Origin: Candidatus Pseudothioglobus aerophilus
GTDB lineage: Bacteria; Pseudomonadota; Gammaproteobacteria; PS1; Pseudothioglobaceae
Direction: 5' to 3'
DNA: 48,088 nucleotides
Assembly (NCBI GenBank): GCA_014384565.1
Contig: JACNFO010000056.1
Span: 6,373 to 54,460 of the forward strand
The notes under the pieces were generated by a model. It was not told the DNA's origin. It searched no databases and was given only the letters and a program-made list of their open reading frames with translations. Positions within the stretch are counted from its first letter, which is position 1. Each line of letters begins with the position of its first letter. Shown piece by piece: positions 1 through 48,088 of this stretch. The position numbers and the translations under genes were made by a program.

Positions 1-117
1 TCAGGTTGTGTTTTTAGAACAAGGTGTCAAAAAGCTCAAGATATTTGTGCAATAGAAAAGCCTGAGTTTAAAGAGGTATCAAGCAATCATGAGGTTGCTT
101 GTCATTTTCATGATTAA
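1..117 (+). CDS. Oligopeptide/dipeptide ABC transporter ATP-binding protein, C-terminal fragment
   Basis: Only the last 38 codons are inside the window; the gene starts to the left. The peptide has a Cys-rich tail, with SGC followed by RTRCQKAQ and a final ACHF. This is the conserved C-terminal oligopeptide-transporter domain found after the ABC ATPase domain of DppD/DppF/OppD/OppF proteins (usual form SGCxFxxRCPxAxxxC...VACH). The cysteines are at fragment positions 3, 9, 16 and 35. By family, the full protein would energise import of di- or oligopeptides or related solutes. The D or F paralogue cannot be told from the tail. The gene overlaps the small ORF that follows by 8 bases. Confidence 0.85.
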   Translation, partial: SGCVFRTRCQKAQDICAIEKPEFKEVSSNHEVACHFHD

Positions 118-247
118 GTTTCTTAAAAAACGAATTAAAAATAAGTGGATGCTTATTATTTTGCCTTTTCTATTTTTTCTAATAAAGGGCTTAATATGGC
201 TCGCCATATTTTATGGGTTGTGGGACGTTATTAAATCGACCTTCTAA
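110..247 (+). CDS. Small single-pass membrane protein, unknown function
   Basis: This 45-codon ORF starts at ATG 110, inside the last codons of the ABC ATPase gene, and ends with TAA at 245-247. The predicted protein begins with a strongly basic stretch (MIKFLKKRIKNK), followed by a hydrophobic segment of about 25 residues (about 14-39) rich in Ile, Leu, Phe and Trp, then a short polar end. That is the layout of a small inner-membrane protein with a positive cytoplasmic N-terminus. The overlap suggests translational coupling to the transporter ATPase, so it may be an accessory peptide of that transporter. No strong ribosome binding site is seen, and I do not recognise the family. It could be a chance ORF. 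Confidence 0.45.
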   Translation: MIKFLKKRIKNKWMLIILPFLFFLIKGLIWLAIFYGLWDVIKSTF

Positions 248-267
248 ATTTTGATACCTTGGAAGAT

Positions 268-837
268 TTACTTAACTTTAACGTGAGATAAGATTTCTTT
301 CATATCTTTCTTATTTTCAAAGATTTCTTGTTCTGAAAGTCCATCCATCTCATGAGGAAAGACTAGCCAATCATCAGTCTCGTGGATATAGTAATCTGGT
401 ACAGTATCTATTATATTTCTTAAAGGCTTGTACCAAGGCATAGCCATTCGAATATCATGCGGTATATTTTTTCTAGATTTTTCATTCAGAGTATCTAAGA
501 TCGCTTTAATACTTCTACCCGAGTCAAAGACATCATCAACAATAAGAAGCTTGTCTTCAGCATTCATATGACTAATTAGATAGTCGATACCATGAACCCT
601 AACCTCTTTTGATTGTTCATTAATGCCGTAGTATGATGAAGTTCGAATCGCAATATGATCAGATTCATTACCCAAATACCCAAGAATCTCTTGAATGGCT
701 ATACCAACTGGCGTTCCACCTCGCCAAACTCCAACAATAAAGTCAGGTTTGAAACCACTATTGTGTATTTGAACTCCCAATCTAAAAGAGTCAAGAAGCA
801 ACTCGTCAGCTGTGATGTATTTTTTTGATATTGACAT
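268..837 (-). CDS. Purine-type phosphoribosyltransferase (hypoxanthine/xanthine/guanine)
   Basis: This 189-residue type I phosphoribosyltransferase has the PRPP-binding loop VDDVFDSGRS at residues 100-109. An early GVWRGGTPVG loop lies at about 36-45, and a late WLVFPHE segment, typical of 6-oxopurine transferases, at 157-163. Such enzymes join a purine base to PRPP to give the nucleotide. The gene is last in the nucleoside operon, so it probably salvages hypoxanthine, guanine or xanthine released by the phosphorylase. The exact base cannot be read from sequence. A 117-bp AT-rich gap separates it from adenosine deaminase, so it may have its own promoter. No clear Shine-Dalgarno precedes its ATG. 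Confidence 0.8.
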   Translation of the reverse strand: MSISKKYITADELLLDSFRLGVQIHNSGFKPDFIVGVWRGGTPVGIAIQEILGYLGNESDHIAIRTSSYYGINEQSKEVRVHGIDYLISHMNAEDKLLIVDDVFDSGRSIKAILDTLNEKSRKNIPHDIRMAMPWYKPLRNIIDTVPDYYIHETDDWLVFPHEMDGLSEQEIFENKKDMKEILSHVKVK

Positions 838-954
838 TTTTATTATTAGTTATTAGTTTAATAATGTGACTTGAATGAATTTTAAAGCATCTTTATTATT
901 AGAAATTTTATAGAGGTTTCGTCTTTATATTTATAGAATTTGATTTTTTCTTAA

Positions 955-1947
955 TTAAGACTGTGAAATTTTACTAAGAAGGTGTAATTTTGTCTCAGGG
1001 TCTGCAAAAGAAGACTTAACAGCCATTGTTGAGATAGATTTAAGGTGCTTAATTTCAAAGCCAAGTTGATCAGCGCATCCCTGATATTCTTGACCAACGC
1101 TAGTATGAAAAAATGGTGGATCATCTGAATTAAGGCTCACACTTATCCCTTTAGACATAATGAGTTTGATTGGGTGACTCTCCCAACTAGGGTATATCGA
1201 TAGAGCTAGATTGCTTCCAGGACAAATCTCTAAGGCTATATTACGATTTTTTAGCTCATCTAGTAGATGCTCATCTTCCACGCTTCTAACGCCATGACCA
1301 ATTCTACTAACGGGTAAATAATTTATGGCATCCCAAACACTTTCTGCGCCGCATATCTCACCTGCATGAACTGTGCAAGGATAATTAGCTTTAGCTGCAA
1401 TATTAAAAGCAGGGGCAAAATCAATTAATTTGAATGAATTTTCATCACCGCCCATACCAAACCCAACAACATAAGGATGAGGGTTATCAACCATTTTTTG
1501 TGCAACATCAACCCCTTTTTGAGGTCCTAAATGCCGAACGCAAGTTACAATAATTCGCCCAATAATACCAAAATCTAACTGCGCATCATCTATTCCTTTT
1601 GCGCACCCTCTAATCAAGTCATTATAGCTAATACCACAATCACTAGCGTGATCAGGAGATATAAAGGTCTCAGCATATATTACATTTTGTGATGAGCAGT
1701 CTTTAAGATATTCATACATAATATCTCTGTAATCTTTAGCATTTTTAAGGCATGAACTTACTGAGTCATAAGCGTTAAGAAAGCTTGGAAAGTCAGTCCA
1801 GGCATAACCACCATTTTCATCAAAAATATCTTCATCAAAGTCAACGTTATTACGTTTGGCAATTTCATGAAATAATTTAGGGTTAATAGTTCCTTCTAGG
1901 TGGCTATGAAGCTCAACTTTGGGTAGCTTTTGAATTTGATCTTGCAT
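955..1947 (-). CDS. add: Adenosine deaminase
   Basis: This 330-residue protein of the adenosine/AMP deaminase family (TIM barrel, zinc enzyme) should convert adenosine and deoxyadenosine to inosine and deoxyinosine plus ammonia. Visible active-site residues are H14 and H16 in HSHLEG, H194 and E197 in HAGE, H218 in GHGV, and D275-D276 in LNSDDP. Length fits the family. It lies 5 bp after phosphopentomutase in the nucleoside operon, so the inosine can go to the phosphorylase encoded upstream. A second, diverged member of the family at 29820-30833 looks like the adenine-type enzyme, which leaves this one as the likely nucleoside deaminase. The substrate split between the two is inferred from context and motif style. 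Confidence 0.88.
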   Translation of the reverse strand: MQDQIQKLPKVELHSHLEGTINPKLFHEIAKRNNVDFDEDIFDENGGYAWTDFPSFLNAYDSVSSCLKNAKDYRDIMYEYLKDCSSQNVIYAETFISPDHASDCGISYNDLIRGCAKGIDDAQLDFGIIGRIIVTCVRHLGPQKGVDVAQKMVDNPHPYVVGFGMGGDENSFKLIDFAPAFNIAAKANYPCTVHAGEICGAESVWDAINYLPVSRIGHGVRSVEDEHLLDELKNRNIALEICPGSNLALSIYPSWESHPIKLIMSKGISVSLNSDDPPFFHTSVGQEYQGCADQLGFEIKHLKSISTMAVKSSFADPETKLHLLSKISQS

Positions 1948-1952
1948 ATTAG

Positions 1953-3167
1953 TTAACTTAAGTTACAAGCTTTACCATGAAGTAAAGGCTCTATTTCAAG
2001 ATGCTGAGCAATAGTTTGTCCCATATCACAGAAGCTTTCTCGCTCCCCTAAGTTATTGTTCTTTATTGATTGTCCATAAAAAACAACTGGAACATGTTCA
2101 CGGGTGTGATCATTACCAGGCCATGTTGGGTCACAGCCATGATCTGCTGTTATTAGCACCAAGTCATTGCTGGTTAGTTGCGATTCAATTTCAGGTATTC
2201 GGGCATCAAATTGCTCGAGTGCTAGAGCGTACCCTGCAACATCACGTCGATGGCCAAATTTAGTATCAAAATCTACTAGATTTACAAAGATTAGTCCTTC
2301 ATTAACTTTCTTCATTTCAGATAATAATTGATCAACCAAGCCCATGTTATTAGCTGCCTTAACGGTATAGCTGACTCCTTGATTCGAAAAAATATCTCCA
2401 ATTTTTCCAACTGAAATAACATCTCCACCACCATCTTGAATATTGTCTAACAGCGTTGGGCCATTGGGCGGCGTAGTAAGATCTTTTCGATTAGCAGTTC
2501 GCTCAAAGCCATCTTTAGAGTTTCCAGTAAATGGCCTTGCGATTACTCTTGTAATTTCTAGTGGATCAACTAAGCGTTTTGCGACGGTGCATAATTCATA
2601 GAGCCTATCTAATCCAAAATGCTCTTCATGGGCAGCAATTTGAAATACTGAGTCAGCCGAGGTATAACAAATAGGAAATCCACTATCTATATGTTCTTGA
2701 CCAAACTCTTCAATTACTTGAGTGCCTGATGCATGTTTGTTTGCAAGTGTCCCATCTATTTTTCCTTCCTTTATAAGACTAAGAAGGAGTGATTCAGGAA
2801 AGCAGTTTTCAGTTTTTGGAAATGTTCCCCATTCAAAAGGAACTGGCAGACCACAAATCTCCCAGTGACCACTCGGGGTGTCCTTGCCAGCGCTAACTTC
2901 TTTCGCATAACCAAAAGCGCCCTGAGGCTCAACTCGAGAAATTGGTAAGGGCTTTTTACGGCTTGCAATTGCAGCCTCCCCTAAACCCCATCGAATCAAG
3001 TTAGGAATAACTAGGGGGCCATTTCGCTCAGAATTGTTAGCGCTATCAGAATCACAAGACTCAATAATATGACCTAAAGTATCCGCCCCTGTATCACCAT
3101 AAAGATGCGAGTCCTCAGTTGAACCTAAACCCAAAGAATCTAAAACTAAAATAATTGATCTTTTCAT
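1953..3167 (-). CDS. deoB: Phosphopentomutase
   Basis: This 404-residue member of the alkaline-phosphatase/metalloenzyme superfamily should interconvert ribose-1-phosphate or deoxyribose-1-phosphate and the 5-phosphates. The N-terminus carries the metal-binding D10 in ILVLDSLGLG, and the C-terminal half carries LVDFDTKFGH and TADHGCDPTWPGNDHTREH, the conserved two-Mn metal site of DeoB. Length matches the usual 390-410 residues. It sits between deoA and add with gaps of 11 and 5 bp. Products of both phosphorylases (DeoA and PNP) pass through it to the aldolase encoded upstream. It acts in the cytoplasm. Confidence 0.93.
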   Translation of the reverse strand: MKRSIILVLDSLGLGSTEDSHLYGDTGADTLGHIIESCDSDSANNSERNGPLVIPNLIRWGLGEAAIASRKKPLPISRVEPQGAFGYAKEVSAGKDTPSGHWEICGLPVPFEWGTFPKTENCFPESLLLSLIKEGKIDGTLANKHASGTQVIEEFGQEHIDSGFPICYTSADSVFQIAAHEEHFGLDRLYELCTVAKRLVDPLEITRVIARPFTGNSKDGFERTANRKDLTTPPNGPTLLDNIQDGGGDVISVGKIGDIFSNQGVSYTVKAANNMGLVDQLLSEMKKVNEGLIFVNLVDFDTKFGHRRDVAGYALALEQFDARIPEIESQLTSNDLVLITADHGCDPTWPGNDHTREHVPVVFYGQSIKNNNLGERESFCDMGQTIAQHLEIEPLLHGKACNLS

Positions 3168-3178
3168 CTATAAACCTT

Positions 3179-4516
3179 CTAATTTGAGCCTAGTATTTCA
3201 TGGATTAGGGTTGGCGGCTCTATATGTTTAGCTCCTAATGAAATAAATCCAGGAATAGTTTCTTGGAGATAGCTCAATTGTTCTTTATCTCGCGTATGAG
3301 CAATTGCAAGTGGCTCACCTTTATCAATCCATTGACCGATTTCAACAATATCACTTAATCCAACGCCATGATCTATTGGGTCGCTAGATTTAGTTCTGCC
3401 AGCTTTTAAATGTATCATACTAAGACCAATAGCGCGCACATCCATTTCCAAAACATGTCCAGAAGATTTTGCTACTATAGGCCTAATAACGGGCATAGGG
3501 ACTAAGTGTTTGTGAGACTTTTCTAGTAAATCACTTGGCCCACCAAGAGCAGAAATCATTTGTTCAAATATTGCAGCTGCCTTGCCAGACGTTAGTGCAT
3601 CTTGAGATTTCACTCGAGCAGTTTCAAGGTCACTTTCAATGCCACTCAGCTGCAACATATGAGCTGCTAACTCAATGGTAAGCTCAAGAAGTCTAAGGTT
3701 AGCATTTTCAGGTTTGATTAAAAAATTTATACACTCTTTGACTTCTATAGCATTACCTACGCTATGACCAAGAACCTGACTCATATCCGTGATCAAGCAG
3801 CTAGTTGGCACGCCAGATTTACTCGATACATTGGCAATACTTTGGGCTAATTCTTGCGCCATTGAATAGTTTGCAGCAAATGCACCATTACCAGTTTTAA
3901 TGTCCATTACAAGGGCATCAAGTCCAGAGGCTAGTTTTTTTGATAGAATTGACGCGGTAATAAGGTCAATTGACTCAACTGTTGCGGTGACGTCTCTAGT
4001 AGCATAAAAACGCTGGTCTGCTGGAGCAAGTTTAGCAGTTTGCCCAATAATAGCGCAGCCAACTTCCTTAACAAGCGATCTAAATTTTTTATTATCAGGA
4101 GTTCCATTATATCCTGGAATGCTTTCAAGCTTATCTAGTGTGCCACCCGTATGACCCAAGCCGCGACCAGAAATCATTGGAACGTAGCCTCCACAAGCAG
4201 CAACTATTGGAGCCAACATTAAACTTATCTTGTCTCCTACGCCGCCAGTTGAATGCTTATCTACTACTGGACCATCTAAGTTAAGGTCTTGCCACTGAAG
4301 CGTATCACCTGAGTGCATCATGTGCTGAGTTAAACTAACGCGTTCATCCATAGTCATGCCGCATTTAAAAACTGCCATTGCAAATGCGCCTAACTGAGCA
4401 TCCGTCAAACTGCCATCAGTAATACCTTGAACTAAAAAACCAATTTCAGGGTCATTCAGTATCAAACCATCACGTTTTTTTCTAATTAGTTCTTGAGGAA
4501 GGAATAATGCGCTCAT
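3179..4516 (-). CDS. deoA: Thymidine phosphorylase
   Basis: This 445-residue pyrimidine nucleoside phosphorylase has DKHSTGGVGDK at residues 86-96 (the family signature with the phosphate-binding loop) and GRGLGHTGGTLDKLESIPG at 117-135. It should cleave thymidine, and probably deoxyuridine made by the cytidine deaminase encoded upstream, to the free base and deoxyribose-1-phosphate. Length is that of DeoA (about 440). The deoA name is preferred over pdp because of the neighbours deoB and deoC. It starts only 3 bp after the dehydrogenase stop, so expression is coupled. No uridine phosphorylase or pyrimidine-ring breakdown gene is present in the window, so thymine and uracil must be handled elsewhere or excreted. 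Confidence 0.92.
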   Translation of the reverse strand: MSALFLPQELIRKKRDGLILNDPEIGFLVQGITDGSLTDAQLGAFAMAVFKCGMTMDERVSLTQHMMHSGDTLQWQDLNLDGPVVDKHSTGGVGDKISLMLAPIVAACGGYVPMISGRGLGHTGGTLDKLESIPGYNGTPDNKKFRSLVKEVGCAIIGQTAKLAPADQRFYATRDVTATVESIDLITASILSKKLASGLDALVMDIKTGNGAFAANYSMAQELAQSIANVSSKSGVPTSCLITDMSQVLGHSVGNAIEVKECINFLIKPENANLRLLELTIELAAHMLQLSGIESDLETARVKSQDALTSGKAAAIFEQMISALGGPSDLLEKSHKHLVPMPVIRPIVAKSSGHVLEMDVRAIGLSMIHLKAGRTKSSDPIDHGVGLSDIVEIGQWIDKGEPLAIAHTRDKEQLSYLQETIPGFISLGAKHIEPPTLIHEILGSN

Positions 4517-4519
4517 AAA

Positions 4520-6883
4520 TTAGTCGCCATATGGAGTCCAAATATTTTTCACTTCAGTTGCATTTCTAAGGAATTCTAAGCTTTCACCCTGATCAGGATT
4601 AAGCCAATCTCGATCATTATCTTCATGAACCCACAAGCGTTTTAAGTCAATAGCGCTAATAGCTTCAATAGAGGCAATAGTCTCTTGATCCGCCCAACAC
4701 CATGTTCCATCAACTTCAGCATGACCAACAATTTGCTCAGCAAGCTCACGCTTATTACCGCTAACTATATTTATAACGCCAGCGGGTACATCTGAAGTTT
4801 CAATTGTTTGTACTAACTCCAAGGCAACACTTGGAAAGCGTTCACTAGGAATTAAAACAACTCGGTTTCCCATAGCTATTGCTGGGGCAATTAAAGAGAT
4901 TGATGTAAGCAATGGAAGCTCTTCAGGAGCAATTTGAGCAAGAATACCTATGGGCTCTGGAAGTGCCATTGTAATGCCTCTATAAGGCGCACTATGAACT
5001 GCTCCGTCATACTTATCTGCCCAGGCAGCATAACTAAAGAGTCGACTGATGCTTTCATCAAATTCAGCTTTAGCTTGTTTTTTTGAAACCCCACAAAGAG
5101 TTATAAGTCGTTGAATCCATTCAGATTCGCGTACCGATAAATTTTCAGCAAGAAAATAAATAATTTGAGCTCTGCCGTGACCGCTTTGAGAGCTCCAGGA
5201 TGATGCTTTTGAGGCTGCACTTACAGCGTTTCTTACATCCTTTCTGTTGCCAGCACCAACGAAAGCTGCATGACTTCCGTCAGCATTGAAAGTTGCAATA
5301 CTATGACCACCGTCTGGCCTTACCTGCTTTCCGCCAATATAAAATTTTAATGTTCGGTCAATAGCACTATTTTTAGGATTTTTAGTAATTAAAGCAGCAG
5401 TAGTCTTCTTTGATGACTTTAAACCGTTAGGCTTAAGATACTCATAAAGACCTTCTTTTCCGCCTTCACGGCCAAATCCAGACTCTTTGACGCCGCCAAA
5501 TCCACAAGACGCATCAAACTGATTATGACAATTAATCCATACAACACCGGCTTTAATTTTAGGAGCAACATCCATTGTGCGATTAATATTTTCACTCCAA
5601 ATACTTGCCGCTAATCCATATCTACTATTGTTAGCTAATTCAACTGCTTCGGATTGAGTTCGGAAAGTCATTGAGACTAAAACAGGTCCAAAAATTTCTT
5701 CTTGGGCTAACGGGTGACTAGAATCAATATTTGTAATAAGAGTTGGGGGATAGAGGTTACCCTCTGACTCAATATCACATGCCTGATAAATTTCTCCGCC
5801 ATGTTTTAAGCCATCTTTGACCATTTCACTCACTCTATTAAACTGGGTCTTGCTAACTAAACTGCCTAAGTCTATTGACTTATCAAGAGGAGAGCCTAAG
5901 CGTAATTGTTTAATTCTTTCTTTAATTCTTAGATGAAGGTCTTCAGCAACTTCAGCCTGAACCAATAATCTTGATCCAGCACAACATACCTCTCCTTGGT
6001 TAAACCAAATTGAATCAACTAAGCCTTCAACTGCAGCATCAAGATCTGCATCTTCAAACACAATAAATGCAGATTTTCCGCCAAGTTCGAGTGTAAGTTT
6101 TTTACCTTGTCCGGCTGTACTTTTTCTGATGGACTGACCAACAGCAGTTGAGCCAGTAAATGCAACTTTATCAACGCCTTTATGAGCTGCAAGTTCAGCG
6201 CCAATATTTCCATCACCATTGATCATATTGACAACGCCAGGTGGAACTCCTGCCTGCTCGCATAAGTGCGCAAAAAACATTGCTGAAATTGGAGTTTGCT
6301 CTGCAGCCTTAAAGACAATAGTATTACCCATAGCAAGAGCTGGAGCAATTTTCCAAGATAACATTAATAGTGGGAAGTTCCATGGGACAATTTGAGCAAC
6401 AACACCAATTGACTGGTAACTAGAAAACTCTTTACCTTGAAGTTGTGCCCAGCCAGCATGGTGATAAAAATGCCTTATTGCAAGAGGTATATCAATATCA
6501 CGACTTTCACGAATTGGCTTTCCATTATCAAGTGTTTCAAGTACAGATATTAATCTCGAATGTTTTTGTAGTAATCTTGCTAAAGCATAAAGAATTTTAG
6601 CTCTTCCATGGCCTCCAAGCAACTCCCAAGAGGGTTGTGCTTTTCTAGCAGCTTCTACTGCTAAATCTAGCTGTTCAGAACTTGCAATTTCAATATTGGC
6701 TAGTAACTTACCATTTGAGGGATTTAAGCTAGCAATTAATTTAGATTTTTTATTAGATATAAATTTTCCATTAATCAGCTGACCAAAGCGGCGATCATTA
6801 AGTTTAAGCCACTCATGCGCCTCTTTATCACTTTCGAGAGCTTCGCTATAATCTAGATCTTTGAATGATTTTAGAATTGTCAT
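4520..6883 (-). CDS. Two-domain ALDH16-like aldehyde dehydrogenase
   Basis: At 787 residues this is far longer than a normal aldehyde dehydrogenase (about 480-500). The first half (about 30-495) is a complete NAD-dependent ALDH domain: N169 in PWNF, FTGSTAVG at 242-249, E266 in ELGGK, and catalytic C300 in NQGEVCCAG. From about residue 510 a second, shorter ALDH-like domain follows, with GHGRAQIIYFLAE and IGILAQIAPEELPLLT. It has no recognisable catalytic Cys or Glu. An active plus a decayed ALDH unit is the architecture of ALDH16. In this operon, next to deoC, the likely substrate is acetaldehyde from deoxyribose-5-phosphate, oxidised to acetate. The substrate is inferred; other aldehydes are possible. 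Confidence 0.85.
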   Translation of the reverse strand: MTILKSFKDLDYSEALESDKEAHEWLKLNDRRFGQLINGKFISNKKSKLIASLNPSNGKLLANIEIASSEQLDLAVEAARKAQPSWELLGGHGRAKILYALARLLQKHSRLISVLETLDNGKPIRESRDIDIPLAIRHFYHHAGWAQLQGKEFSSYQSIGVVAQIVPWNFPLLMLSWKIAPALAMGNTIVFKAAEQTPISAMFFAHLCEQAGVPPGVVNMINGDGNIGAELAAHKGVDKVAFTGSTAVGQSIRKSTAGQGKKLTLELGGKSAFIVFEDADLDAAVEGLVDSIWFNQGEVCCAGSRLLVQAEVAEDLHLRIKERIKQLRLGSPLDKSIDLGSLVSKTQFNRVSEMVKDGLKHGGEIYQACDIESEGNLYPPTLITNIDSSHPLAQEEIFGPVLVSMTFRTQSEAVELANNSRYGLAASIWSENINRTMDVAPKIKAGVVWINCHNQFDASCGFGGVKESGFGREGGKEGLYEYLKPNGLKSSKKTTAALITKNPKNSAIDRTLKFYIGGKQVRPDGGHSIATFNADGSHAAFVGAGNRKDVRNAVSAASKASSWSSQSGHGRAQIIYFLAENLSVRESEWIQRLITLCGVSKKQAKAEFDESISRLFSYAAWADKYDGAVHSAPYRGITMALPEPIGILAQIAPEELPLLTSISLIAPAIAMGNRVVLIPSERFPSVALELVQTIETSDVPAGVINIVSGNKRELAEQIVGHAEVDGTWCWADQETIASIEAISAIDLKRLWVHEDNDRDWLNPDQGESLEFLRNATEVKNIWTPYGD

Positions 6884-6892
6884 TGTTAAGTC

Positions 6893-7942
6893 CTATGCTA
6901 ATGGATGTCTATAAGATGCCGAGTAATAACCACTAGAGAAGTGGTCTAATTGGCGTTCAATATCGCCGAGTAAGCTAGATGCTCCAAAACGAAATAAATC
7001 TGGCTCTAACCATCTGCGACCGAGCTCTTCTTGGATCATTGTCATATATAAAAGTGCAGTTTTAGTGTCACTAATTCCACCAGCAGCTTTAAAGCCGATT
7101 CGAATGCCTGTTTCATTATAAAAATTACGTATCATTCGAACCATAACTAAACTTACTGGAAGGGTTGCGTTAGTAGGCTCTTTACCAGTAGACGTTTTAA
7201 TAAAGTCAGCCCCAGCCATCATACAAACCTGAGAAGCTTTAGCAATATTACTAAGATTTCCAAGTTCACCCGTAGCTAAAATAGTTTTCATATGAGCATC
7301 GCCACATTTTTCACGAAACATTTTTACTTCTTTATACAGTTCTTCCCAGTTTCCTTCTAAAACATGTCGGCGGCTTATAACTATATCAATTTCATTAGCA
7401 CCCGAATCTACTGAATACTCGATTTCTTTAAGTCTTAATGGAAGAGGGGAGAGGCCAGCTGGAAATCCTGTGGATACCGCGGCTAAATTAACCTTTGAAT
7501 TATTCAATGCTTTTTTGGCAGAAGCAAGCATGTCATGGTATACGCAAACAGCAGCAACCCTTAAATTTAAAGGTTCAGCGCCCAATATTTTTTCAAGCTT
7601 GTTGCTAATAGGCTGTTTTGCTTTACTGCAAAGACGCCTAACGCGAGCCTCTGTGTCGTCTCCAGAAAGGGTAGTTAAGTCCATTAAAGTAATAGCTTTG
7701 AGAAGCCATGCAGCTTGTTTATCTTTTTTTATACTTCGCCTTGTTCCGTAATTAGAACAGCGCCTCTCAACAGCACTTCTATTAATTGCTATATTTGATA
7801 TTTTATCAAGTCTAAAGTCTGTCCCTGGATTTCTAATAACACCAGAGCTTTCCTTTAAGCTTTCTGAATCAACTAAATTTGGATAAGAGATAACTTTGCT
7901 ATCTTTTTGAGGTATTTGAGCTTTAGTGATGTTTTTAGTCAT
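6893..7942 (-). CDS. deoC: Deoxyribose-phosphate aldolase, long form
   Basis: This class I aldolase splits 2-deoxyribose-5-phosphate into glyceraldehyde-3-phosphate and acetaldehyde. The expected triad is visible: D186 in EIDIVI, Schiff-base K249 in FIKTSTG, and K285 in GFKAAGG. At 349 residues it is about 100 longer than the E. coli enzyme. Most of the extra length is an N-terminal extension of about 75 residues, with basic clusters around 59-75. Long DERA proteins of this kind also occur in animals. It lies between the PNP gene (22-bp gap) and the ALDH16-like gene (9-bp gap), so the acetaldehyde producer and its probable consumer are co-expressed. Confidence 0.93.
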   Translation of the reverse strand: MTKNITKAQIPQKDSKVISYPNLVDSESLKESSGVIRNPGTDFRLDKISNIAINRSAVERRCSNYGTRRSIKKDKQAAWLLKAITLMDLTTLSGDDTEARVRRLCSKAKQPISNKLEKILGAEPLNLRVAAVCVYHDMLASAKKALNNSKVNLAAVSTGFPAGLSPLPLRLKEIEYSVDSGANEIDIVISRRHVLEGNWEELYKEVKMFREKCGDAHMKTILATGELGNLSNIAKASQVCMMAGADFIKTSTGKEPTNATLPVSLVMVRMIRNFYNETGIRIGFKAAGGISDTKTALLYMTMIQEELGRRWLEPDLFRFGASSLLGDIERQLDHFSSGYYSASYRHPLA

Positions 7943-7964
7943 ATTCTTTGATGCTTAATAAAAT

Positions 7965-8768
7965 CTATAGATTCTTTAGGTATGAAATTAAAACTTTTTC
8001 GACAGTGTCTGCAGCCTTGCTTGCAAAGGCAATTGTCTGTTCATGACTTAGTTTTGTGGCACTCATTCCTGCTGCATAATTAGTAATAACTGAAAGAGCG
8101 CATAGTGGAAGCCCTTGATGGCGAGCTAAAATAACTTCAGGAACTGTAGACATTCCTACAGCATCTGCGCCTAGGGTTTTGACAGCTTTAATTTCAGCAG
8201 GAGTTTCAAATTGCGGCCCACTAAACCATGCATAAACTCCTTCATGTAGGTTGATGTCATTCATTTTAGCGGAAGAGCGCATATTATCATTTAGCTCAGG
8301 ATTATAGGCATCACTCATATCCACAAAACGCTTATTACTTTCAGCACCAAACAAGGGAGAAACTCCCGTCATATTAATATGATCTGTTATAAGCATAACG
8401 CTTCCTGGCGATGCTCCTTTAACTAAACTTCCAGCAGCATTAGTTAGTACCAGGCTTTTGCATCCTATTGCGTTAAGTGTTTGAATGGCAACAGCCATTA
8501 TGTCTGCTCTTCCGTTCTCATAATAATGAGCTCGACCTTGCATTACAACAACATTGGTATCTTCAACTGTACCAAATAAAAGCCTTCCAGCATGACCACC
8601 AACACCGGCAACTGGAAAGCCTGGAAGTGAGTCAAAATCTAGACTAGCTATCGTATTGATATTATCGCAAAACTGACCTAAGCCAGATCCAAGAATAAGA
8701 CCAACTTCAGGCTTAAAGTTAGCAATTGTTTGATTTATGATACCAACACAATCATCAACTTGACTCAT
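7965..8768 (-). CDS. punA: Purine nucleoside phosphorylase (trimeric PNP family)
   Basis: This 267-residue enzyme should phosphorolyse inosine and guanosine (and deoxy forms) to base plus (deoxy)ribose-1-phosphate. Family motifs are clear: phosphate-loop GSGLGQF at 27-33, H59 in GGHAG, H81 in MQGRAHYYE, and purine-site residues E188 in GPQFETP, M206 in GMSTVPE and N230 in VITNYAAG. These mark the trimeric class, not hexameric DeoD. A xanthosine-preferring (XapA-like) role cannot be excluded. Its start codon overlaps the cytidine deaminase stop by one base (TAATG arrangement). It provides the bridge from imported nucleosides to the purine-base pathway encoded from 14377 onward. Confidence 0.92.
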   Translation of the reverse strand: MSQVDDCVGIINQTIANFKPEVGLILGSGLGQFCDNINTIASLDFDSLPGFPVAGVGGHAGRLLFGTVEDTNVVVMQGRAHYYENGRADIMAVAIQTLNAIGCKSLVLTNAAGSLVKGASPGSVMLITDHINMTGVSPLFGAESNKRFVDMSDAYNPELNDNMRSSAKMNDINLHEGVYAWFSGPQFETPAEIKAVKTLGADAVGMSTVPEVILARHQGLPLCALSVITNYAAGMSATKLSHEQTIAFASKAADTVEKVLISYLKNL

Positions 8769-9160
8769 TACAGGTGCTCCGGCCCAAAGGAATGAGGTAA
8801 TAATTCAGCAAGATTCATATGGTTCTGAACTCCACTTGGAGAGCACAGCATAATTTTTGTATTTTCATCCGAAAATTCTCTTATTCTCTGTCTACATCCA
8901 CCACAAGGTATTCCACCTTCATCATTCTTTGTCATAACATATATTGTTTTAATTTTTTTCTCACCACCCATTACCATTGATGCAATAGCAGATGCCTCAG
9001 CACAGTTTCCAAGCGGGTAGCTAGCATTTTCAACATTACAACCTGAATAAGTATTCCCTTTGTCAGTTATTATTAAAACACCAACAGGATAGTTAGAGTA
9101 AGGGACATAGGCTTTGCTCATGGCACTTTTAGTAGCTGCAATATGACTTTCTTCACTCAT
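8768..9160 (-). CDS. cdd: Cytidine deaminase
   Basis: This 130-residue zinc enzyme of the small tetrameric (Bacillus-type) class has C53-A-E55 in GNCAEASAI, giving a zinc ligand and the catalytic Glu. The other two zinc ligands are C86 and C89 in PCGGC. It should deaminate cytidine and deoxycytidine to uridine and deoxyuridine, making them substrates for DeoA-type phosphorolysis. The gene begins 2 bp after the permease stop and shares a base with the PNP start, so the transporter and first enzymes are translated from one message. It acts in the cytoplasm. Confidence 0.94.
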   Translation of the reverse strand: MSEESHIAATKSAMSKAYVPYSNYPVGVLIITDKGNTYSGCNVENASYPLGNCAEASAIASMVMGGEKKIKTIYVMTKNDEGGIPCGGCRQRIREFSDENTKIMLCSPSGVQNHMNLAELLPHSFGPEHL

Positions 9161-9162
9161 AC

Positions 9163-10137
9163 TTATAACTCCTTAATATAAGGTTGGGCAGATGCCTTAG
9201 GAGGAACTGCTTTGCCAATAAACCCTGCTAATAAAATAATAGTTAAAATATAAGGGGCTGCATCGATCAATTGAACCGGAATTTCACCAATAACAGGAAA
9301 GACAACACCTTGAAGTCTAATAGATAATGCCTGTAAAAAGGCAAATAAGAAGCACGCAGCTAAAACCTTGTATGGGTGCCACTTTCCAAAAATTAGTGCA
9401 GCTAAAGCAATAAAGCCAGCACCAGCAGTCATCTCTTTTGTGAATTGTGCAGTATATGCAGTTGAAATATAAGCGCCACCAATCCCACATAAAATACCAC
9501 CAACTAATAAAGCTCTGTAGCGTAGACCTTCAACTGATAATCCTGCTGTATCAACCGCTTTAGGATTTTCTCCTACCGCTCTAAGGCGTAAACCAAATCG
9601 AGTTCGGTAAACCACCCACCAAACAATTGGAACAATCACAAAGGCTAAATAAACCAGGATATTATGACCACTAATGAGCTCCCTATAAATTACACCAATA
9701 ATAGGAATATGATCAATAATATCGACTCCAGGGAGGGTAATAGAAAGAAATCTTTCGTCATTTTGAAGGGTCGGCGTAATGCCTCCTCTTTTAAACCAGG
9801 CTAACGTTAGAATCATTGTCAGTCCAGACGCCAAGATATTTATTGCAACTCCACTAACAATCTGATTGCCTTTATAGGTAATGGATGCAAAGCCATGAAT
9901 CATTGCTAATACAGAGGATGCAAACATACCGGCAATTAAACCAAGCCAGGGTGAGCCAAAAACGCTTGCTGCACTTGCAGCAATAAAGGCTGACATCAAA
10001 AGCTTTCCTTCCAGACCAATATCTACAACACCTGATCGCTCAGCAAACAAGCCAGCCATAGAAGCAAAAATAAGTGGAACACAGATTCTAACTGAGGCGT
10101 CAAATGTCAATACAGTAGTTAAAAAGAAGTCGCTCAT
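9163..10137 (-). CDS. nupQ: Nucleoside ABC transporter permease (second, NupQ/YufQ-like)
   Basis: This 324-residue hydrophobic protein of the binding-protein-dependent permease 2 family has 8-9 likely membrane segments. It contains FAERSGVVDIGLEGKLL at about 31-47, a hallmark of the shorter permease paired with BMP-type binding proteins, and GENPKAVDTAGLSV later, the likely ATPase-contact region. It should form the membrane channel with the other permease, whose stop overlaps its start by 4 bases. Cargo is inferred as nucleosides because the genes that follow encode nucleoside deaminases and phosphorylases. The gene symbol is by analogy with the Bacillus NupNOPQ guanosine system. Confidence 0.85.
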   Translation of the reverse strand: MSDFFLTTVLTFDASVRICVPLIFASMAGLFAERSGVVDIGLEGKLLMSAFIAASAASVFGSPWLGLIAGMFASSVLAMIHGFASITYKGNQIVSGVAINILASGLTMILTLAWFKRGGITPTLQNDERFLSITLPGVDIIDHIPIIGVIYRELISGHNILVYLAFVIVPIVWWVVYRTRFGLRLRAVGENPKAVDTAGLSVEGLRYRALLVGGILCGIGGAYISTAYTAQFTKEMTAGAGFIALAALIFGKWHPYKVLAACFLFAFLQALSIRLQGVVFPVIGEIPVQLIDAAPYILTIILLAGFIGKAVPPKASAQPYIKEL

Positions 10138-11234
10138 TCTGATGCCTCAACTGGTGCTAAATAGCGAATTAAAACAGGCCTATATAAATACTCCAAGCCA
10201 CCACAAAACAAGATGACTAGGCCTTGCATAACAACAACAATGTCCCTTGATACGTTTTGTAATTCAAAGTCTAATTCTGCACCACCCTGATAAAGTATTC
10301 CAAACAAGAAGGCTGCAATAAGAATACCAACAGGATGATTGCGGCCCATTAAGGCAACCGCGATACCACCAAATCCATAACCATAATTAAAATTTAAGAA
10401 TAGGCGATGCTGAACTCCCATAAGTTCATTGATACCAACTAGGCCGGCTAGGGCCCCCGAAATACACATAGTTACAACAATAATTTTTTTTGGATTAATT
10501 CCACTATAAATTGCAGCTTCATTACTTTTGCCTGCAGCTCGAATTGCAAAGCCCCATCTAGTATGCCATAGGAAAAACCAGACTACAGCTGAGAAAAATA
10601 ACGCAACAAATATCGACATATTAAGGGGTGACCTTGTAACTTCATAACCAAAATTGGCTAATACATCATGCACAAAAGGGATCCATGAGGCTTCAATAAA
10701 GTCCCCGCTTTCTGGTGACATCTCGCCAACCTCACGCAACACATTGACCAAGACGTAAACCATTAATGAGGAGGCTATAAAGTTAAACATTATGGTAGTT
10801 ATAACAATGTGACTTCCACGATAAGCTTGCAAGTAAGCAGGAATGATCGCCCATAATGCTCCAAACAACAAGCCTCCTGAGATAGCCAACGGAATGACAA
10901 TCCATGCGCTAAGTGCAGGATTCATATATAAGGCAACTAACGCAGTGCCAAGGCCCCCAACATATGCCTGACCCTCTCCTCCAATATTAAATAATCCAGC
11001 GTGAAATGCAACAGCCACAGCAAGGCCAGTAAAGACAAAGTTTGTTGCGTAATAAAGAGTGTAACCAAGACCTTCATCGTAACCAAGTGCACCATAGATT
11101 AATATCTTGGTTGCCTCTATTGGATCGACTCCTATAAATAGAAAAACAATGCCGGTAGCTATAAATGCAGTCAAAACATTAAACAAAGGCAGCAATAAGC
11201 CATTTATCCATGATAATCGTCTATCACGTGTCAT
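10134..11234 (-). CDS. nupP: Nucleoside ABC transporter permease (first, NupP/YufP-like)
   Basis: This is the 366-residue longer permease of a BMP-type importer. A first membrane segment (about 10-35) is followed by the typical GLAVAVAFHAGLFNIGGEGQ stretch at about 71-90 and AGKSNEAAIYSGINPKKI near 234-251, the probable coupling helix to the ATPase. It overlaps the ATPase gene by 4 bases and the second permease by 4 bases, so the three membrane-complex parts are translationally coupled. Inner-membrane location; it should work as a heterodimer with the 9163-10137 product. Nucleoside specificity is an inference from the operon. Confidence 0.86.
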   Translation of the reverse strand: MTRDRRLSWINGLLLPLFNVLTAFIATGIVFLFIGVDPIEATKILIYGALGYDEGLGYTLYYATNFVFTGLAVAVAFHAGLFNIGGEGQAYVGGLGTALVALYMNPALSAWIVIPLAISGGLLFGALWAIIPAYLQAYRGSHIVITTIMFNFIASSLMVYVLVNVLREVGEMSPESGDFIEASWIPFVHDVLANFGYEVTRSPLNMSIFVALFFSAVVWFFLWHTRWGFAIRAAGKSNEAAIYSGINPKKIIVVTMCISGALAGLVGINELMGVQHRLFLNFNYGYGFGGIAVALMGRNHPVGILIAAFLFGILYQGGAELDFELQNVSRDIVVVMQGLVILFCGGLEYLYRPVLIRYLAPVEASE

Positions 11235-12787
11235 ACTTCAGCTCCCTTGACTTCTGCCGGAGATTCAAGCGCATTCGCCATCATCATGCCGAGTGTTGCT
11301 TCATCTGCATCTGCGCCATTAACAGTGCCAGTAATTACTCCATCACACATCACAATTATTCTGTCACTAAGAGACATGATTTCCTCTAGCTCAACAGAAA
11401 TTAGGACAATAGCTTTGCCAGCATCTCTCATTTGAATAATGCGTTTTCTAATAAATTCAATAGCACCTATATCAACACCGCGTGTAGGTTGGCCAATAAT
11501 TAAAACTTCTGGGTCGCGTTCAAATTCTCTTGCTAGGATAAGTTTTTGTTGATTGCCCCCTGAAAAGTTTGAGGACATCAAGTTTGGATTGGGTGGACGG
11601 ACATCAAAGGCCTCCATTATGGATGCGCAATTAGCCTTAACTAGTGATTTTTTTAGCCAAATTCCTTGATTTAGATCCTTATCATTTTGGTAACCCATTA
11701 GGGCAGTTTCGCTAGCACTAAAGTCTGCAATCATTCCCATTTTTTGACGGTCCTCAGGGACATGAGCAACACCAAGATTTCGCAATTGCTCAGGATTAAG
11801 TCGACTTTTTGGGGATATGGTTTCACCCATAATTTCAATAGAGCCCTTGGTTAATGGGAGTATTCCAGCTAGTGCCTTGAGAAGTGTTCCCTGACCATTA
11901 CCGGTGACGCCTGCAATTCCAAGAATTTCACCAGAGCGAGCCTCAAAGCTTACTTCTGATACGCGCTTTAATCCTTGTTCATTATTTATTTCGAGATTTT
12001 TTGCAACTAGAAGGGGCTTACCAATTTTTGCTTTAGACTTCTTAATATTTAGAAGTACTTTTCTACCAATCATTAACTCTGCAAGCTCTTCAGGGTTGGT
12101 TTTACTTGTCTCCCTATGGGCTACCATCTTGCCCGCTCTCATGACCGATACATGGTCTGTGATATTCATAATTTCTCGAAGCTTGTGAGTAATTAATATA
12201 ATCGTAACGCCTTCATTCTTAAGAGCTTCAAAAATACGAAATAACTCATCAGACTCTTGTGGCGTTAAGACTCCTGTGGGTTCATCAAGTATTAAAACCT
12301 TAGCGCCCTTGTAAAGACCCTTTAAGATTTCGACGCGTTGCTGCATTCCAACAGAGAGCTCTTCTACTGCAATATCTAGTTCAACTTCCAACCCATATTC
12401 TTTAGCAAGTCTAGTCAGCTCAACTCGAGCATTTGCTAGGCTTTCTGTAATTAATGCGCCACCCTCACTGCCGAGAATGACATTCTCAAGAACGGTAAAA
12501 TTATCAACCAGCATGAAATGTTGATGAACCATTCCAATTCCTGCTTCAATGGATTGTTTTGAGCTAGTAGCTCTAAAGTCTTTATCAAAGACTTTAATTT
12601 GTCCAGAGTCGGCCTGATAAAAGCCGTACAAGATACTCATTAGAGTGGATTTACCCGCTCCATTCTCACCGACAATGCCATGTATTGTTCCAGTTTTAAC
12701 GCTCAGGTTGACCTTGTCATTTGCATGCACAGCACCAAAATGTTTGTCAACATTTATAAGTTCAATAGCAATGTTTGACTTAGTCAT
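11231..12787 (-). CDS. nupO: Nucleoside ABC transporter ATPase with two ABC domains (NupO/YufO-like)
   Basis: This 518-residue tandem ABC protein has a complete first domain: Walker A GENGAGKST, signature LSVGMQQRV and Walker B LILDEPTGVLTP. The second domain has the altered Walker A GVTGNGQGT, signature FSGGNQQK and Walker B LIIGQPTRGVD, where Gln replaces the catalytic Glu. One intact and one degenerate site is normal in sugar/nucleoside importers of the RbsA/YufO class. It powers the permease pair encoded immediately downstream and sits after an attenuator-like hairpin at 12880-12916, so it should be made in lower amount than the binding protein. It is paralogous to the ATPase at 25087-26586. 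Confidence 0.9.
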   Translation of the reverse strand: MTKSNIAIELINVDKHFGAVHANDKVNLSVKTGTIHGIVGENGAGKSTLMSILYGFYQADSGQIKVFDKDFRATSSKQSIEAGIGMVHQHFMLVDNFTVLENVILGSEGGALITESLANARVELTRLAKEYGLEVELDIAVEELSVGMQQRVEILKGLYKGAKVLILDEPTGVLTPQESDELFRIFEALKNEGVTIILITHKLREIMNITDHVSVMRAGKMVAHRETSKTNPEELAELMIGRKVLLNIKKSKAKIGKPLLVAKNLEINNEQGLKRVSEVSFEARSGEILGIAGVTGNGQGTLLKALAGILPLTKGSIEIMGETISPKSRLNPEQLRNLGVAHVPEDRQKMGMIADFSASETALMGYQNDKDLNQGIWLKKSLVKANCASIMEAFDVRPPNPNLMSSNFSGGNQQKLILAREFERDPEVLIIGQPTRGVDIGAIEFIRKRIIQMRDAGKAIVLISVELEEIMSLSDRIIVMCDGVITGTVNGADADEATLGMMMANALESPAEVKGAEV

Positions 12788-12879
12788 AGATAATATTTAT
12801 ATAAAAATATGTAATTATTATAGTTGTATGAATTTGTAACTTTAATATATAGTTTTATAAAAAATACATATTAAAGTTT

Positions 12880-12916
12880 AAAAAAAAACATCCGGCCCTA
12901 GAGCCGGATGTTTTTT
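12880..12916 (-). terminator. Intrinsic terminator/attenuator after the binding-protein gene
   Basis: An 8-bp perfect GC-rich stem (CATCCGGC at 12889-12896 with GCCGGATG at 12903-12910) has a 6-base loop. In the direction of the - strand transcript it is followed by nine U (A9 at 12880-12888), and A/T pairs lengthen the stem. It lies 18 bases beyond the binding-protein stop and about 90 bases before the ATPase start. As no further promoter is obvious, it probably acts as a partial terminator that gives a surplus of binding protein over the membrane complex. T6 on the other side could also make it work on the + strand. Confidence 0.85.
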
Positions 12917-12934
12917 AAGAATAAAAACTGCTTC

Positions 12935-13966
12935 TTATAAAGGGCAGGTATTATCACTCATGTAGTCATGAACCACAATAGAACCATCAATAATTCCAGC
13001 TCTTGCAGTTTCAACTGCGGCAAGCATTTCAGCAGAAACTAGATCTGCATTGTACTCATCCATTGCAGCGCCAACACCATCTTCAGCAACACCGTTCACT
13101 TTAAAACCAGCTTCCCAAGTGCCGTTCATAGCAGCTTCGAAACTCTCGTAAGCGGCTAATCCAACTTTCTTATACATAGACGTAAGCATTGTTCCAGGTT
13201 GAATGTAGTTTTGGTTAGAGTCTACACCAATTGCTAACACACCCATGTCTGCAGCAGTTTGGTAAACACCCATTCCAGTTCCACCAGCAGCAGCATAAAC
13301 TACGTCAGCACCATTTTCAACTTGGCTACGAGTAATTTCACCACCTTTAGTCGGGTTACCCCAAGCAGCTGGAGTTGATCCAGTCATCTGAGCTAATACA
13401 GTCATTGAGCTATCTTGATGAGCAACACCTTGCTTATAACCACACTCAAAGCGACTAATTAATGGAATATCCATGCCACCAACAAAGCCTACAGTGCCGG
13501 TGCTTGATGCCATAGCAGCCATAATACCAACAAGGAAAGATCCTTCTTGCTCTTTAAAGACAACATTTTGAACGTTTGGAGCATCTACAACACCATCAAT
13601 GATAGTGAACTGAGTATCAGGATACTCTGCAGCAGCAGCAGCAACAGCGTTTGCCATAGTAAAACCTACGGCTACAACTGGACTATACCCGCGTTGTGCA
13701 AACTTCTTAAGGCTTTGCTCCATCATCGCTTCATTAGTAGGCTCTAGCTCAGTAACAGCAATACCAGTATCATTAGCAAATCTCATGATGCCATTGAAGA
13801 CCGCCTCGTTAAAAGACTTGTCATTCTTACCAGCAGTATCATAAACTACAGCAGGCTTAATATCAGCTTGAGCAATTGACGCTGATAATGCAATTGTTGT
13901 AGCTATTATTGCTAGACCAGTTTTTTTGATAAATCCACCAAAATGTGAATGTTTCGTGTTTTTCAT
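12935..13966 (-). CDS. nupN: BMP-family nucleoside-binding periplasmic protein
   Basis: This substrate-binding protein of the basic membrane protein (PnrA/BmpA/NupN) family has AVVYDTAGKNDKSFNEAVF soon after the signal peptide, matching the DxGGxxDxSFN pattern, and later GVDSNQNY. I place the start at ATG 13966 (343 residues), not at 14023. From 13966 a normal signal peptide is read (basic start, hydrophobic core, cleavage after SIAQA) and a strong ribosome site precedes it. There is no lipobox Cys, so it should be a soluble periplasmic protein, unlike the lipoproteins of Gram-positive and spirochaete members. First gene of the nucleoside operon. The ligand is inferred from the operon. Confidence 0.9.
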   Translation of the reverse strand: MKNTKHSHFGGFIKKTGLAIIATTIALSASIAQADIKPAVVYDTAGKNDKSFNEAVFNGIMRFANDTGIAVTELEPTNEAMMEQSLKKFAQRGYSPVVAVGFTMANAVAAAAAEYPDTQFTIIDGVVDAPNVQNVVFKEQEGSFLVGIMAAMASSTGTVGFVGGMDIPLISRFECGYKQGVAHQDSSMTVLAQMTGSTPAAWGNPTKGGEITRSQVENGADVVYAAAGGTGMGVYQTAADMGVLAIGVDSNQNYIQPGTMLTSMYKKVGLAAYESFEAAMNGTWEAGFKVNGVAEDGVGAAMDEYNADLVSAEMLAAVETARAGIIDGSIVVHDYMSDNTCPL

Positions 13967-13972
13967 TGTGTA

Positions 13973-13980
13973 CTTCTCCT
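13973..13980 (-). promoter_or_regulatory. Ribosome binding site that decides the nupN start
   Basis: On the - strand this reads AGGAGAAG, ending 6 bases before ATG 13966. No comparable site precedes the in-frame ATG at 14023, and only the shorter form begins with a proper signal peptide. Confidence 0.85.
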
Positions 13981-14110
13981 TAGTTGTTAATCTTAATTTT
14001 TTCAATAGAACAAAAACCATCATTAAAATAAAGATAGTCTAAAAATACCTTTGTTTTTAACTCAAGCTTTATATTAAAAGTATATAGAAATAAAATCTCA
14101 AGTTGCTAGT

Positions 14111-14139
14111 ATTCTATTCTTGATGATGTCCTTTGTCAA
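14111..14139 (-). promoter_or_regulatory. Sigma-70-type promoter of the nucleoside operon
   Basis: Read on the - strand: a perfect -35 box TTGACA (14134-14139), a 17-base spacer, and -10 box TAGAAT (14111-14116, five of six matches). Transcription would start near 14104 and run into nupN. It is the best promoter match I saw in the window. Confidence 0.75.
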
Positions 14140-14289
14140 AAAAATTTCAATGTATTTTCAATCTATTTCTTATAGTTCAAATAATTAACTATATAGTTTA
14201 AGTATTCTTGAATATACAAGTACAAATAATCATTTTTAAATTCAAAGTGAAAAAAAATTGTTTACAATAATTATTAATACATTTATGCA

Positions 14290-14295
14290 TATAAT
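14290..14295 (+). promoter_or_regulatory. Possible -10 box for the purine operon
   Basis: A perfect TATAAT lies 81 bases before the allantoinase ATG. A TTTACA sits at 14261-14266, but 23 bases away, too far for an ordinary -35. The promoter may therefore need an activator, or the true boxes may be elsewhere in this AT-rich stretch. Confidence 0.35.
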
Positions 14296-14376
14296 TAAAT
14301 AATTATTTAAATATCAATTTATGAGTACTTCACTTAAAAATAATGGCTCTAGTTTCATACATAACTAGGAATTATT

Positions 14377-15303
14377 ATGAATAAAAAAATTATTCAAAGT
14401 CTTAACAGCTACCCCCGAAATATGGTGGGCTATGGTAAGGATCCAATCCACCCCAAATGGCCAAATAAAGCCCGTATTGCAGTTCAATTTGTGTTGAATT
14501 ATGAAGAAGGTGCAGAAAATTCAATTTTGCATGGAGACAATGCATCAGAAGCATTCCTTTCAGAGATTGTTGGAGCTAATGCTTATCAAGGCGTTAGGCA
14601 TATGAGTATGGAGTCCATTTATGAGTATGGCTCAAGAGCAGGTGTTTGGAGAATATTAAACCTTTTTAAAGAATTCGATGTCCCAGTAACTATCTTTGCT
14701 GTGGCTCTTGCCATTGCTCGTAATCGAGAACTTGCAGATTATTTGGTAGAACAAAATTATGATATTTGTGCGCATGGATTTAGATGGATAGATTATCAAT
14801 TTGTTGATGAAAAAATAGAGCGAGAGCATATAAAAGACTGTATTTCTGTTTTGACAGAATACTTAGGAAAAAGACCAGAAGGATGGTATACCGGAAGAAA
14901 TAGTCCAAATACAAGAAAGCTGATTGTGGAAGAGGGGGGGTTTCTTTATGATAGTGACACATATGACGACGACTTGCCTTACTGGTCAAATGAATTTGGC
15001 TCTGAAAAAAAGCATTTAATTATTCCCTACACTCTCGATGTAAATGATATGAGGTTTGCTTCACCTCAGGGATTTAATTCTGGAGACCAGTTCTTTAACT
15101 ATTTAAAGGATACTTTTGACGCGCTGTATCTTGAGGGAGAGGTAAGTCCGAAAATGATGTCAGTTGGAATGCATGCGAGAATACTAGGGCGCCCTGGAAG
15201 AATTATGGCTATGAGACGATTTTTAGAATATGTTAAAACTTATGATAACGTTTGGCTTTGCTCGCGCAGAGAAATTGCTAACCATTGGTATAAGAATTTT
15301 TAA
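14377..15303 (+). CDS. puuE: Allantoinase, polysaccharide-deacetylase family (PuuE type)
   Basis: This 308-residue NodB-fold protein should open allantoin to allantoate. It starts YPRNMVGYGKDPIHPKWP, the highly conserved N-terminus of cofactor-independent PuuE allantoinases, followed by AVQFVLNYEEGAE and later CAHGFRWIDYQ. It is thus unrelated to the zinc amidohydrolase allantoinases (AllB). The start is supported by AGGA six bases before the ATG. It is first in the purine operon; the OHCU decarboxylase that makes its substrate is encoded 12 bp downstream. Cytoplasmic. PuuE with PuuD, UraD and UraH is a well-known alphaproteobacterial and gammaproteobacterial set. Confidence 0.92.
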   Translation: MNKKIIQSLNSYPRNMVGYGKDPIHPKWPNKARIAVQFVLNYEEGAENSILHGDNASEAFLSEIVGANAYQGVRHMSMESIYEYGSRAGVWRILNLFKEFDVPVTIFAVALAIARNRELADYLVEQNYDICAHGFRWIDYQFVDEKIEREHIKDCISVLTEYLGKRPEGWYTGRNSPNTRKLIVEEGGFLYDSDTYDDDLPYWSNEFGSEKKHLIIPYTLDVNDMRFASPQGFNSGDQFFNYLKDTFDALYLEGEVSPKMMSVGMHARILGRPGRIMAMRRFLEYVKTYDNVWLCSRREIANHWYKNF

Positions 15304-15315
15304 AAAGGGCAAGAG

Positions 15316-15837
15316 ATGGAATTACCATTCAATTTAGCGCAACAATCTGCAGAAGCGTTTTTAGAAACTTTTGAAAACCTGTATGAGCATACTCCTTGGT
15401 TTGTAGAAAAATCGTTACCTCTAGTTTTAGCCGATGAAAAATATAATAGTTTAGAAAAATTTCATGAATTACTTTCAAATACTATGCTGAATGCAGATTC
15501 TGACTTACAGGATAACTTGATAGCAGCTCACCCAACTTTGGCAGGCAAAAAAGCCCAAAATAATGAACTTACTGATTTCTCAACTACTGAACAAAAATCT
15601 GCTGGATTAAGTGATTGCTCTGACTCTGAAATTGAGCTTTTTGAAGAGCTTAATAGGGAGTACTTTGCTAAATTTGACTTCCCCTTTATTATGGCCGTTA
15701 AAGAAAAAAATAAATCTGCCATCATTTCGCAGTTTAAAGAGCGAAAAGACAATTCAAAAAATCAAGAAAGATTAAATGCTCTAGATGAGATTAATAAAAT
15801 AGCGTGGCTAAGAATTAAGGAGATTTATGGAATCTGA
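15316..15837 (+). CDS. uraD: 2-oxo-4-hydroxy-4-carboxy-5-ureidoimidazoline (OHCU) decarboxylase
   Basis: This 173-residue helical protein of the OHCU decarboxylase family should decarboxylate OHCU stereospecifically to (S)-allantoin. The family signature AAHPTLAGK carries the catalytic His (H72). The second block, NREYFAKFDFPFIMAVK, matches the usual N..Y..KFGFPFI motif. Length agrees with UraD/PucL-N (about 165-175). It lies between allantoinase and allantoicase, and its last 11 bases overlap the allantoicase start, a strong sign of translational coupling. Confidence 0.92.
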   Translation: MELPFNLAQQSAEAFLETFENLYEHTPWFVEKSLPLVLADEKYNSLEKFHELLSNTMLNADSDLQDNLIAAHPTLAGKKAQNNELTDFSTTEQKSAGLSDCSDSEIELFEELNREYFAKFDFPFIMAVKEKNKSAIISQFKERKDNSKNQERLNALDEINKIAWLRIKEIYGI

Positions 15838-16825
15838 TAACCAGATTGATGTTGCTAGTGCAAGTTTTGGTACTAAAGTTGTTTATTGTAGTGATGAATT
15901 TTTTGCAGACTCAGGCCGTATGCTCCAATCAAGTGAGCCTGTTTGGATTGAAGACAAATACGATATAAATGGTAAGTGGATGGATGGCTGGGAGAGCCGA
16001 AGGCGGCGAGATGGGAAAAATGACTTTTGTTTTATTAGGTTAGGCGCTGAATCTATTATTAATAACTTTAATATTGATACAACTCACTTTACTGGGAATT
16101 TTGCACCTGCAATTTCTGTTCAAGGCTGCTCTGTGCCAGGAGGAACTACTGATGACTTAGTTGTTGATGGCACCGCAGTTTCAGAATGGTTTGATCTTGT
16201 TACTAAAGAATCCCTAGAGGGTGACTCAAAAAATTTATTTAATAGCGCTTCATCAAAGCCAATTACGCATTTAAAAATTACATTATTCCCAGATGGTGGA
16301 ATTGCTCGTTTCAGGGCTTATGGTGAGATATGGGTTGATGAGAAGAAGTATGAAATTAATGGTACGAACGTAATATCAAAAGAAAGTGGTGCGAAAGCGA
16401 TCTTTGCAAATGATGAGCACTTTGGAAGTTTAAGTAATGTTTTAGAAAAGCATGAGCCTTTAAGTATGGCTGATGGATGGGAAACAAGGCGGCGAAGAAA
16501 GCCTGGGAACGACTGGGGAATTATTGCGCTCTCTAAGCCTGCAACTGCTGAGGAAGTAGTAGTTGATACGAAATTTTTTAAAGGTAATTTTCCAGATACT
16601 TTCTCAATATCAACTTCCAATTCACCCGGTGAAGATGATAAAACTTTGAAAGAAAATAGTAAAACTTGGAATAAACTTATTGAAGGAAAAAAATTAAAGA
16701 TAAACCAAATGCATGTTTTTAAAGGTTCGGACATACTTCATAATGATGTGTTTACTCATGTCCGTGTTGATATATATCCAGATGGCGGCATAGCCAGGTT
16801 GAAACTTATTGGAAAATTTACCTAG
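15827..16825 (+). CDS. alc: Allantoicase
   Basis: This 332-residue enzyme hydrolyses allantoate to ureidoglycolate and urea. The internal duplication of the family is plain. Repeat 1 holds DGWESRRRR (53-61) and FPDGGIARFRAYG (154-166); repeat 2 holds DGWETRRRR (216-224) and YPDGGIARLKLIG (317-329). It overlaps uraD by 11 bases and is followed after 2 bases by ureidoglycolate lyase, the next step. Use of allantoicase and not allantoate amidohydrolase (AllC) means that nitrogen leaves as two urea molecules, not ammonia. No urease is in the window. Confidence 0.94.
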   Translation: MESDNQIDVASASFGTKVVYCSDEFFADSGRMLQSSEPVWIEDKYDINGKWMDGWESRRRRDGKNDFCFIRLGAESIINNFNIDTTHFTGNFAPAISVQGCSVPGGTTDDLVVDGTAVSEWFDLVTKESLEGDSKNLFNSASSKPITHLKITLFPDGGIARFRAYGEIWVDEKKYEINGTNVISKESGAKAIFANDEHFGSLSNVLEKHEPLSMADGWETRRRRKPGNDWGIIALSKPATAEEVVVDTKFFKGNFPDTFSISTSNSPGEDDKTLKENSKTWNKLIEGKKLKINQMHVFKGSDILHNDVFTHVRVDIYPDGGIARLKLIGKFT

Positions 16826-16827
16826 AT

Positions 16828-17349
16828 ATGAATACTTTAAAACTAACTCCTGAGGTTCTAACTGCAGATAATTTCCAACTATTTGGCGAAGTGCTTAGTA
16901 CTGAAAATAAAGAATCTATTACAATTAATGATGGTTTTGCATCCAAGTTTCCTGATATTGTAAAATTAGATACTAAGGAGGCAGAGGGAGAAACCAGTGT
17001 CCATATTTTTGTTGCTAAGAAGAGGCGGTTTCCTCTTCAAATTACTATGCTCGAGAATCATCCTTTTTTTAGTCAGACATTTATCCCAAAAAATAACACG
17101 CCATTTATAGTTGTTGTCGCGCCTCCATCACAAGAGCCTGTCATTGAAAATATTAAGGCTTTTATTACGGATGGTGATCAAGGCATAAGTTATTCAAGAG
17201 GAGTTTGGCACTTTCCTTTAATTAGTTTAAAAGATAACGCTCAATTCGTGGTGATAGACAGGAAACACAATGTTGACAAAGACAGTATAAAGCAGTGCAC
17301 TGTTAGTAAAATTGAAGATGTTAGTATTTATGTGGAGCTTAGCTTATGA
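16828..17349 (+). CDS. allA: Ureidoglycolate lyase
   Basis: This 173-residue cupin-type protein of the AllA family should split (S)-ureidoglycolate to glyoxylate and urea. Recognisable segments are LTPEVLTADNFQLFGEVL at the N-terminus, PFIVVVAPPSQEP in the middle and SYSRGVWHFPLISL near 125-138, the conserved GxWHxPL block of the family. Position right after allantoicase supports the call. It overlaps the puuD start by 4 bases. Further glyoxylate metabolism (glyoxylate carboligase or malate synthase) is not encoded here. Confidence 0.9.
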   Translation: MNTLKLTPEVLTADNFQLFGEVLSTENKESITINDGFASKFPDIVKLDTKEAEGETSVHIFVAKKRRFPLQITMLENHPFFSQTFIPKNNTPFIVVVAPPSQEPVIENIKAFITDGDQGISYSRGVWHFPLISLKDNAQFVVIDRKHNVDKDSIKQCTVSKIEDVSIYVELSL

Positions 17350-18524
17350 TGCAAATATATCTAATGGACTGGCTCAGTCTAGTTTTGAAATTACTCCATA
17401 TAATTGCAGGTATAGCTTGGATTGGTGCTTCCTTTTATTTTAATTGGCTTGAAAATAAACTTGACCGATTAAATAATAGAGACGAGATAGCTGGTAACTT
17501 ATGGGCAGTTCACGGCGGTGGCTTTTATCATTTAGAAAAATATAAGAAATATCCTCAAACCCTCCCAGAACCTTTGCACTGGTTTAAATGGGAAGCTTAC
17601 GTTACTTGGCTTTCTGGAATTTCACTGCTTTCAGTTATCTATTATTTTAATGCTAGCACTTATCTCTTAGCTACCAATAGCTCAATATCTGCATTATATG
17701 GCGTTGGTTTAAGTCTCTTAGGACTGTTACTTTTTTGGCTTATCTATGATCTTTTATGTAAGTCAAAGTTGGTAACTAAATCCGCAATTTTTTTAGCTAT
17801 TATTTTTATAGTAATTGCATTATTTGCATATTTTTATAGCAATATTTTTAATCCTAGAGCCGTTTATATGCAAATTGGCTCAATGATTGGAACGGTAATG
17901 GTTGCCAATGTTTTCTTTGTAATTATTCCAGTTCAAAAAAAATTAGTTGATGCTTGTGAAAACTCCACTGAAGTTAGTTTAGAACTGGGAAAAATAGGTT
18001 ATCTCCGCTCTCGTCATAACAATTACTTTACCTTACCCGTTTTATTTATGATGATAAGTGGCCATTACCCTACAATTTATAGTGGAGATTATGGCTGGGT
18101 AATACTAATGGCTGTTATTGGAGTTTTGGTAATGGTTCGCCACTACTTTAATTTAAGAGGAGTTGGTAAAGCTAAAAATAGTCTAATCGCCATTATAGTT
18201 ATCTCAACCTTTGGTTTGATTTATGCTCTAGCGCCATCACCAATTAAGATGCAAGATAATAGCCAAGAGATCGTAACTATTGCTGAGGCCCAAGCCATCA
18301 TTGAAAAACATTGTGTGAGTTGCCATGCTGCAAAGCCTGCAAACAAAGCCTTTGCGATTGCGCCTAATGGGATTATGTTGGATACTAAAGAAAAAATTAT
18401 TGCCCATAAGAATCAGATATATCAGCAGTCTGTTTTATCTAAAGCAATGCCCTTAATTAACAATACAAATATGACCGATGAAGAGAGAGCGAAATTAGGG
18501 ATTTGGATTGAGGCAAATCAGTGA
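17346..18524 (+). CDS. puuD: Membrane-bound urate oxidase with C-terminal cytochrome c domain
   Basis: This 392-residue PuuD-type urate hydroxylase converts urate to 5-hydroxyisourate. The first about 300 residues form an integral membrane domain with roughly eight hydrophobic segments and conserved His (WAVHGGGFYHLEK at 53-65). The last 85 residues form a cytochrome c: heme site CVSCH at 323-327, with M368 (KAMPL) as likely axial ligand. Electrons should go to the respiratory chain, not directly to oxygen as in soluble uricase, so no peroxide is expected. It overlaps both allA and guaD by 4 bases. Confidence 0.93.
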   Translation: MMQIYLMDWLSLVLKLLHIIAGIAWIGASFYFNWLENKLDRLNNRDEIAGNLWAVHGGGFYHLEKYKKYPQTLPEPLHWFKWEAYVTWLSGISLLSVIYYFNASTYLLATNSSISALYGVGLSLLGLLLFWLIYDLLCKSKLVTKSAIFLAIIFIVIALFAYFYSNIFNPRAVYMQIGSMIGTVMVANVFFVIIPVQKKLVDACENSTEVSLELGKIGYLRSRHNNYFTLPVLFMMISGHYPTIYSGDYGWVILMAVIGVLVMVRHYFNLRGVGKAKNSLIAIIVISTFGLIYALAPSPIKMQDNSQEIVTIAEAQAIIEKHCVSCHAAKPANKAFAIAPNGIMLDTKEKIIAHKNQIYQQSVLSKAMPLINNTNMTDEERAKLGIWIEANQ

Positions 18525-19834
18525 GCGAATACAACCATTATCGAGGAGCAATTTACCACTGCACTGAAAGTAATGGGGTGCTAGAGCCAAACTATTTTGT
18601 TGATGGCCTTATGGTTGTTGACAATGATTCTGGAAGTATCATTGAGGTTGGAGACTTCAATCAAATTTCTTCAAAGTGGCCAAACGCTAAATCATCGACT
18701 CACTTTAAGGACAGTTTAATAATGCCTGGCTTCATTGACACCCATGTGCATTATCCTCAATATAAAGTTATAGCCTCCTATGGAGCAAGCCTTATAGACT
18801 GGCTTAATAAGTATACATTTATTGAAGAGCAAAAGTTTTCAGATGAAACTTATGCCGCGAAGGTTGCAGATTTGTTTCTTGATGAGCTTATTAAAAATGG
18901 TACTACAACAGCAATGACTTTTTGTACCTCACACAAGCAATCTGTAGATATTTTTTTCACGGCAGCAGAAAAACTGAAGCTTAGAATGGTGGCCGGTAAA
19001 GTTATGATGGATAGAAATGCGCCAGAGGCTCTTTGTGATAGTGTGGATGGTAGTTATTTTGATTCGAAAGAGTTGATTGAAAAATGGCACAATAGAGGGC
19101 GAATGAGTTACGCCGTTACGCCTAGATTTGCTCCTACATCTTCTTCTGAGCAATTAGTACAGGCTGCTAATTTATTAGAAGAATATTCAGATAATAATGG
19201 AAATAAAGGCGTTCTTCTGCAAACACATCTTAATGAAAATATTGATGAAATTGGCTGGGTAAAAGAGCTTTTTCCAGACTCAAAAAACTACTTTGATGTC
19301 TATGATAATTTCAATCTATCAGGACCTAATTCAGTTTTTGGTCATTGCATTTATAATACTGATGAAGAATATAAACGTATTGCTGATTCAGGCTCTAAGG
19401 TAGCACTATGTCCAAGATCCAATCTATTCCTTGGTAGCGGTCTATTTGAACTTGATAAATTAGAGGCTTTTGGAATAGGTACTGCACTTGCATCAGATGT
19501 TGGCGGCGGTGACAGCTTTTCAATGTTCCAGGTAATGAATGAAGCTTACAAAATATGTCGACTAAATAATTATAATTTAGATCCTGTTAAAGCTTTTTAT
19601 CTGACAACTCTAGCTGCAGCGAAAGTACTTGATATGGATAATCGTATTGGTAACTTTGAGCCTAATAAGGAGGCAGACTTTATTGTTATTGATTTAAAGG
19701 CAACAGAATTAATAAAAAATAAACTCGAAACCTCAGAGGATATTAACGATATATTATTTAATTTAATGACTTTAGGTGATGATAGACTAATTAAAGAGGT
19801 TTATATTTTAGGTCAAAATATTTACCAAAAATAA
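18521..19834 (+). CDS. guaD: Guanine deaminase
   Basis: This 437-residue amidohydrolase converts guanine to xanthine and ammonia. Zinc and catalytic residues are visible: H75 and H77 in GFIDTHVHYPQ (the guanine-deaminase form of the motif), H236 and E239 in QTHLNEN, H275 in FGHCIY, and D326 in ASDVGGGDSFSMF. Length fits the family. The start GTG at 18521 overlaps puuD by 4 bases. It feeds guanine released by the nucleoside operon, or taken up by the second importer, into xanthine dehydrogenase. Confidence 0.94.
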   Translation: MSEYNHYRGAIYHCTESNGVLEPNYFVDGLMVVDNDSGSIIEVGDFNQISSKWPNAKSSTHFKDSLIMPGFIDTHVHYPQYKVIASYGASLIDWLNKYTFIEEQKFSDETYAAKVADLFLDELIKNGTTTAMTFCTSHKQSVDIFFTAAEKLKLRMVAGKVMMDRNAPEALCDSVDGSYFDSKELIEKWHNRGRMSYAVTPRFAPTSSSEQLVQAANLLEEYSDNNGNKGVLLQTHLNENIDEIGWVKELFPDSKNYFDVYDNFNLSGPNSVFGHCIYNTDEEYKRIADSGSKVALCPRSNLFLGSGLFELDKLEAFGIGTALASDVGGGDSFSMFQVMNEAYKICRLNNYNLDPVKAFYLTTLAAAKVLDMDNRIGNFEPNKEADFIVIDLKATELIKNKLETSEDINDILFNLMTLGDDRLIKEVYILGQNIYQK

Positions 19835-19844
19835 GGAAGGCATA

Positions 19845-20189
19845 ATGGGACAACTTACAACACATATATTAGATACCTCTGCAGGAGTTCCTGCAAGTGG
19901 AGTGGCGATAAATTTATATCGAAGAGATGGTAAAAATTCAGTACATCTTAAATCAATAAAAACGAACTTAGATGGGCGTTGTGATAAACCTTTGTTGTCA
20001 GAAGAAGAATTTGATGAGGGTTGTTATGAGCTTGAATTCATAGTGGATGATTATTATGAAGCTAAAAATATTAAGTGCCCTTTTTTAAAAGATGTCATTA
20101 TTCGTTTCTATATTAGTGAAAAGAGTGAAAACTACCATGTACCTCTTTTAATTTCCCCTTATAGTTATTCAACCTATCGAGGAAGCTAA
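19845..20189 (+). CDS. uraH: 5-Hydroxyisourate hydrolase (transthyretin-related)
   Basis: This 114-residue transthyretin-like protein hydrolyses 5-hydroxyisourate to OHCU. Both signatures are present: LTTHILDTSAGVPA at the N-terminus and the diagnostic C-terminal tetrapeptide YRGS preceded by YHVPLLISPYSYST. No signal peptide is seen, so it is cytoplasmic. GGAAGG lies 5 bases before the ATG, and its last base overlaps the first base of xdhA. It completes the PuuD-UraH-UraD trio that turns urate into (S)-allantoin. Confidence 0.95.
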   Translation: MGQLTTHILDTSAGVPASGVAINLYRRDGKNSVHLKSIKTNLDGRCDKPLLSEEEFDEGCYELEFIVDDYYEAKNIKCPFLKDVIIRFYISEKSENYHVPLLISPYSYSTYRGS

Positions 20190-21667
20190 TGTATTTTTTG
20201 CTGAATCAAAACTCTACGCCAACAGATCTTGGCGCAATAAATCCAAATACTACTGTCCTAGAGTGGTTAAGAGATAATCAGCTTGTTGGAACTAAGGAGG
20301 GCTGCGCTTCTGGAGATTGCGGCGCTTGTACTGCAGTTATTGGTGAGATTGTTACTAATAATAAGTCTAGTAATATTGAGTATAAAAGTATAAATACATG
20401 CATGGCATTGGCTTATGGACTAGTTGGCAAACATTTAGTTACTGTTGAGGGGTTGGCTGAGGAGGGCAAGCTGCATCCTTCTCAAAAAGCAATGGTGCTA
20501 GAAAACGGTTCACAGTGTGGCTTTTGCACGCCTGGCTTTGTTATGTCGTTATTTGCCTTATATCAAAATAAAAACTCAGTAGATCTGCATCAAATAAACG
20601 AAGCTCTATCAGGTAACTTGTGCAGGTGCACTGGCTATAAACCAATAATTGCAGCTGCATTTTCAATGTTTAATGAGAAAAGTGACGAACCCTTAGACTA
20701 CTATAAAAAAAATCAGAAGAATATTACCAAGATTTTAGGAGAATTAAATAATCCTAAGCACATAAGTTTAAGTTATAAAAAGAGTAATAAAACAATTAAA
20801 TATGATGCTCCCTCAACGATAAATGAGCTCTCTAATGTTCTAATTAATAGCACTTCAGCAAATATTATTGCCGCAGGAACCGATCTCAGCCTAGAGATTA
20901 CTCAAGCAATGAAAGAGTTTTCACATATCGTTAGCGTTAATCAAGTTATTGAATTAAAGGAGATTAAAGATAACGCTAAAGAATTAGAGATTGGAGCTGC
21001 TGTAAGTTATGAGGATGCCGCATCTAGTCTTATAAGTAACTGGCCTGACTTAGGTCCTTTTTTGCAACGCTTTGCCTCTTTACCCATAAAGAATTGGGCG
21101 ACTATTGGAGGCAACATTGCTAATGCTTCACCTATAGGAGATATGCCCCCAGTCTTAATTGCTTTAGATGCAAAATTAAAGCTCAGAAAAGGCCCTGTTA
21201 GCAGAACTATTAATTTAGAAGATTTTTTTATTACCTATAAAAAAACTGTTATTCAGCAAGGTGAATTTATTGAAAGTATTATCATTCCAAAGCCTAATGA
21301 AAATCAGCGTCTTATTACTCATAAAATGTCTAAAAGATACGAGGATGATATTTCAGCTGTATGCATGGCAATAAATATTACGTCCACTAACAATAAGCCA
21401 GAATCATTTAAGATCGCCTTTGGAGGCATGTCAGGAATACCTCAAAGATCAAATAGACTTGAGAATTTTTTAGTAAAGAATTGGCAAGAAGATAATATAG
21501 CTGCATTATCTTATAAGGTTTTGAAAGAAGAATTTTCTCCATTTACTGATGTCAGAGCAACTTCAGAATACCGATTACAAGTATCAGCAAACTTAATTAA
21601 AAAAACTATATTGATGTATCAAGATCAGCCAGTTGAAAATCTTGCAGAATATTCACAATCAAGTTAA
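20189..21667 (+). CDS. xdhA: Xanthine dehydrogenase small subunit (2Fe-2S and FAD)
   Basis: This 492-residue subunit carries two [2Fe-2S] clusters and FAD. Cluster ligands are C39, C44, C47 and C71 in the plant-ferredoxin-like domain, and C110, C113, C145 and C147 (GSQCGFC and NLCRC) in the helical domain. The FAD domain includes IIAAGTDLSLE and the ATIGGNIANASPIGD loop. It passes electrons from the molybdenum subunit encoded next to NAD. The two-subunit XdhAB form with XdhC is typical of bacteria. Hypoxanthine and xanthine are the expected substrates given the surrounding genes. Confidence 0.94.
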   Translation: MYFLLNQNSTPTDLGAINPNTTVLEWLRDNQLVGTKEGCASGDCGACTAVIGEIVTNNKSSNIEYKSINTCMALAYGLVGKHLVTVEGLAEEGKLHPSQKAMVLENGSQCGFCTPGFVMSLFALYQNKNSVDLHQINEALSGNLCRCTGYKPIIAAAFSMFNEKSDEPLDYYKKNQKNITKILGELNNPKHISLSYKKSNKTIKYDAPSTINELSNVLINSTSANIIAAGTDLSLEITQAMKEFSHIVSVNQVIELKEIKDNAKELEIGAAVSYEDAASSLISNWPDLGPFLQRFASLPIKNWATIGGNIANASPIGDMPPVLIALDAKLKLRKGPVSRTINLEDFFITYKKTVIQQGEFIESIIIPKPNENQRLITHKMSKRYEDDISAVCMAINITSTNNKPESFKIAFGGMSGIPQRSNRLENFLVKNWQEDNIAALSYKVLKEEFSPFTDVRATSEYRLQVSANLIKKTILMYQDQPVENLAEYSQSS

Positions 21668-21670
21668 TTC

Positions 21671-21676
21671 AAGGAG
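21671..21676 (+). promoter_or_regulatory. Ribosome binding site pointing to an AUU start for xdhB
   Basis: A perfect AAGGAG is followed after 9 bases by ATT at 21686. An in-frame TAA at 21677-21679 prevents any start further upstream. ATT is the only near-cognate codon at proper distance. The first in-frame ATG is 26 codons further on. Confidence 0.7.
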
Positions 21677-21685
21677 TAAGCAAAA

Positions 21686-24001
21686 ATTAATAAAAATATA
21701 AAAAATTCTGCTCAACTTAAGGGTTCAATAATTGGCGACTCAATTGCTCACGATAGTGCTCATATGCATGTCCAGGGAAGTGCAACTTATATTGATGATA
21801 TGCCGGTCCCAAAAGGCACTCTTCATGTTGCATTTGCGTTAAGTAATGTTGCGCGTGGAAAAATAAATAAGATTGATATTACAGATGCTCTAAAAGCTGA
21901 CGGCGTTCATAGTATTCTCCTGGCAAAAGATATAGAAAATCTATATATAGGAGCGATTAAACATGACGAGCCTATTTTGGCTGATAAAGAGGTTTTATTC
22001 TTTGGCCAAGCAATTGCTGCTGTCTTAGCAGATAGTCATGAGAATGCAAGAACAGCTGCGCTCTTAATCACCTCAAATGTAACGGAGCTAGAGGCTGTAG
22101 TTACTATTGATCAGGCAATGGCTAAAAAAAGCTTTCTTGATGAACCACTAGTAGTCTCTATAGGAGATTCAAATAAAGCTATAGATTCATCAAAAAATAA
22201 GCTAAATGGAAGACTATCTATTGGCGGTCAAGAGCATTATTATCTTGAGGGACAGGTTGCCCTGGCAATTCCAACAGAGGACAACGAGATGGTAGTTCAT
22301 TCTTCGACTCAAAACCCTACAGAAGTCCAACATCTAGTTGCGCATGTTTTAGATGTTCCTCAAAATGCAATCGAAGTAATTACTCGAAGAATGGGCGGTG
22401 GCTTTGGTGGTAAAGAGACAGATTCATCTCAACTTGCGTGTGTTTGCGCTATATTTGCAAAGCAAATTAAACTTCCTATAAAGGCTCGGCTCTCTAGAAA
22501 AGATGATATGTTGCTCACTGGAAAGAGGCATGATTTCAAGGCAGATTATAAAGTTGGCTATAGTGATGACGGGAAAATTTTGGGGATTGAGATAGATCTT
22601 GCAGCAAGATGTGGCTACTCACTTGATTTATCTAAAGCAATAGTTTCTAGAGCTTTATTCCATGCTGATAATACATACTTCTTGCCAAATGCTACTTTTA
22701 GGGGTTTTTTATGCAAAACAAATACCGCTTCAAACACAGCGTTTAGAGGCTTTGGTGGACCTCAAGGGATGCTTGCTATAGAAAATATTATTGAAGAAAT
22801 AGCTATGAATATTGGTGTTGATGCTCTTGAAATTAGAAAATTAAATTATTATCAAAAGGATACAAATAACGTGACGCCTTACGATCAAGTTGTCGAAGAT
22901 AATATTATTAATGAGCTCTCTAGTGAACTTATAGAAGACAGTAATTATTTAGTTAGAAGAGAAAGTATTGAAAAGTTTAATAAAACAAGTAAATATCTTA
23001 AAAAAGGATTGGCATTTTCCCCTGTGAAATTTGGTATTTCTTTTACCACTCAATTATTAAATCAAGCTGGCGCATTGGTAAATGTATATAAAGATGGAAG
23101 TATATATATTAATCATGGAGGGACTGAAATGGGCCAAGGCCTATTTATTAAAGTTGCGCAGGTTGTTGCTAATGAATTCGGTGTTAATCTAGAGCGAGTA
23201 AAGGTCTCAGCTACTTCTACTGCTAAAGTTCCAAATACATCACCAACTGCTGCATCCTCTGGTTCAGATTTAAATGGTATGGCTGCTAGAGAGGCGTGCT
23301 TAAGAATTAAGAGAAATTTAACTACTTTTGCGAAAGATTTCTATGGCGAAGGTAATAGTGATATTGAGTTTAAAGACTCTTTTGTTATTATTGGTAAGAA
23401 AAAGATAGCGTTTGATGAATTTGTGTCAACAGCATATTTAAATCGAGTAGAACTTTTTAGTAATGGCTTTTATAAAACACCAAAAATTTTCTTTGATGCG
23501 GTTAAACAAAAAGGTCATCCTTTTTACTATTATTCATATGGTGCCTGCGTTAGTGAAGTTATAGTTGATTGTTTGACTGGTGAGTATAAGTTGTTAGCAG
23601 TTGATATTTTGCATGATGTTGGCGCATCACTTAACCCAGCAATTGATATGGGGCAAATAGTTGGAGGATATATTCAGGGTATGGGCTGGCTCTGCTCTGA
23701 GGAGCTCAAATGGAATGATTCTGGGGCACTTTTAACGATGGGCGCATCGACCTATAAAATCCCTGCAATCGGCGATACGCCTGAGCATTTTGAGGTCAAA
23801 ATTAAGCCTAATATTTCTAATCATGAAAATACAATTCATAAATCTAAAGCAGTTGGAGAGCCTCCTTTGATGCTTGCAATATCAGCTTGGCTGGCGATAA
23901 AAAATGCTATTTATAATGCAGATAATGAAATGCAAACTGGCCTAAATGCTCCTGCAACTTTTGAGCAAGTATTCTTTAATCTCAATAAGAGTCTTAAGTA
24001 A
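21686..24001 (+). CDS. xdhB: Xanthine dehydrogenase large (molybdenum) subunit, probable AUU start
   Basis: This molybdopterin subunit of xanthine dehydrogenase is 771 residues if begun at ATT 21686. Motifs: GGGFGGKETDSSQ at about 237-249, FRGFGGPQGM, GTEMGQGL, and KAVGEPP with the catalytic Glu near 725. Beginning instead at ATG 21764 would lose SIIGDSIAHDSAHMHVQG, the conserved XdhB opening (compare the usual HDSAxxHVxG), and that ATG has no ribosome site. The AUU start is inferred; a sequence error changing ATG to ATT is the main alternative. It hydroxylates hypoxanthine and xanthine to urate in the cytoplasm and needs XdhC, encoded 6 bp after its stop. Confidence 0.9.
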   Translation: MNKNIKNSAQLKGSIIGDSIAHDSAHMHVQGSATYIDDMPVPKGTLHVAFALSNVARGKINKIDITDALKADGVHSILLAKDIENLYIGAIKHDEPILADKEVLFFGQAIAAVLADSHENARTAALLITSNVTELEAVVTIDQAMAKKSFLDEPLVVSIGDSNKAIDSSKNKLNGRLSIGGQEHYYLEGQVALAIPTEDNEMVVHSSTQNPTEVQHLVAHVLDVPQNAIEVITRRMGGGFGGKETDSSQLACVCAIFAKQIKLPIKARLSRKDDMLLTGKRHDFKADYKVGYSDDGKILGIEIDLAARCGYSLDLSKAIVSRALFHADNTYFLPNATFRGFLCKTNTASNTAFRGFGGPQGMLAIENIIEEIAMNIGVDALEIRKLNYYQKDTNNVTPYDQVVEDNIINELSSELIEDSNYLVRRESIEKFNKTSKYLKKGLAFSPVKFGISFTTQLLNQAGALVNVYKDGSIYINHGGTEMGQGLFIKVAQVVANEFGVNLERVKVSATSTAKVPNTSPTAASSGSDLNGMAAREACLRIKRNLTTFAKDFYGEGNSDIEFKDSFVIIGKKKIAFDEFVSTAYLNRVELFSNGFYKTPKIFFDAVKQKGHPFYYYSYGACVSEVIVDCLTGEYKLLAVDILHDVGASLNPAIDMGQIVGGYIQGMGWLCSEELKWNDSGALLTMGASTYKIPAIGDTPEHFEVKIKPNISNHENTIHKSKAVGEPPLMLAISAWLAIKNAIYNADNEMQTGLNAPATFEQVFFNLNKSLK

Positions 24002-24007
24002 TAGGCT

Positions 24008-25090
24008 ATGAATAGTTGGTTGAAGCCAGTGAAGACGGCAAGTGCTTTAAATAATGGCTTTGTATTGTTAACAATTATTTCAACTAAGGGCTCAACCCCT
24101 TGCTCTAATGGAGATAAGATTGTCTTCTCTGGAGCTGAGTCAGTTTTTGGCAGTATCGGTGGCGGTAATTTAGAATTTAAAGCCTTATCTTTTGCTGAAG
24201 AATTATTAAGTCTTAATTCTAATGGTACTTATTTAAAAAAATATCCTCTTGGCGCCTCACTTGGGCAGTGTTGTGGAGGCTATGTGAATGTCATGTTTGA
24301 AAGTTTTATTCAGTCTGACGCAACAAATTCATGGATCAAAACAGTATCAAACTTACTTCAAGATAATGAAGATTTTATAGTTGCTACAATTGTAGATAGT
24401 AACTCTGAAATTGAATTTAGCAGTAAAAAATTTGTCTACCTAGATGGTAATTTATCTCCAAATATTGATGACAAAAAAATCTCTAGCTTGATTACAAAAA
24501 GCGCTAAAGATCTTTTGTTACTTTCTGATAGTCCTACTATAGTGCAATTTGAAAATCAGTCAGGCGCTTTAACTGAAGTTTGCTTTGAAAAAGTCTTGAC
24601 TAGCGAAGTTCAGCCAGTAGTCATTTTTGGAGCTGGACATATTTCAAGAGCTCTGATGCCAATTTTAATTAACCTACCTATTAAGATTTATTGGGTTGAT
24701 GATAGAGCAGAACAATTTGATAAATATCAAGGAGATACATCTCAAATAGATATTATTTGTGATGACTTTGTTCAGAGCATTCCTGACTTGCCAGACAGTA
24801 GCTATTGTCTCGTAATTACATACAGCCATCAAATTGACTTCGAGATTTGTGAAAAAATGATTACTCAAAATAACTTCAGTTATTTGGGTATGATTGGTTC
24901 AGAAATTAAGGGGAAAAAATTTAGAGATCGTTTTCATCAAAAGAATTTTTCTGAGGAAGTGATTAATAAATTTATCTGTCCAATAGGAGACAAGCAAAAA
25001 TTCTTAAAATCACCTGCTGCAATTGCCGTAACTATTGCAATGGATTTAATTAACTTTATAGAACATAAAAGACAACCTGAATCTGTATGA
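24008..25090 (+). CDS. xdhC: Xanthine dehydrogenase accessory protein XdhC
   Basis: This 360-residue XdhC/CoxI family protein binds molybdenum cofactor, helps insert its terminal sulfur and delivers it to XdhB. The N-terminal domain has STKGSTPCSNGDKIVF, GSIGGGNLE and LGQCCGGYVNV, with the cysteines typical of XdhC. The C-terminal Rossmann domain begins with PVVIFGAGHISRAL near 204 and includes YLGMIGSEIKGKKFRDR. It ends the enzyme part of the purine operon and overlaps the ATPase gene of the second importer by 4 bases, so catabolic and transport genes are directly coupled. Confidence 0.92.
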   Translation: MNSWLKPVKTASALNNGFVLLTIISTKGSTPCSNGDKIVFSGAESVFGSIGGGNLEFKALSFAEELLSLNSNGTYLKKYPLGASLGQCCGGYVNVMFESFIQSDATNSWIKTVSNLLQDNEDFIVATIVDSNSEIEFSSKKFVYLDGNLSPNIDDKKISSLITKSAKDLLLLSDSPTIVQFENQSGALTEVCFEKVLTSEVQPVVIFGAGHISRALMPILINLPIKIYWVDDRAEQFDKYQGDTSQIDIICDDFVQSIPDLPDSSYCLVITYSHQIDFEICEKMITQNNFSYLGMIGSEIKGKKFRDRFHQKNFSEEVINKFICPIGDKQKFLKSPAAIAVTIAMDLINFIEHKRQPESV

Positions 25091-26586
25091 AATATCAATT
25101 AGAAGTATCCAATATTACTAAGTCTTATGGAGATTTAAAGGCTAACGATAATGTTTCGCTTAGAATTAAGGATTCAAGTATTCACGCCTTGCTTGGTGAA
25201 AATGGAGCTGGTAAGTCAACTCTAGTGAAAATTATATATGGCTCGTTATCACCAGATAGCGGTGAAATGAAGTGGGCTAATAATGAATATAGTCCTAAAA
25301 GCCCTTTTCAAGCTAGAGAAAATGGAATAGCAATGGTCTTTCAACACTTTTCATTATTTGAATCGTTAACTGTTGAAGAAAATATAATTCTCGGACTTGA
25401 TAGTGTCGGTCTAAATGACAATTTTTCTGAGCAAATAATTAAGTATTCAAAGCAATATGGCTTAGATATTAACCCACAACAAGTTGTTGGTGATCTCTCG
25501 GTTGGTGCGCGTCAACGTGTTGAAATTATTCGCTGCTTAATGCAAAACCCAAAGTTACTTATTATGGATGAACCGACTTCAGTCTTGACCCCTCAAGAAG
25601 TAGCCGATTTATTTGTAACTCTTAAAAAGCTTGCGGCAGATGGATGCGCTATCTTATATATTTCTCATAAGCTTGAAGAGGTCCGTGAAATATGCAGTGA
25701 AGCAACAATTTTGAGAGGTGGAAAATTAGTCCAAAGCTGTATACCTCAGGAGCATAGCCAAAAAGAACTTGCAGAAATGATGATTGGAAAAAAACTAACC
25801 GAGCTTGCCAGAGCTAATATAGCTGTTGGCGAGAGTATTTTTTCAATCGATAATTTAAGTCGAAAGAGTGATGATATATATGGAGTTAATCTTAATAATA
25901 TCGCTTTAAAAATTAATAAGGGAAGTATTGTTGGTATAGCAGGTGTTGCTGGAAATGGCCAAGATGAGTTGATGGAGCTGCTTATTGGCGAAATTTCGTC
26001 ACCCAAAACAACTTTGAATTTTAATGGCCAAGATATTGGCACTCTAAACTCGCACGAAAGAAGACAGCTTTCTATGTTCTTTGTTCCTGAAGAAAGGCTT
26101 GGCCACGGCGCAGTTCCAGATATGTCGTTAGATGAAAATATGTTACTAAGCAGGCCAGATTCAACTGAAATGACGAGCAATGATGTCATTGACTGGAAAA
26201 AAGTTGCAACGCATTCAAAAAATGTTATCGATACCTTTGATGTGCAAACGCCTTCAAGCAGAATGTTAGCCAAATCACTTTCTGGAGGAAACCTACAAAA
26301 GTTTATGGTTGGAAGAGAGCTTATTCAAAATCCAGAATTATTAATTGTTGCTCAGCCTACCTGGGGGGTTGATGCGGGCTCTGCTAACAATATTCATCAG
26401 GCTTTGATTGAATTGGCTGATAAAGGCTCAGCTATATTGATTATTTCCCAAGACTTGGATGAAATATTAAGTTTATGTGACAAAATCCATGTTCTATCTG
26501 AAGGAAAGCTTTCTGATGCTGTGGACATGAAGAGTAAAGGGTTAGAGAAGATTTCTCAGCTCATGGTTGGAGGAAAAACCCAATGA
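25087..26586 (+). CDS. Second BMP-type ABC importer: two-domain ATPase
   Basis: This 499-residue tandem ABC ATPase has a complete domain 1: GENGAGKST, LSVGARQRV and LIMDEPTSVLTP. Domain 2 has GVAGNGQDEL, LSGGNLQK and LIVAQPTWGVD, with the usual degenerate catalytic Gln. It is a paralogue of the 11231-12787 ATPase with the same architecture. Because it overlaps xdhC by 4 bases, and because adenine deaminase follows the cluster, I infer purine bases or close derivatives (guanine, adenine, xanthine, urate) as cargo. Import of a purine nucleoside remains possible. Confidence 0.88.
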   Translation: MKYQLEVSNITKSYGDLKANDNVSLRIKDSSIHALLGENGAGKSTLVKIIYGSLSPDSGEMKWANNEYSPKSPFQARENGIAMVFQHFSLFESLTVEENIILGLDSVGLNDNFSEQIIKYSKQYGLDINPQQVVGDLSVGARQRVEIIRCLMQNPKLLIMDEPTSVLTPQEVADLFVTLKKLAADGCAILYISHKLEEVREICSEATILRGGKLVQSCIPQEHSQKELAEMMIGKKLTELARANIAVGESIFSIDNLSRKSDDIYGVNLNNIALKINKGSIVGIAGVAGNGQDELMELLIGEISSPKTTLNFNGQDIGTLNSHERRQLSMFFVPEERLGHGAVPDMSLDENMLLSRPDSTEMTSNDVIDWKKVATHSKNVIDTFDVQTPSSRMLAKSLSGGNLQKFMVGRELIQNPELLIVAQPTWGVDAGSANNIHQALIELADKGSAILIISQDLDEILSLCDKIHVLSEGKLSDAVDMKSKGLEKISQLMVGGKTQ

Positions 26587-27653
26587 TTAGACTTATTCCA
26601 AGAGTTGAGAATTCTACAGCAATGGTTCTGTTGTCACCTCTATTGGCTCTCACGCTTACTGCTCTATCAGCTTATTTAATATTTGTCTTTATATTAGTAG
26701 ACATTCCAGTATCAAGCGTCTTCTTTACTCTATTTGTAGAGCCTTTAATTGATTCTTACTATTTTTCAGAGCTGCTTGTTAAGGCAGCACCTTTGATGAT
26801 TATTGGGCTTGGCTTGTCAATTGGATTTAGAGCAGGTATTTGGAATATTGGTGCAGAAGGTCAATACGTGATGGGAGGAATTGCAGGCAGCGCGGTTGGA
26901 CTCTATTTTTATAATGTTGAGGCTTTATGGCTGCTCCCATTGATGACAGTAGCGGGTATTTTAGGGGGCATGCTTTATGCGGGCATTGCAGCCTTTCTGC
27001 GAATTAGGTACCAGGTTAATGAAATCCTAGTAACTTTAATGTTGACCTACGTTGCCGTTTTGTTTTTAAGCGCAATGCTTCAAGGACCTCTTCGAAACCC
27101 ATCGGGCTTTAATTTTCCTGAAAGTAGGATTTTTCATGATAGTGCAATGCTGCCAATAATTTGGGAAGGCACTCGATTACATATTGGTTTGATTGTCGCA
27201 ATTATTCTCTCGCTTGTTGCTTGGTTTGGAATTAAAAAGCATATGTTTGGTATGCAAATAAAAATATCAGGTAGCGCACCTCGTGCTGCAAAATTTGCTG
27301 GATTTGATGACAATAAAACTGTTTGGTATTCACTGCTTATATCGGGCGGACTGGCTGGTCTTGCAGGCCTCTTTGAGGCGGCCGGCCCTGCTGGACAACT
27401 TACTCCAGGACTGCCCCAATTTTATGGCTTTACTGCAATCATTGTTGCATTCTTGGCAAGACTTCATCCGGTCGGAGTTTTATTTTCAGCGCTACTAATT
27501 GCACTTAGCTATGTTGGCGGTGAGAATGTACAAATTGAATACAATTTACCAAGCTCGATAACGCAAATTTTTCAAGGCATGCTTTTGTTTTATTTCTTGG
27601 CCTGCGATATATTAATTAAATATAAAGTTGTACTTTTTAAAACTAAAAACTAA
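26583..27653 (+). CDS. Second BMP-type ABC importer: first permease
   Basis: This 356-residue membrane protein of the permease 2 family has GLGLSIGFRAGIWNIGAEGQYVMGG at about 76-100. That motif marks the longer permease of BMP-type importers. A likely ATPase-contact segment is SGSAPRAAKFAGFDDNKT near 229-246. Several hydrophobic segments span the protein. It overlaps the ATPase gene by 4 bases and precedes the partner permease by 5 bases. Cargo as inferred for the ATPase. Confidence 0.86.
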   Translation: MIRLIPRVENSTAMVLLSPLLALTLTALSAYLIFVFILVDIPVSSVFFTLFVEPLIDSYYFSELLVKAAPLMIIGLGLSIGFRAGIWNIGAEGQYVMGGIAGSAVGLYFYNVEALWLLPLMTVAGILGGMLYAGIAAFLRIRYQVNEILVTLMLTYVAVLFLSAMLQGPLRNPSGFNFPESRIFHDSAMLPIIWEGTRLHIGLIVAIILSLVAWFGIKKHMFGMQIKISGSAPRAAKFAGFDDNKTVWYSLLISGGLAGLAGLFEAAGPAGQLTPGLPQFYGFTAIIVAFLARLHPVGVLFSALLIALSYVGGENVQIEYNLPSSITQIFQGMLLFYFLACDILIKYKVVLFKTKN

Positions 27654-27658
27654 AGATT

Positions 27659-28588
27659 ATGAATGAAAGTCTATTTATTAATATCATTATTGGAATAAGT
27701 ATTGCCTCAGTGCCCCTTATATTCGCCGCTATCGGTGAATTATTAGTAGAGCGCTCAGGTGTTCTAAACTTAGGAGTTGAAGGCATGATGATCGTTGGAG
27801 CGCTCCTCGGCTTTGTAGTTATGTCACATACTCAAAACCCCTATTTAGCTGTTCTGTCTGCAATGCTTGGGGGAATGGTCATAGCATCTATTTTTGCTTT
27901 TTTGACGCAATTCCTGCTTACAAATCAGGTTGCAACTGGGCTTGCTCTAACTCTTTTTGGCTTGGGTTTTGCTGCTTTTGCGGGCAGAGGGTATACAGAG
28001 GAAACAATTCAACTCATCACAGCAGTTCCAATTCCATATCTATCTGATATTCCTTATTTAGGGCCTTTACTTTTTTCATTTAATCCTCTTGTGTATTTGG
28101 CATTTTTTATGGTTTACTTAGTTTGGTGGTTCCTATTTAAGACGAAGCAGGGTCTAATATTACGCGCCATTGGCGACAATCATGATGCGGCTCATGCGAT
28201 TGGTCATAACGTTGTTCGATACAGAGTGATGGCTATTTTATTCGGCGGCGCTATGGCTGGAATTGGAGGCGCATTTTTATCACTCGTGCAAGTTCCTATA
28301 TGGGGAGAAGGCATGACTGCTGGAAGAGGGTGGATCGCTTTAGGTCTTGTTGTTTTTGCCTCGTGGCAGCCTTTTAGAATTATTTTTGGAGCAATTTTAT
28401 TTGGAGGAATAACTATCCTGCAGATTCATGCTCAAGGATTAAACATCAATGTGAGTGCGCAATATCTATCTATGCTCCCTTACTTGGCAACCATTGTTAT
28501 TCTTGTTAGTCTTAGAATGAGATTAAAAAATAAAACAAATCGCACAGTCCCTAATTGTTTGGGTAGAATATTTCATTCAACAACTTAG
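27659..28588 (+). CDS. Second BMP-type ABC importer: second permease
   Basis: This 309-residue permease with about eight hydrophobic segments contains GELLVERSGVLNLGVEGMMIVG at about 26-47, the hallmark of the short BMP-type permease, and GDNHDAAHAIGHNVVRYR as probable coupling helix. The last 15-20 residues (RTVPNCLGRIFHSTT) are polar and look unlike the usual end of the family; they may be a species-specific tail. A 70-bp gap with a strong ribosome site (AAAGGAG, 28645-28651) separates it from the binding protein. Confidence 0.85.
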   Translation: MNESLFINIIIGISIASVPLIFAAIGELLVERSGVLNLGVEGMMIVGALLGFVVMSHTQNPYLAVLSAMLGGMVIASIFAFLTQFLLTNQVATGLALTLFGLGFAAFAGRGYTEETIQLITAVPIPYLSDIPYLGPLLFSFNPLVYLAFFMVYLVWWFLFKTKQGLILRAIGDNHDAAHAIGHNVVRYRVMAILFGGAMAGIGGAFLSLVQVPIWGEGMTAGRGWIALGLVVFASWQPFRIIFGAILFGGITILQIHAQGLNINVSAQYLSMLPYLATIVILVSLRMRLKNKTNRTVPNCLGRIFHSTT

Positions 28589-28658
28589 TTTGATAAATAA
28601 AGTTTTGTACGAAGTAAAAAAGTAAGAAAATTGTTAAATAACTTAAAGGAGAATAAGT

Positions 28659-29744
28659 ATGTCTAATCGAAGTTTGTCGAGTGTTGTTAAGCTCTCGATA
28701 TTAAGCGTAGTTTTAGCATTTACTAGTAATGTTTATGCTGACCCTGTTAAAGCTGCTTTTGTATATATTGGTCCAACAGGAGACCATGGGTGGACTTTTG
28801 CACATGATCAAGGCGCAAAATATGTAAAAGAAATGATGGGTGATGACGTAATCGTTACTACTGTTGAGAGTGTTGAGGAAAACTCAGATTCAGAGCGTGT
28901 TATTACGAGTCTTGCCAGAAAAAATGATATTATTTTTACAACATCATTTGGTTACATGAACCCAACAGTAAAGGTTGCGGCGCGTTATCCAGATGTTAAA
29001 TTTGAGCACGCAACAGGTTATATGCGTCCTACTGATAATATATCTACTTATTCTGCGAGATTTTATGAAGGTAGACACGTTATTGGTAAGATTGCAGGAA
29101 GAATGACTGAGACTAATGTTATTGGTTACATTGCATCTTTCCCAATCCCTGAAGTAATCAGAGGAATTAACTCTGCTTATCTAGCTGCTAAGTCAGTAAA
29201 TCCTGATATTGAAATTAAGATCGTTTGGGTTTATTCTTGGTACGATCCAGGTAAAGAAGCTGACGCTGCCAATGCTCTTATAGCTCAAGGTGCGGACATT
29301 CTAATGCAACACACTGATTCAACTGCTCCTATGACAGTTGCTGAAGAGAAAGGTGTCTATGCTTTTGGCCAAGCTTCAAACATGCGTGAGTGGGGTAAAA
29401 ATGCTCAATTAACTGGAATTATTGATGATTGGGGTCCTTATTACTTAGAGCGTGTTCAGGCTGTTAAAGATGGCACTTGGACTTCAACTGATGTCTTCCA
29501 TGGAGTTGATTCAGGAATGGTTAAGTTTGCTCCTATGAATAATTCAATGCCTTTTGAAGTTAGAAATGAAGCTTCAAAAGCAATTATTGATTTGTCAATG
29601 GGCGCGATTCATCCATTTACAGGTCCAATAAACAAACAAGATGGTAGTGCATGGTTAGCAGAAGGTGAAACTCCACCTAACTATCCTGACCTACTTACAA
29701 TGGACTTTTATGTAGAAGGTATTGACGCTAAGTACCCTAACTAG
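28659..29744 (+). CDS. BMP-family periplasmic binding protein, probably for purine bases
   Basis: This 361-residue protein has a clear signal peptide (residues 1-27, cleavage after NVYA), then VKAAFVYIGPTGDHGWTFAHDQG, the start of a BMP/PnrA-like binding domain. The Trp-rich GDHGWT form differs from the NDKSFN form of the 12935-13966 protein, which suggests a different ligand class. No lipobox Cys is seen, so it is soluble in the periplasm. It is the last gene of its transporter, followed by a strong terminator. The ligand is inferred from the adjoining purine catabolic genes and adenine deaminase. Confidence 0.87.
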   Translation: MSNRSLSSVVKLSILSVVLAFTSNVYADPVKAAFVYIGPTGDHGWTFAHDQGAKYVKEMMGDDVIVTTVESVEENSDSERVITSLARKNDIIFTTSFGYMNPTVKVAARYPDVKFEHATGYMRPTDNISTYSARFYEGRHVIGKIAGRMTETNVIGYIASFPIPEVIRGINSAYLAAKSVNPDIEIKIVWVYSWYDPGKEADAANALIAQGADILMQHTDSTAPMTVAEEKGVYAFGQASNMREWGKNAQLTGIIDDWGPYYLERVQAVKDGTWTSTDVFHGVDSGMVKFAPMNNSMPFEVRNEASKAIIDLSMGAIHPFTGPINKQDGSAWLAEGETPPNYPDLLTMDFYVEGIDAKYPN

Positions 29745-29769
29745 TAAAGGTTTATTAAGTAATATTACT

Positions 29770-29808
29770 AATCGCGTCCTAGGCTTTGCTTAGGGCGCGA
29801 TTTTTTTT
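29770..29808 (+). terminator. Strong intrinsic terminator after the second importer
   Basis: The outer arms AATCGCG and CGCGATT pair perfectly. The stem continues through CCTA/TAGG and GC/GC with two G-U pairs to a TTT loop, followed by eight T (29801-29808). It lies 26 bases after the binding-protein stop. The next start codon, for adenine deaminase on the same strand, is only 12 bases beyond the T run. Confidence 0.9.
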
Positions 29809-29810
29809 AG

Positions 29811-30833
<1,023 letters not shown>

Positions 30834-30838
30834 TAATA

Positions 30839-31702
30839 CTAGTTATCTTTTTCTGGTGTACCGATTACTTTGCTGTTCATCTCAATTTCAATATCATCCA
30901 TCATCTCATTATGTGACTTATCATACCAGTCCTTAGATTGATTTTTTGAAGCAGCACTCTTATCTGGATCATTTTTACGGACTTTAAAGAAAGAGGAAAA
31001 AAACAAGCCAGCTTCAAACAGAAGCCAAATAGGGATTGCAATTAGAAATTGCGAGATAATATCTGGAGGAGTTAATACCATTCCAACTACAAAGGAACCG
31101 ATGAATATGTAAGGGCGATTTTTTTTAAGTTTTTCAGCAGTAGTCGCTCCAAAAATAATAAGAAGGATTGTCACAATTGGGACTTCAAAGGCAGCTCCAA
31201 AGGCGAATGAGACTTTCAAGATAAAATCAAGATAGTACTGAATATCAGGAGCAAAGTTAACTGATTCAGGGCCAACACTCGCTAAGAAGTTAAATATAAC
31301 TGGAAATACAATATAAAAAGAGAACAGAAGGCCTACATAAAAAAGTATTGTTGATGAGATGACCAAAGGCAGAACTAGCCTTTTCTCATTGCGATAGAGT
31401 GCTGGGGCTATAAACATCCATAGCTGATACAGCAAGTAGGGCATTGCAATATAGATAGCCAGTATCAATGACATCTTTAAGGGCGTTAAAAAAGGAGAGA
31501 TTACACCAATTGCAATTAGATTGGAGCCTGGTATTGCTTGAACAATTGGCGCCGCTATGAAGGTGTATATTTCATCAGCAAATGGGAATAATATTAGGAA
31601 AAAAATAACTATTGCAGTAACTGAATGAAGAAGTGATCGCCTAAGTTCAATTAAATGTTGGACTAAGGGTAGTTTTTCAGATACCTCATTATCTATAGTC
31701 AT
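30839..31702 (-). CDS. tatC: Twin-arginine translocase subunit TatC
   Basis: This 287-residue protein is the Tat receptor subunit, which binds twin-arginine signal peptides in the inner membrane. Family features: LVQHLIELRRSLLHSV at 13-28 (conserved HLxELRxR), FIAPALYRNEKR, and FAFGAAFEVPIV with the conserved F...FE..P. Six membrane segments are expected, followed by a polar, charged tail of about 45 residues. It overlaps tatB by 4 bases. Its stop lies 5 bp from the stop of the convergent adenine deaminase gene, leaving no room for a separate terminator. Confidence 0.95.
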   Translation of the reverse strand: MTIDNEVSEKLPLVQHLIELRRSLLHSVTAIVIFFLILFPFADEIYTFIAAPIVQAIPGSNLIAIGVISPFLTPLKMSLILAIYIAMPYLLYQLWMFIAPALYRNEKRLVLPLVISSTILFYVGLLFSFYIVFPVIFNFLASVGPESVNFAPDIQYYLDFILKVSFAFGAAFEVPIVTILLIIFGATTAEKLKKNRPYIFIGSFVVGMVLTPPDIISQFLIAIPIWLLFEAGLFFSSFFKVRKNDPDKSAASKNQSKDWYDKSHNEMMDDIEIEMNSKVIGTPEKDN

Positions 31703-31995
31703 AACTTTGAATCATCCTGCTGAGCATCATTTTGATTAAAAAGGTCAACACTTGATTTGGCTTCATTGGTAATATCAGAGATTATTGATTTTTCATCATC
31801 CATAGACAAGTGATCTTTTAGTTCATCTGTTTTTAACTCTTCATTTATATCTTTTTTAACTTTACTGAGGAACCTGTTAAGTTTGCCAACAAAAAGACCA
31901 GCTTTTCTTGCCAGTGCTGGCAATCTTTCAGGGCCCACTACGATAAGGGTAATGACACCAATAATGGCAATTTCCCAAAAACCAAAATCAAACAT
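31699..31995 (-). CDS. tatB: Twin-arginine translocase subunit TatB
   Basis: This 98-residue protein has one N-terminal membrane segment (about 5-20), the conserved LIVVGPERLPALARKAG hinge and amphipathic helix, then an acidic, charged tail. The Glu in the membrane segment (WEIAIIG) and the GPERLP motif separate TatB from TatA. With TatC it forms the substrate receptor. It starts 23 bases after the tatA stop. Standard tatABC order. No obvious Tat substrate is encoded nearby: the binding proteins here all have Sec-type signals. Confidence 0.93.
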   Translation of the reverse strand: MFDFGFWEIAIIGVITLIVVGPERLPALARKAGLFVGKLNRFLSKVKKDINEELKTDELKDHLSMDDEKSIISDITNEAKSSVDLFNQNDAQQDDSKL

Positions 31996-32018
31996 ATCGC
32001 TTTATAAAAAACTGGTTT

Positions 32019-32231
32019 TTAGGATTTTTTATCAGAGCTTTCATCATCAGCTTCAACTTGAGCCTCAATAATATCTTCTTTCTTTTCAGCATCAGTATCT
32101 TTCATAGATGACTTGAAGCCTTTAATTGCGCCTCCAACTTCATTACCAATATTTTTAAGACGTTTGCCGCCAAAAATAAGTAACACAATAACTAAAATAA
32201 TAATCAGTTCGAATGGTCCTGGCATTCCCAT
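32019..32231 (-). CDS. tatA: Twin-arginine translocase subunit TatA
   Basis: This 70-residue protein has an N-terminal hydrophobic helix (about 7-21), then LIFGGKRLKNIGNEVGGAIKGFK. That is the FGxxRLxxxGxxxGxxIxxFK hinge and amphipathic helix of TatA, which forms the protein-conducting assembly. The C-terminal third is acidic. The start is supported by TAGGAGAG shortly before the ATG on the - strand. First gene of the tat operon. Confidence 0.94.
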   Translation of the reverse strand: MGMPGPFELIIILVIVLLIFGGKRLKNIGNEVGGAIKGFKSSMKDTDAEKKEDIIEAQVEADDESSDKKS

Positions 32232-32357
32232 ATTTTCTCTCCTAAATAATTAATAAAGCTAAGTTTATTTTCTAAAAATAGTTACAGATTCTTTGATTGT
32301 TTATATAAGCATATTTCCAATCTGTGCCCTTGATAAACAGAGACAATGATATTTTAC

Positions 32358-32367
32358 ACTTTAAAGT
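32358..32367. repeat. Perfect palindrome ACTTTAAAGT, copy 1
   Basis: A ten-base self-complementary word repeated exactly at 32490-32499, 132 bases further on, in the same intergenic region. Possible operator pair; regulator unknown. Confidence 0.4.
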
Positions 32368-32421
32368 TTGTTTTTTTTAAGAAGCTGATTACCCTCTTTG
32401 TAACTGACTTCTTTTAGTTTA

Positions 32422-32438
32422 GTTTCATATAGTGGAAC
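32422..32438. promoter_or_regulatory. Candidate IclR-family operator, sugar importer side
   Basis: GTTTCA, five bases, TGGAAC: an inverted repeat with one mismatch in six pairs. It resembles the palindrome before glycerol kinase (46506-46522; arms TTCCA/TGGAA, also 5-base spacer). The only regulator gene in the area encodes an IclR-family protein (45588-46376). Layout with GTT arms and a 5-base gap recalls PcaR/PcaU-type IclR-family sites. Assignment is inference. Confidence 0.5.
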
Positions 32439-32489
32439 GATGTGCTAATATTTGGACAAATGTATGCACATGAATTCATATTTATGTAT

Positions 32490-32499
32490 ACTTTAAAGT
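32490..32499. repeat. Perfect palindrome ACTTTAAAGT, copy 2
   Basis: Second exact copy of the 32358-32367 palindrome. It overlaps the end of a TATACT (32487-32492) that may be a -10 box for the importer operon. Confidence 0.4.
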
Positions 32500-32577
32500 G
32501 ATTTGACATATAGGTGTATCTACGCCACAAGAGGTATGTAATCAAAGAAGTTTTTTTATAATTTAGGAGAAAAAATA

Positions 32578-33816
32578 ATGAAAAAAATATTTAAATCGCA
32601 AATAGCTCTCGCTCTAGCCGGTATCTTGGCTGGAACATCAGCTATTGCTGGAACGATTGTCATTAATGGTGACACGTCTGATCCAGCGCCAAAGGCGGCG
32701 TTTCAGGCAGTTATTGATGGATTTGAAGCTGAAAACCCAGATGTAAACGTTGTTTACAATCTTTTTGATCATGAGGGCTATAAAGCTGCAATTCGTAACT
32801 TTTTAAGTGCCGATGCTCCAGATATAGCGTTCTGGTATGCAGGTAACAGAATGGGTCCGTTTGTTGAGGCAGGATTGTTTGCTCCAATTGATGATGTTTG
32901 GGCTGATCAAGGTCTTTATTCACTAATGAAGACATCTGCTCCAGGCATGACTATGGATGGTAAGAAGTGGGGTATTCCATACACATACTATAACTGGGGT
33001 GTTTACTATCGCCAGGATATCTTTGAAAATCTAGGTATCGCTGTTCCTAAAACTTGGGATCAATTCATCGCTGCAGGTAAAACTTTAAATGCTAATGGTG
33101 TTACTCCAATTACAATTGGTTCAAAATATCTTTGGACTGCTGGTGGGGTATTTGATTACTTAAATCTGCGTACAAATGGATATGAATTTCATATGGCTCT
33201 AACTAGAGGTGAAATTGCCTGGACGGATGACCGTGTTCGTGCGACTATGGCTAACTGGAAGCAACTAATTGATGCAGACTTTTTCCTTGAAAATCATGCT
33301 GCTTTAAGCTGGCAAGAGGCTCTAGCTCCTATGGGTAATGGCGAGGCTGCTATGTACGTTATGGGTAACTTTGCTGTTGCTCCATTGCGTGAGTTAGGAT
33401 TAGATGACAGTAAGCTAGGTTTCTTCCAATTCCCTGAAATTACTCCGGGAGTTCCTATGGCTGAAGAAGCGCCTACTGATACTATTCATTTGACTGCGGG
33501 TGCTAAAAATCCAGCTGATGCTAAGCGTTTCTTAGCTTATGCTGCGCGTGCCGATGTTCAGACTGCTTGGAATGAAGCGTTAGGTCAGTTACCTACTAAT
33601 GCAGGTTCTAACGTTGTTGATGACAAGTTCTTGAATGCTGCATTTAATATGCTTAATAACGATGCCCCTGGTGGCGTTGCTCAGTTCTATGATCGTGATA
33701 CTAAAGCTGAAATGGCCTCTATTGGCATGGAAAACTTTCAAGAGTTCATGGTTAAGCCTGAGCGCTTAGAGATGATTCTAGAGCGTCTAGAAAAAGCTCG
33801 TGCAAAACTTTATTAA
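32578..33816 (+). CDS. Sugar/glycoside ABC transporter periplasmic binding protein (family 1)
   Basis: This 412-residue extracellular solute-binding protein has a signal peptide (MKKIFKSQIALALAGILAG..., cleavage after SAIAG or nearby). The mature protein starts TIVINGDTSDPAPKAAFQAVI and includes FEAENPDVNVVYNLFDHEGYKAAI and PDIAFWYAGNRMG, the carbohydrate uptake transporter 1 (MalE-like) pattern. No lipobox is seen. It heads an operon with two permeases, alpha- and beta-galactosidases and galactose oxidation enzymes, so an imported galactoside is inferred. The two cytoplasmic galactosidases and glycerol kinase favour a galactosylglycerol-type ligand. AGGAG precedes the ATG. Confidence 0.88.
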   Translation: MKKIFKSQIALALAGILAGTSAIAGTIVINGDTSDPAPKAAFQAVIDGFEAENPDVNVVYNLFDHEGYKAAIRNFLSADAPDIAFWYAGNRMGPFVEAGLFAPIDDVWADQGLYSLMKTSAPGMTMDGKKWGIPYTYYNWGVYYRQDIFENLGIAVPKTWDQFIAAGKTLNANGVTPITIGSKYLWTAGGVFDYLNLRTNGYEFHMALTRGEIAWTDDRVRATMANWKQLIDADFFLENHAALSWQEALAPMGNGEAAMYVMGNFAVAPLRELGLDDSKLGFFQFPEITPGVPMAEEAPTDTIHLTAGAKNPADAKRFLAYAARADVQTAWNEALGQLPTNAGSNVVDDKFLNAAFNMLNNDAPGGVAQFYDRDTKAEMASIGMENFQEFMVKPERLEMILERLEKARAKLY

Positions 33817-33834
33817 TCAATAAGGTTTTACTCT

Positions 33835-33874
33835 GTCCCGTGTTCAAGTATTCTTGACACGGGACTTTATTTTT
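33835..33874 (+). terminator. Attenuator-like hairpin after the sugar-binding-protein gene
   Basis: GTCCCGTG (33835-33842) pairs with CACGGGAC (33858-33865). The stem continues as CAAG/CTTG with one bulged T and a four-base TATT loop, followed by a T-rich tail (33866-33874). It lies 18 bases after the stop and 24 bases before the permease start, so it should lower permease expression relative to the binding protein. Confidence 0.8.
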
Positions 33875-33897
33875 AATCAACAAAACTCGGAATATGT

Positions 33898-34785
33898 ATG
33901 TATTCTTTCTGGAAAAACAATCAATTGAAGTTATCGCCTTGGATTTTTTTGGCTCCTGGTATCTTCATGTTTTCCCTTTATGTTATTTTTCCAATTTTTC
34001 AATCAATAGGCTTAAGTTTTTACCAATGGGATGGGCTTGGTGAAAAAACCTATATAGGTGTTGAAAACTATATAGAGTTATTAGACGATGAATATTTTTT
34101 TATCTCATTAAAGAATAATGTTATTTGGCTTGTCCTTTATATACTTGCAATTCCAGCTGGTCTTTTTGCCGCATTATTTCTTAATCAGACAGTAAGAGGT
34201 ATAAGAATATACAAATCACTATTCTTTTTTCCATTTGTTATTTCACAGGTTGTTGTTGGGCTTGTTTTTAGTTGGTTCTATGACCCTTCAAACGGACTTT
34301 TAAATGTTGTCTTAGAAGGCTTTGGATTTAATCCTGTTGCTATCTTGGCAGAGGAAGACTATGCAACATATGGAATAATTGCAGCGGGCTTATGGCCTCA
34401 AACTGCTTATTGTATGATTTTATATTTAACAGGGCTTAATTCTGTCGATCCAGAACAAATTGAAGCAGGCCGAATAGATAATGCAAGAGGCTGGAAAATG
34501 TTGTGGTATGTAATACTCCCTCAGTTAAAGCCTGCAACTTTTATTGCTGTTGTTGTTACAGTGATTGGCGCGCTAAGATCATTTGATTTAATTTCTATTA
34601 TGACCGCTGGTGGTCCTTGGGGCTCTAGTCGCGTCCTTGCTTATTATATGTATGAAAAAGCATTTTCAGAGTATGGCTTTCGTATGGGCTATTCTGCAGC
34701 TATAGCAGTAGTTCTTCTTGCTATTATGATGGTTTATATTGGACTGATTCTGTATAGATTGTATCGAGATGAAAAAGGTTATTAA
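33898..34785 (+). CDS. Sugar ABC transporter permease (MalF/UgpA type)
   Basis: This 295-residue permease has about six membrane segments. SPWIFLAPGIFMFSLYVIFP near the N-terminus and EAGRIDNARGWKMLWYVILPQLKP at about 188-211 match the EAA loop that docks on the ATPase (EAAxxDGAxxxxxFxxIxxPxLxP), with E-A-G in place of the usual E-A-A. It pairs with the next permease, which starts 2 bases after its stop. The ATPase is not in this operon; the UgpC/MsmK-type protein at 44511-45569 is the likely partner. Confidence 0.9.
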   Translation: MYSFWKNNQLKLSPWIFLAPGIFMFSLYVIFPIFQSIGLSFYQWDGLGEKTYIGVENYIELLDDEYFFISLKNNVIWLVLYILAIPAGLFAALFLNQTVRGIRIYKSLFFFPFVISQVVVGLVFSWFYDPSNGLLNVVLEGFGFNPVAILAEEDYATYGIIAAGLWPQTAYCMILYLTGLNSVDPEQIEAGRIDNARGWKMLWYVILPQLKPATFIAVVVTVIGALRSFDLISIMTAGGPWGSSRVLAYYMYEKAFSEYGFRMGYSAAIAVVLLAIMMVYIGLILYRLYRDEKGY

Positions 34786-34787
34786 TT

Positions 34788-35636
34788 ATGTTTCCAACTC
34801 CAATTGAAAGAACCAAGCCATCTACTCAGCGACTCTATAAGATAGCGCTGCCTATTTCTATAATTATTTGGCTTCTCCCTCTCTTGGCAGTAGCATTGAC
34901 CTCTATTCGCTCAGGAGTCGATATAAATTCTGGTAATTATTGGGGTATGCCAACCTCAATTAATTTTTTTGAAAACTACACTGCTGTCTTTACTGACTCC
35001 CCTTTAGGCTATTACATTTTAAATAGCTTTAAAATTACTATACCAACTGTGATTGGTGCAATTGTTCTATCAAGTCTCACAGGCTTTGCATTAGGCGTTT
35101 ATAGGTTTAAACTTAATTTACTGGTATTTTTCCTTTTTGTTGCTGGCAACTTTATTCCCTATCAAATATTAATGGTTCCAGTAAGAGACCTCTCTCTTTC
35201 GCTTGGTCTATATAACTCTGTATGGGGTCTTGTTGCTTTTCATATAGCATTTCAAACTGGCTTTTGCACCTTCTTTATGCGAAACTTTATCCGTGCTCTC
35301 CCATTTGAGTTAATCGAAGCGGCAAGAGTTGAAGGAGTTTCTGAGTTTAAAATTTTCTGGTACGTTGTAGTTCCATTAATGCGACCGGCAATGGCTGCAT
35401 TGTCTGTTCTAATTTTTACTTTCATATGGAATGATTATTTTTGGGCTCTTGTTTTGACACAAGGCGCAGATTCAATGCCAATTACAGCAGGTTTAAATTC
35501 GCTTAACGGGCAATGGATTGCGAATCAACATTTGGTTTCTGCAGGCTCAATAATTGCAGCACTTCCTCCCGTCTTAATGTTTTTCTTAATGCAGAAGCAC
35601 TTTATTGCAGGATTAACTCTTGGGGCGGTAAAGTAA
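34788..35636 (+). CDS. Sugar ABC transporter permease (MalG/UgpE type)
   Basis: This is the 282-residue partner permease with six expected membrane segments. The EAA loop is clear: ELIEAARVEGVSEFKIFWYVVVPLMRP at about 174-200. The C-terminus FIAGLTLGAVK matches the usual GLTxGAVKG end of this family. Its stop TAA shares a base with the ATG of the alpha-galactosidase gene (TAATG), so transporter and first enzyme are coupled. Confidence 0.92.
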   Translation: MFPTPIERTKPSTQRLYKIALPISIIIWLLPLLAVALTSIRSGVDINSGNYWGMPTSINFFENYTAVFTDSPLGYYILNSFKITIPTVIGAIVLSSLTGFALGVYRFKLNLLVFFLFVAGNFIPYQILMVPVRDLSLSLGLYNSVWGLVAFHIAFQTGFCTFFMRNFIRALPFELIEAARVEGVSEFKIFWYVVVPLMRPAMAALSVLIFTFIWNDYFWALVLTQGADSMPITAGLNSLNGQWIANQHLVSAGSIIAALPPVLMFFLMQKHFIAGLTLGAVK

Positions 35637-37717
35637 TGAATCAATGGCGCCTTGACACTCTTGATCAAACTTTAGTTTTATCATCTTTAAATGATAGGCT
35701 TCCAGGTGTTATATATTGGGGCAGTCGTTTACCTGATAATGAAAATCTTAACTCCTTATCTACTGCAGTGGCTAAAGATTGGGGAGACAACTTACTGGAC
35801 AAAGTTCCAGAGTTATCTGTCTTACCTGAGCAGTCTGCAAATTTTCCAGGACAGCTTGGATGCAAAATGAGAGGCCTTGATGGAATGATTCTCTCTAGTA
35901 ACTTTGTTTTTCTAAAAGACGAAGCAAAAGACAACTCATTGTCCTTAGTATTTTTGGACAAAGCCATAGAGCAAACATATACATTGACAATCATTTCCTT
36001 TGAAGAAAGTAATACGTTTAGTCTTAGTGCCAAAATTGACAGCAAAAAGCCAATATTTATGGACTGGTTTTCTGCTCCAGTAATTCTAGCACCTCAAAAT
36101 AGTAATGAAATGATTGACTATGGAGGCCAATGGGGCGGTGAATTTAGAAGCCAAATAACTCCGTGGGTAACTGGTACTCATCTCCGTGAGTCAAGGTCTG
36201 GAACAACAAGTCATGCAAATTTCCCTGGCCTTCTTATTCCAACCATTGAGAGCTCAGAGAATTTAGGGTCTTGTTATGGTTTTCATTATGGCTGGTCTGG
36301 AGGTCATCGTATGGTTGCAGAGCAACTTCCAGATGGTCGTAGGCAAGTTCAATTTGGCAATACTGAAAATAGTGATTTAATTTCTGGAAATAGCTTCGAA
36401 ACAGCAAGGTTATATATTAGCCATTCTAGTAACGGCATTGGTGGGGTTGGTAAGTCATTTCGCTCTCATGTAGCTAATTCAATTATTAAGGCACCTAAAG
36501 ACAATGTTAGGCCTGTTCATTACAATTGCTGGGAGGCTATTTATTTTGATCATAATATTGACCAATTAAAAGAAATAGCTAGCCTTGCTTCTGAAATTGG
36601 TGCTGAAAGGTTTGTACTTGATGATGGTTGGTTTAAAGGACGTGATAGTGCTAACTCTAGTCTTGGTGACTGGGATGTTGATAAGAATAAATATCCTAAA
36701 GGGTTGCAACCATTAATTAACCATATCCATTCTCTTAAAATGTCTTTTGGTTTGTGGTTTGAGCCTGAGATGGTTAGCCCTAATAGTGATCTTTATCGAC
36801 AGCATCCTGAATGGATAATGGGCCATAATGACCAAACTCTTGGACGAGATCAGTTGGTTCTTAATATTGCCATAAAAGATGTTGAAGATTACCTTTTTAA
36901 GAAAATTTCGGCATTGTTAACTGAGTACCCAGTTGAGTATATTAAGTGGGACCATAATCGAGTTCTGCCTTATCCTGATGCTTCGCAAACAAAAAGCTTG
37001 TATGTTCTTCTAAAGCGAATTAGATTGGCGCACCCAAAAGTTGAAATTGAATCCTGCTCATCAGGGGGTGGACGAATAGATTATGGCATTTTAGAAAATA
37101 CACAAAGGGTTTGGTTGTCTGATAGTAATGATGCAATTGAAAGGTTACGTATTCAGCATGAGGCAATTTTATGGTTGCCTACTTCGATAACAGGCAGTCA
37201 TGTTGGGCCAAAGGTTTGTCATACTTCTGGGCGTGAACTTCCATTAGCATTCAGAGCGTGGGTGGCAGCTCAAAGGCATATGGGATTTGAGATGGATCCT
37301 CGTGAACTGTCACTTTCAGATAAAGCACTACTAAAAGCCGTTACTAACTGGTGGAAGGAGAATCGTGAGTGGATGAAAGATGCAAATATTTTACGATTAC
37401 CTTGTGTCGATAAAAGCATAACCGCTGAAATTCAAATTAATTCAAGCGAGAATCACTTTGTTGTTTTCGCTGGCCAAAATGCAATGTCCGAATTTAGCTC
37501 ACCAGTCCCATTGGTCCTATCTGGGCTCGACTCAATGGCAATGTATAATGTCTCGTTATACAACAAAAATCATATCAACTCTCTTGGTAAATCAAATGGT
37601 GGTCTTTTGCAAAAAACTTTGAAGCTTAGTGGGCAATTTTTAATGAACCATGGACTGCAGTTACCTAAAGCTTTTCCAGCTAGCATGATGGTAATAGAAG
37701 GGGATAAGGCTGCATGA
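35636..37717 (+). CDS. Alpha-galactosidase, GH36 family
   Basis: I start this 693-residue protein at ATG 35636, overlapping the permease stop, because the longer reading frame to 35513 lies inside the permease gene. GH36 features: FVLDDGWFKGR at 326-336, FGLWFEPEMVSP at 371-382, nucleophile D439 in YIKWDHNR and acid/base D496 in WLSDSNDAIERL. It should remove terminal alpha-linked galactose. No signal peptide, so it acts on imported substrate in the cytoplasm. N-terminal beta-sandwich (about 1-290), central barrel (290-610), small C-terminal domain. Neighbours suggest the released galactose is oxidised, not phosphorylated. Its stop overlaps the dehydratase start by 4 bases. Confidence 0.92.
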   Translation: MNQWRLDTLDQTLVLSSLNDRLPGVIYWGSRLPDNENLNSLSTAVAKDWGDNLLDKVPELSVLPEQSANFPGQLGCKMRGLDGMILSSNFVFLKDEAKDNSLSLVFLDKAIEQTYTLTIISFEESNTFSLSAKIDSKKPIFMDWFSAPVILAPQNSNEMIDYGGQWGGEFRSQITPWVTGTHLRESRSGTTSHANFPGLLIPTIESSENLGSCYGFHYGWSGGHRMVAEQLPDGRRQVQFGNTENSDLISGNSFETARLYISHSSNGIGGVGKSFRSHVANSIIKAPKDNVRPVHYNCWEAIYFDHNIDQLKEIASLASEIGAERFVLDDGWFKGRDSANSSLGDWDVDKNKYPKGLQPLINHIHSLKMSFGLWFEPEMVSPNSDLYRQHPEWIMGHNDQTLGRDQLVLNIAIKDVEDYLFKKISALLTEYPVEYIKWDHNRVLPYPDASQTKSLYVLLKRIRLAHPKVEIESCSSGGGRIDYGILENTQRVWLSDSNDAIERLRIQHEAILWLPTSITGSHVGPKVCHTSGRELPLAFRAWVAAQRHMGFEMDPRELSLSDKALLKAVTNWWKENREWMKDANILRLPCVDKSITAEIQINSSENHFVVFAGQNAMSEFSSPVPLVLSGLDSMAMYNVSLYNKNHINSLGKSNGGLLQKTLKLSGQFLMNHGLQLPKAFPASMMVIEGDKAA

Positions 37718-39429
37718 ATAAAGCTAATAAGCGTCGATCATCGAATTGGTATGGAAAAATGGATAAAGATGGTTTTATTCATCGCAGCTGGATGAAAAGC
37801 CAAGGCTTCCCAGACCATGTTTTTGATGGGCGCCCAATAATTGGTATATGCAATACTTGGTCTGAGTTAACCCCGTGTAATGCAGGTTTAAGAACTTTAG
37901 CTGAAGGCGTTAAGAGAGGTGTTTGGGAGGCAGGAGGATTGCCACTTGAGTTCCCTGTAATGTCATTAGGTGAGACCCAAATGAAACCAACCGCAATGCT
38001 TTTTCGAAACCTTTTATCTATGGATGTGGAGGAAAGTATTCGTGCTTATGGAATTGATGGCGTTGTTTTACTCGGTGGCTGTGATAAAACTACCCCAGGA
38101 CAATTAATGGGGGCAGCAAGTGTCGATTTGCCGACAATTGTTGTTTCTTCTGGCCCAATGCTTAATGGTAAATATAAAGGCCAAGATATTGGTTCTGGAA
38201 CTGATGTTTGGCGCTTTTCTGAAGACGTTAGAGCGGGTGATATGTCTTTGCAAGATTTTATGTCTGCTGAGACAGGAATGAGCCGCTCATCGGGGGTTTG
38301 CATGACAATGGGGACTGCATCCACAATGGCAAGCTTGGTTGAAGGGATGGGCTTAAGTTTACCAACGAATGCGGCTATTCCAGCCGTTGATGCAAGGAGA
38401 ATGGCTCTTGCGCATATGACAGGAAAGCGCATCGTAGAGATGGTTGAAGAGGGTTTGAACTTATCAAAAGTTTTAACAAAAGAGAGCTTTCAAAATGCGA
38501 TTACATTGAACAGCGCAGTTGGCGGTTCAACTAATTCAGTAATTCACTTGTTGGCTTTAGCCGGAAGAGCTGAAATTGAACTTACTTTGGAGGACTTTGA
38601 GAAAGCGGCAGATATACCGCTTCTTGTTAATTGTATGCCTTCAGGTAAGTACCTAATGGAAGATTTTTGTTATGCTGGTGGAGTTCCTGCAGTATTGGAA
38701 CAAATTAAGAATCATATAAAACCTGCAAATACGATTTTAAATAAAGACATAACTAATTACTTTAAAGGCGCTGAAACATTCAATGAGGACGTTATTCGGC
38801 CAATAAATAACCCACTGAAGCCTGCTGCAGGTTTAAAAGTCTTGAAAGGGAATTTAGCTCCAAATGGAGCAATTATTAAGCCTGCTGCTGCAACAGAAGA
38901 ATTGTTAAAGCACGAAGGTTTGGCTTATGTATTTGAAGACATTGAAGATCTAAAGGCTAATATTGATAGACCTGACCTTGCAGTAACAAAAGATTCTATT
39001 CTAGTTTTAAAGGGGTGTGGGCCAAAGGGCTATCCAGGAATGCCTGAGGTTGGTAATATGCCCATACCAAAGGTATTAATTGAGCAGGGTGTTCGAGATA
39101 TGATACGTATTTCAGATGCTCGAATGTCAGGCACTGCCTTTGGAACTATAGTGCTTCATGTGTCTCCTGAGGCAAATGTAGGTGGCCCTATTTCAATAGT
39201 TGAGACTGGTGACCTTATTCGGCTTGATGCTTTTAATGGAGTACTTGAGCTTTTAGTTGCAGAGTCTGAAATTGATAAACGTCTTAAGGCAAGGAAAGAG
39301 CCAAAAGTAAATTACACCCGTGGATACGCAAAACTTTATATTGATCATGTCATGCAAGCTGACAAAGGTGCAGACTTAGACTTCCTAGTAGGCAAAGACA
39401 CTCGCCTTCCAACACGAGAATCTCATTAA
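37714..39429 (+). CDS. Sugar-acid dehydratase, IlvD/Edd family (probable galactonate dehydratase)
   Basis: This 571-residue IlvD/Edd protein has iron-sulfur ligands C55 (LTPCNAG), C123 (GGCDKTTPG) and C196 (SSGVCMTMGT), spaced almost as in the pentonate/hexonate branch of the family ([2Fe-2S] L-arabinonate dehydratase type). It is unlikely to be branched-chain IlvD, since no biosynthetic genes are near and sugar enzymes surround it. With galactonolactonase, KDGal kinase and KDPGal aldolase in the same operon, the expected reaction is D-galactonate to 2-keto-3-deoxygalactonate. That job is done in E. coli by the unrelated enolase-family DgoD. Substrate inferred from context. Confidence 0.85.
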   Translation: MNKANKRRSSNWYGKMDKDGFIHRSWMKSQGFPDHVFDGRPIIGICNTWSELTPCNAGLRTLAEGVKRGVWEAGGLPLEFPVMSLGETQMKPTAMLFRNLLSMDVEESIRAYGIDGVVLLGGCDKTTPGQLMGAASVDLPTIVVSSGPMLNGKYKGQDIGSGTDVWRFSEDVRAGDMSLQDFMSAETGMSRSSGVCMTMGTASTMASLVEGMGLSLPTNAAIPAVDARRMALAHMTGKRIVEMVEEGLNLSKVLTKESFQNAITLNSAVGGSTNSVIHLLALAGRAEIELTLEDFEKAADIPLLVNCMPSGKYLMEDFCYAGGVPAVLEQIKNHIKPANTILNKDITNYFKGAETFNEDVIRPINNPLKPAAGLKVLKGNLAPNGAIIKPAAATEELLKHEGLAYVFEDIEDLKANIDRPDLAVTKDSILVLKGCGPKGYPGMPEVGNMPIPKVLIEQGVRDMIRISDARMSGTAFGTIVLHVSPEANVGGPISIVETGDLIRLDAFNGVLELLVAESEIDKRLKARKEPKVNYTRGYAKLYIDHVMQADKGADLDFLVGKDTRLPTRESH

Positions 39430-40199
39430 TGAATAATTACGCAATTTTTAAAGATTTAGAGGATGCTTCAGTTTTTATAACTGGAGGTGGCTCAGGAATA
39501 GGAGCTTCATTGACAGAAGGCTTTTTAGCTCAAGGCGCTAAAGTTGCTTTTGTACAGAGATCAGATTGTGATGAATTTCTAGATGAAATTTCCTCAAAAT
39601 ATAAATATAATCCCTTATTTATTAAATGTGATATTACTGATATTGGTGCTCTAAAGTCTGCAATTTCAGATGCGAGTAAGGCTAATGGTGGGATTAATGT
39701 GCTTATAAATAATGCCGCTAATGACACACGCCATACCCTTGATGCTATGACAACAGAAGAATGGGATCAGTCAATTAATATTAATCTAAGGCCTCATTTC
39801 TTTACAGCACAGGCTGTGGCGCCTTTTATGAGAACTCAAGGTGGCGGCAGTATTATTAATTTTTCATCAAACTCTTACATGATGGGCAATGCTGGCTTGC
39901 CTGCTTATGTTACTTCTAAAGCTGGTATTACAGGCCTAACAAGAAGTTTAGCGAGAGAACTTGGTGTTGATGGTATTAGAGTGAACACATTAATCCCAGG
40001 TTGGGTTTTAACTGAAAGACAGCTAAAGCTTTGGGCAAATGAAAAAGATTTAGCAATTCACATGGATAAACAATGCATTAAGGAACACTTATTGCCTAAT
40101 GATTTAATTGACTCCACTTTATTTTTAGCTTCAAATGCATCACGAATGATGACTGGCCAAGCTTTAGTGATAGATGGTGGCGTAGTAGTTACAGGATAA
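39429..40199 (+). CDS. Short-chain dehydrogenase (probable galactose 1-dehydrogenase)
   Basis: This 256-residue classical SDR has dinucleotide-binding GGGSGIG at 19-25, NNAAN at 95-99, Ser 146 or 147 in INFSSNSY, catalytic Y160 and K164 in YVTSKAG, and the TGQALVIDGGVVVTG C-terminus. In the operon it is the only candidate for oxidising galactose to galactonolactone, the first De Ley-Doudoroff step; several bacterial sugar 1-dehydrogenases are SDRs. Substrate is inferred; oxidation of another aldose or sugar alcohol is possible. Its first base overlaps the dehydratase stop. Confidence 0.78.
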   Translation: MNNYAIFKDLEDASVFITGGGSGIGASLTEGFLAQGAKVAFVQRSDCDEFLDEISSKYKYNPLFIKCDITDIGALKSAISDASKANGGINVLINNAANDTRHTLDAMTTEEWDQSININLRPHFFTAQAVAPFMRTQGGGSIINFSSNSYMMGNAGLPAYVTSKAGITGLTRSLARELGVDGIRVNTLIPGWVLTERQLKLWANEKDLAIHMDKQCIKEHLLPNDLIDSTLFLASNASRMMTGQALVIDGGVVVTG

Positions 40200-40206
40200 A
40201 ATAATA

Positions 40207-41118
40207 ATGAGAGATATTAAAGCTAAATGGATTGCTGCAGATTGGGGAACAACCCATATGCGCGCTTGGGCTATTGACAAAAAAGGCGAAGTTCTTGCTT
40301 ACAGTGAATCGAATGAAGGCATGAAAGATCTCCAGCAGAATGAGTTCGAGCCAGTATTATTGCGCCTTATTGAAAACTGGTTAGATAATAAAAAAATAAC
40401 ACCTATTATGGCTTGTGGAATGGTTGGTGCTCGTCAAGGGTGGGTTGAAACACCATATTTAAAAACACCATGCGTTCCTATCGATAAAACTCAACTTACA
40501 GTTGCCAGTACTAAGGATCCACGGATACAAGTTAACCTAGTTCCGGGAGTAATGCAGCATAAGCCTGCAGATATTATGAGGGGCGAGGAAACTCAAATTG
40601 CTGGATTTATTAAAGAAAATCCAAGCTTTGATGGTATCGTTTGCCTTCCTGGTACGCATACAAAATGGGTAAATGTAAGGGCAGGTCAAATAGAAAAATT
40701 TAGAACTTTTATGACGGGTGAGCTTTTTGGCGTAATTTCTAATAACACTTTAATTAAGCACTCAATTGAGTCAGAAGGGTGGGATCAAGTTAGTTTTGAT
40801 AGCGGAGTTATTAAGGGTTTTGACAACCCAGGTCTAATTGCTTCGGATCTTTTTTCATTACGATCTGAATCAATAGTTAATGATTTAGATTCTAACTCTG
40901 CAAGAGCAACTCTCTCTGGATTGCTATTAGGAGTTGAGCTCAACGGAGCAATAAGTTACTGGAAAGACAAAAAAGTAATCCTTATTGGCTCAGAGCTTCT
41001 AACTAATAATTATCAAAAAGGATTAAAAATACTTGGTGGTGAGAGTCATGCTTTCAGCCTTGAGGCTGCAACATTATCAGGACTGACCTCTGCTTATATG
41101 GAGCTGCACTCTGAATAA
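40207..41118 (+). CDS. dgoK: 2-Dehydro-3-deoxygalactonokinase
   Basis: This 303-residue DgoK-family kinase phosphorylates 2-keto-3-deoxygalactonate with ATP at C6. It starts with IAADWGTTHMRAWAIDKKGEV, the family's nucleotide-binding start, and has ACGMVGARQGWVETPY at 69-84, PGTHTKWVNV at about 155-164 and FMTGELFGVI. Length fits (about 290-310). It lies between the SDR and the aldolase, exactly as needed. DgoK is distinct from ribokinase-type KDG kinases, which supports the galactonate (not gluconate) route. Confidence 0.92.
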   Translation: MRDIKAKWIAADWGTTHMRAWAIDKKGEVLAYSESNEGMKDLQQNEFEPVLLRLIENWLDNKKITPIMACGMVGARQGWVETPYLKTPCVPIDKTQLTVASTKDPRIQVNLVPGVMQHKPADIMRGEETQIAGFIKENPSFDGIVCLPGTHTKWVNVRAGQIEKFRTFMTGELFGVISNNTLIKHSIESEGWDQVSFDSGVIKGFDNPGLIASDLFSLRSESIVNDLDSNSARATLSGLLLGVELNGAISYWKDKKVILIGSELLTNNYQKGLKILGGESHAFSLEAATLSGLTSAYMELHSE

Positions 41119-41128
41119 GAGTAAGAAT

Positions 41129-41734
41129 ATGAATAGAAATATAATTGCTATATTACGAGGTGTTAAACCAAAAGAGGTTCTTGATATAGCTCATGTTATT
41201 GTTAAAGCCGGAATAAGCCAAGTCGAAGTGCCTCTTAATTCACCTAATGCTTTTGAAAGCATTGAGCTGCTTCGTGATGAATTTGAAGGATCAATTCAAT
41301 TTGGCGCTGGAACAGTAACAGATATAAAGCAGGTTGAAGTTCTTGCTACAATTGGTGTTAATTTTATTGTTTCGCCTAATTTTAATTCCGGTGTTGTTAA
41401 AGCAACTAAAGAGGCAAATATATTGAGCTATCCAGGAGTCATAACTCCAACAGAGTGTTTCTCTGCGATACATTGTGGAGCTGATGGTTTAAAGTTTTTC
41501 CCAGCCTCTCTTATTGGAGAAGACAATTTAATCGCATTAAAGGCTGTTTTGCCAGAAGATATACCACTTTTTATGGTTGGCGGTGTTGGTCCAAAAAACT
41601 TTGCATCTTGGATTAAAGCCGGTGCTACTGGTTTTGGAATAGGGTCAGGGCTATATAAGGCTGGCGAATCATCTGAAATAGTCTCTAAAAAAGCTGAATC
41701 AATTGTTTTGGCTTATGATGAATCGCAAAAATGA
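41129..41734 (+). CDS. dgoA: 2-Dehydro-3-deoxy-6-phosphogalactonate aldolase
   Basis: This 201-residue class I aldolase of the KDPG/KDPGal family splits KDPGal into pyruvate and glyceraldehyde-3-phosphate. E33 in VEVPLNSPNAFESI and Schiff-base K122 in LKFFPASLIG correspond to the E and K of E. coli DgoA. The VPLNSP stretch is typical of the galactonate enzyme; Eda usually has VTLRT there. It precedes the lactonase with a 4-base overlap and follows dgoK by 10 bp. Confidence 0.92.
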   Translation: MNRNIIAILRGVKPKEVLDIAHVIVKAGISQVEVPLNSPNAFESIELLRDEFEGSIQFGAGTVTDIKQVEVLATIGVNFIVSPNFNSGVVKATKEANILSYPGVITPTECFSAIHCGADGLKFFPASLIGEDNLIALKAVLPEDIPLFMVGGVGPKNFASWIKAGATGFGIGSGLYKAGESSEIVSKKAESIVLAYDESQK

Positions 41735-42594
41735 TAAGTGACTATCTTCCCTTAGATTCTTCTGATTTGGGTGAAGGCCCATTATGGCATCCAAAACTAA
41801 AGTCTCTATTCTGGTTTGATATAAATTCCTTTAAGATGCATAACTGGAATAACTCTAAACTTAAAACTTGGGTATTTTCTGAGCCAGTTTCAGCTGCAGG
41901 ATGGATTGATGAGGAGCACTTAATGGTTGCGACTGCATCCTCATTAACTAAACTTACCTTAGCAACTAATGAAAGAGAGGTGATCGTTGATTTAGAGGCT
42001 GACATGGTTCATACTCGATCAAATGATGGGCGCGCTGATCCATGGGGCGGTTTTTGGATCAGTACAATGGGGCTTAATGCGGAAGCAGATGCTGGTTCTA
42101 TTTATCGCTTCTATAAAGGTGAGCTAAGACATTTACACCAAAATATTACAATCCCTAATAGCATTTGCTTTTCCCCAGATAAAAAGTTTGGATATTTTGC
42201 AGATACACGTAAACAGAAAATTTGGAAGCAGAAATTAGATGAATCTAGTGGATGGCCCACTCACGAACCAGTTATTTTTGTTGATCTTGAGTCTCAAGGT
42301 CTTCGTCCTGATGGCTCGGTGTGTGATAGTGAGGGATTTCTATGGAATGCTCAGTATGGCGCCTCTAGACTAGCAAGATATAGTTCTAACGGTCAATTAG
42401 ATCAAGTAGTTAACTTTCCAGTTTCTCAAGTTACTTGCCCTGCTTTTGGCGGTGATTCATTAAATACTATTTATACTACTTCGGCCTATCAGAACTTAAA
42501 TAGTGAAAATTTAAAAGCTGAGCCTTTAGCTGGTAAAGTATTTTATTTTCAATCAGAGATAACTGGTTTAGCTGAATATCAAGTTATAGCGTGA
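41731..42594 (+). CDS. SMP-30/gluconolactonase-family lactonase (probable galactonolactonase)
   Basis: This 287-residue six-bladed propeller of the SMP-30/regucalcin family has probable divalent-metal ligands E15 (LGEGPLWH), N143 (IPNSICFSPD) and D194 (LRPDGSVCD), with substrate-contacting N98 and R101 in SNDGRADPWGGFW. It hydrolyses aldonolactones to aldonates. In this operon it should convert galactonolactone (from the SDR) to galactonate. Length and motifs are normal. It overlaps dgoA by 4 bases and is followed after 7 bases by the beta-galactosidase gene. Confidence 0.88.
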   Translation: MISDYLPLDSSDLGEGPLWHPKLKSLFWFDINSFKMHNWNNSKLKTWVFSEPVSAAGWIDEEHLMVATASSLTKLTLATNEREVIVDLEADMVHTRSNDGRADPWGGFWISTMGLNAEADAGSIYRFYKGELRHLHQNITIPNSICFSPDKKFGYFADTRKQKIWKQKLDESSGWPTHEPVIFVDLESQGLRPDGSVCDSEGFLWNAQYGASRLARYSSNGQLDQVVNFPVSQVTCPAFGGDSLNTIYTTSAYQNLNSENLKAEPLAGKVFYFQSEITGLAEYQVIA

Positions 42595-42601
42595 GGAGAT
42601 T

Positions 42602-44503
42602 ATGATTCCAAAACTAGGAAGTTGCTATTACCCAGAACATTGGTCAGAGACTCAATGGGAAAAAGATGCTAAGGATATGATAGAGTCAGGCTTAACTTGG
42701 GTTCGAATAGGTGAATTTGCCTGGAGCCGATTAGAGCCTGAAGAGGGTGCTCAAAATTTTAAATGGCTTGACCGAGCTATTGAAGTATTAGGAAATGCTG
42801 GATTGAATGTGGTTATGAGCACTCCAACTGCTGCTCCTCCAAGGTGGGTTGTAGATAAATGGCCGGATATGCTACTTGTTGATTCTGATGGACGTTCTCG
42901 TAAATTTGGCTCAAGAAGACACTACTGTTTCTCTCATCAAGGCTATCTCCAGGAGTCATCAAGGATTACAAGGTTTGTTGCAAAGCGGTATGGAAAAAAT
43001 CCTTATATTAAAGCATGGCAACTAGATAATGAATATGGCTGTCACGACACTACCTTGTCTTTTAGTAATTCATCACAAAGCTCATTTAAGCTCTGGCTGT
43101 CTGACAAATATAAGACGATTGAGAGTCTTAATGAGGCTTGGAGTAATGTTTTCTGGTCAATGGAATACAATAGTTTTGAGCAAATTGATTTACCAAATTT
43201 AACTATTACAGATGCAAATCCTATTCACGAATTAGACTTCAGAAGGTTTAGTTCTGATCAGGTAGTGAAGTTTAACCGCGCCCAAGTTTTAATAATGCGC
43301 GAACATACAAAAATGCCACTAATTCATAACTATATGGGAAAAATTACGGATTTTGATCATTATGAAGTAGGAAATGACTTGGATATTGCTAGTTGGGATA
43401 GTTATCCTTTGGGATTTTTAGAAGATCGATCAACTCAAAATGAAGACTTTAAACTTAAATTTATGCGTTTTGGAGATCCCGACTTCCAGGCATTTCATCA
43501 TGATTTATACAGAACTGTTGGACGCGGCCGTTGGTGGGTAATGGAGCAGCAACCGGGACCCGTGAATTGGGCTCCTTACAACCCTGAACCTGCTCCCGGA
43601 GCGGTTAGGCTTTGGTCTTGGGAGGCTATTGCTCATGGCGCAGAAGTGGTAAGTTATTTTCGCTGGAGACAGGCTCCTTTTGCTCAGGAACAAATGCATG
43701 CCGGCCTGCAAAGGCCAGATGGTGAAAGTGCGCCCGGTTTAACTCAAGCCTCGCAAGTTAATTCTGAGTTAAAAGAATTTGATGGCATTCAGCAAGTTCA
43801 ATCAAAGGTTGCTATAATTTTTGATTATGAAAGCTGTTGGGCATGGGAAATTCAACCTCAAGGTAAAGACTTTAGTTACTTTGAATTAGTTTATGAATAC
43901 TATAAGGCTCTTCGAAGCCTTGGTTTATCAGTTGATATACTCCCTCCAAATCAAAAAGATTTGACTGGATATAAAATTGTACTTGCTCCTGGACTAATGC
44001 ATTTTGATACAGATCTTAAGGCGGCAATTCAATCCTTTGAAGGCATTTTAATTTCAGGTCCAAGATCTGGCTCAAAAACATTAGATATGGCTATTCCAAA
44101 AGATTTACCACCAGAAGTTCCTGGCGTTGTTGGTACTGTTGCTAGTGTTGAGTCTTTGAGGCCAAATGCCAGTATTTCAATTAAAGCTGGAGGTAGTTTT
44201 AATCGCTGGATGGAAACTTTAGTAGATTGTGATAATGTTATTGAGGAATGTGAGGATGGCCGTCCAGCAGTCATTGGACAAAAAAATAGACTATATTTAA
44301 CGGGTTGGGGTAATCAGGAGGCGTTAACAAGAATATTTAGGGATGCCTGTTTATCTCAAAATATTTCTACAATGGATCTGCCTGATTGCGTTAGAGTTCG
44401 TGAAACACATAAACATCGATTTTGGTTTAACTACAGTGAAAAAGAAACGAATCTCAGTTCAGTTAGTCTTCCTCCTTCTGGGGTTTTCTGGGAACCTCTT
44501 TAA
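42602..44503 (+). CDS. Beta-galactosidase, GH42 family
   Basis: This 633-residue GH42 enzyme starts KLGSCYYPEHWSETQWEKD, the standard N-terminus. Acid/base E144 follows N143 in WQLDNEYGC, and nucleophile E315 is in WWVMEQQPGPVNW. A catalytic barrel (1-380), a trimerisation/Rossmann-like domain (about 390-570) and a short C-terminal strand domain are expected. No signal peptide, hence intracellular. GH42 enzymes usually cleave small beta-galactosides, often not lactose. Paired with a GH36 alpha-galactosidase, it would allow stepwise removal of alpha- then beta-galactose from one imported glycoside. Last gene of the + operon; the convergent ATPase gene ends 7 bp later. Confidence 0.93.
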   Translation: MIPKLGSCYYPEHWSETQWEKDAKDMIESGLTWVRIGEFAWSRLEPEEGAQNFKWLDRAIEVLGNAGLNVVMSTPTAAPPRWVVDKWPDMLLVDSDGRSRKFGSRRHYCFSHQGYLQESSRITRFVAKRYGKNPYIKAWQLDNEYGCHDTTLSFSNSSQSSFKLWLSDKYKTIESLNEAWSNVFWSMEYNSFEQIDLPNLTITDANPIHELDFRRFSSDQVVKFNRAQVLIMREHTKMPLIHNYMGKITDFDHYEVGNDLDIASWDSYPLGFLEDRSTQNEDFKLKFMRFGDPDFQAFHHDLYRTVGRGRWWVMEQQPGPVNWAPYNPEPAPGAVRLWSWEAIAHGAEVVSYFRWRQAPFAQEQMHAGLQRPDGESAPGLTQASQVNSELKEFDGIQQVQSKVAIIFDYESCWAWEIQPQGKDFSYFELVYEYYKALRSLGLSVDILPPNQKDLTGYKIVLAPGLMHFDTDLKAAIQSFEGILISGPRSGSKTLDMAIPKDLPPEVPGVVGTVASVESLRPNASISIKAGGSFNRWMETLVDCDNVIEECEDGRPAVIGQKNRLYLTGWGNQEALTRIFRDACLSQNISTMDLPDCVRVRETHKHRFWFNYSEKETNLSSVSLPPSGVFWEPL

Positions 44504-44510
44504 CAAAAGG

Positions 44511-45569
44511 TTATTTGACTCGAAGTTCGGTTTTAGGGTCAAAAAATAGGGCTGAAGTTGTGTTCGCTTCTATTCCAACTTTTGATCCTGTTAAGGGCAG
44601 TTTTTCCTCTCTTGACTCTACAACCACTCTTTCACCACTCAAGGTTTTTAAGTAAACATACGAAATGTCTCCGAGAGCTTCAGTGAATTCTACTTCGAGA
44701 TCTCCTGACTTAGTGAGCTTTAAATGCTGAGGCCTTAGTCCTACAATTAACTCTGACTTAGATGAGGCAATTGCTTTACTTACTTTGATTTTTGAGGACT
44801 TAAGATTGGGTATTGCTAGCTTTGAATCAACAATACTTCCCTTTAAAAAATTGATTGTTGGTGAGCCAATAAAGCCTGCAACAAAAATATTTTGCGGATC
44901 TTCATATAACTCTAATGGTTTGCCTACTTGCTGAATTAAACCCTCTTTTAGAACGACTATTTTATCAGCGAGTGTCATTGCCTCTACTTGGTCATGGGTA
45001 ACATAAATGATAGTTGTACCTAGTTCACGATGAAGACGAGAGATTTCAACGCGCATTTCAACCCTAAGTTCCGCATCAAGATTTGATAAAGGCTCATCAA
45101 ATAAAAATACTTCTGGACCCCTTACAATTGACCTTCCAATGGCAACTCTTTGTCTCTGTCCACCTGACAAGGTTTTAGGCTTTCTATCCATGTAATCTTC
45201 AAGGTGCAAAATACTCGCAGCATCATTAACTTTCTTGTTAATTTCATCAGTAGGAACTTTTGTCATTTTAAGGCCAAAGCCCATATTTTCTCTAACCGTC
45301 ATATGCGGATATAAAGCGTAAGATTGAAAAACCATTGCAATGCCCCTGTCCGCTGGATGCATGGTAGTGACATTTTTATCACCAATATGAATCTCACCAG
45401 TAGTTACTTCCTCAAGGCCAGAGATCATTCTCAGTAGGGTTGATTTTCCGCAACCTGATGGCCCAACAAAAACACAAAATTCACCATCCTCGATTTCTAA
45501 ATCAATTCCATGAATAACTTCCACTTGATCGTATTTCTTAGTCGCATTAGATATCTTTAATGATGCCAT
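44511..45569 (-). CDS. Sugar ABC transporter ATPase (UgpC/MalK/MsmK type)
   Basis: This 352-residue single ABC ATPase has Walker A GPSGCGKST at 36-44, Q-loop VFQSYALYPHM at 80-90, signature LSGGQRQRV at 134-142 and Walker B FLFDEP at 155-160. A TOBE-type domain follows from about 235 to the end, with VGLRPQHLKL. It is the right type for the permease pair at 33898-35636, which lacks an ATPase gene of its own. It is co-transcribed with the IclR regulator (18-bp gap). MsmK-like ATPases can serve several importers, so other partners cannot be excluded. Cytoplasmic face of the membrane. Confidence 0.9.
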   Translation of the reverse strand: MASLKISNATKKYDQVEVIHGIDLEIEDGEFCVFVGPSGCGKSTLLRMISGLEEVTTGEIHIGDKNVTTMHPADRGIAMVFQSYALYPHMTVRENMGFGLKMTKVPTDEINKKVNDAASILHLEDYMDRKPKTLSGGQRQRVAIGRSIVRGPEVFLFDEPLSNLDAELRVEMRVEISRLHRELGTTIIYVTHDQVEAMTLADKIVVLKEGLIQQVGKPLELYEDPQNIFVAGFIGSPTINFLKGSIVDSKLAIPNLKSSKIKVSKAIASSKSELIVGLRPQHLKLTKSGDLEVEFTEALGDISYVYLKTLSGERVVVESREEKLPLTGSKVGIEANTTSALFFDPKTELRVK

Positions 45570-45587
45570 ATCAAAGGTGTCCTTATA

Positions 45588-46376
45588 TTAGTTATTTTGT
45601 TCAGGAAAATTCCATGCACCAGCTTCTTTCCCAATTAGTTCTGAGGTCTTAAGTAATTGAGGCTTGAATTCTTGAAGGCTCTCTAAGCTGTGTATATCAA
45701 TTGAGCTAGTGATCGATAAACCTCCAATCACTCTACCTTTTGCTGACAAAATTGGAGATGAGATGCAAATAATTTTTACTTCATGCTCCTGCTTATCAAA
45801 GGCTATTCCTTGCTTTTTTATTGTAGTTAGTTCTTTGCGAAGCGCTTTTTCAGAGGTAATTGTAAAGTCAGTATACTTAAAGAATGCTTGTTTAGAAATT
45901 ACTCTACTTAGAGATTCTTCATCTAAAAAAGCCATCATTGCCTTACCAACTCCAGTGCAGTATGCAGGCCCAACTTTGCCGGCTTGAGAATACATTTCAA
46001 TTGGTGAGCTAGGGTTTCTTTTGTCAACATATAATACTTGGCCATTATCAAGCTGAGCCAAGTGAACAGTTTCACCAACTTTATCAGACAGTTCATCTAT
46101 AAACGGAAGGGCAATAGGAGCGAGCGAGCTTTGAAGCCAAGCTGCATGAGCCATGCGAACTAACTTGAGTCCTAGCTTATAGGTTTGCTCCTCATCATTG
46201 TAGCTCAGCATATCTTGATTCAGGAGAGTTTGGAGAAGTCTATATAGAGTTGCCTTAGGATACTTGCTGGTCTTTAAAAGGCTTGAAAATCGAACTGGTG
46301 AGCCAATTTCTGCAACTTCATTGAGAACATCTAATGCCTTACCAACTGTTCCATCACCTCGTTTTTCTGCTGCCAT
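45588..46376 (-). CDS. IclR-family transcriptional regulator
   Basis: This 262-residue protein has an N-terminal winged helix (about 8-75; VRFSSLLKTSKYPKATLYRLLQTL holds the recognition helix) and a C-terminal IclR effector domain (about 85-250; GPAYCTGVGKAMMAFLDEE and GIAFDKQEHEVKIICISSPI). IclR regulators bind small carbon metabolites and often repress or activate adjacent uptake operons. Here it is divergent from glycerol kinase and co-directional with the importer ATPase, so it probably controls the galactoside importer, its ATPase and glycerol kinase through the palindromes at 32422-32438 and 46506-46522. Effector unknown; galactose- or glycerol-derived compounds are natural candidates. 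Confidence 0.9.
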   Translation of the reverse strand: MAAEKRGDGTVGKALDVLNEVAEIGSPVRFSSLLKTSKYPKATLYRLLQTLLNQDMLSYNDEEQTYKLGLKLVRMAHAAWLQSSLAPIALPFIDELSDKVGETVHLAQLDNGQVLYVDKRNPSSPIEMYSQAGKVGPAYCTGVGKAMMAFLDEESLSRVISKQAFFKYTDFTITSEKALRKELTTIKKQGIAFDKQEHEVKIICISSPILSAKGRVIGGLSITSSIDIHSLESLQEFKPQLLKTSELIGKEAGAWNFPEQNN

Positions 46377-46505
46377 AATTTACTAGTAATTTTAAAATGT
46401 TTGTTTATTGAATCAACTGTTGTATATGATGAACAGCTCATTTACTGATTTAATTTTAGCAGATAATGTATACTATTTTGAATAAGTTTACAATAGTAGA
46501 ACTAA

Positions 46506-46522
46506 GTTCCATTATTTGGAAA
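46506..46522. promoter_or_regulatory. Candidate IclR-family operator before glycerol kinase
   Basis: GTTCCA, five bases, TGGAAA: perfect TTCCA/TGGAA inverted repeat, 16 bases before the glpK ATG, in the 161-bp region shared with the divergent iclR gene. Eleven of 17 positions agree with the 32422-32438 site, all but one outside the spacer matching in the arms or changing conservatively. A protein bound here would cover the glpK ribosome-site/early transcript region, consistent with repression. Confidence 0.5.
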
Positions 46523-46537
46523 TAGGGGTTTTTAATT

Positions 46538-48034
46538 ATGTCCAAGCAAGACAAATATATTCTGTCAATTGATCAAGGAACTACTTCATCAAGGGCTATA
46601 TTATTTGATTCAAATTATCAAATTATATCAATTGGCCAAAAAGAGTTTACTCAGTTTTTTCCAAATTCAGGCTGGGTAGAGCATGATCCAGAAGAAATTT
46701 GGTCTTCAGTTCTTGATAGCTGCAATATTGCAATTAATAATGCAAAAATTAATTCTAGCCAAATTGCTTCAATAGGAATTACAAATCAACGTGAAACTAC
46801 TGTTGTTTGGGATAAGGAAAGTGGAGTGCCTGTATATAAAGCAATTGTTTGGCAAGACAGGAGGACCTCTGATGAGTGTCAAAATCTTCGAGAGCTTGGA
46901 CATGAAGAAAGTGTTACCAAAAAAACTGGACTTGTACTTGACCCATACTTTTGCGCAACCAAAATCTCTTGGATTCTTGACAATGTCGATGATGCAAGAA
47001 ATAAGGCTAATTCTGGCAAGTTACTTTTTGGAACAATAGACAGTTTTTTACTATGGCGCTTAAGTAATAAAAAAGTCCATTCAACGGATGCTACAAATGC
47101 ATCTAGAACTCTTTTGTACAATATCCACGAAAGCCGGTGGGATGATGACTTATTAAGACTTTTTAATATCCCTAAATCAATGCTACCAAAGGTTTGTGAT
47201 AGCGCTTCCAATTTTGGTGATACCGATAAGTCTTTTTTTGGCTCTTCAATTCCTATCTGCAGCCTCATTGGCGATCAACCCTCGGCCTTGGTTGGACAAG
47301 CCTGCTTTAAGCCAGGTATGGTTAAGTCTACTTATGGGACTGGTTGTTTTGTTCTAATAAATACTGGAGTGGTTCCAGTTCAGTCAAATAATAAATTATT
47401 AACAACAATTGCATATCAAATTAACAATAAGCCATGCTACGCTCTCGAGGGGTCAATTTTTGTTGCCGGAGCAGCCATCCAGTGGCTCCGTGATAAGCTT
47501 GAGTTTATAGATGCAGCTGATCAATCAGATACTCTCGCTATGAATGCTGATCCAGGAGAAGATGTTTTTTTAGTGCCTGCATTTGTCGGTCTTGGTGCGC
47601 CATATTGGGACTCAGATTGCCGGGGTGCTTTATTCGGCCTTACAAGAAATACAGGGCCTGCAGAAATAACAAAAGCCGCGCTAGAGTCTGTGTGCTATCA
47701 AACCTGTGACCTTTTGAATGCAATTTCTAATGACTTGGGACATGATATGTTAAGTACTATTAGAGTGGATGGTGGTATGTCGGCTTCAAATTGGACTATG
47801 CAGATGCTTGCAGATTTAATAAATTTACCGGTTGAGCGTCCAAAAAATTTAGAAACTACTGCATTGGGAGCGGCTTATTTTGCTGGAATGCAGATAGGTT
47901 TTTATCCTTCTACTGAAGAGTTTGCAGAATCATGGAAAACTGAAAAACAATTTAGTTCAAAAATGTCTGATGTGAAAAGAGAAGGAAAACTACTAGGTTG
48001 GAAGGATGCAGTGAGTCGAACTCTTTCTAAATAA
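46538..48034 (+). CDS. glpK: Glycerol kinase
   Basis: This 498-residue FGGY-family kinase makes glycerol-3-phosphate from glycerol and ATP. Glycerol-kinase features: SIDQGTTSSRAILFD at the N-terminus, GWVEHDPEEIW, IVWQDRRT with the glycerol-binding Arg, and KSTYGTGCFVLINTG in the ADP-binding half. Length is the standard about 500. It is divergent from iclR and not beside glpD or a glycerol facilitator inside the window, so its role may be to use glycerol freed from imported galactosylglycerols. Genes right of the window could show a normal glp operon instead. It ends 54 bp before the window end. Confidence 0.95.
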   Translation: MSKQDKYILSIDQGTTSSRAILFDSNYQIISIGQKEFTQFFPNSGWVEHDPEEIWSSVLDSCNIAINNAKINSSQIASIGITNQRETTVVWDKESGVPVYKAIVWQDRRTSDECQNLRELGHEESVTKKTGLVLDPYFCATKISWILDNVDDARNKANSGKLLFGTIDSFLLWRLSNKKVHSTDATNASRTLLYNIHESRWDDDLLRLFNIPKSMLPKVCDSASNFGDTDKSFFGSSIPICSLIGDQPSALVGQACFKPGMVKSTYGTGCFVLINTGVVPVQSNNKLLTTIAYQINNKPCYALEGSIFVAGAAIQWLRDKLEFIDAADQSDTLAMNADPGEDVFLVPAFVGLGAPYWDSDCRGALFGLTRNTGPAEITKAALESVCYQTCDLLNAISNDLGHDMLSTIRVDGGMSASNWTMQMLADLINLPVERPKNLETTALGAAYFAGMQIGFYPSTEEFAESWKTEKQFSSKMSDVKREGKLLGWKDAVSRTLSK

Positions 48035-48088
48035 GCAGCCTAGTTTAATTTCTTAATTACTGGACGTTTTCAGCTGCTCTATTTTAAA

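Follow-up and report, generated by a model that had tools for sequence, protein, structure and literature searches.

Which codon starts xdhB, the gene for the molybdopterin-binding large subunit of xanthine dehydrogenase, in Candidatus Pseudothioglobus aerophilus? The gene lies close behind xdhA, which encodes the FeS/FAD small subunit, on a stretch of 48,088 nucleotides that was analysed as a whole and is here called the window (assembly GCA_014384565.1, contig JACNFO010000056.1, positions 6,373 to 54,460 of the forward strand). The original prediction was that xdhB uses an AUU start codon, with an AAGGAG followed by an ATT in frame with xdhB and a TAA just upstream. To our knowledge, few bacterial genes start with AUU, and those that have been explained involve initiation factor 3 (IF3) or a low product level.

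The xdhA-xdhB junction and the N-terminus of XdhB

The predicted elements are all present at the junction, with a spacing of 9 nt between the Shine-Dalgarno sequence and the ATT:

20189..21667, + strand: xdhA, FeS/FAD small subunit; its stop codon is the TAA at 21665-21667, and it is in the same frame as xdhB
21671..21676, + strand: Shine-Dalgarno sequence AAGGAG; 9 nt spacer to ATT, with the purine run kept in relatives
21677..21679, + strand: TAA in the xdhB frame, the upstream bound on possible xdhB starts
21686..21688, + strand: ATT (AUU), the proposed start of xdhB; 17 of the 18 species of the genus with xdhB have ATT or ATC here
21686..24001, + strand: xdhB, molybdopterin-binding large subunit, 771 amino acids counted from the ATT
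21731..21763, + strand: codons of the conserved N-terminus (IIGDSIAHDSAH), which would be absent from the product if the ATG at 21764 were the start; based on the alignment with 1jro_B from residue 3
21764..21766, + strand: first in-frame ATG of xdhB, the start obtained if starts are limited to ATG, GTG and TTG; not accepted here as the real one

Between the TAA at 21677 and the ATG at 21764, the window sequence has no ATG, GTG or TTG in the xdhB frame. The ATT at 21686 lies 26 codons ahead of this ATG and 18 nt behind the xdhA stop codon. It is the sole near-cognate codon in the window that combines a workable distance from the Shine-Dalgarno sequence with the conserved N-terminus, which supports AUU as the start of xdhB. 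The predicted RNA fold across the start (21630-21730) is not unusual (z -1.3), and no Rfam family was found within 19800-25200.

When read from the ATT, the product is an ordinary XdhB with the MoCoBD_1, MoCoBD_2 and Ald_Xan_dh_C domains. It aligns over nearly its full length with XdhB of R. capsulatus (1jro_B; E 1.2e-209), and residue 3 of 1jro_B pairs with residue 16 of the ATT-read protein (VGKPLPHDSARAHV aligned with IGDSIAHDSAHMHV). This alignment places the motif IGDSIAHDSA before the ATG at 21764, so that the 26 extra residues do include the conserved N-terminus of XdhB, as had been claimed for them. The motif also aligns with many other solved enzymes and is kept at the protein level throughout the genus.

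As the xdhB frame offers no canonical start before the ATG at 21764, one could argue that xdhB begins there and that the conservation upstream is a leftover or a 5' leader. A start at this ATG would nevertheless drop a motif that is aligned with R. capsulatus XdhB almost from its first residue and is conserved as protein in the genus, and the window has no Shine-Dalgarno sequence ahead of this codon. We consider such a start very unlikely and, in agreement with the original prediction, reject the ATG at 21764, because its use would delete the conserved N-terminus of XdhB. Gene finders restricted to ATG, GTG and TTG will truncate XdhB in these marine SUP05/Thioglobus genomes and lose the conserved N-terminal motif.

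Conservation of the start codon in the genus

Our sample of the genus consisted of 29 genomes; xdhB is present in 18 of them, and the junction was inspected in each. At the aligned start position, ATT is found in 11 species and ATC in 6, i.e. ATY in 17 of the 18; the exception is a basal species (G026) with a GTG start. The sister genus has xdhB in two genomes (L027, L028), both with an ATG start. In the relatives, the ATY is preceded by a purine run of the GGAG, GAGG or GGGG type at a workable Shine-Dalgarno distance. Relatives were compared for an ATG at the start position: the close ones (L002-L005), whose XdhB is 97 to 100 percent identical, all have ATT, and the more distant members of the genus have ATT or ATC.

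Because the assembly that contains the window is a draft in 62 contigs, the ATT might be taken for a sequencing or assembly error in place of ATG. Against this, L002-L005 were deposited as separate assemblies and share the ATT despite differences at other bases close by, and two of the 17 ATY genomes are single-contig. The probability of such an error is negligible, and we regard it as excluded because 17 of 18 related species keep ATT or ATC.

Five of the 17 relatives have a canonical codon in frame nearby (TTG in L018, ATG in L020, and GTG in L023, L024 and L025), in each case with no evident Shine-Dalgarno sequence. The argument that identifies the start by exclusion holds strictly only for the window and some 11 further genomes; elsewhere it is carried by the shared position and the Shine-Dalgarno sequence.

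The distance from the xdhA stop codon to the ATY in relatives is 11-21 nt where a stop was found by script; by eye, it is 3 nt in L022 and 6 nt in L025. In one genome (L021; G001:C6:10295-12595) the xdhA stop codon has been lost and the near relative L022 retains it. Since xdhA and xdhB form one open frame of 1279 codons in L021, this genome needs no separate xdhB start.

This natural in-frame fusion, together with the shared frame of xdhA and xdhB in the window, raises the question of whether readthrough of stop codons or frameshifting yields XdhB as an XdhA fusion. However, the window has two TAA codons in frame, and L014 has three stop codons. The frame of xdhA relative to xdhB varies among relatives, and it is the Shine-Dalgarno sequence and the ATY that are kept instead. 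With these stop codons and the varying relative frame, there is no conserved recoding signal, and production of XdhB as a fusion is most improbable.

Persistence of ATT and ATC

In a protein tree of XdhB (midpoint-rooted, with a long outgroup row), all 17 ATY genes form one clade (support 98/98), which excludes the GTG gene and the one sister-genus gene in the tree. Members with ATT and with ATC are interspersed within this clade, and reversion to ATG is absent. The third base has therefore switched between T and C more than once but never to G or A.

To judge how often a T would stay T or C by drift, we used as a control 78 comparable fourfold columns of xdhB that have T in the window, in the same 17 genomes. 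Only 3 of the 78 remain T or C in all 17, while 43 contain G and 71 contain A. Among the 29 columns with isoleucine in all 17 genomes, ATA occurs in 24. The empirical chance of persistence as T or C is about 4 percent, a modest test from one comparison in one gene. Since so few fourfold sites stay T or C, it is unlikely that ATY persisted by drift alone, and the control is suggestive, not conclusive, on this point.

A related view accepts the AUY start as real and disputes only its regulatory meaning: the codon would have been kept through drift or tolerance. The genome is AT-rich, a change of T to C is a transition and comes easily, and the drift control amounts to 3 of 78 columns set against one site. 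Yet ATG, presumably a better start, is one base away and has been regained in none of the 17 lineages, and the ATT of pepN (see below) persists likewise in the same genus. We regard persistence with no regulatory meaning as possible, but not probable.

Proposed initiation of xdhB and comparison with known systems

We argue that xdhB is very probably initiated at AUU or AUC, inefficiently, and that this initiation is probably coupled to translation of xdhA and sensitive to IF3, as in infC. Directly observed are the lack of a canonical start in the window, the conservation of AUY and its position just behind the xdhA stop codon. From these features of the sequence, we infer the use of AUU or AUC as the start codon, its low efficiency, the coupling to xdhA and the sensitivity to IF3.

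In the proposed mechanism, initiator tRNA would decode AUU, or AUC in some relatives, as the start of xdhB, and a Shine-Dalgarno sequence lying between the xdhA stop codon and the xdhB start, or across them, would direct initiation there. The weak codon would hold xdhB initiation low and make it dependent on the closeness of the xdhA stop codon and on IF3. Ribosomes terminating on xdhA could re-initiate at xdhB over the short distance between stop and start, a spacing of the kind expected for re-initiation. IF3 discrimination would act on the AUU start of xdhB as it does on that of infC, a link that the literature makes plausible. Weak initiation of xdhB may be under selection. Most likely, the start of xdhB is a conserved AUU that appears to have been kept weak through selection or long tolerance.

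AUU starts have been described for infC and pcnB of E. coli (PMC13009471, PMC9410913), and the AUU of pcnB is reported to limit expression (Binns and Masters 2002, as cited in PMC13009471 and PMC9410913). In S. aureus, cvfC1 (AUU) and ccpN (AUA) have conserved near-cognate starts with strong Shine-Dalgarno sequences, which were identified by Ribo-Ret and examined in reporter assays (PMC13009471); reporter output from these starts was about a tenth of that from AUG (PMC13009471, PMC9410913).

The start of xdhB resembles that of infC in E. coli and other bacteria in having an AUU behind a Shine-Dalgarno sequence, conserved across relatives. However, the product of infC is IF3 itself, which makes that gene autoregulated, whereas the enzyme subunit encoded by xdhB is not known to take part in initiation. 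With pcnB of E. coli, xdhB shares an AUU on a gene unrelated to initiation; as far as we know, pcnB does not follow closely on a stop codon as the downstream gene of a subunit pair. The likeness to cvfC1 and ccpN lies in a conserved weak start with a Shine-Dalgarno sequence. Those starts were shown experimentally, in another phylum and in other genes, whereas that of xdhB is proposed from sequence and consists of AUU or AUC a short distance after the stop codon of the preceding gene.

Other near-cognate starts in the genus

As a positive control, infC was located in 23 genomes and has ATT at the same position in every one of them. For a wider survey, we read the complete genome of the relative G003 and 800 kb of G002. 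Pairwise matches from this survey were nearly all conserved 5' leaders running up to a canonical start. G003 was scanned for a near-cognate codon with a Shine-Dalgarno sequence and coding-like codons ahead of the first canonical start. The scan returned 8 of 1418 open frames and recovered infC and xdhB unprompted; these 8 give no complete inventory and no frequency, because the thresholds were hand-set once and starts near a canonical codon are missed. An MORN protein (CTG) and a Rieske protein from the scan were judged doubtful. A Lrp/AsnC regulator in G003 (L052:10384-10824), also from the scan, has an apparent AUU start and no canonical one. It was left uncounted as a private change or an error, since the orthologs listed have an ATG a few codons upstream.

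The gene for aminopeptidase N, pepN, was likewise among the frames returned by the scan, and its start held up in relatives: of 20 loci read, that of the window's own genome included, 17 have ATT at the corresponding position; in the other three, the N-terminus was not located by the motif used. In the window's genome (L210; G000:C33:53639-56155, - strand) and its relatives (L208-L227), this conserved ATT stands behind AGGAG, with no canonical start. Some loci have an ATG four codons past the ATT, too distant to be the usual partner of the Shine-Dalgarno sequence. In G019, pepN matches in two pieces (L227 and L229; G019:C4:651534-654051) with internal stop codons, and is either broken or affected by a sequencing error.

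We found no paper on an AUU or AUC start of xdhB or pepN in the open-access literature. Near-cognate starts in these two genes are likely, but not certain, to be new, because the search covered open-access and not subscription journals. A metabolic enzyme subunit with a genus-wide AUU or AUC start, together with pepN, provides a natural case in which to test the function of near-cognate starts.

A more speculative idea, which we hold to be rather unlikely, is that infC, pepN, xdhB and perhaps a GBBH-like oxygenase form a group of AUU/AUC genes tuned by IF3, which would link the use of peptides and purines to the state of translation; re-initiation would in addition lock xdhB to the translation of xdhA. 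The oxygenase gene (GBBH-like/TauD; L076:2488-3615, G003:C1:482488-483615) has, as read in G003, an ATC behind GGAG and no canonical start before codon 30.
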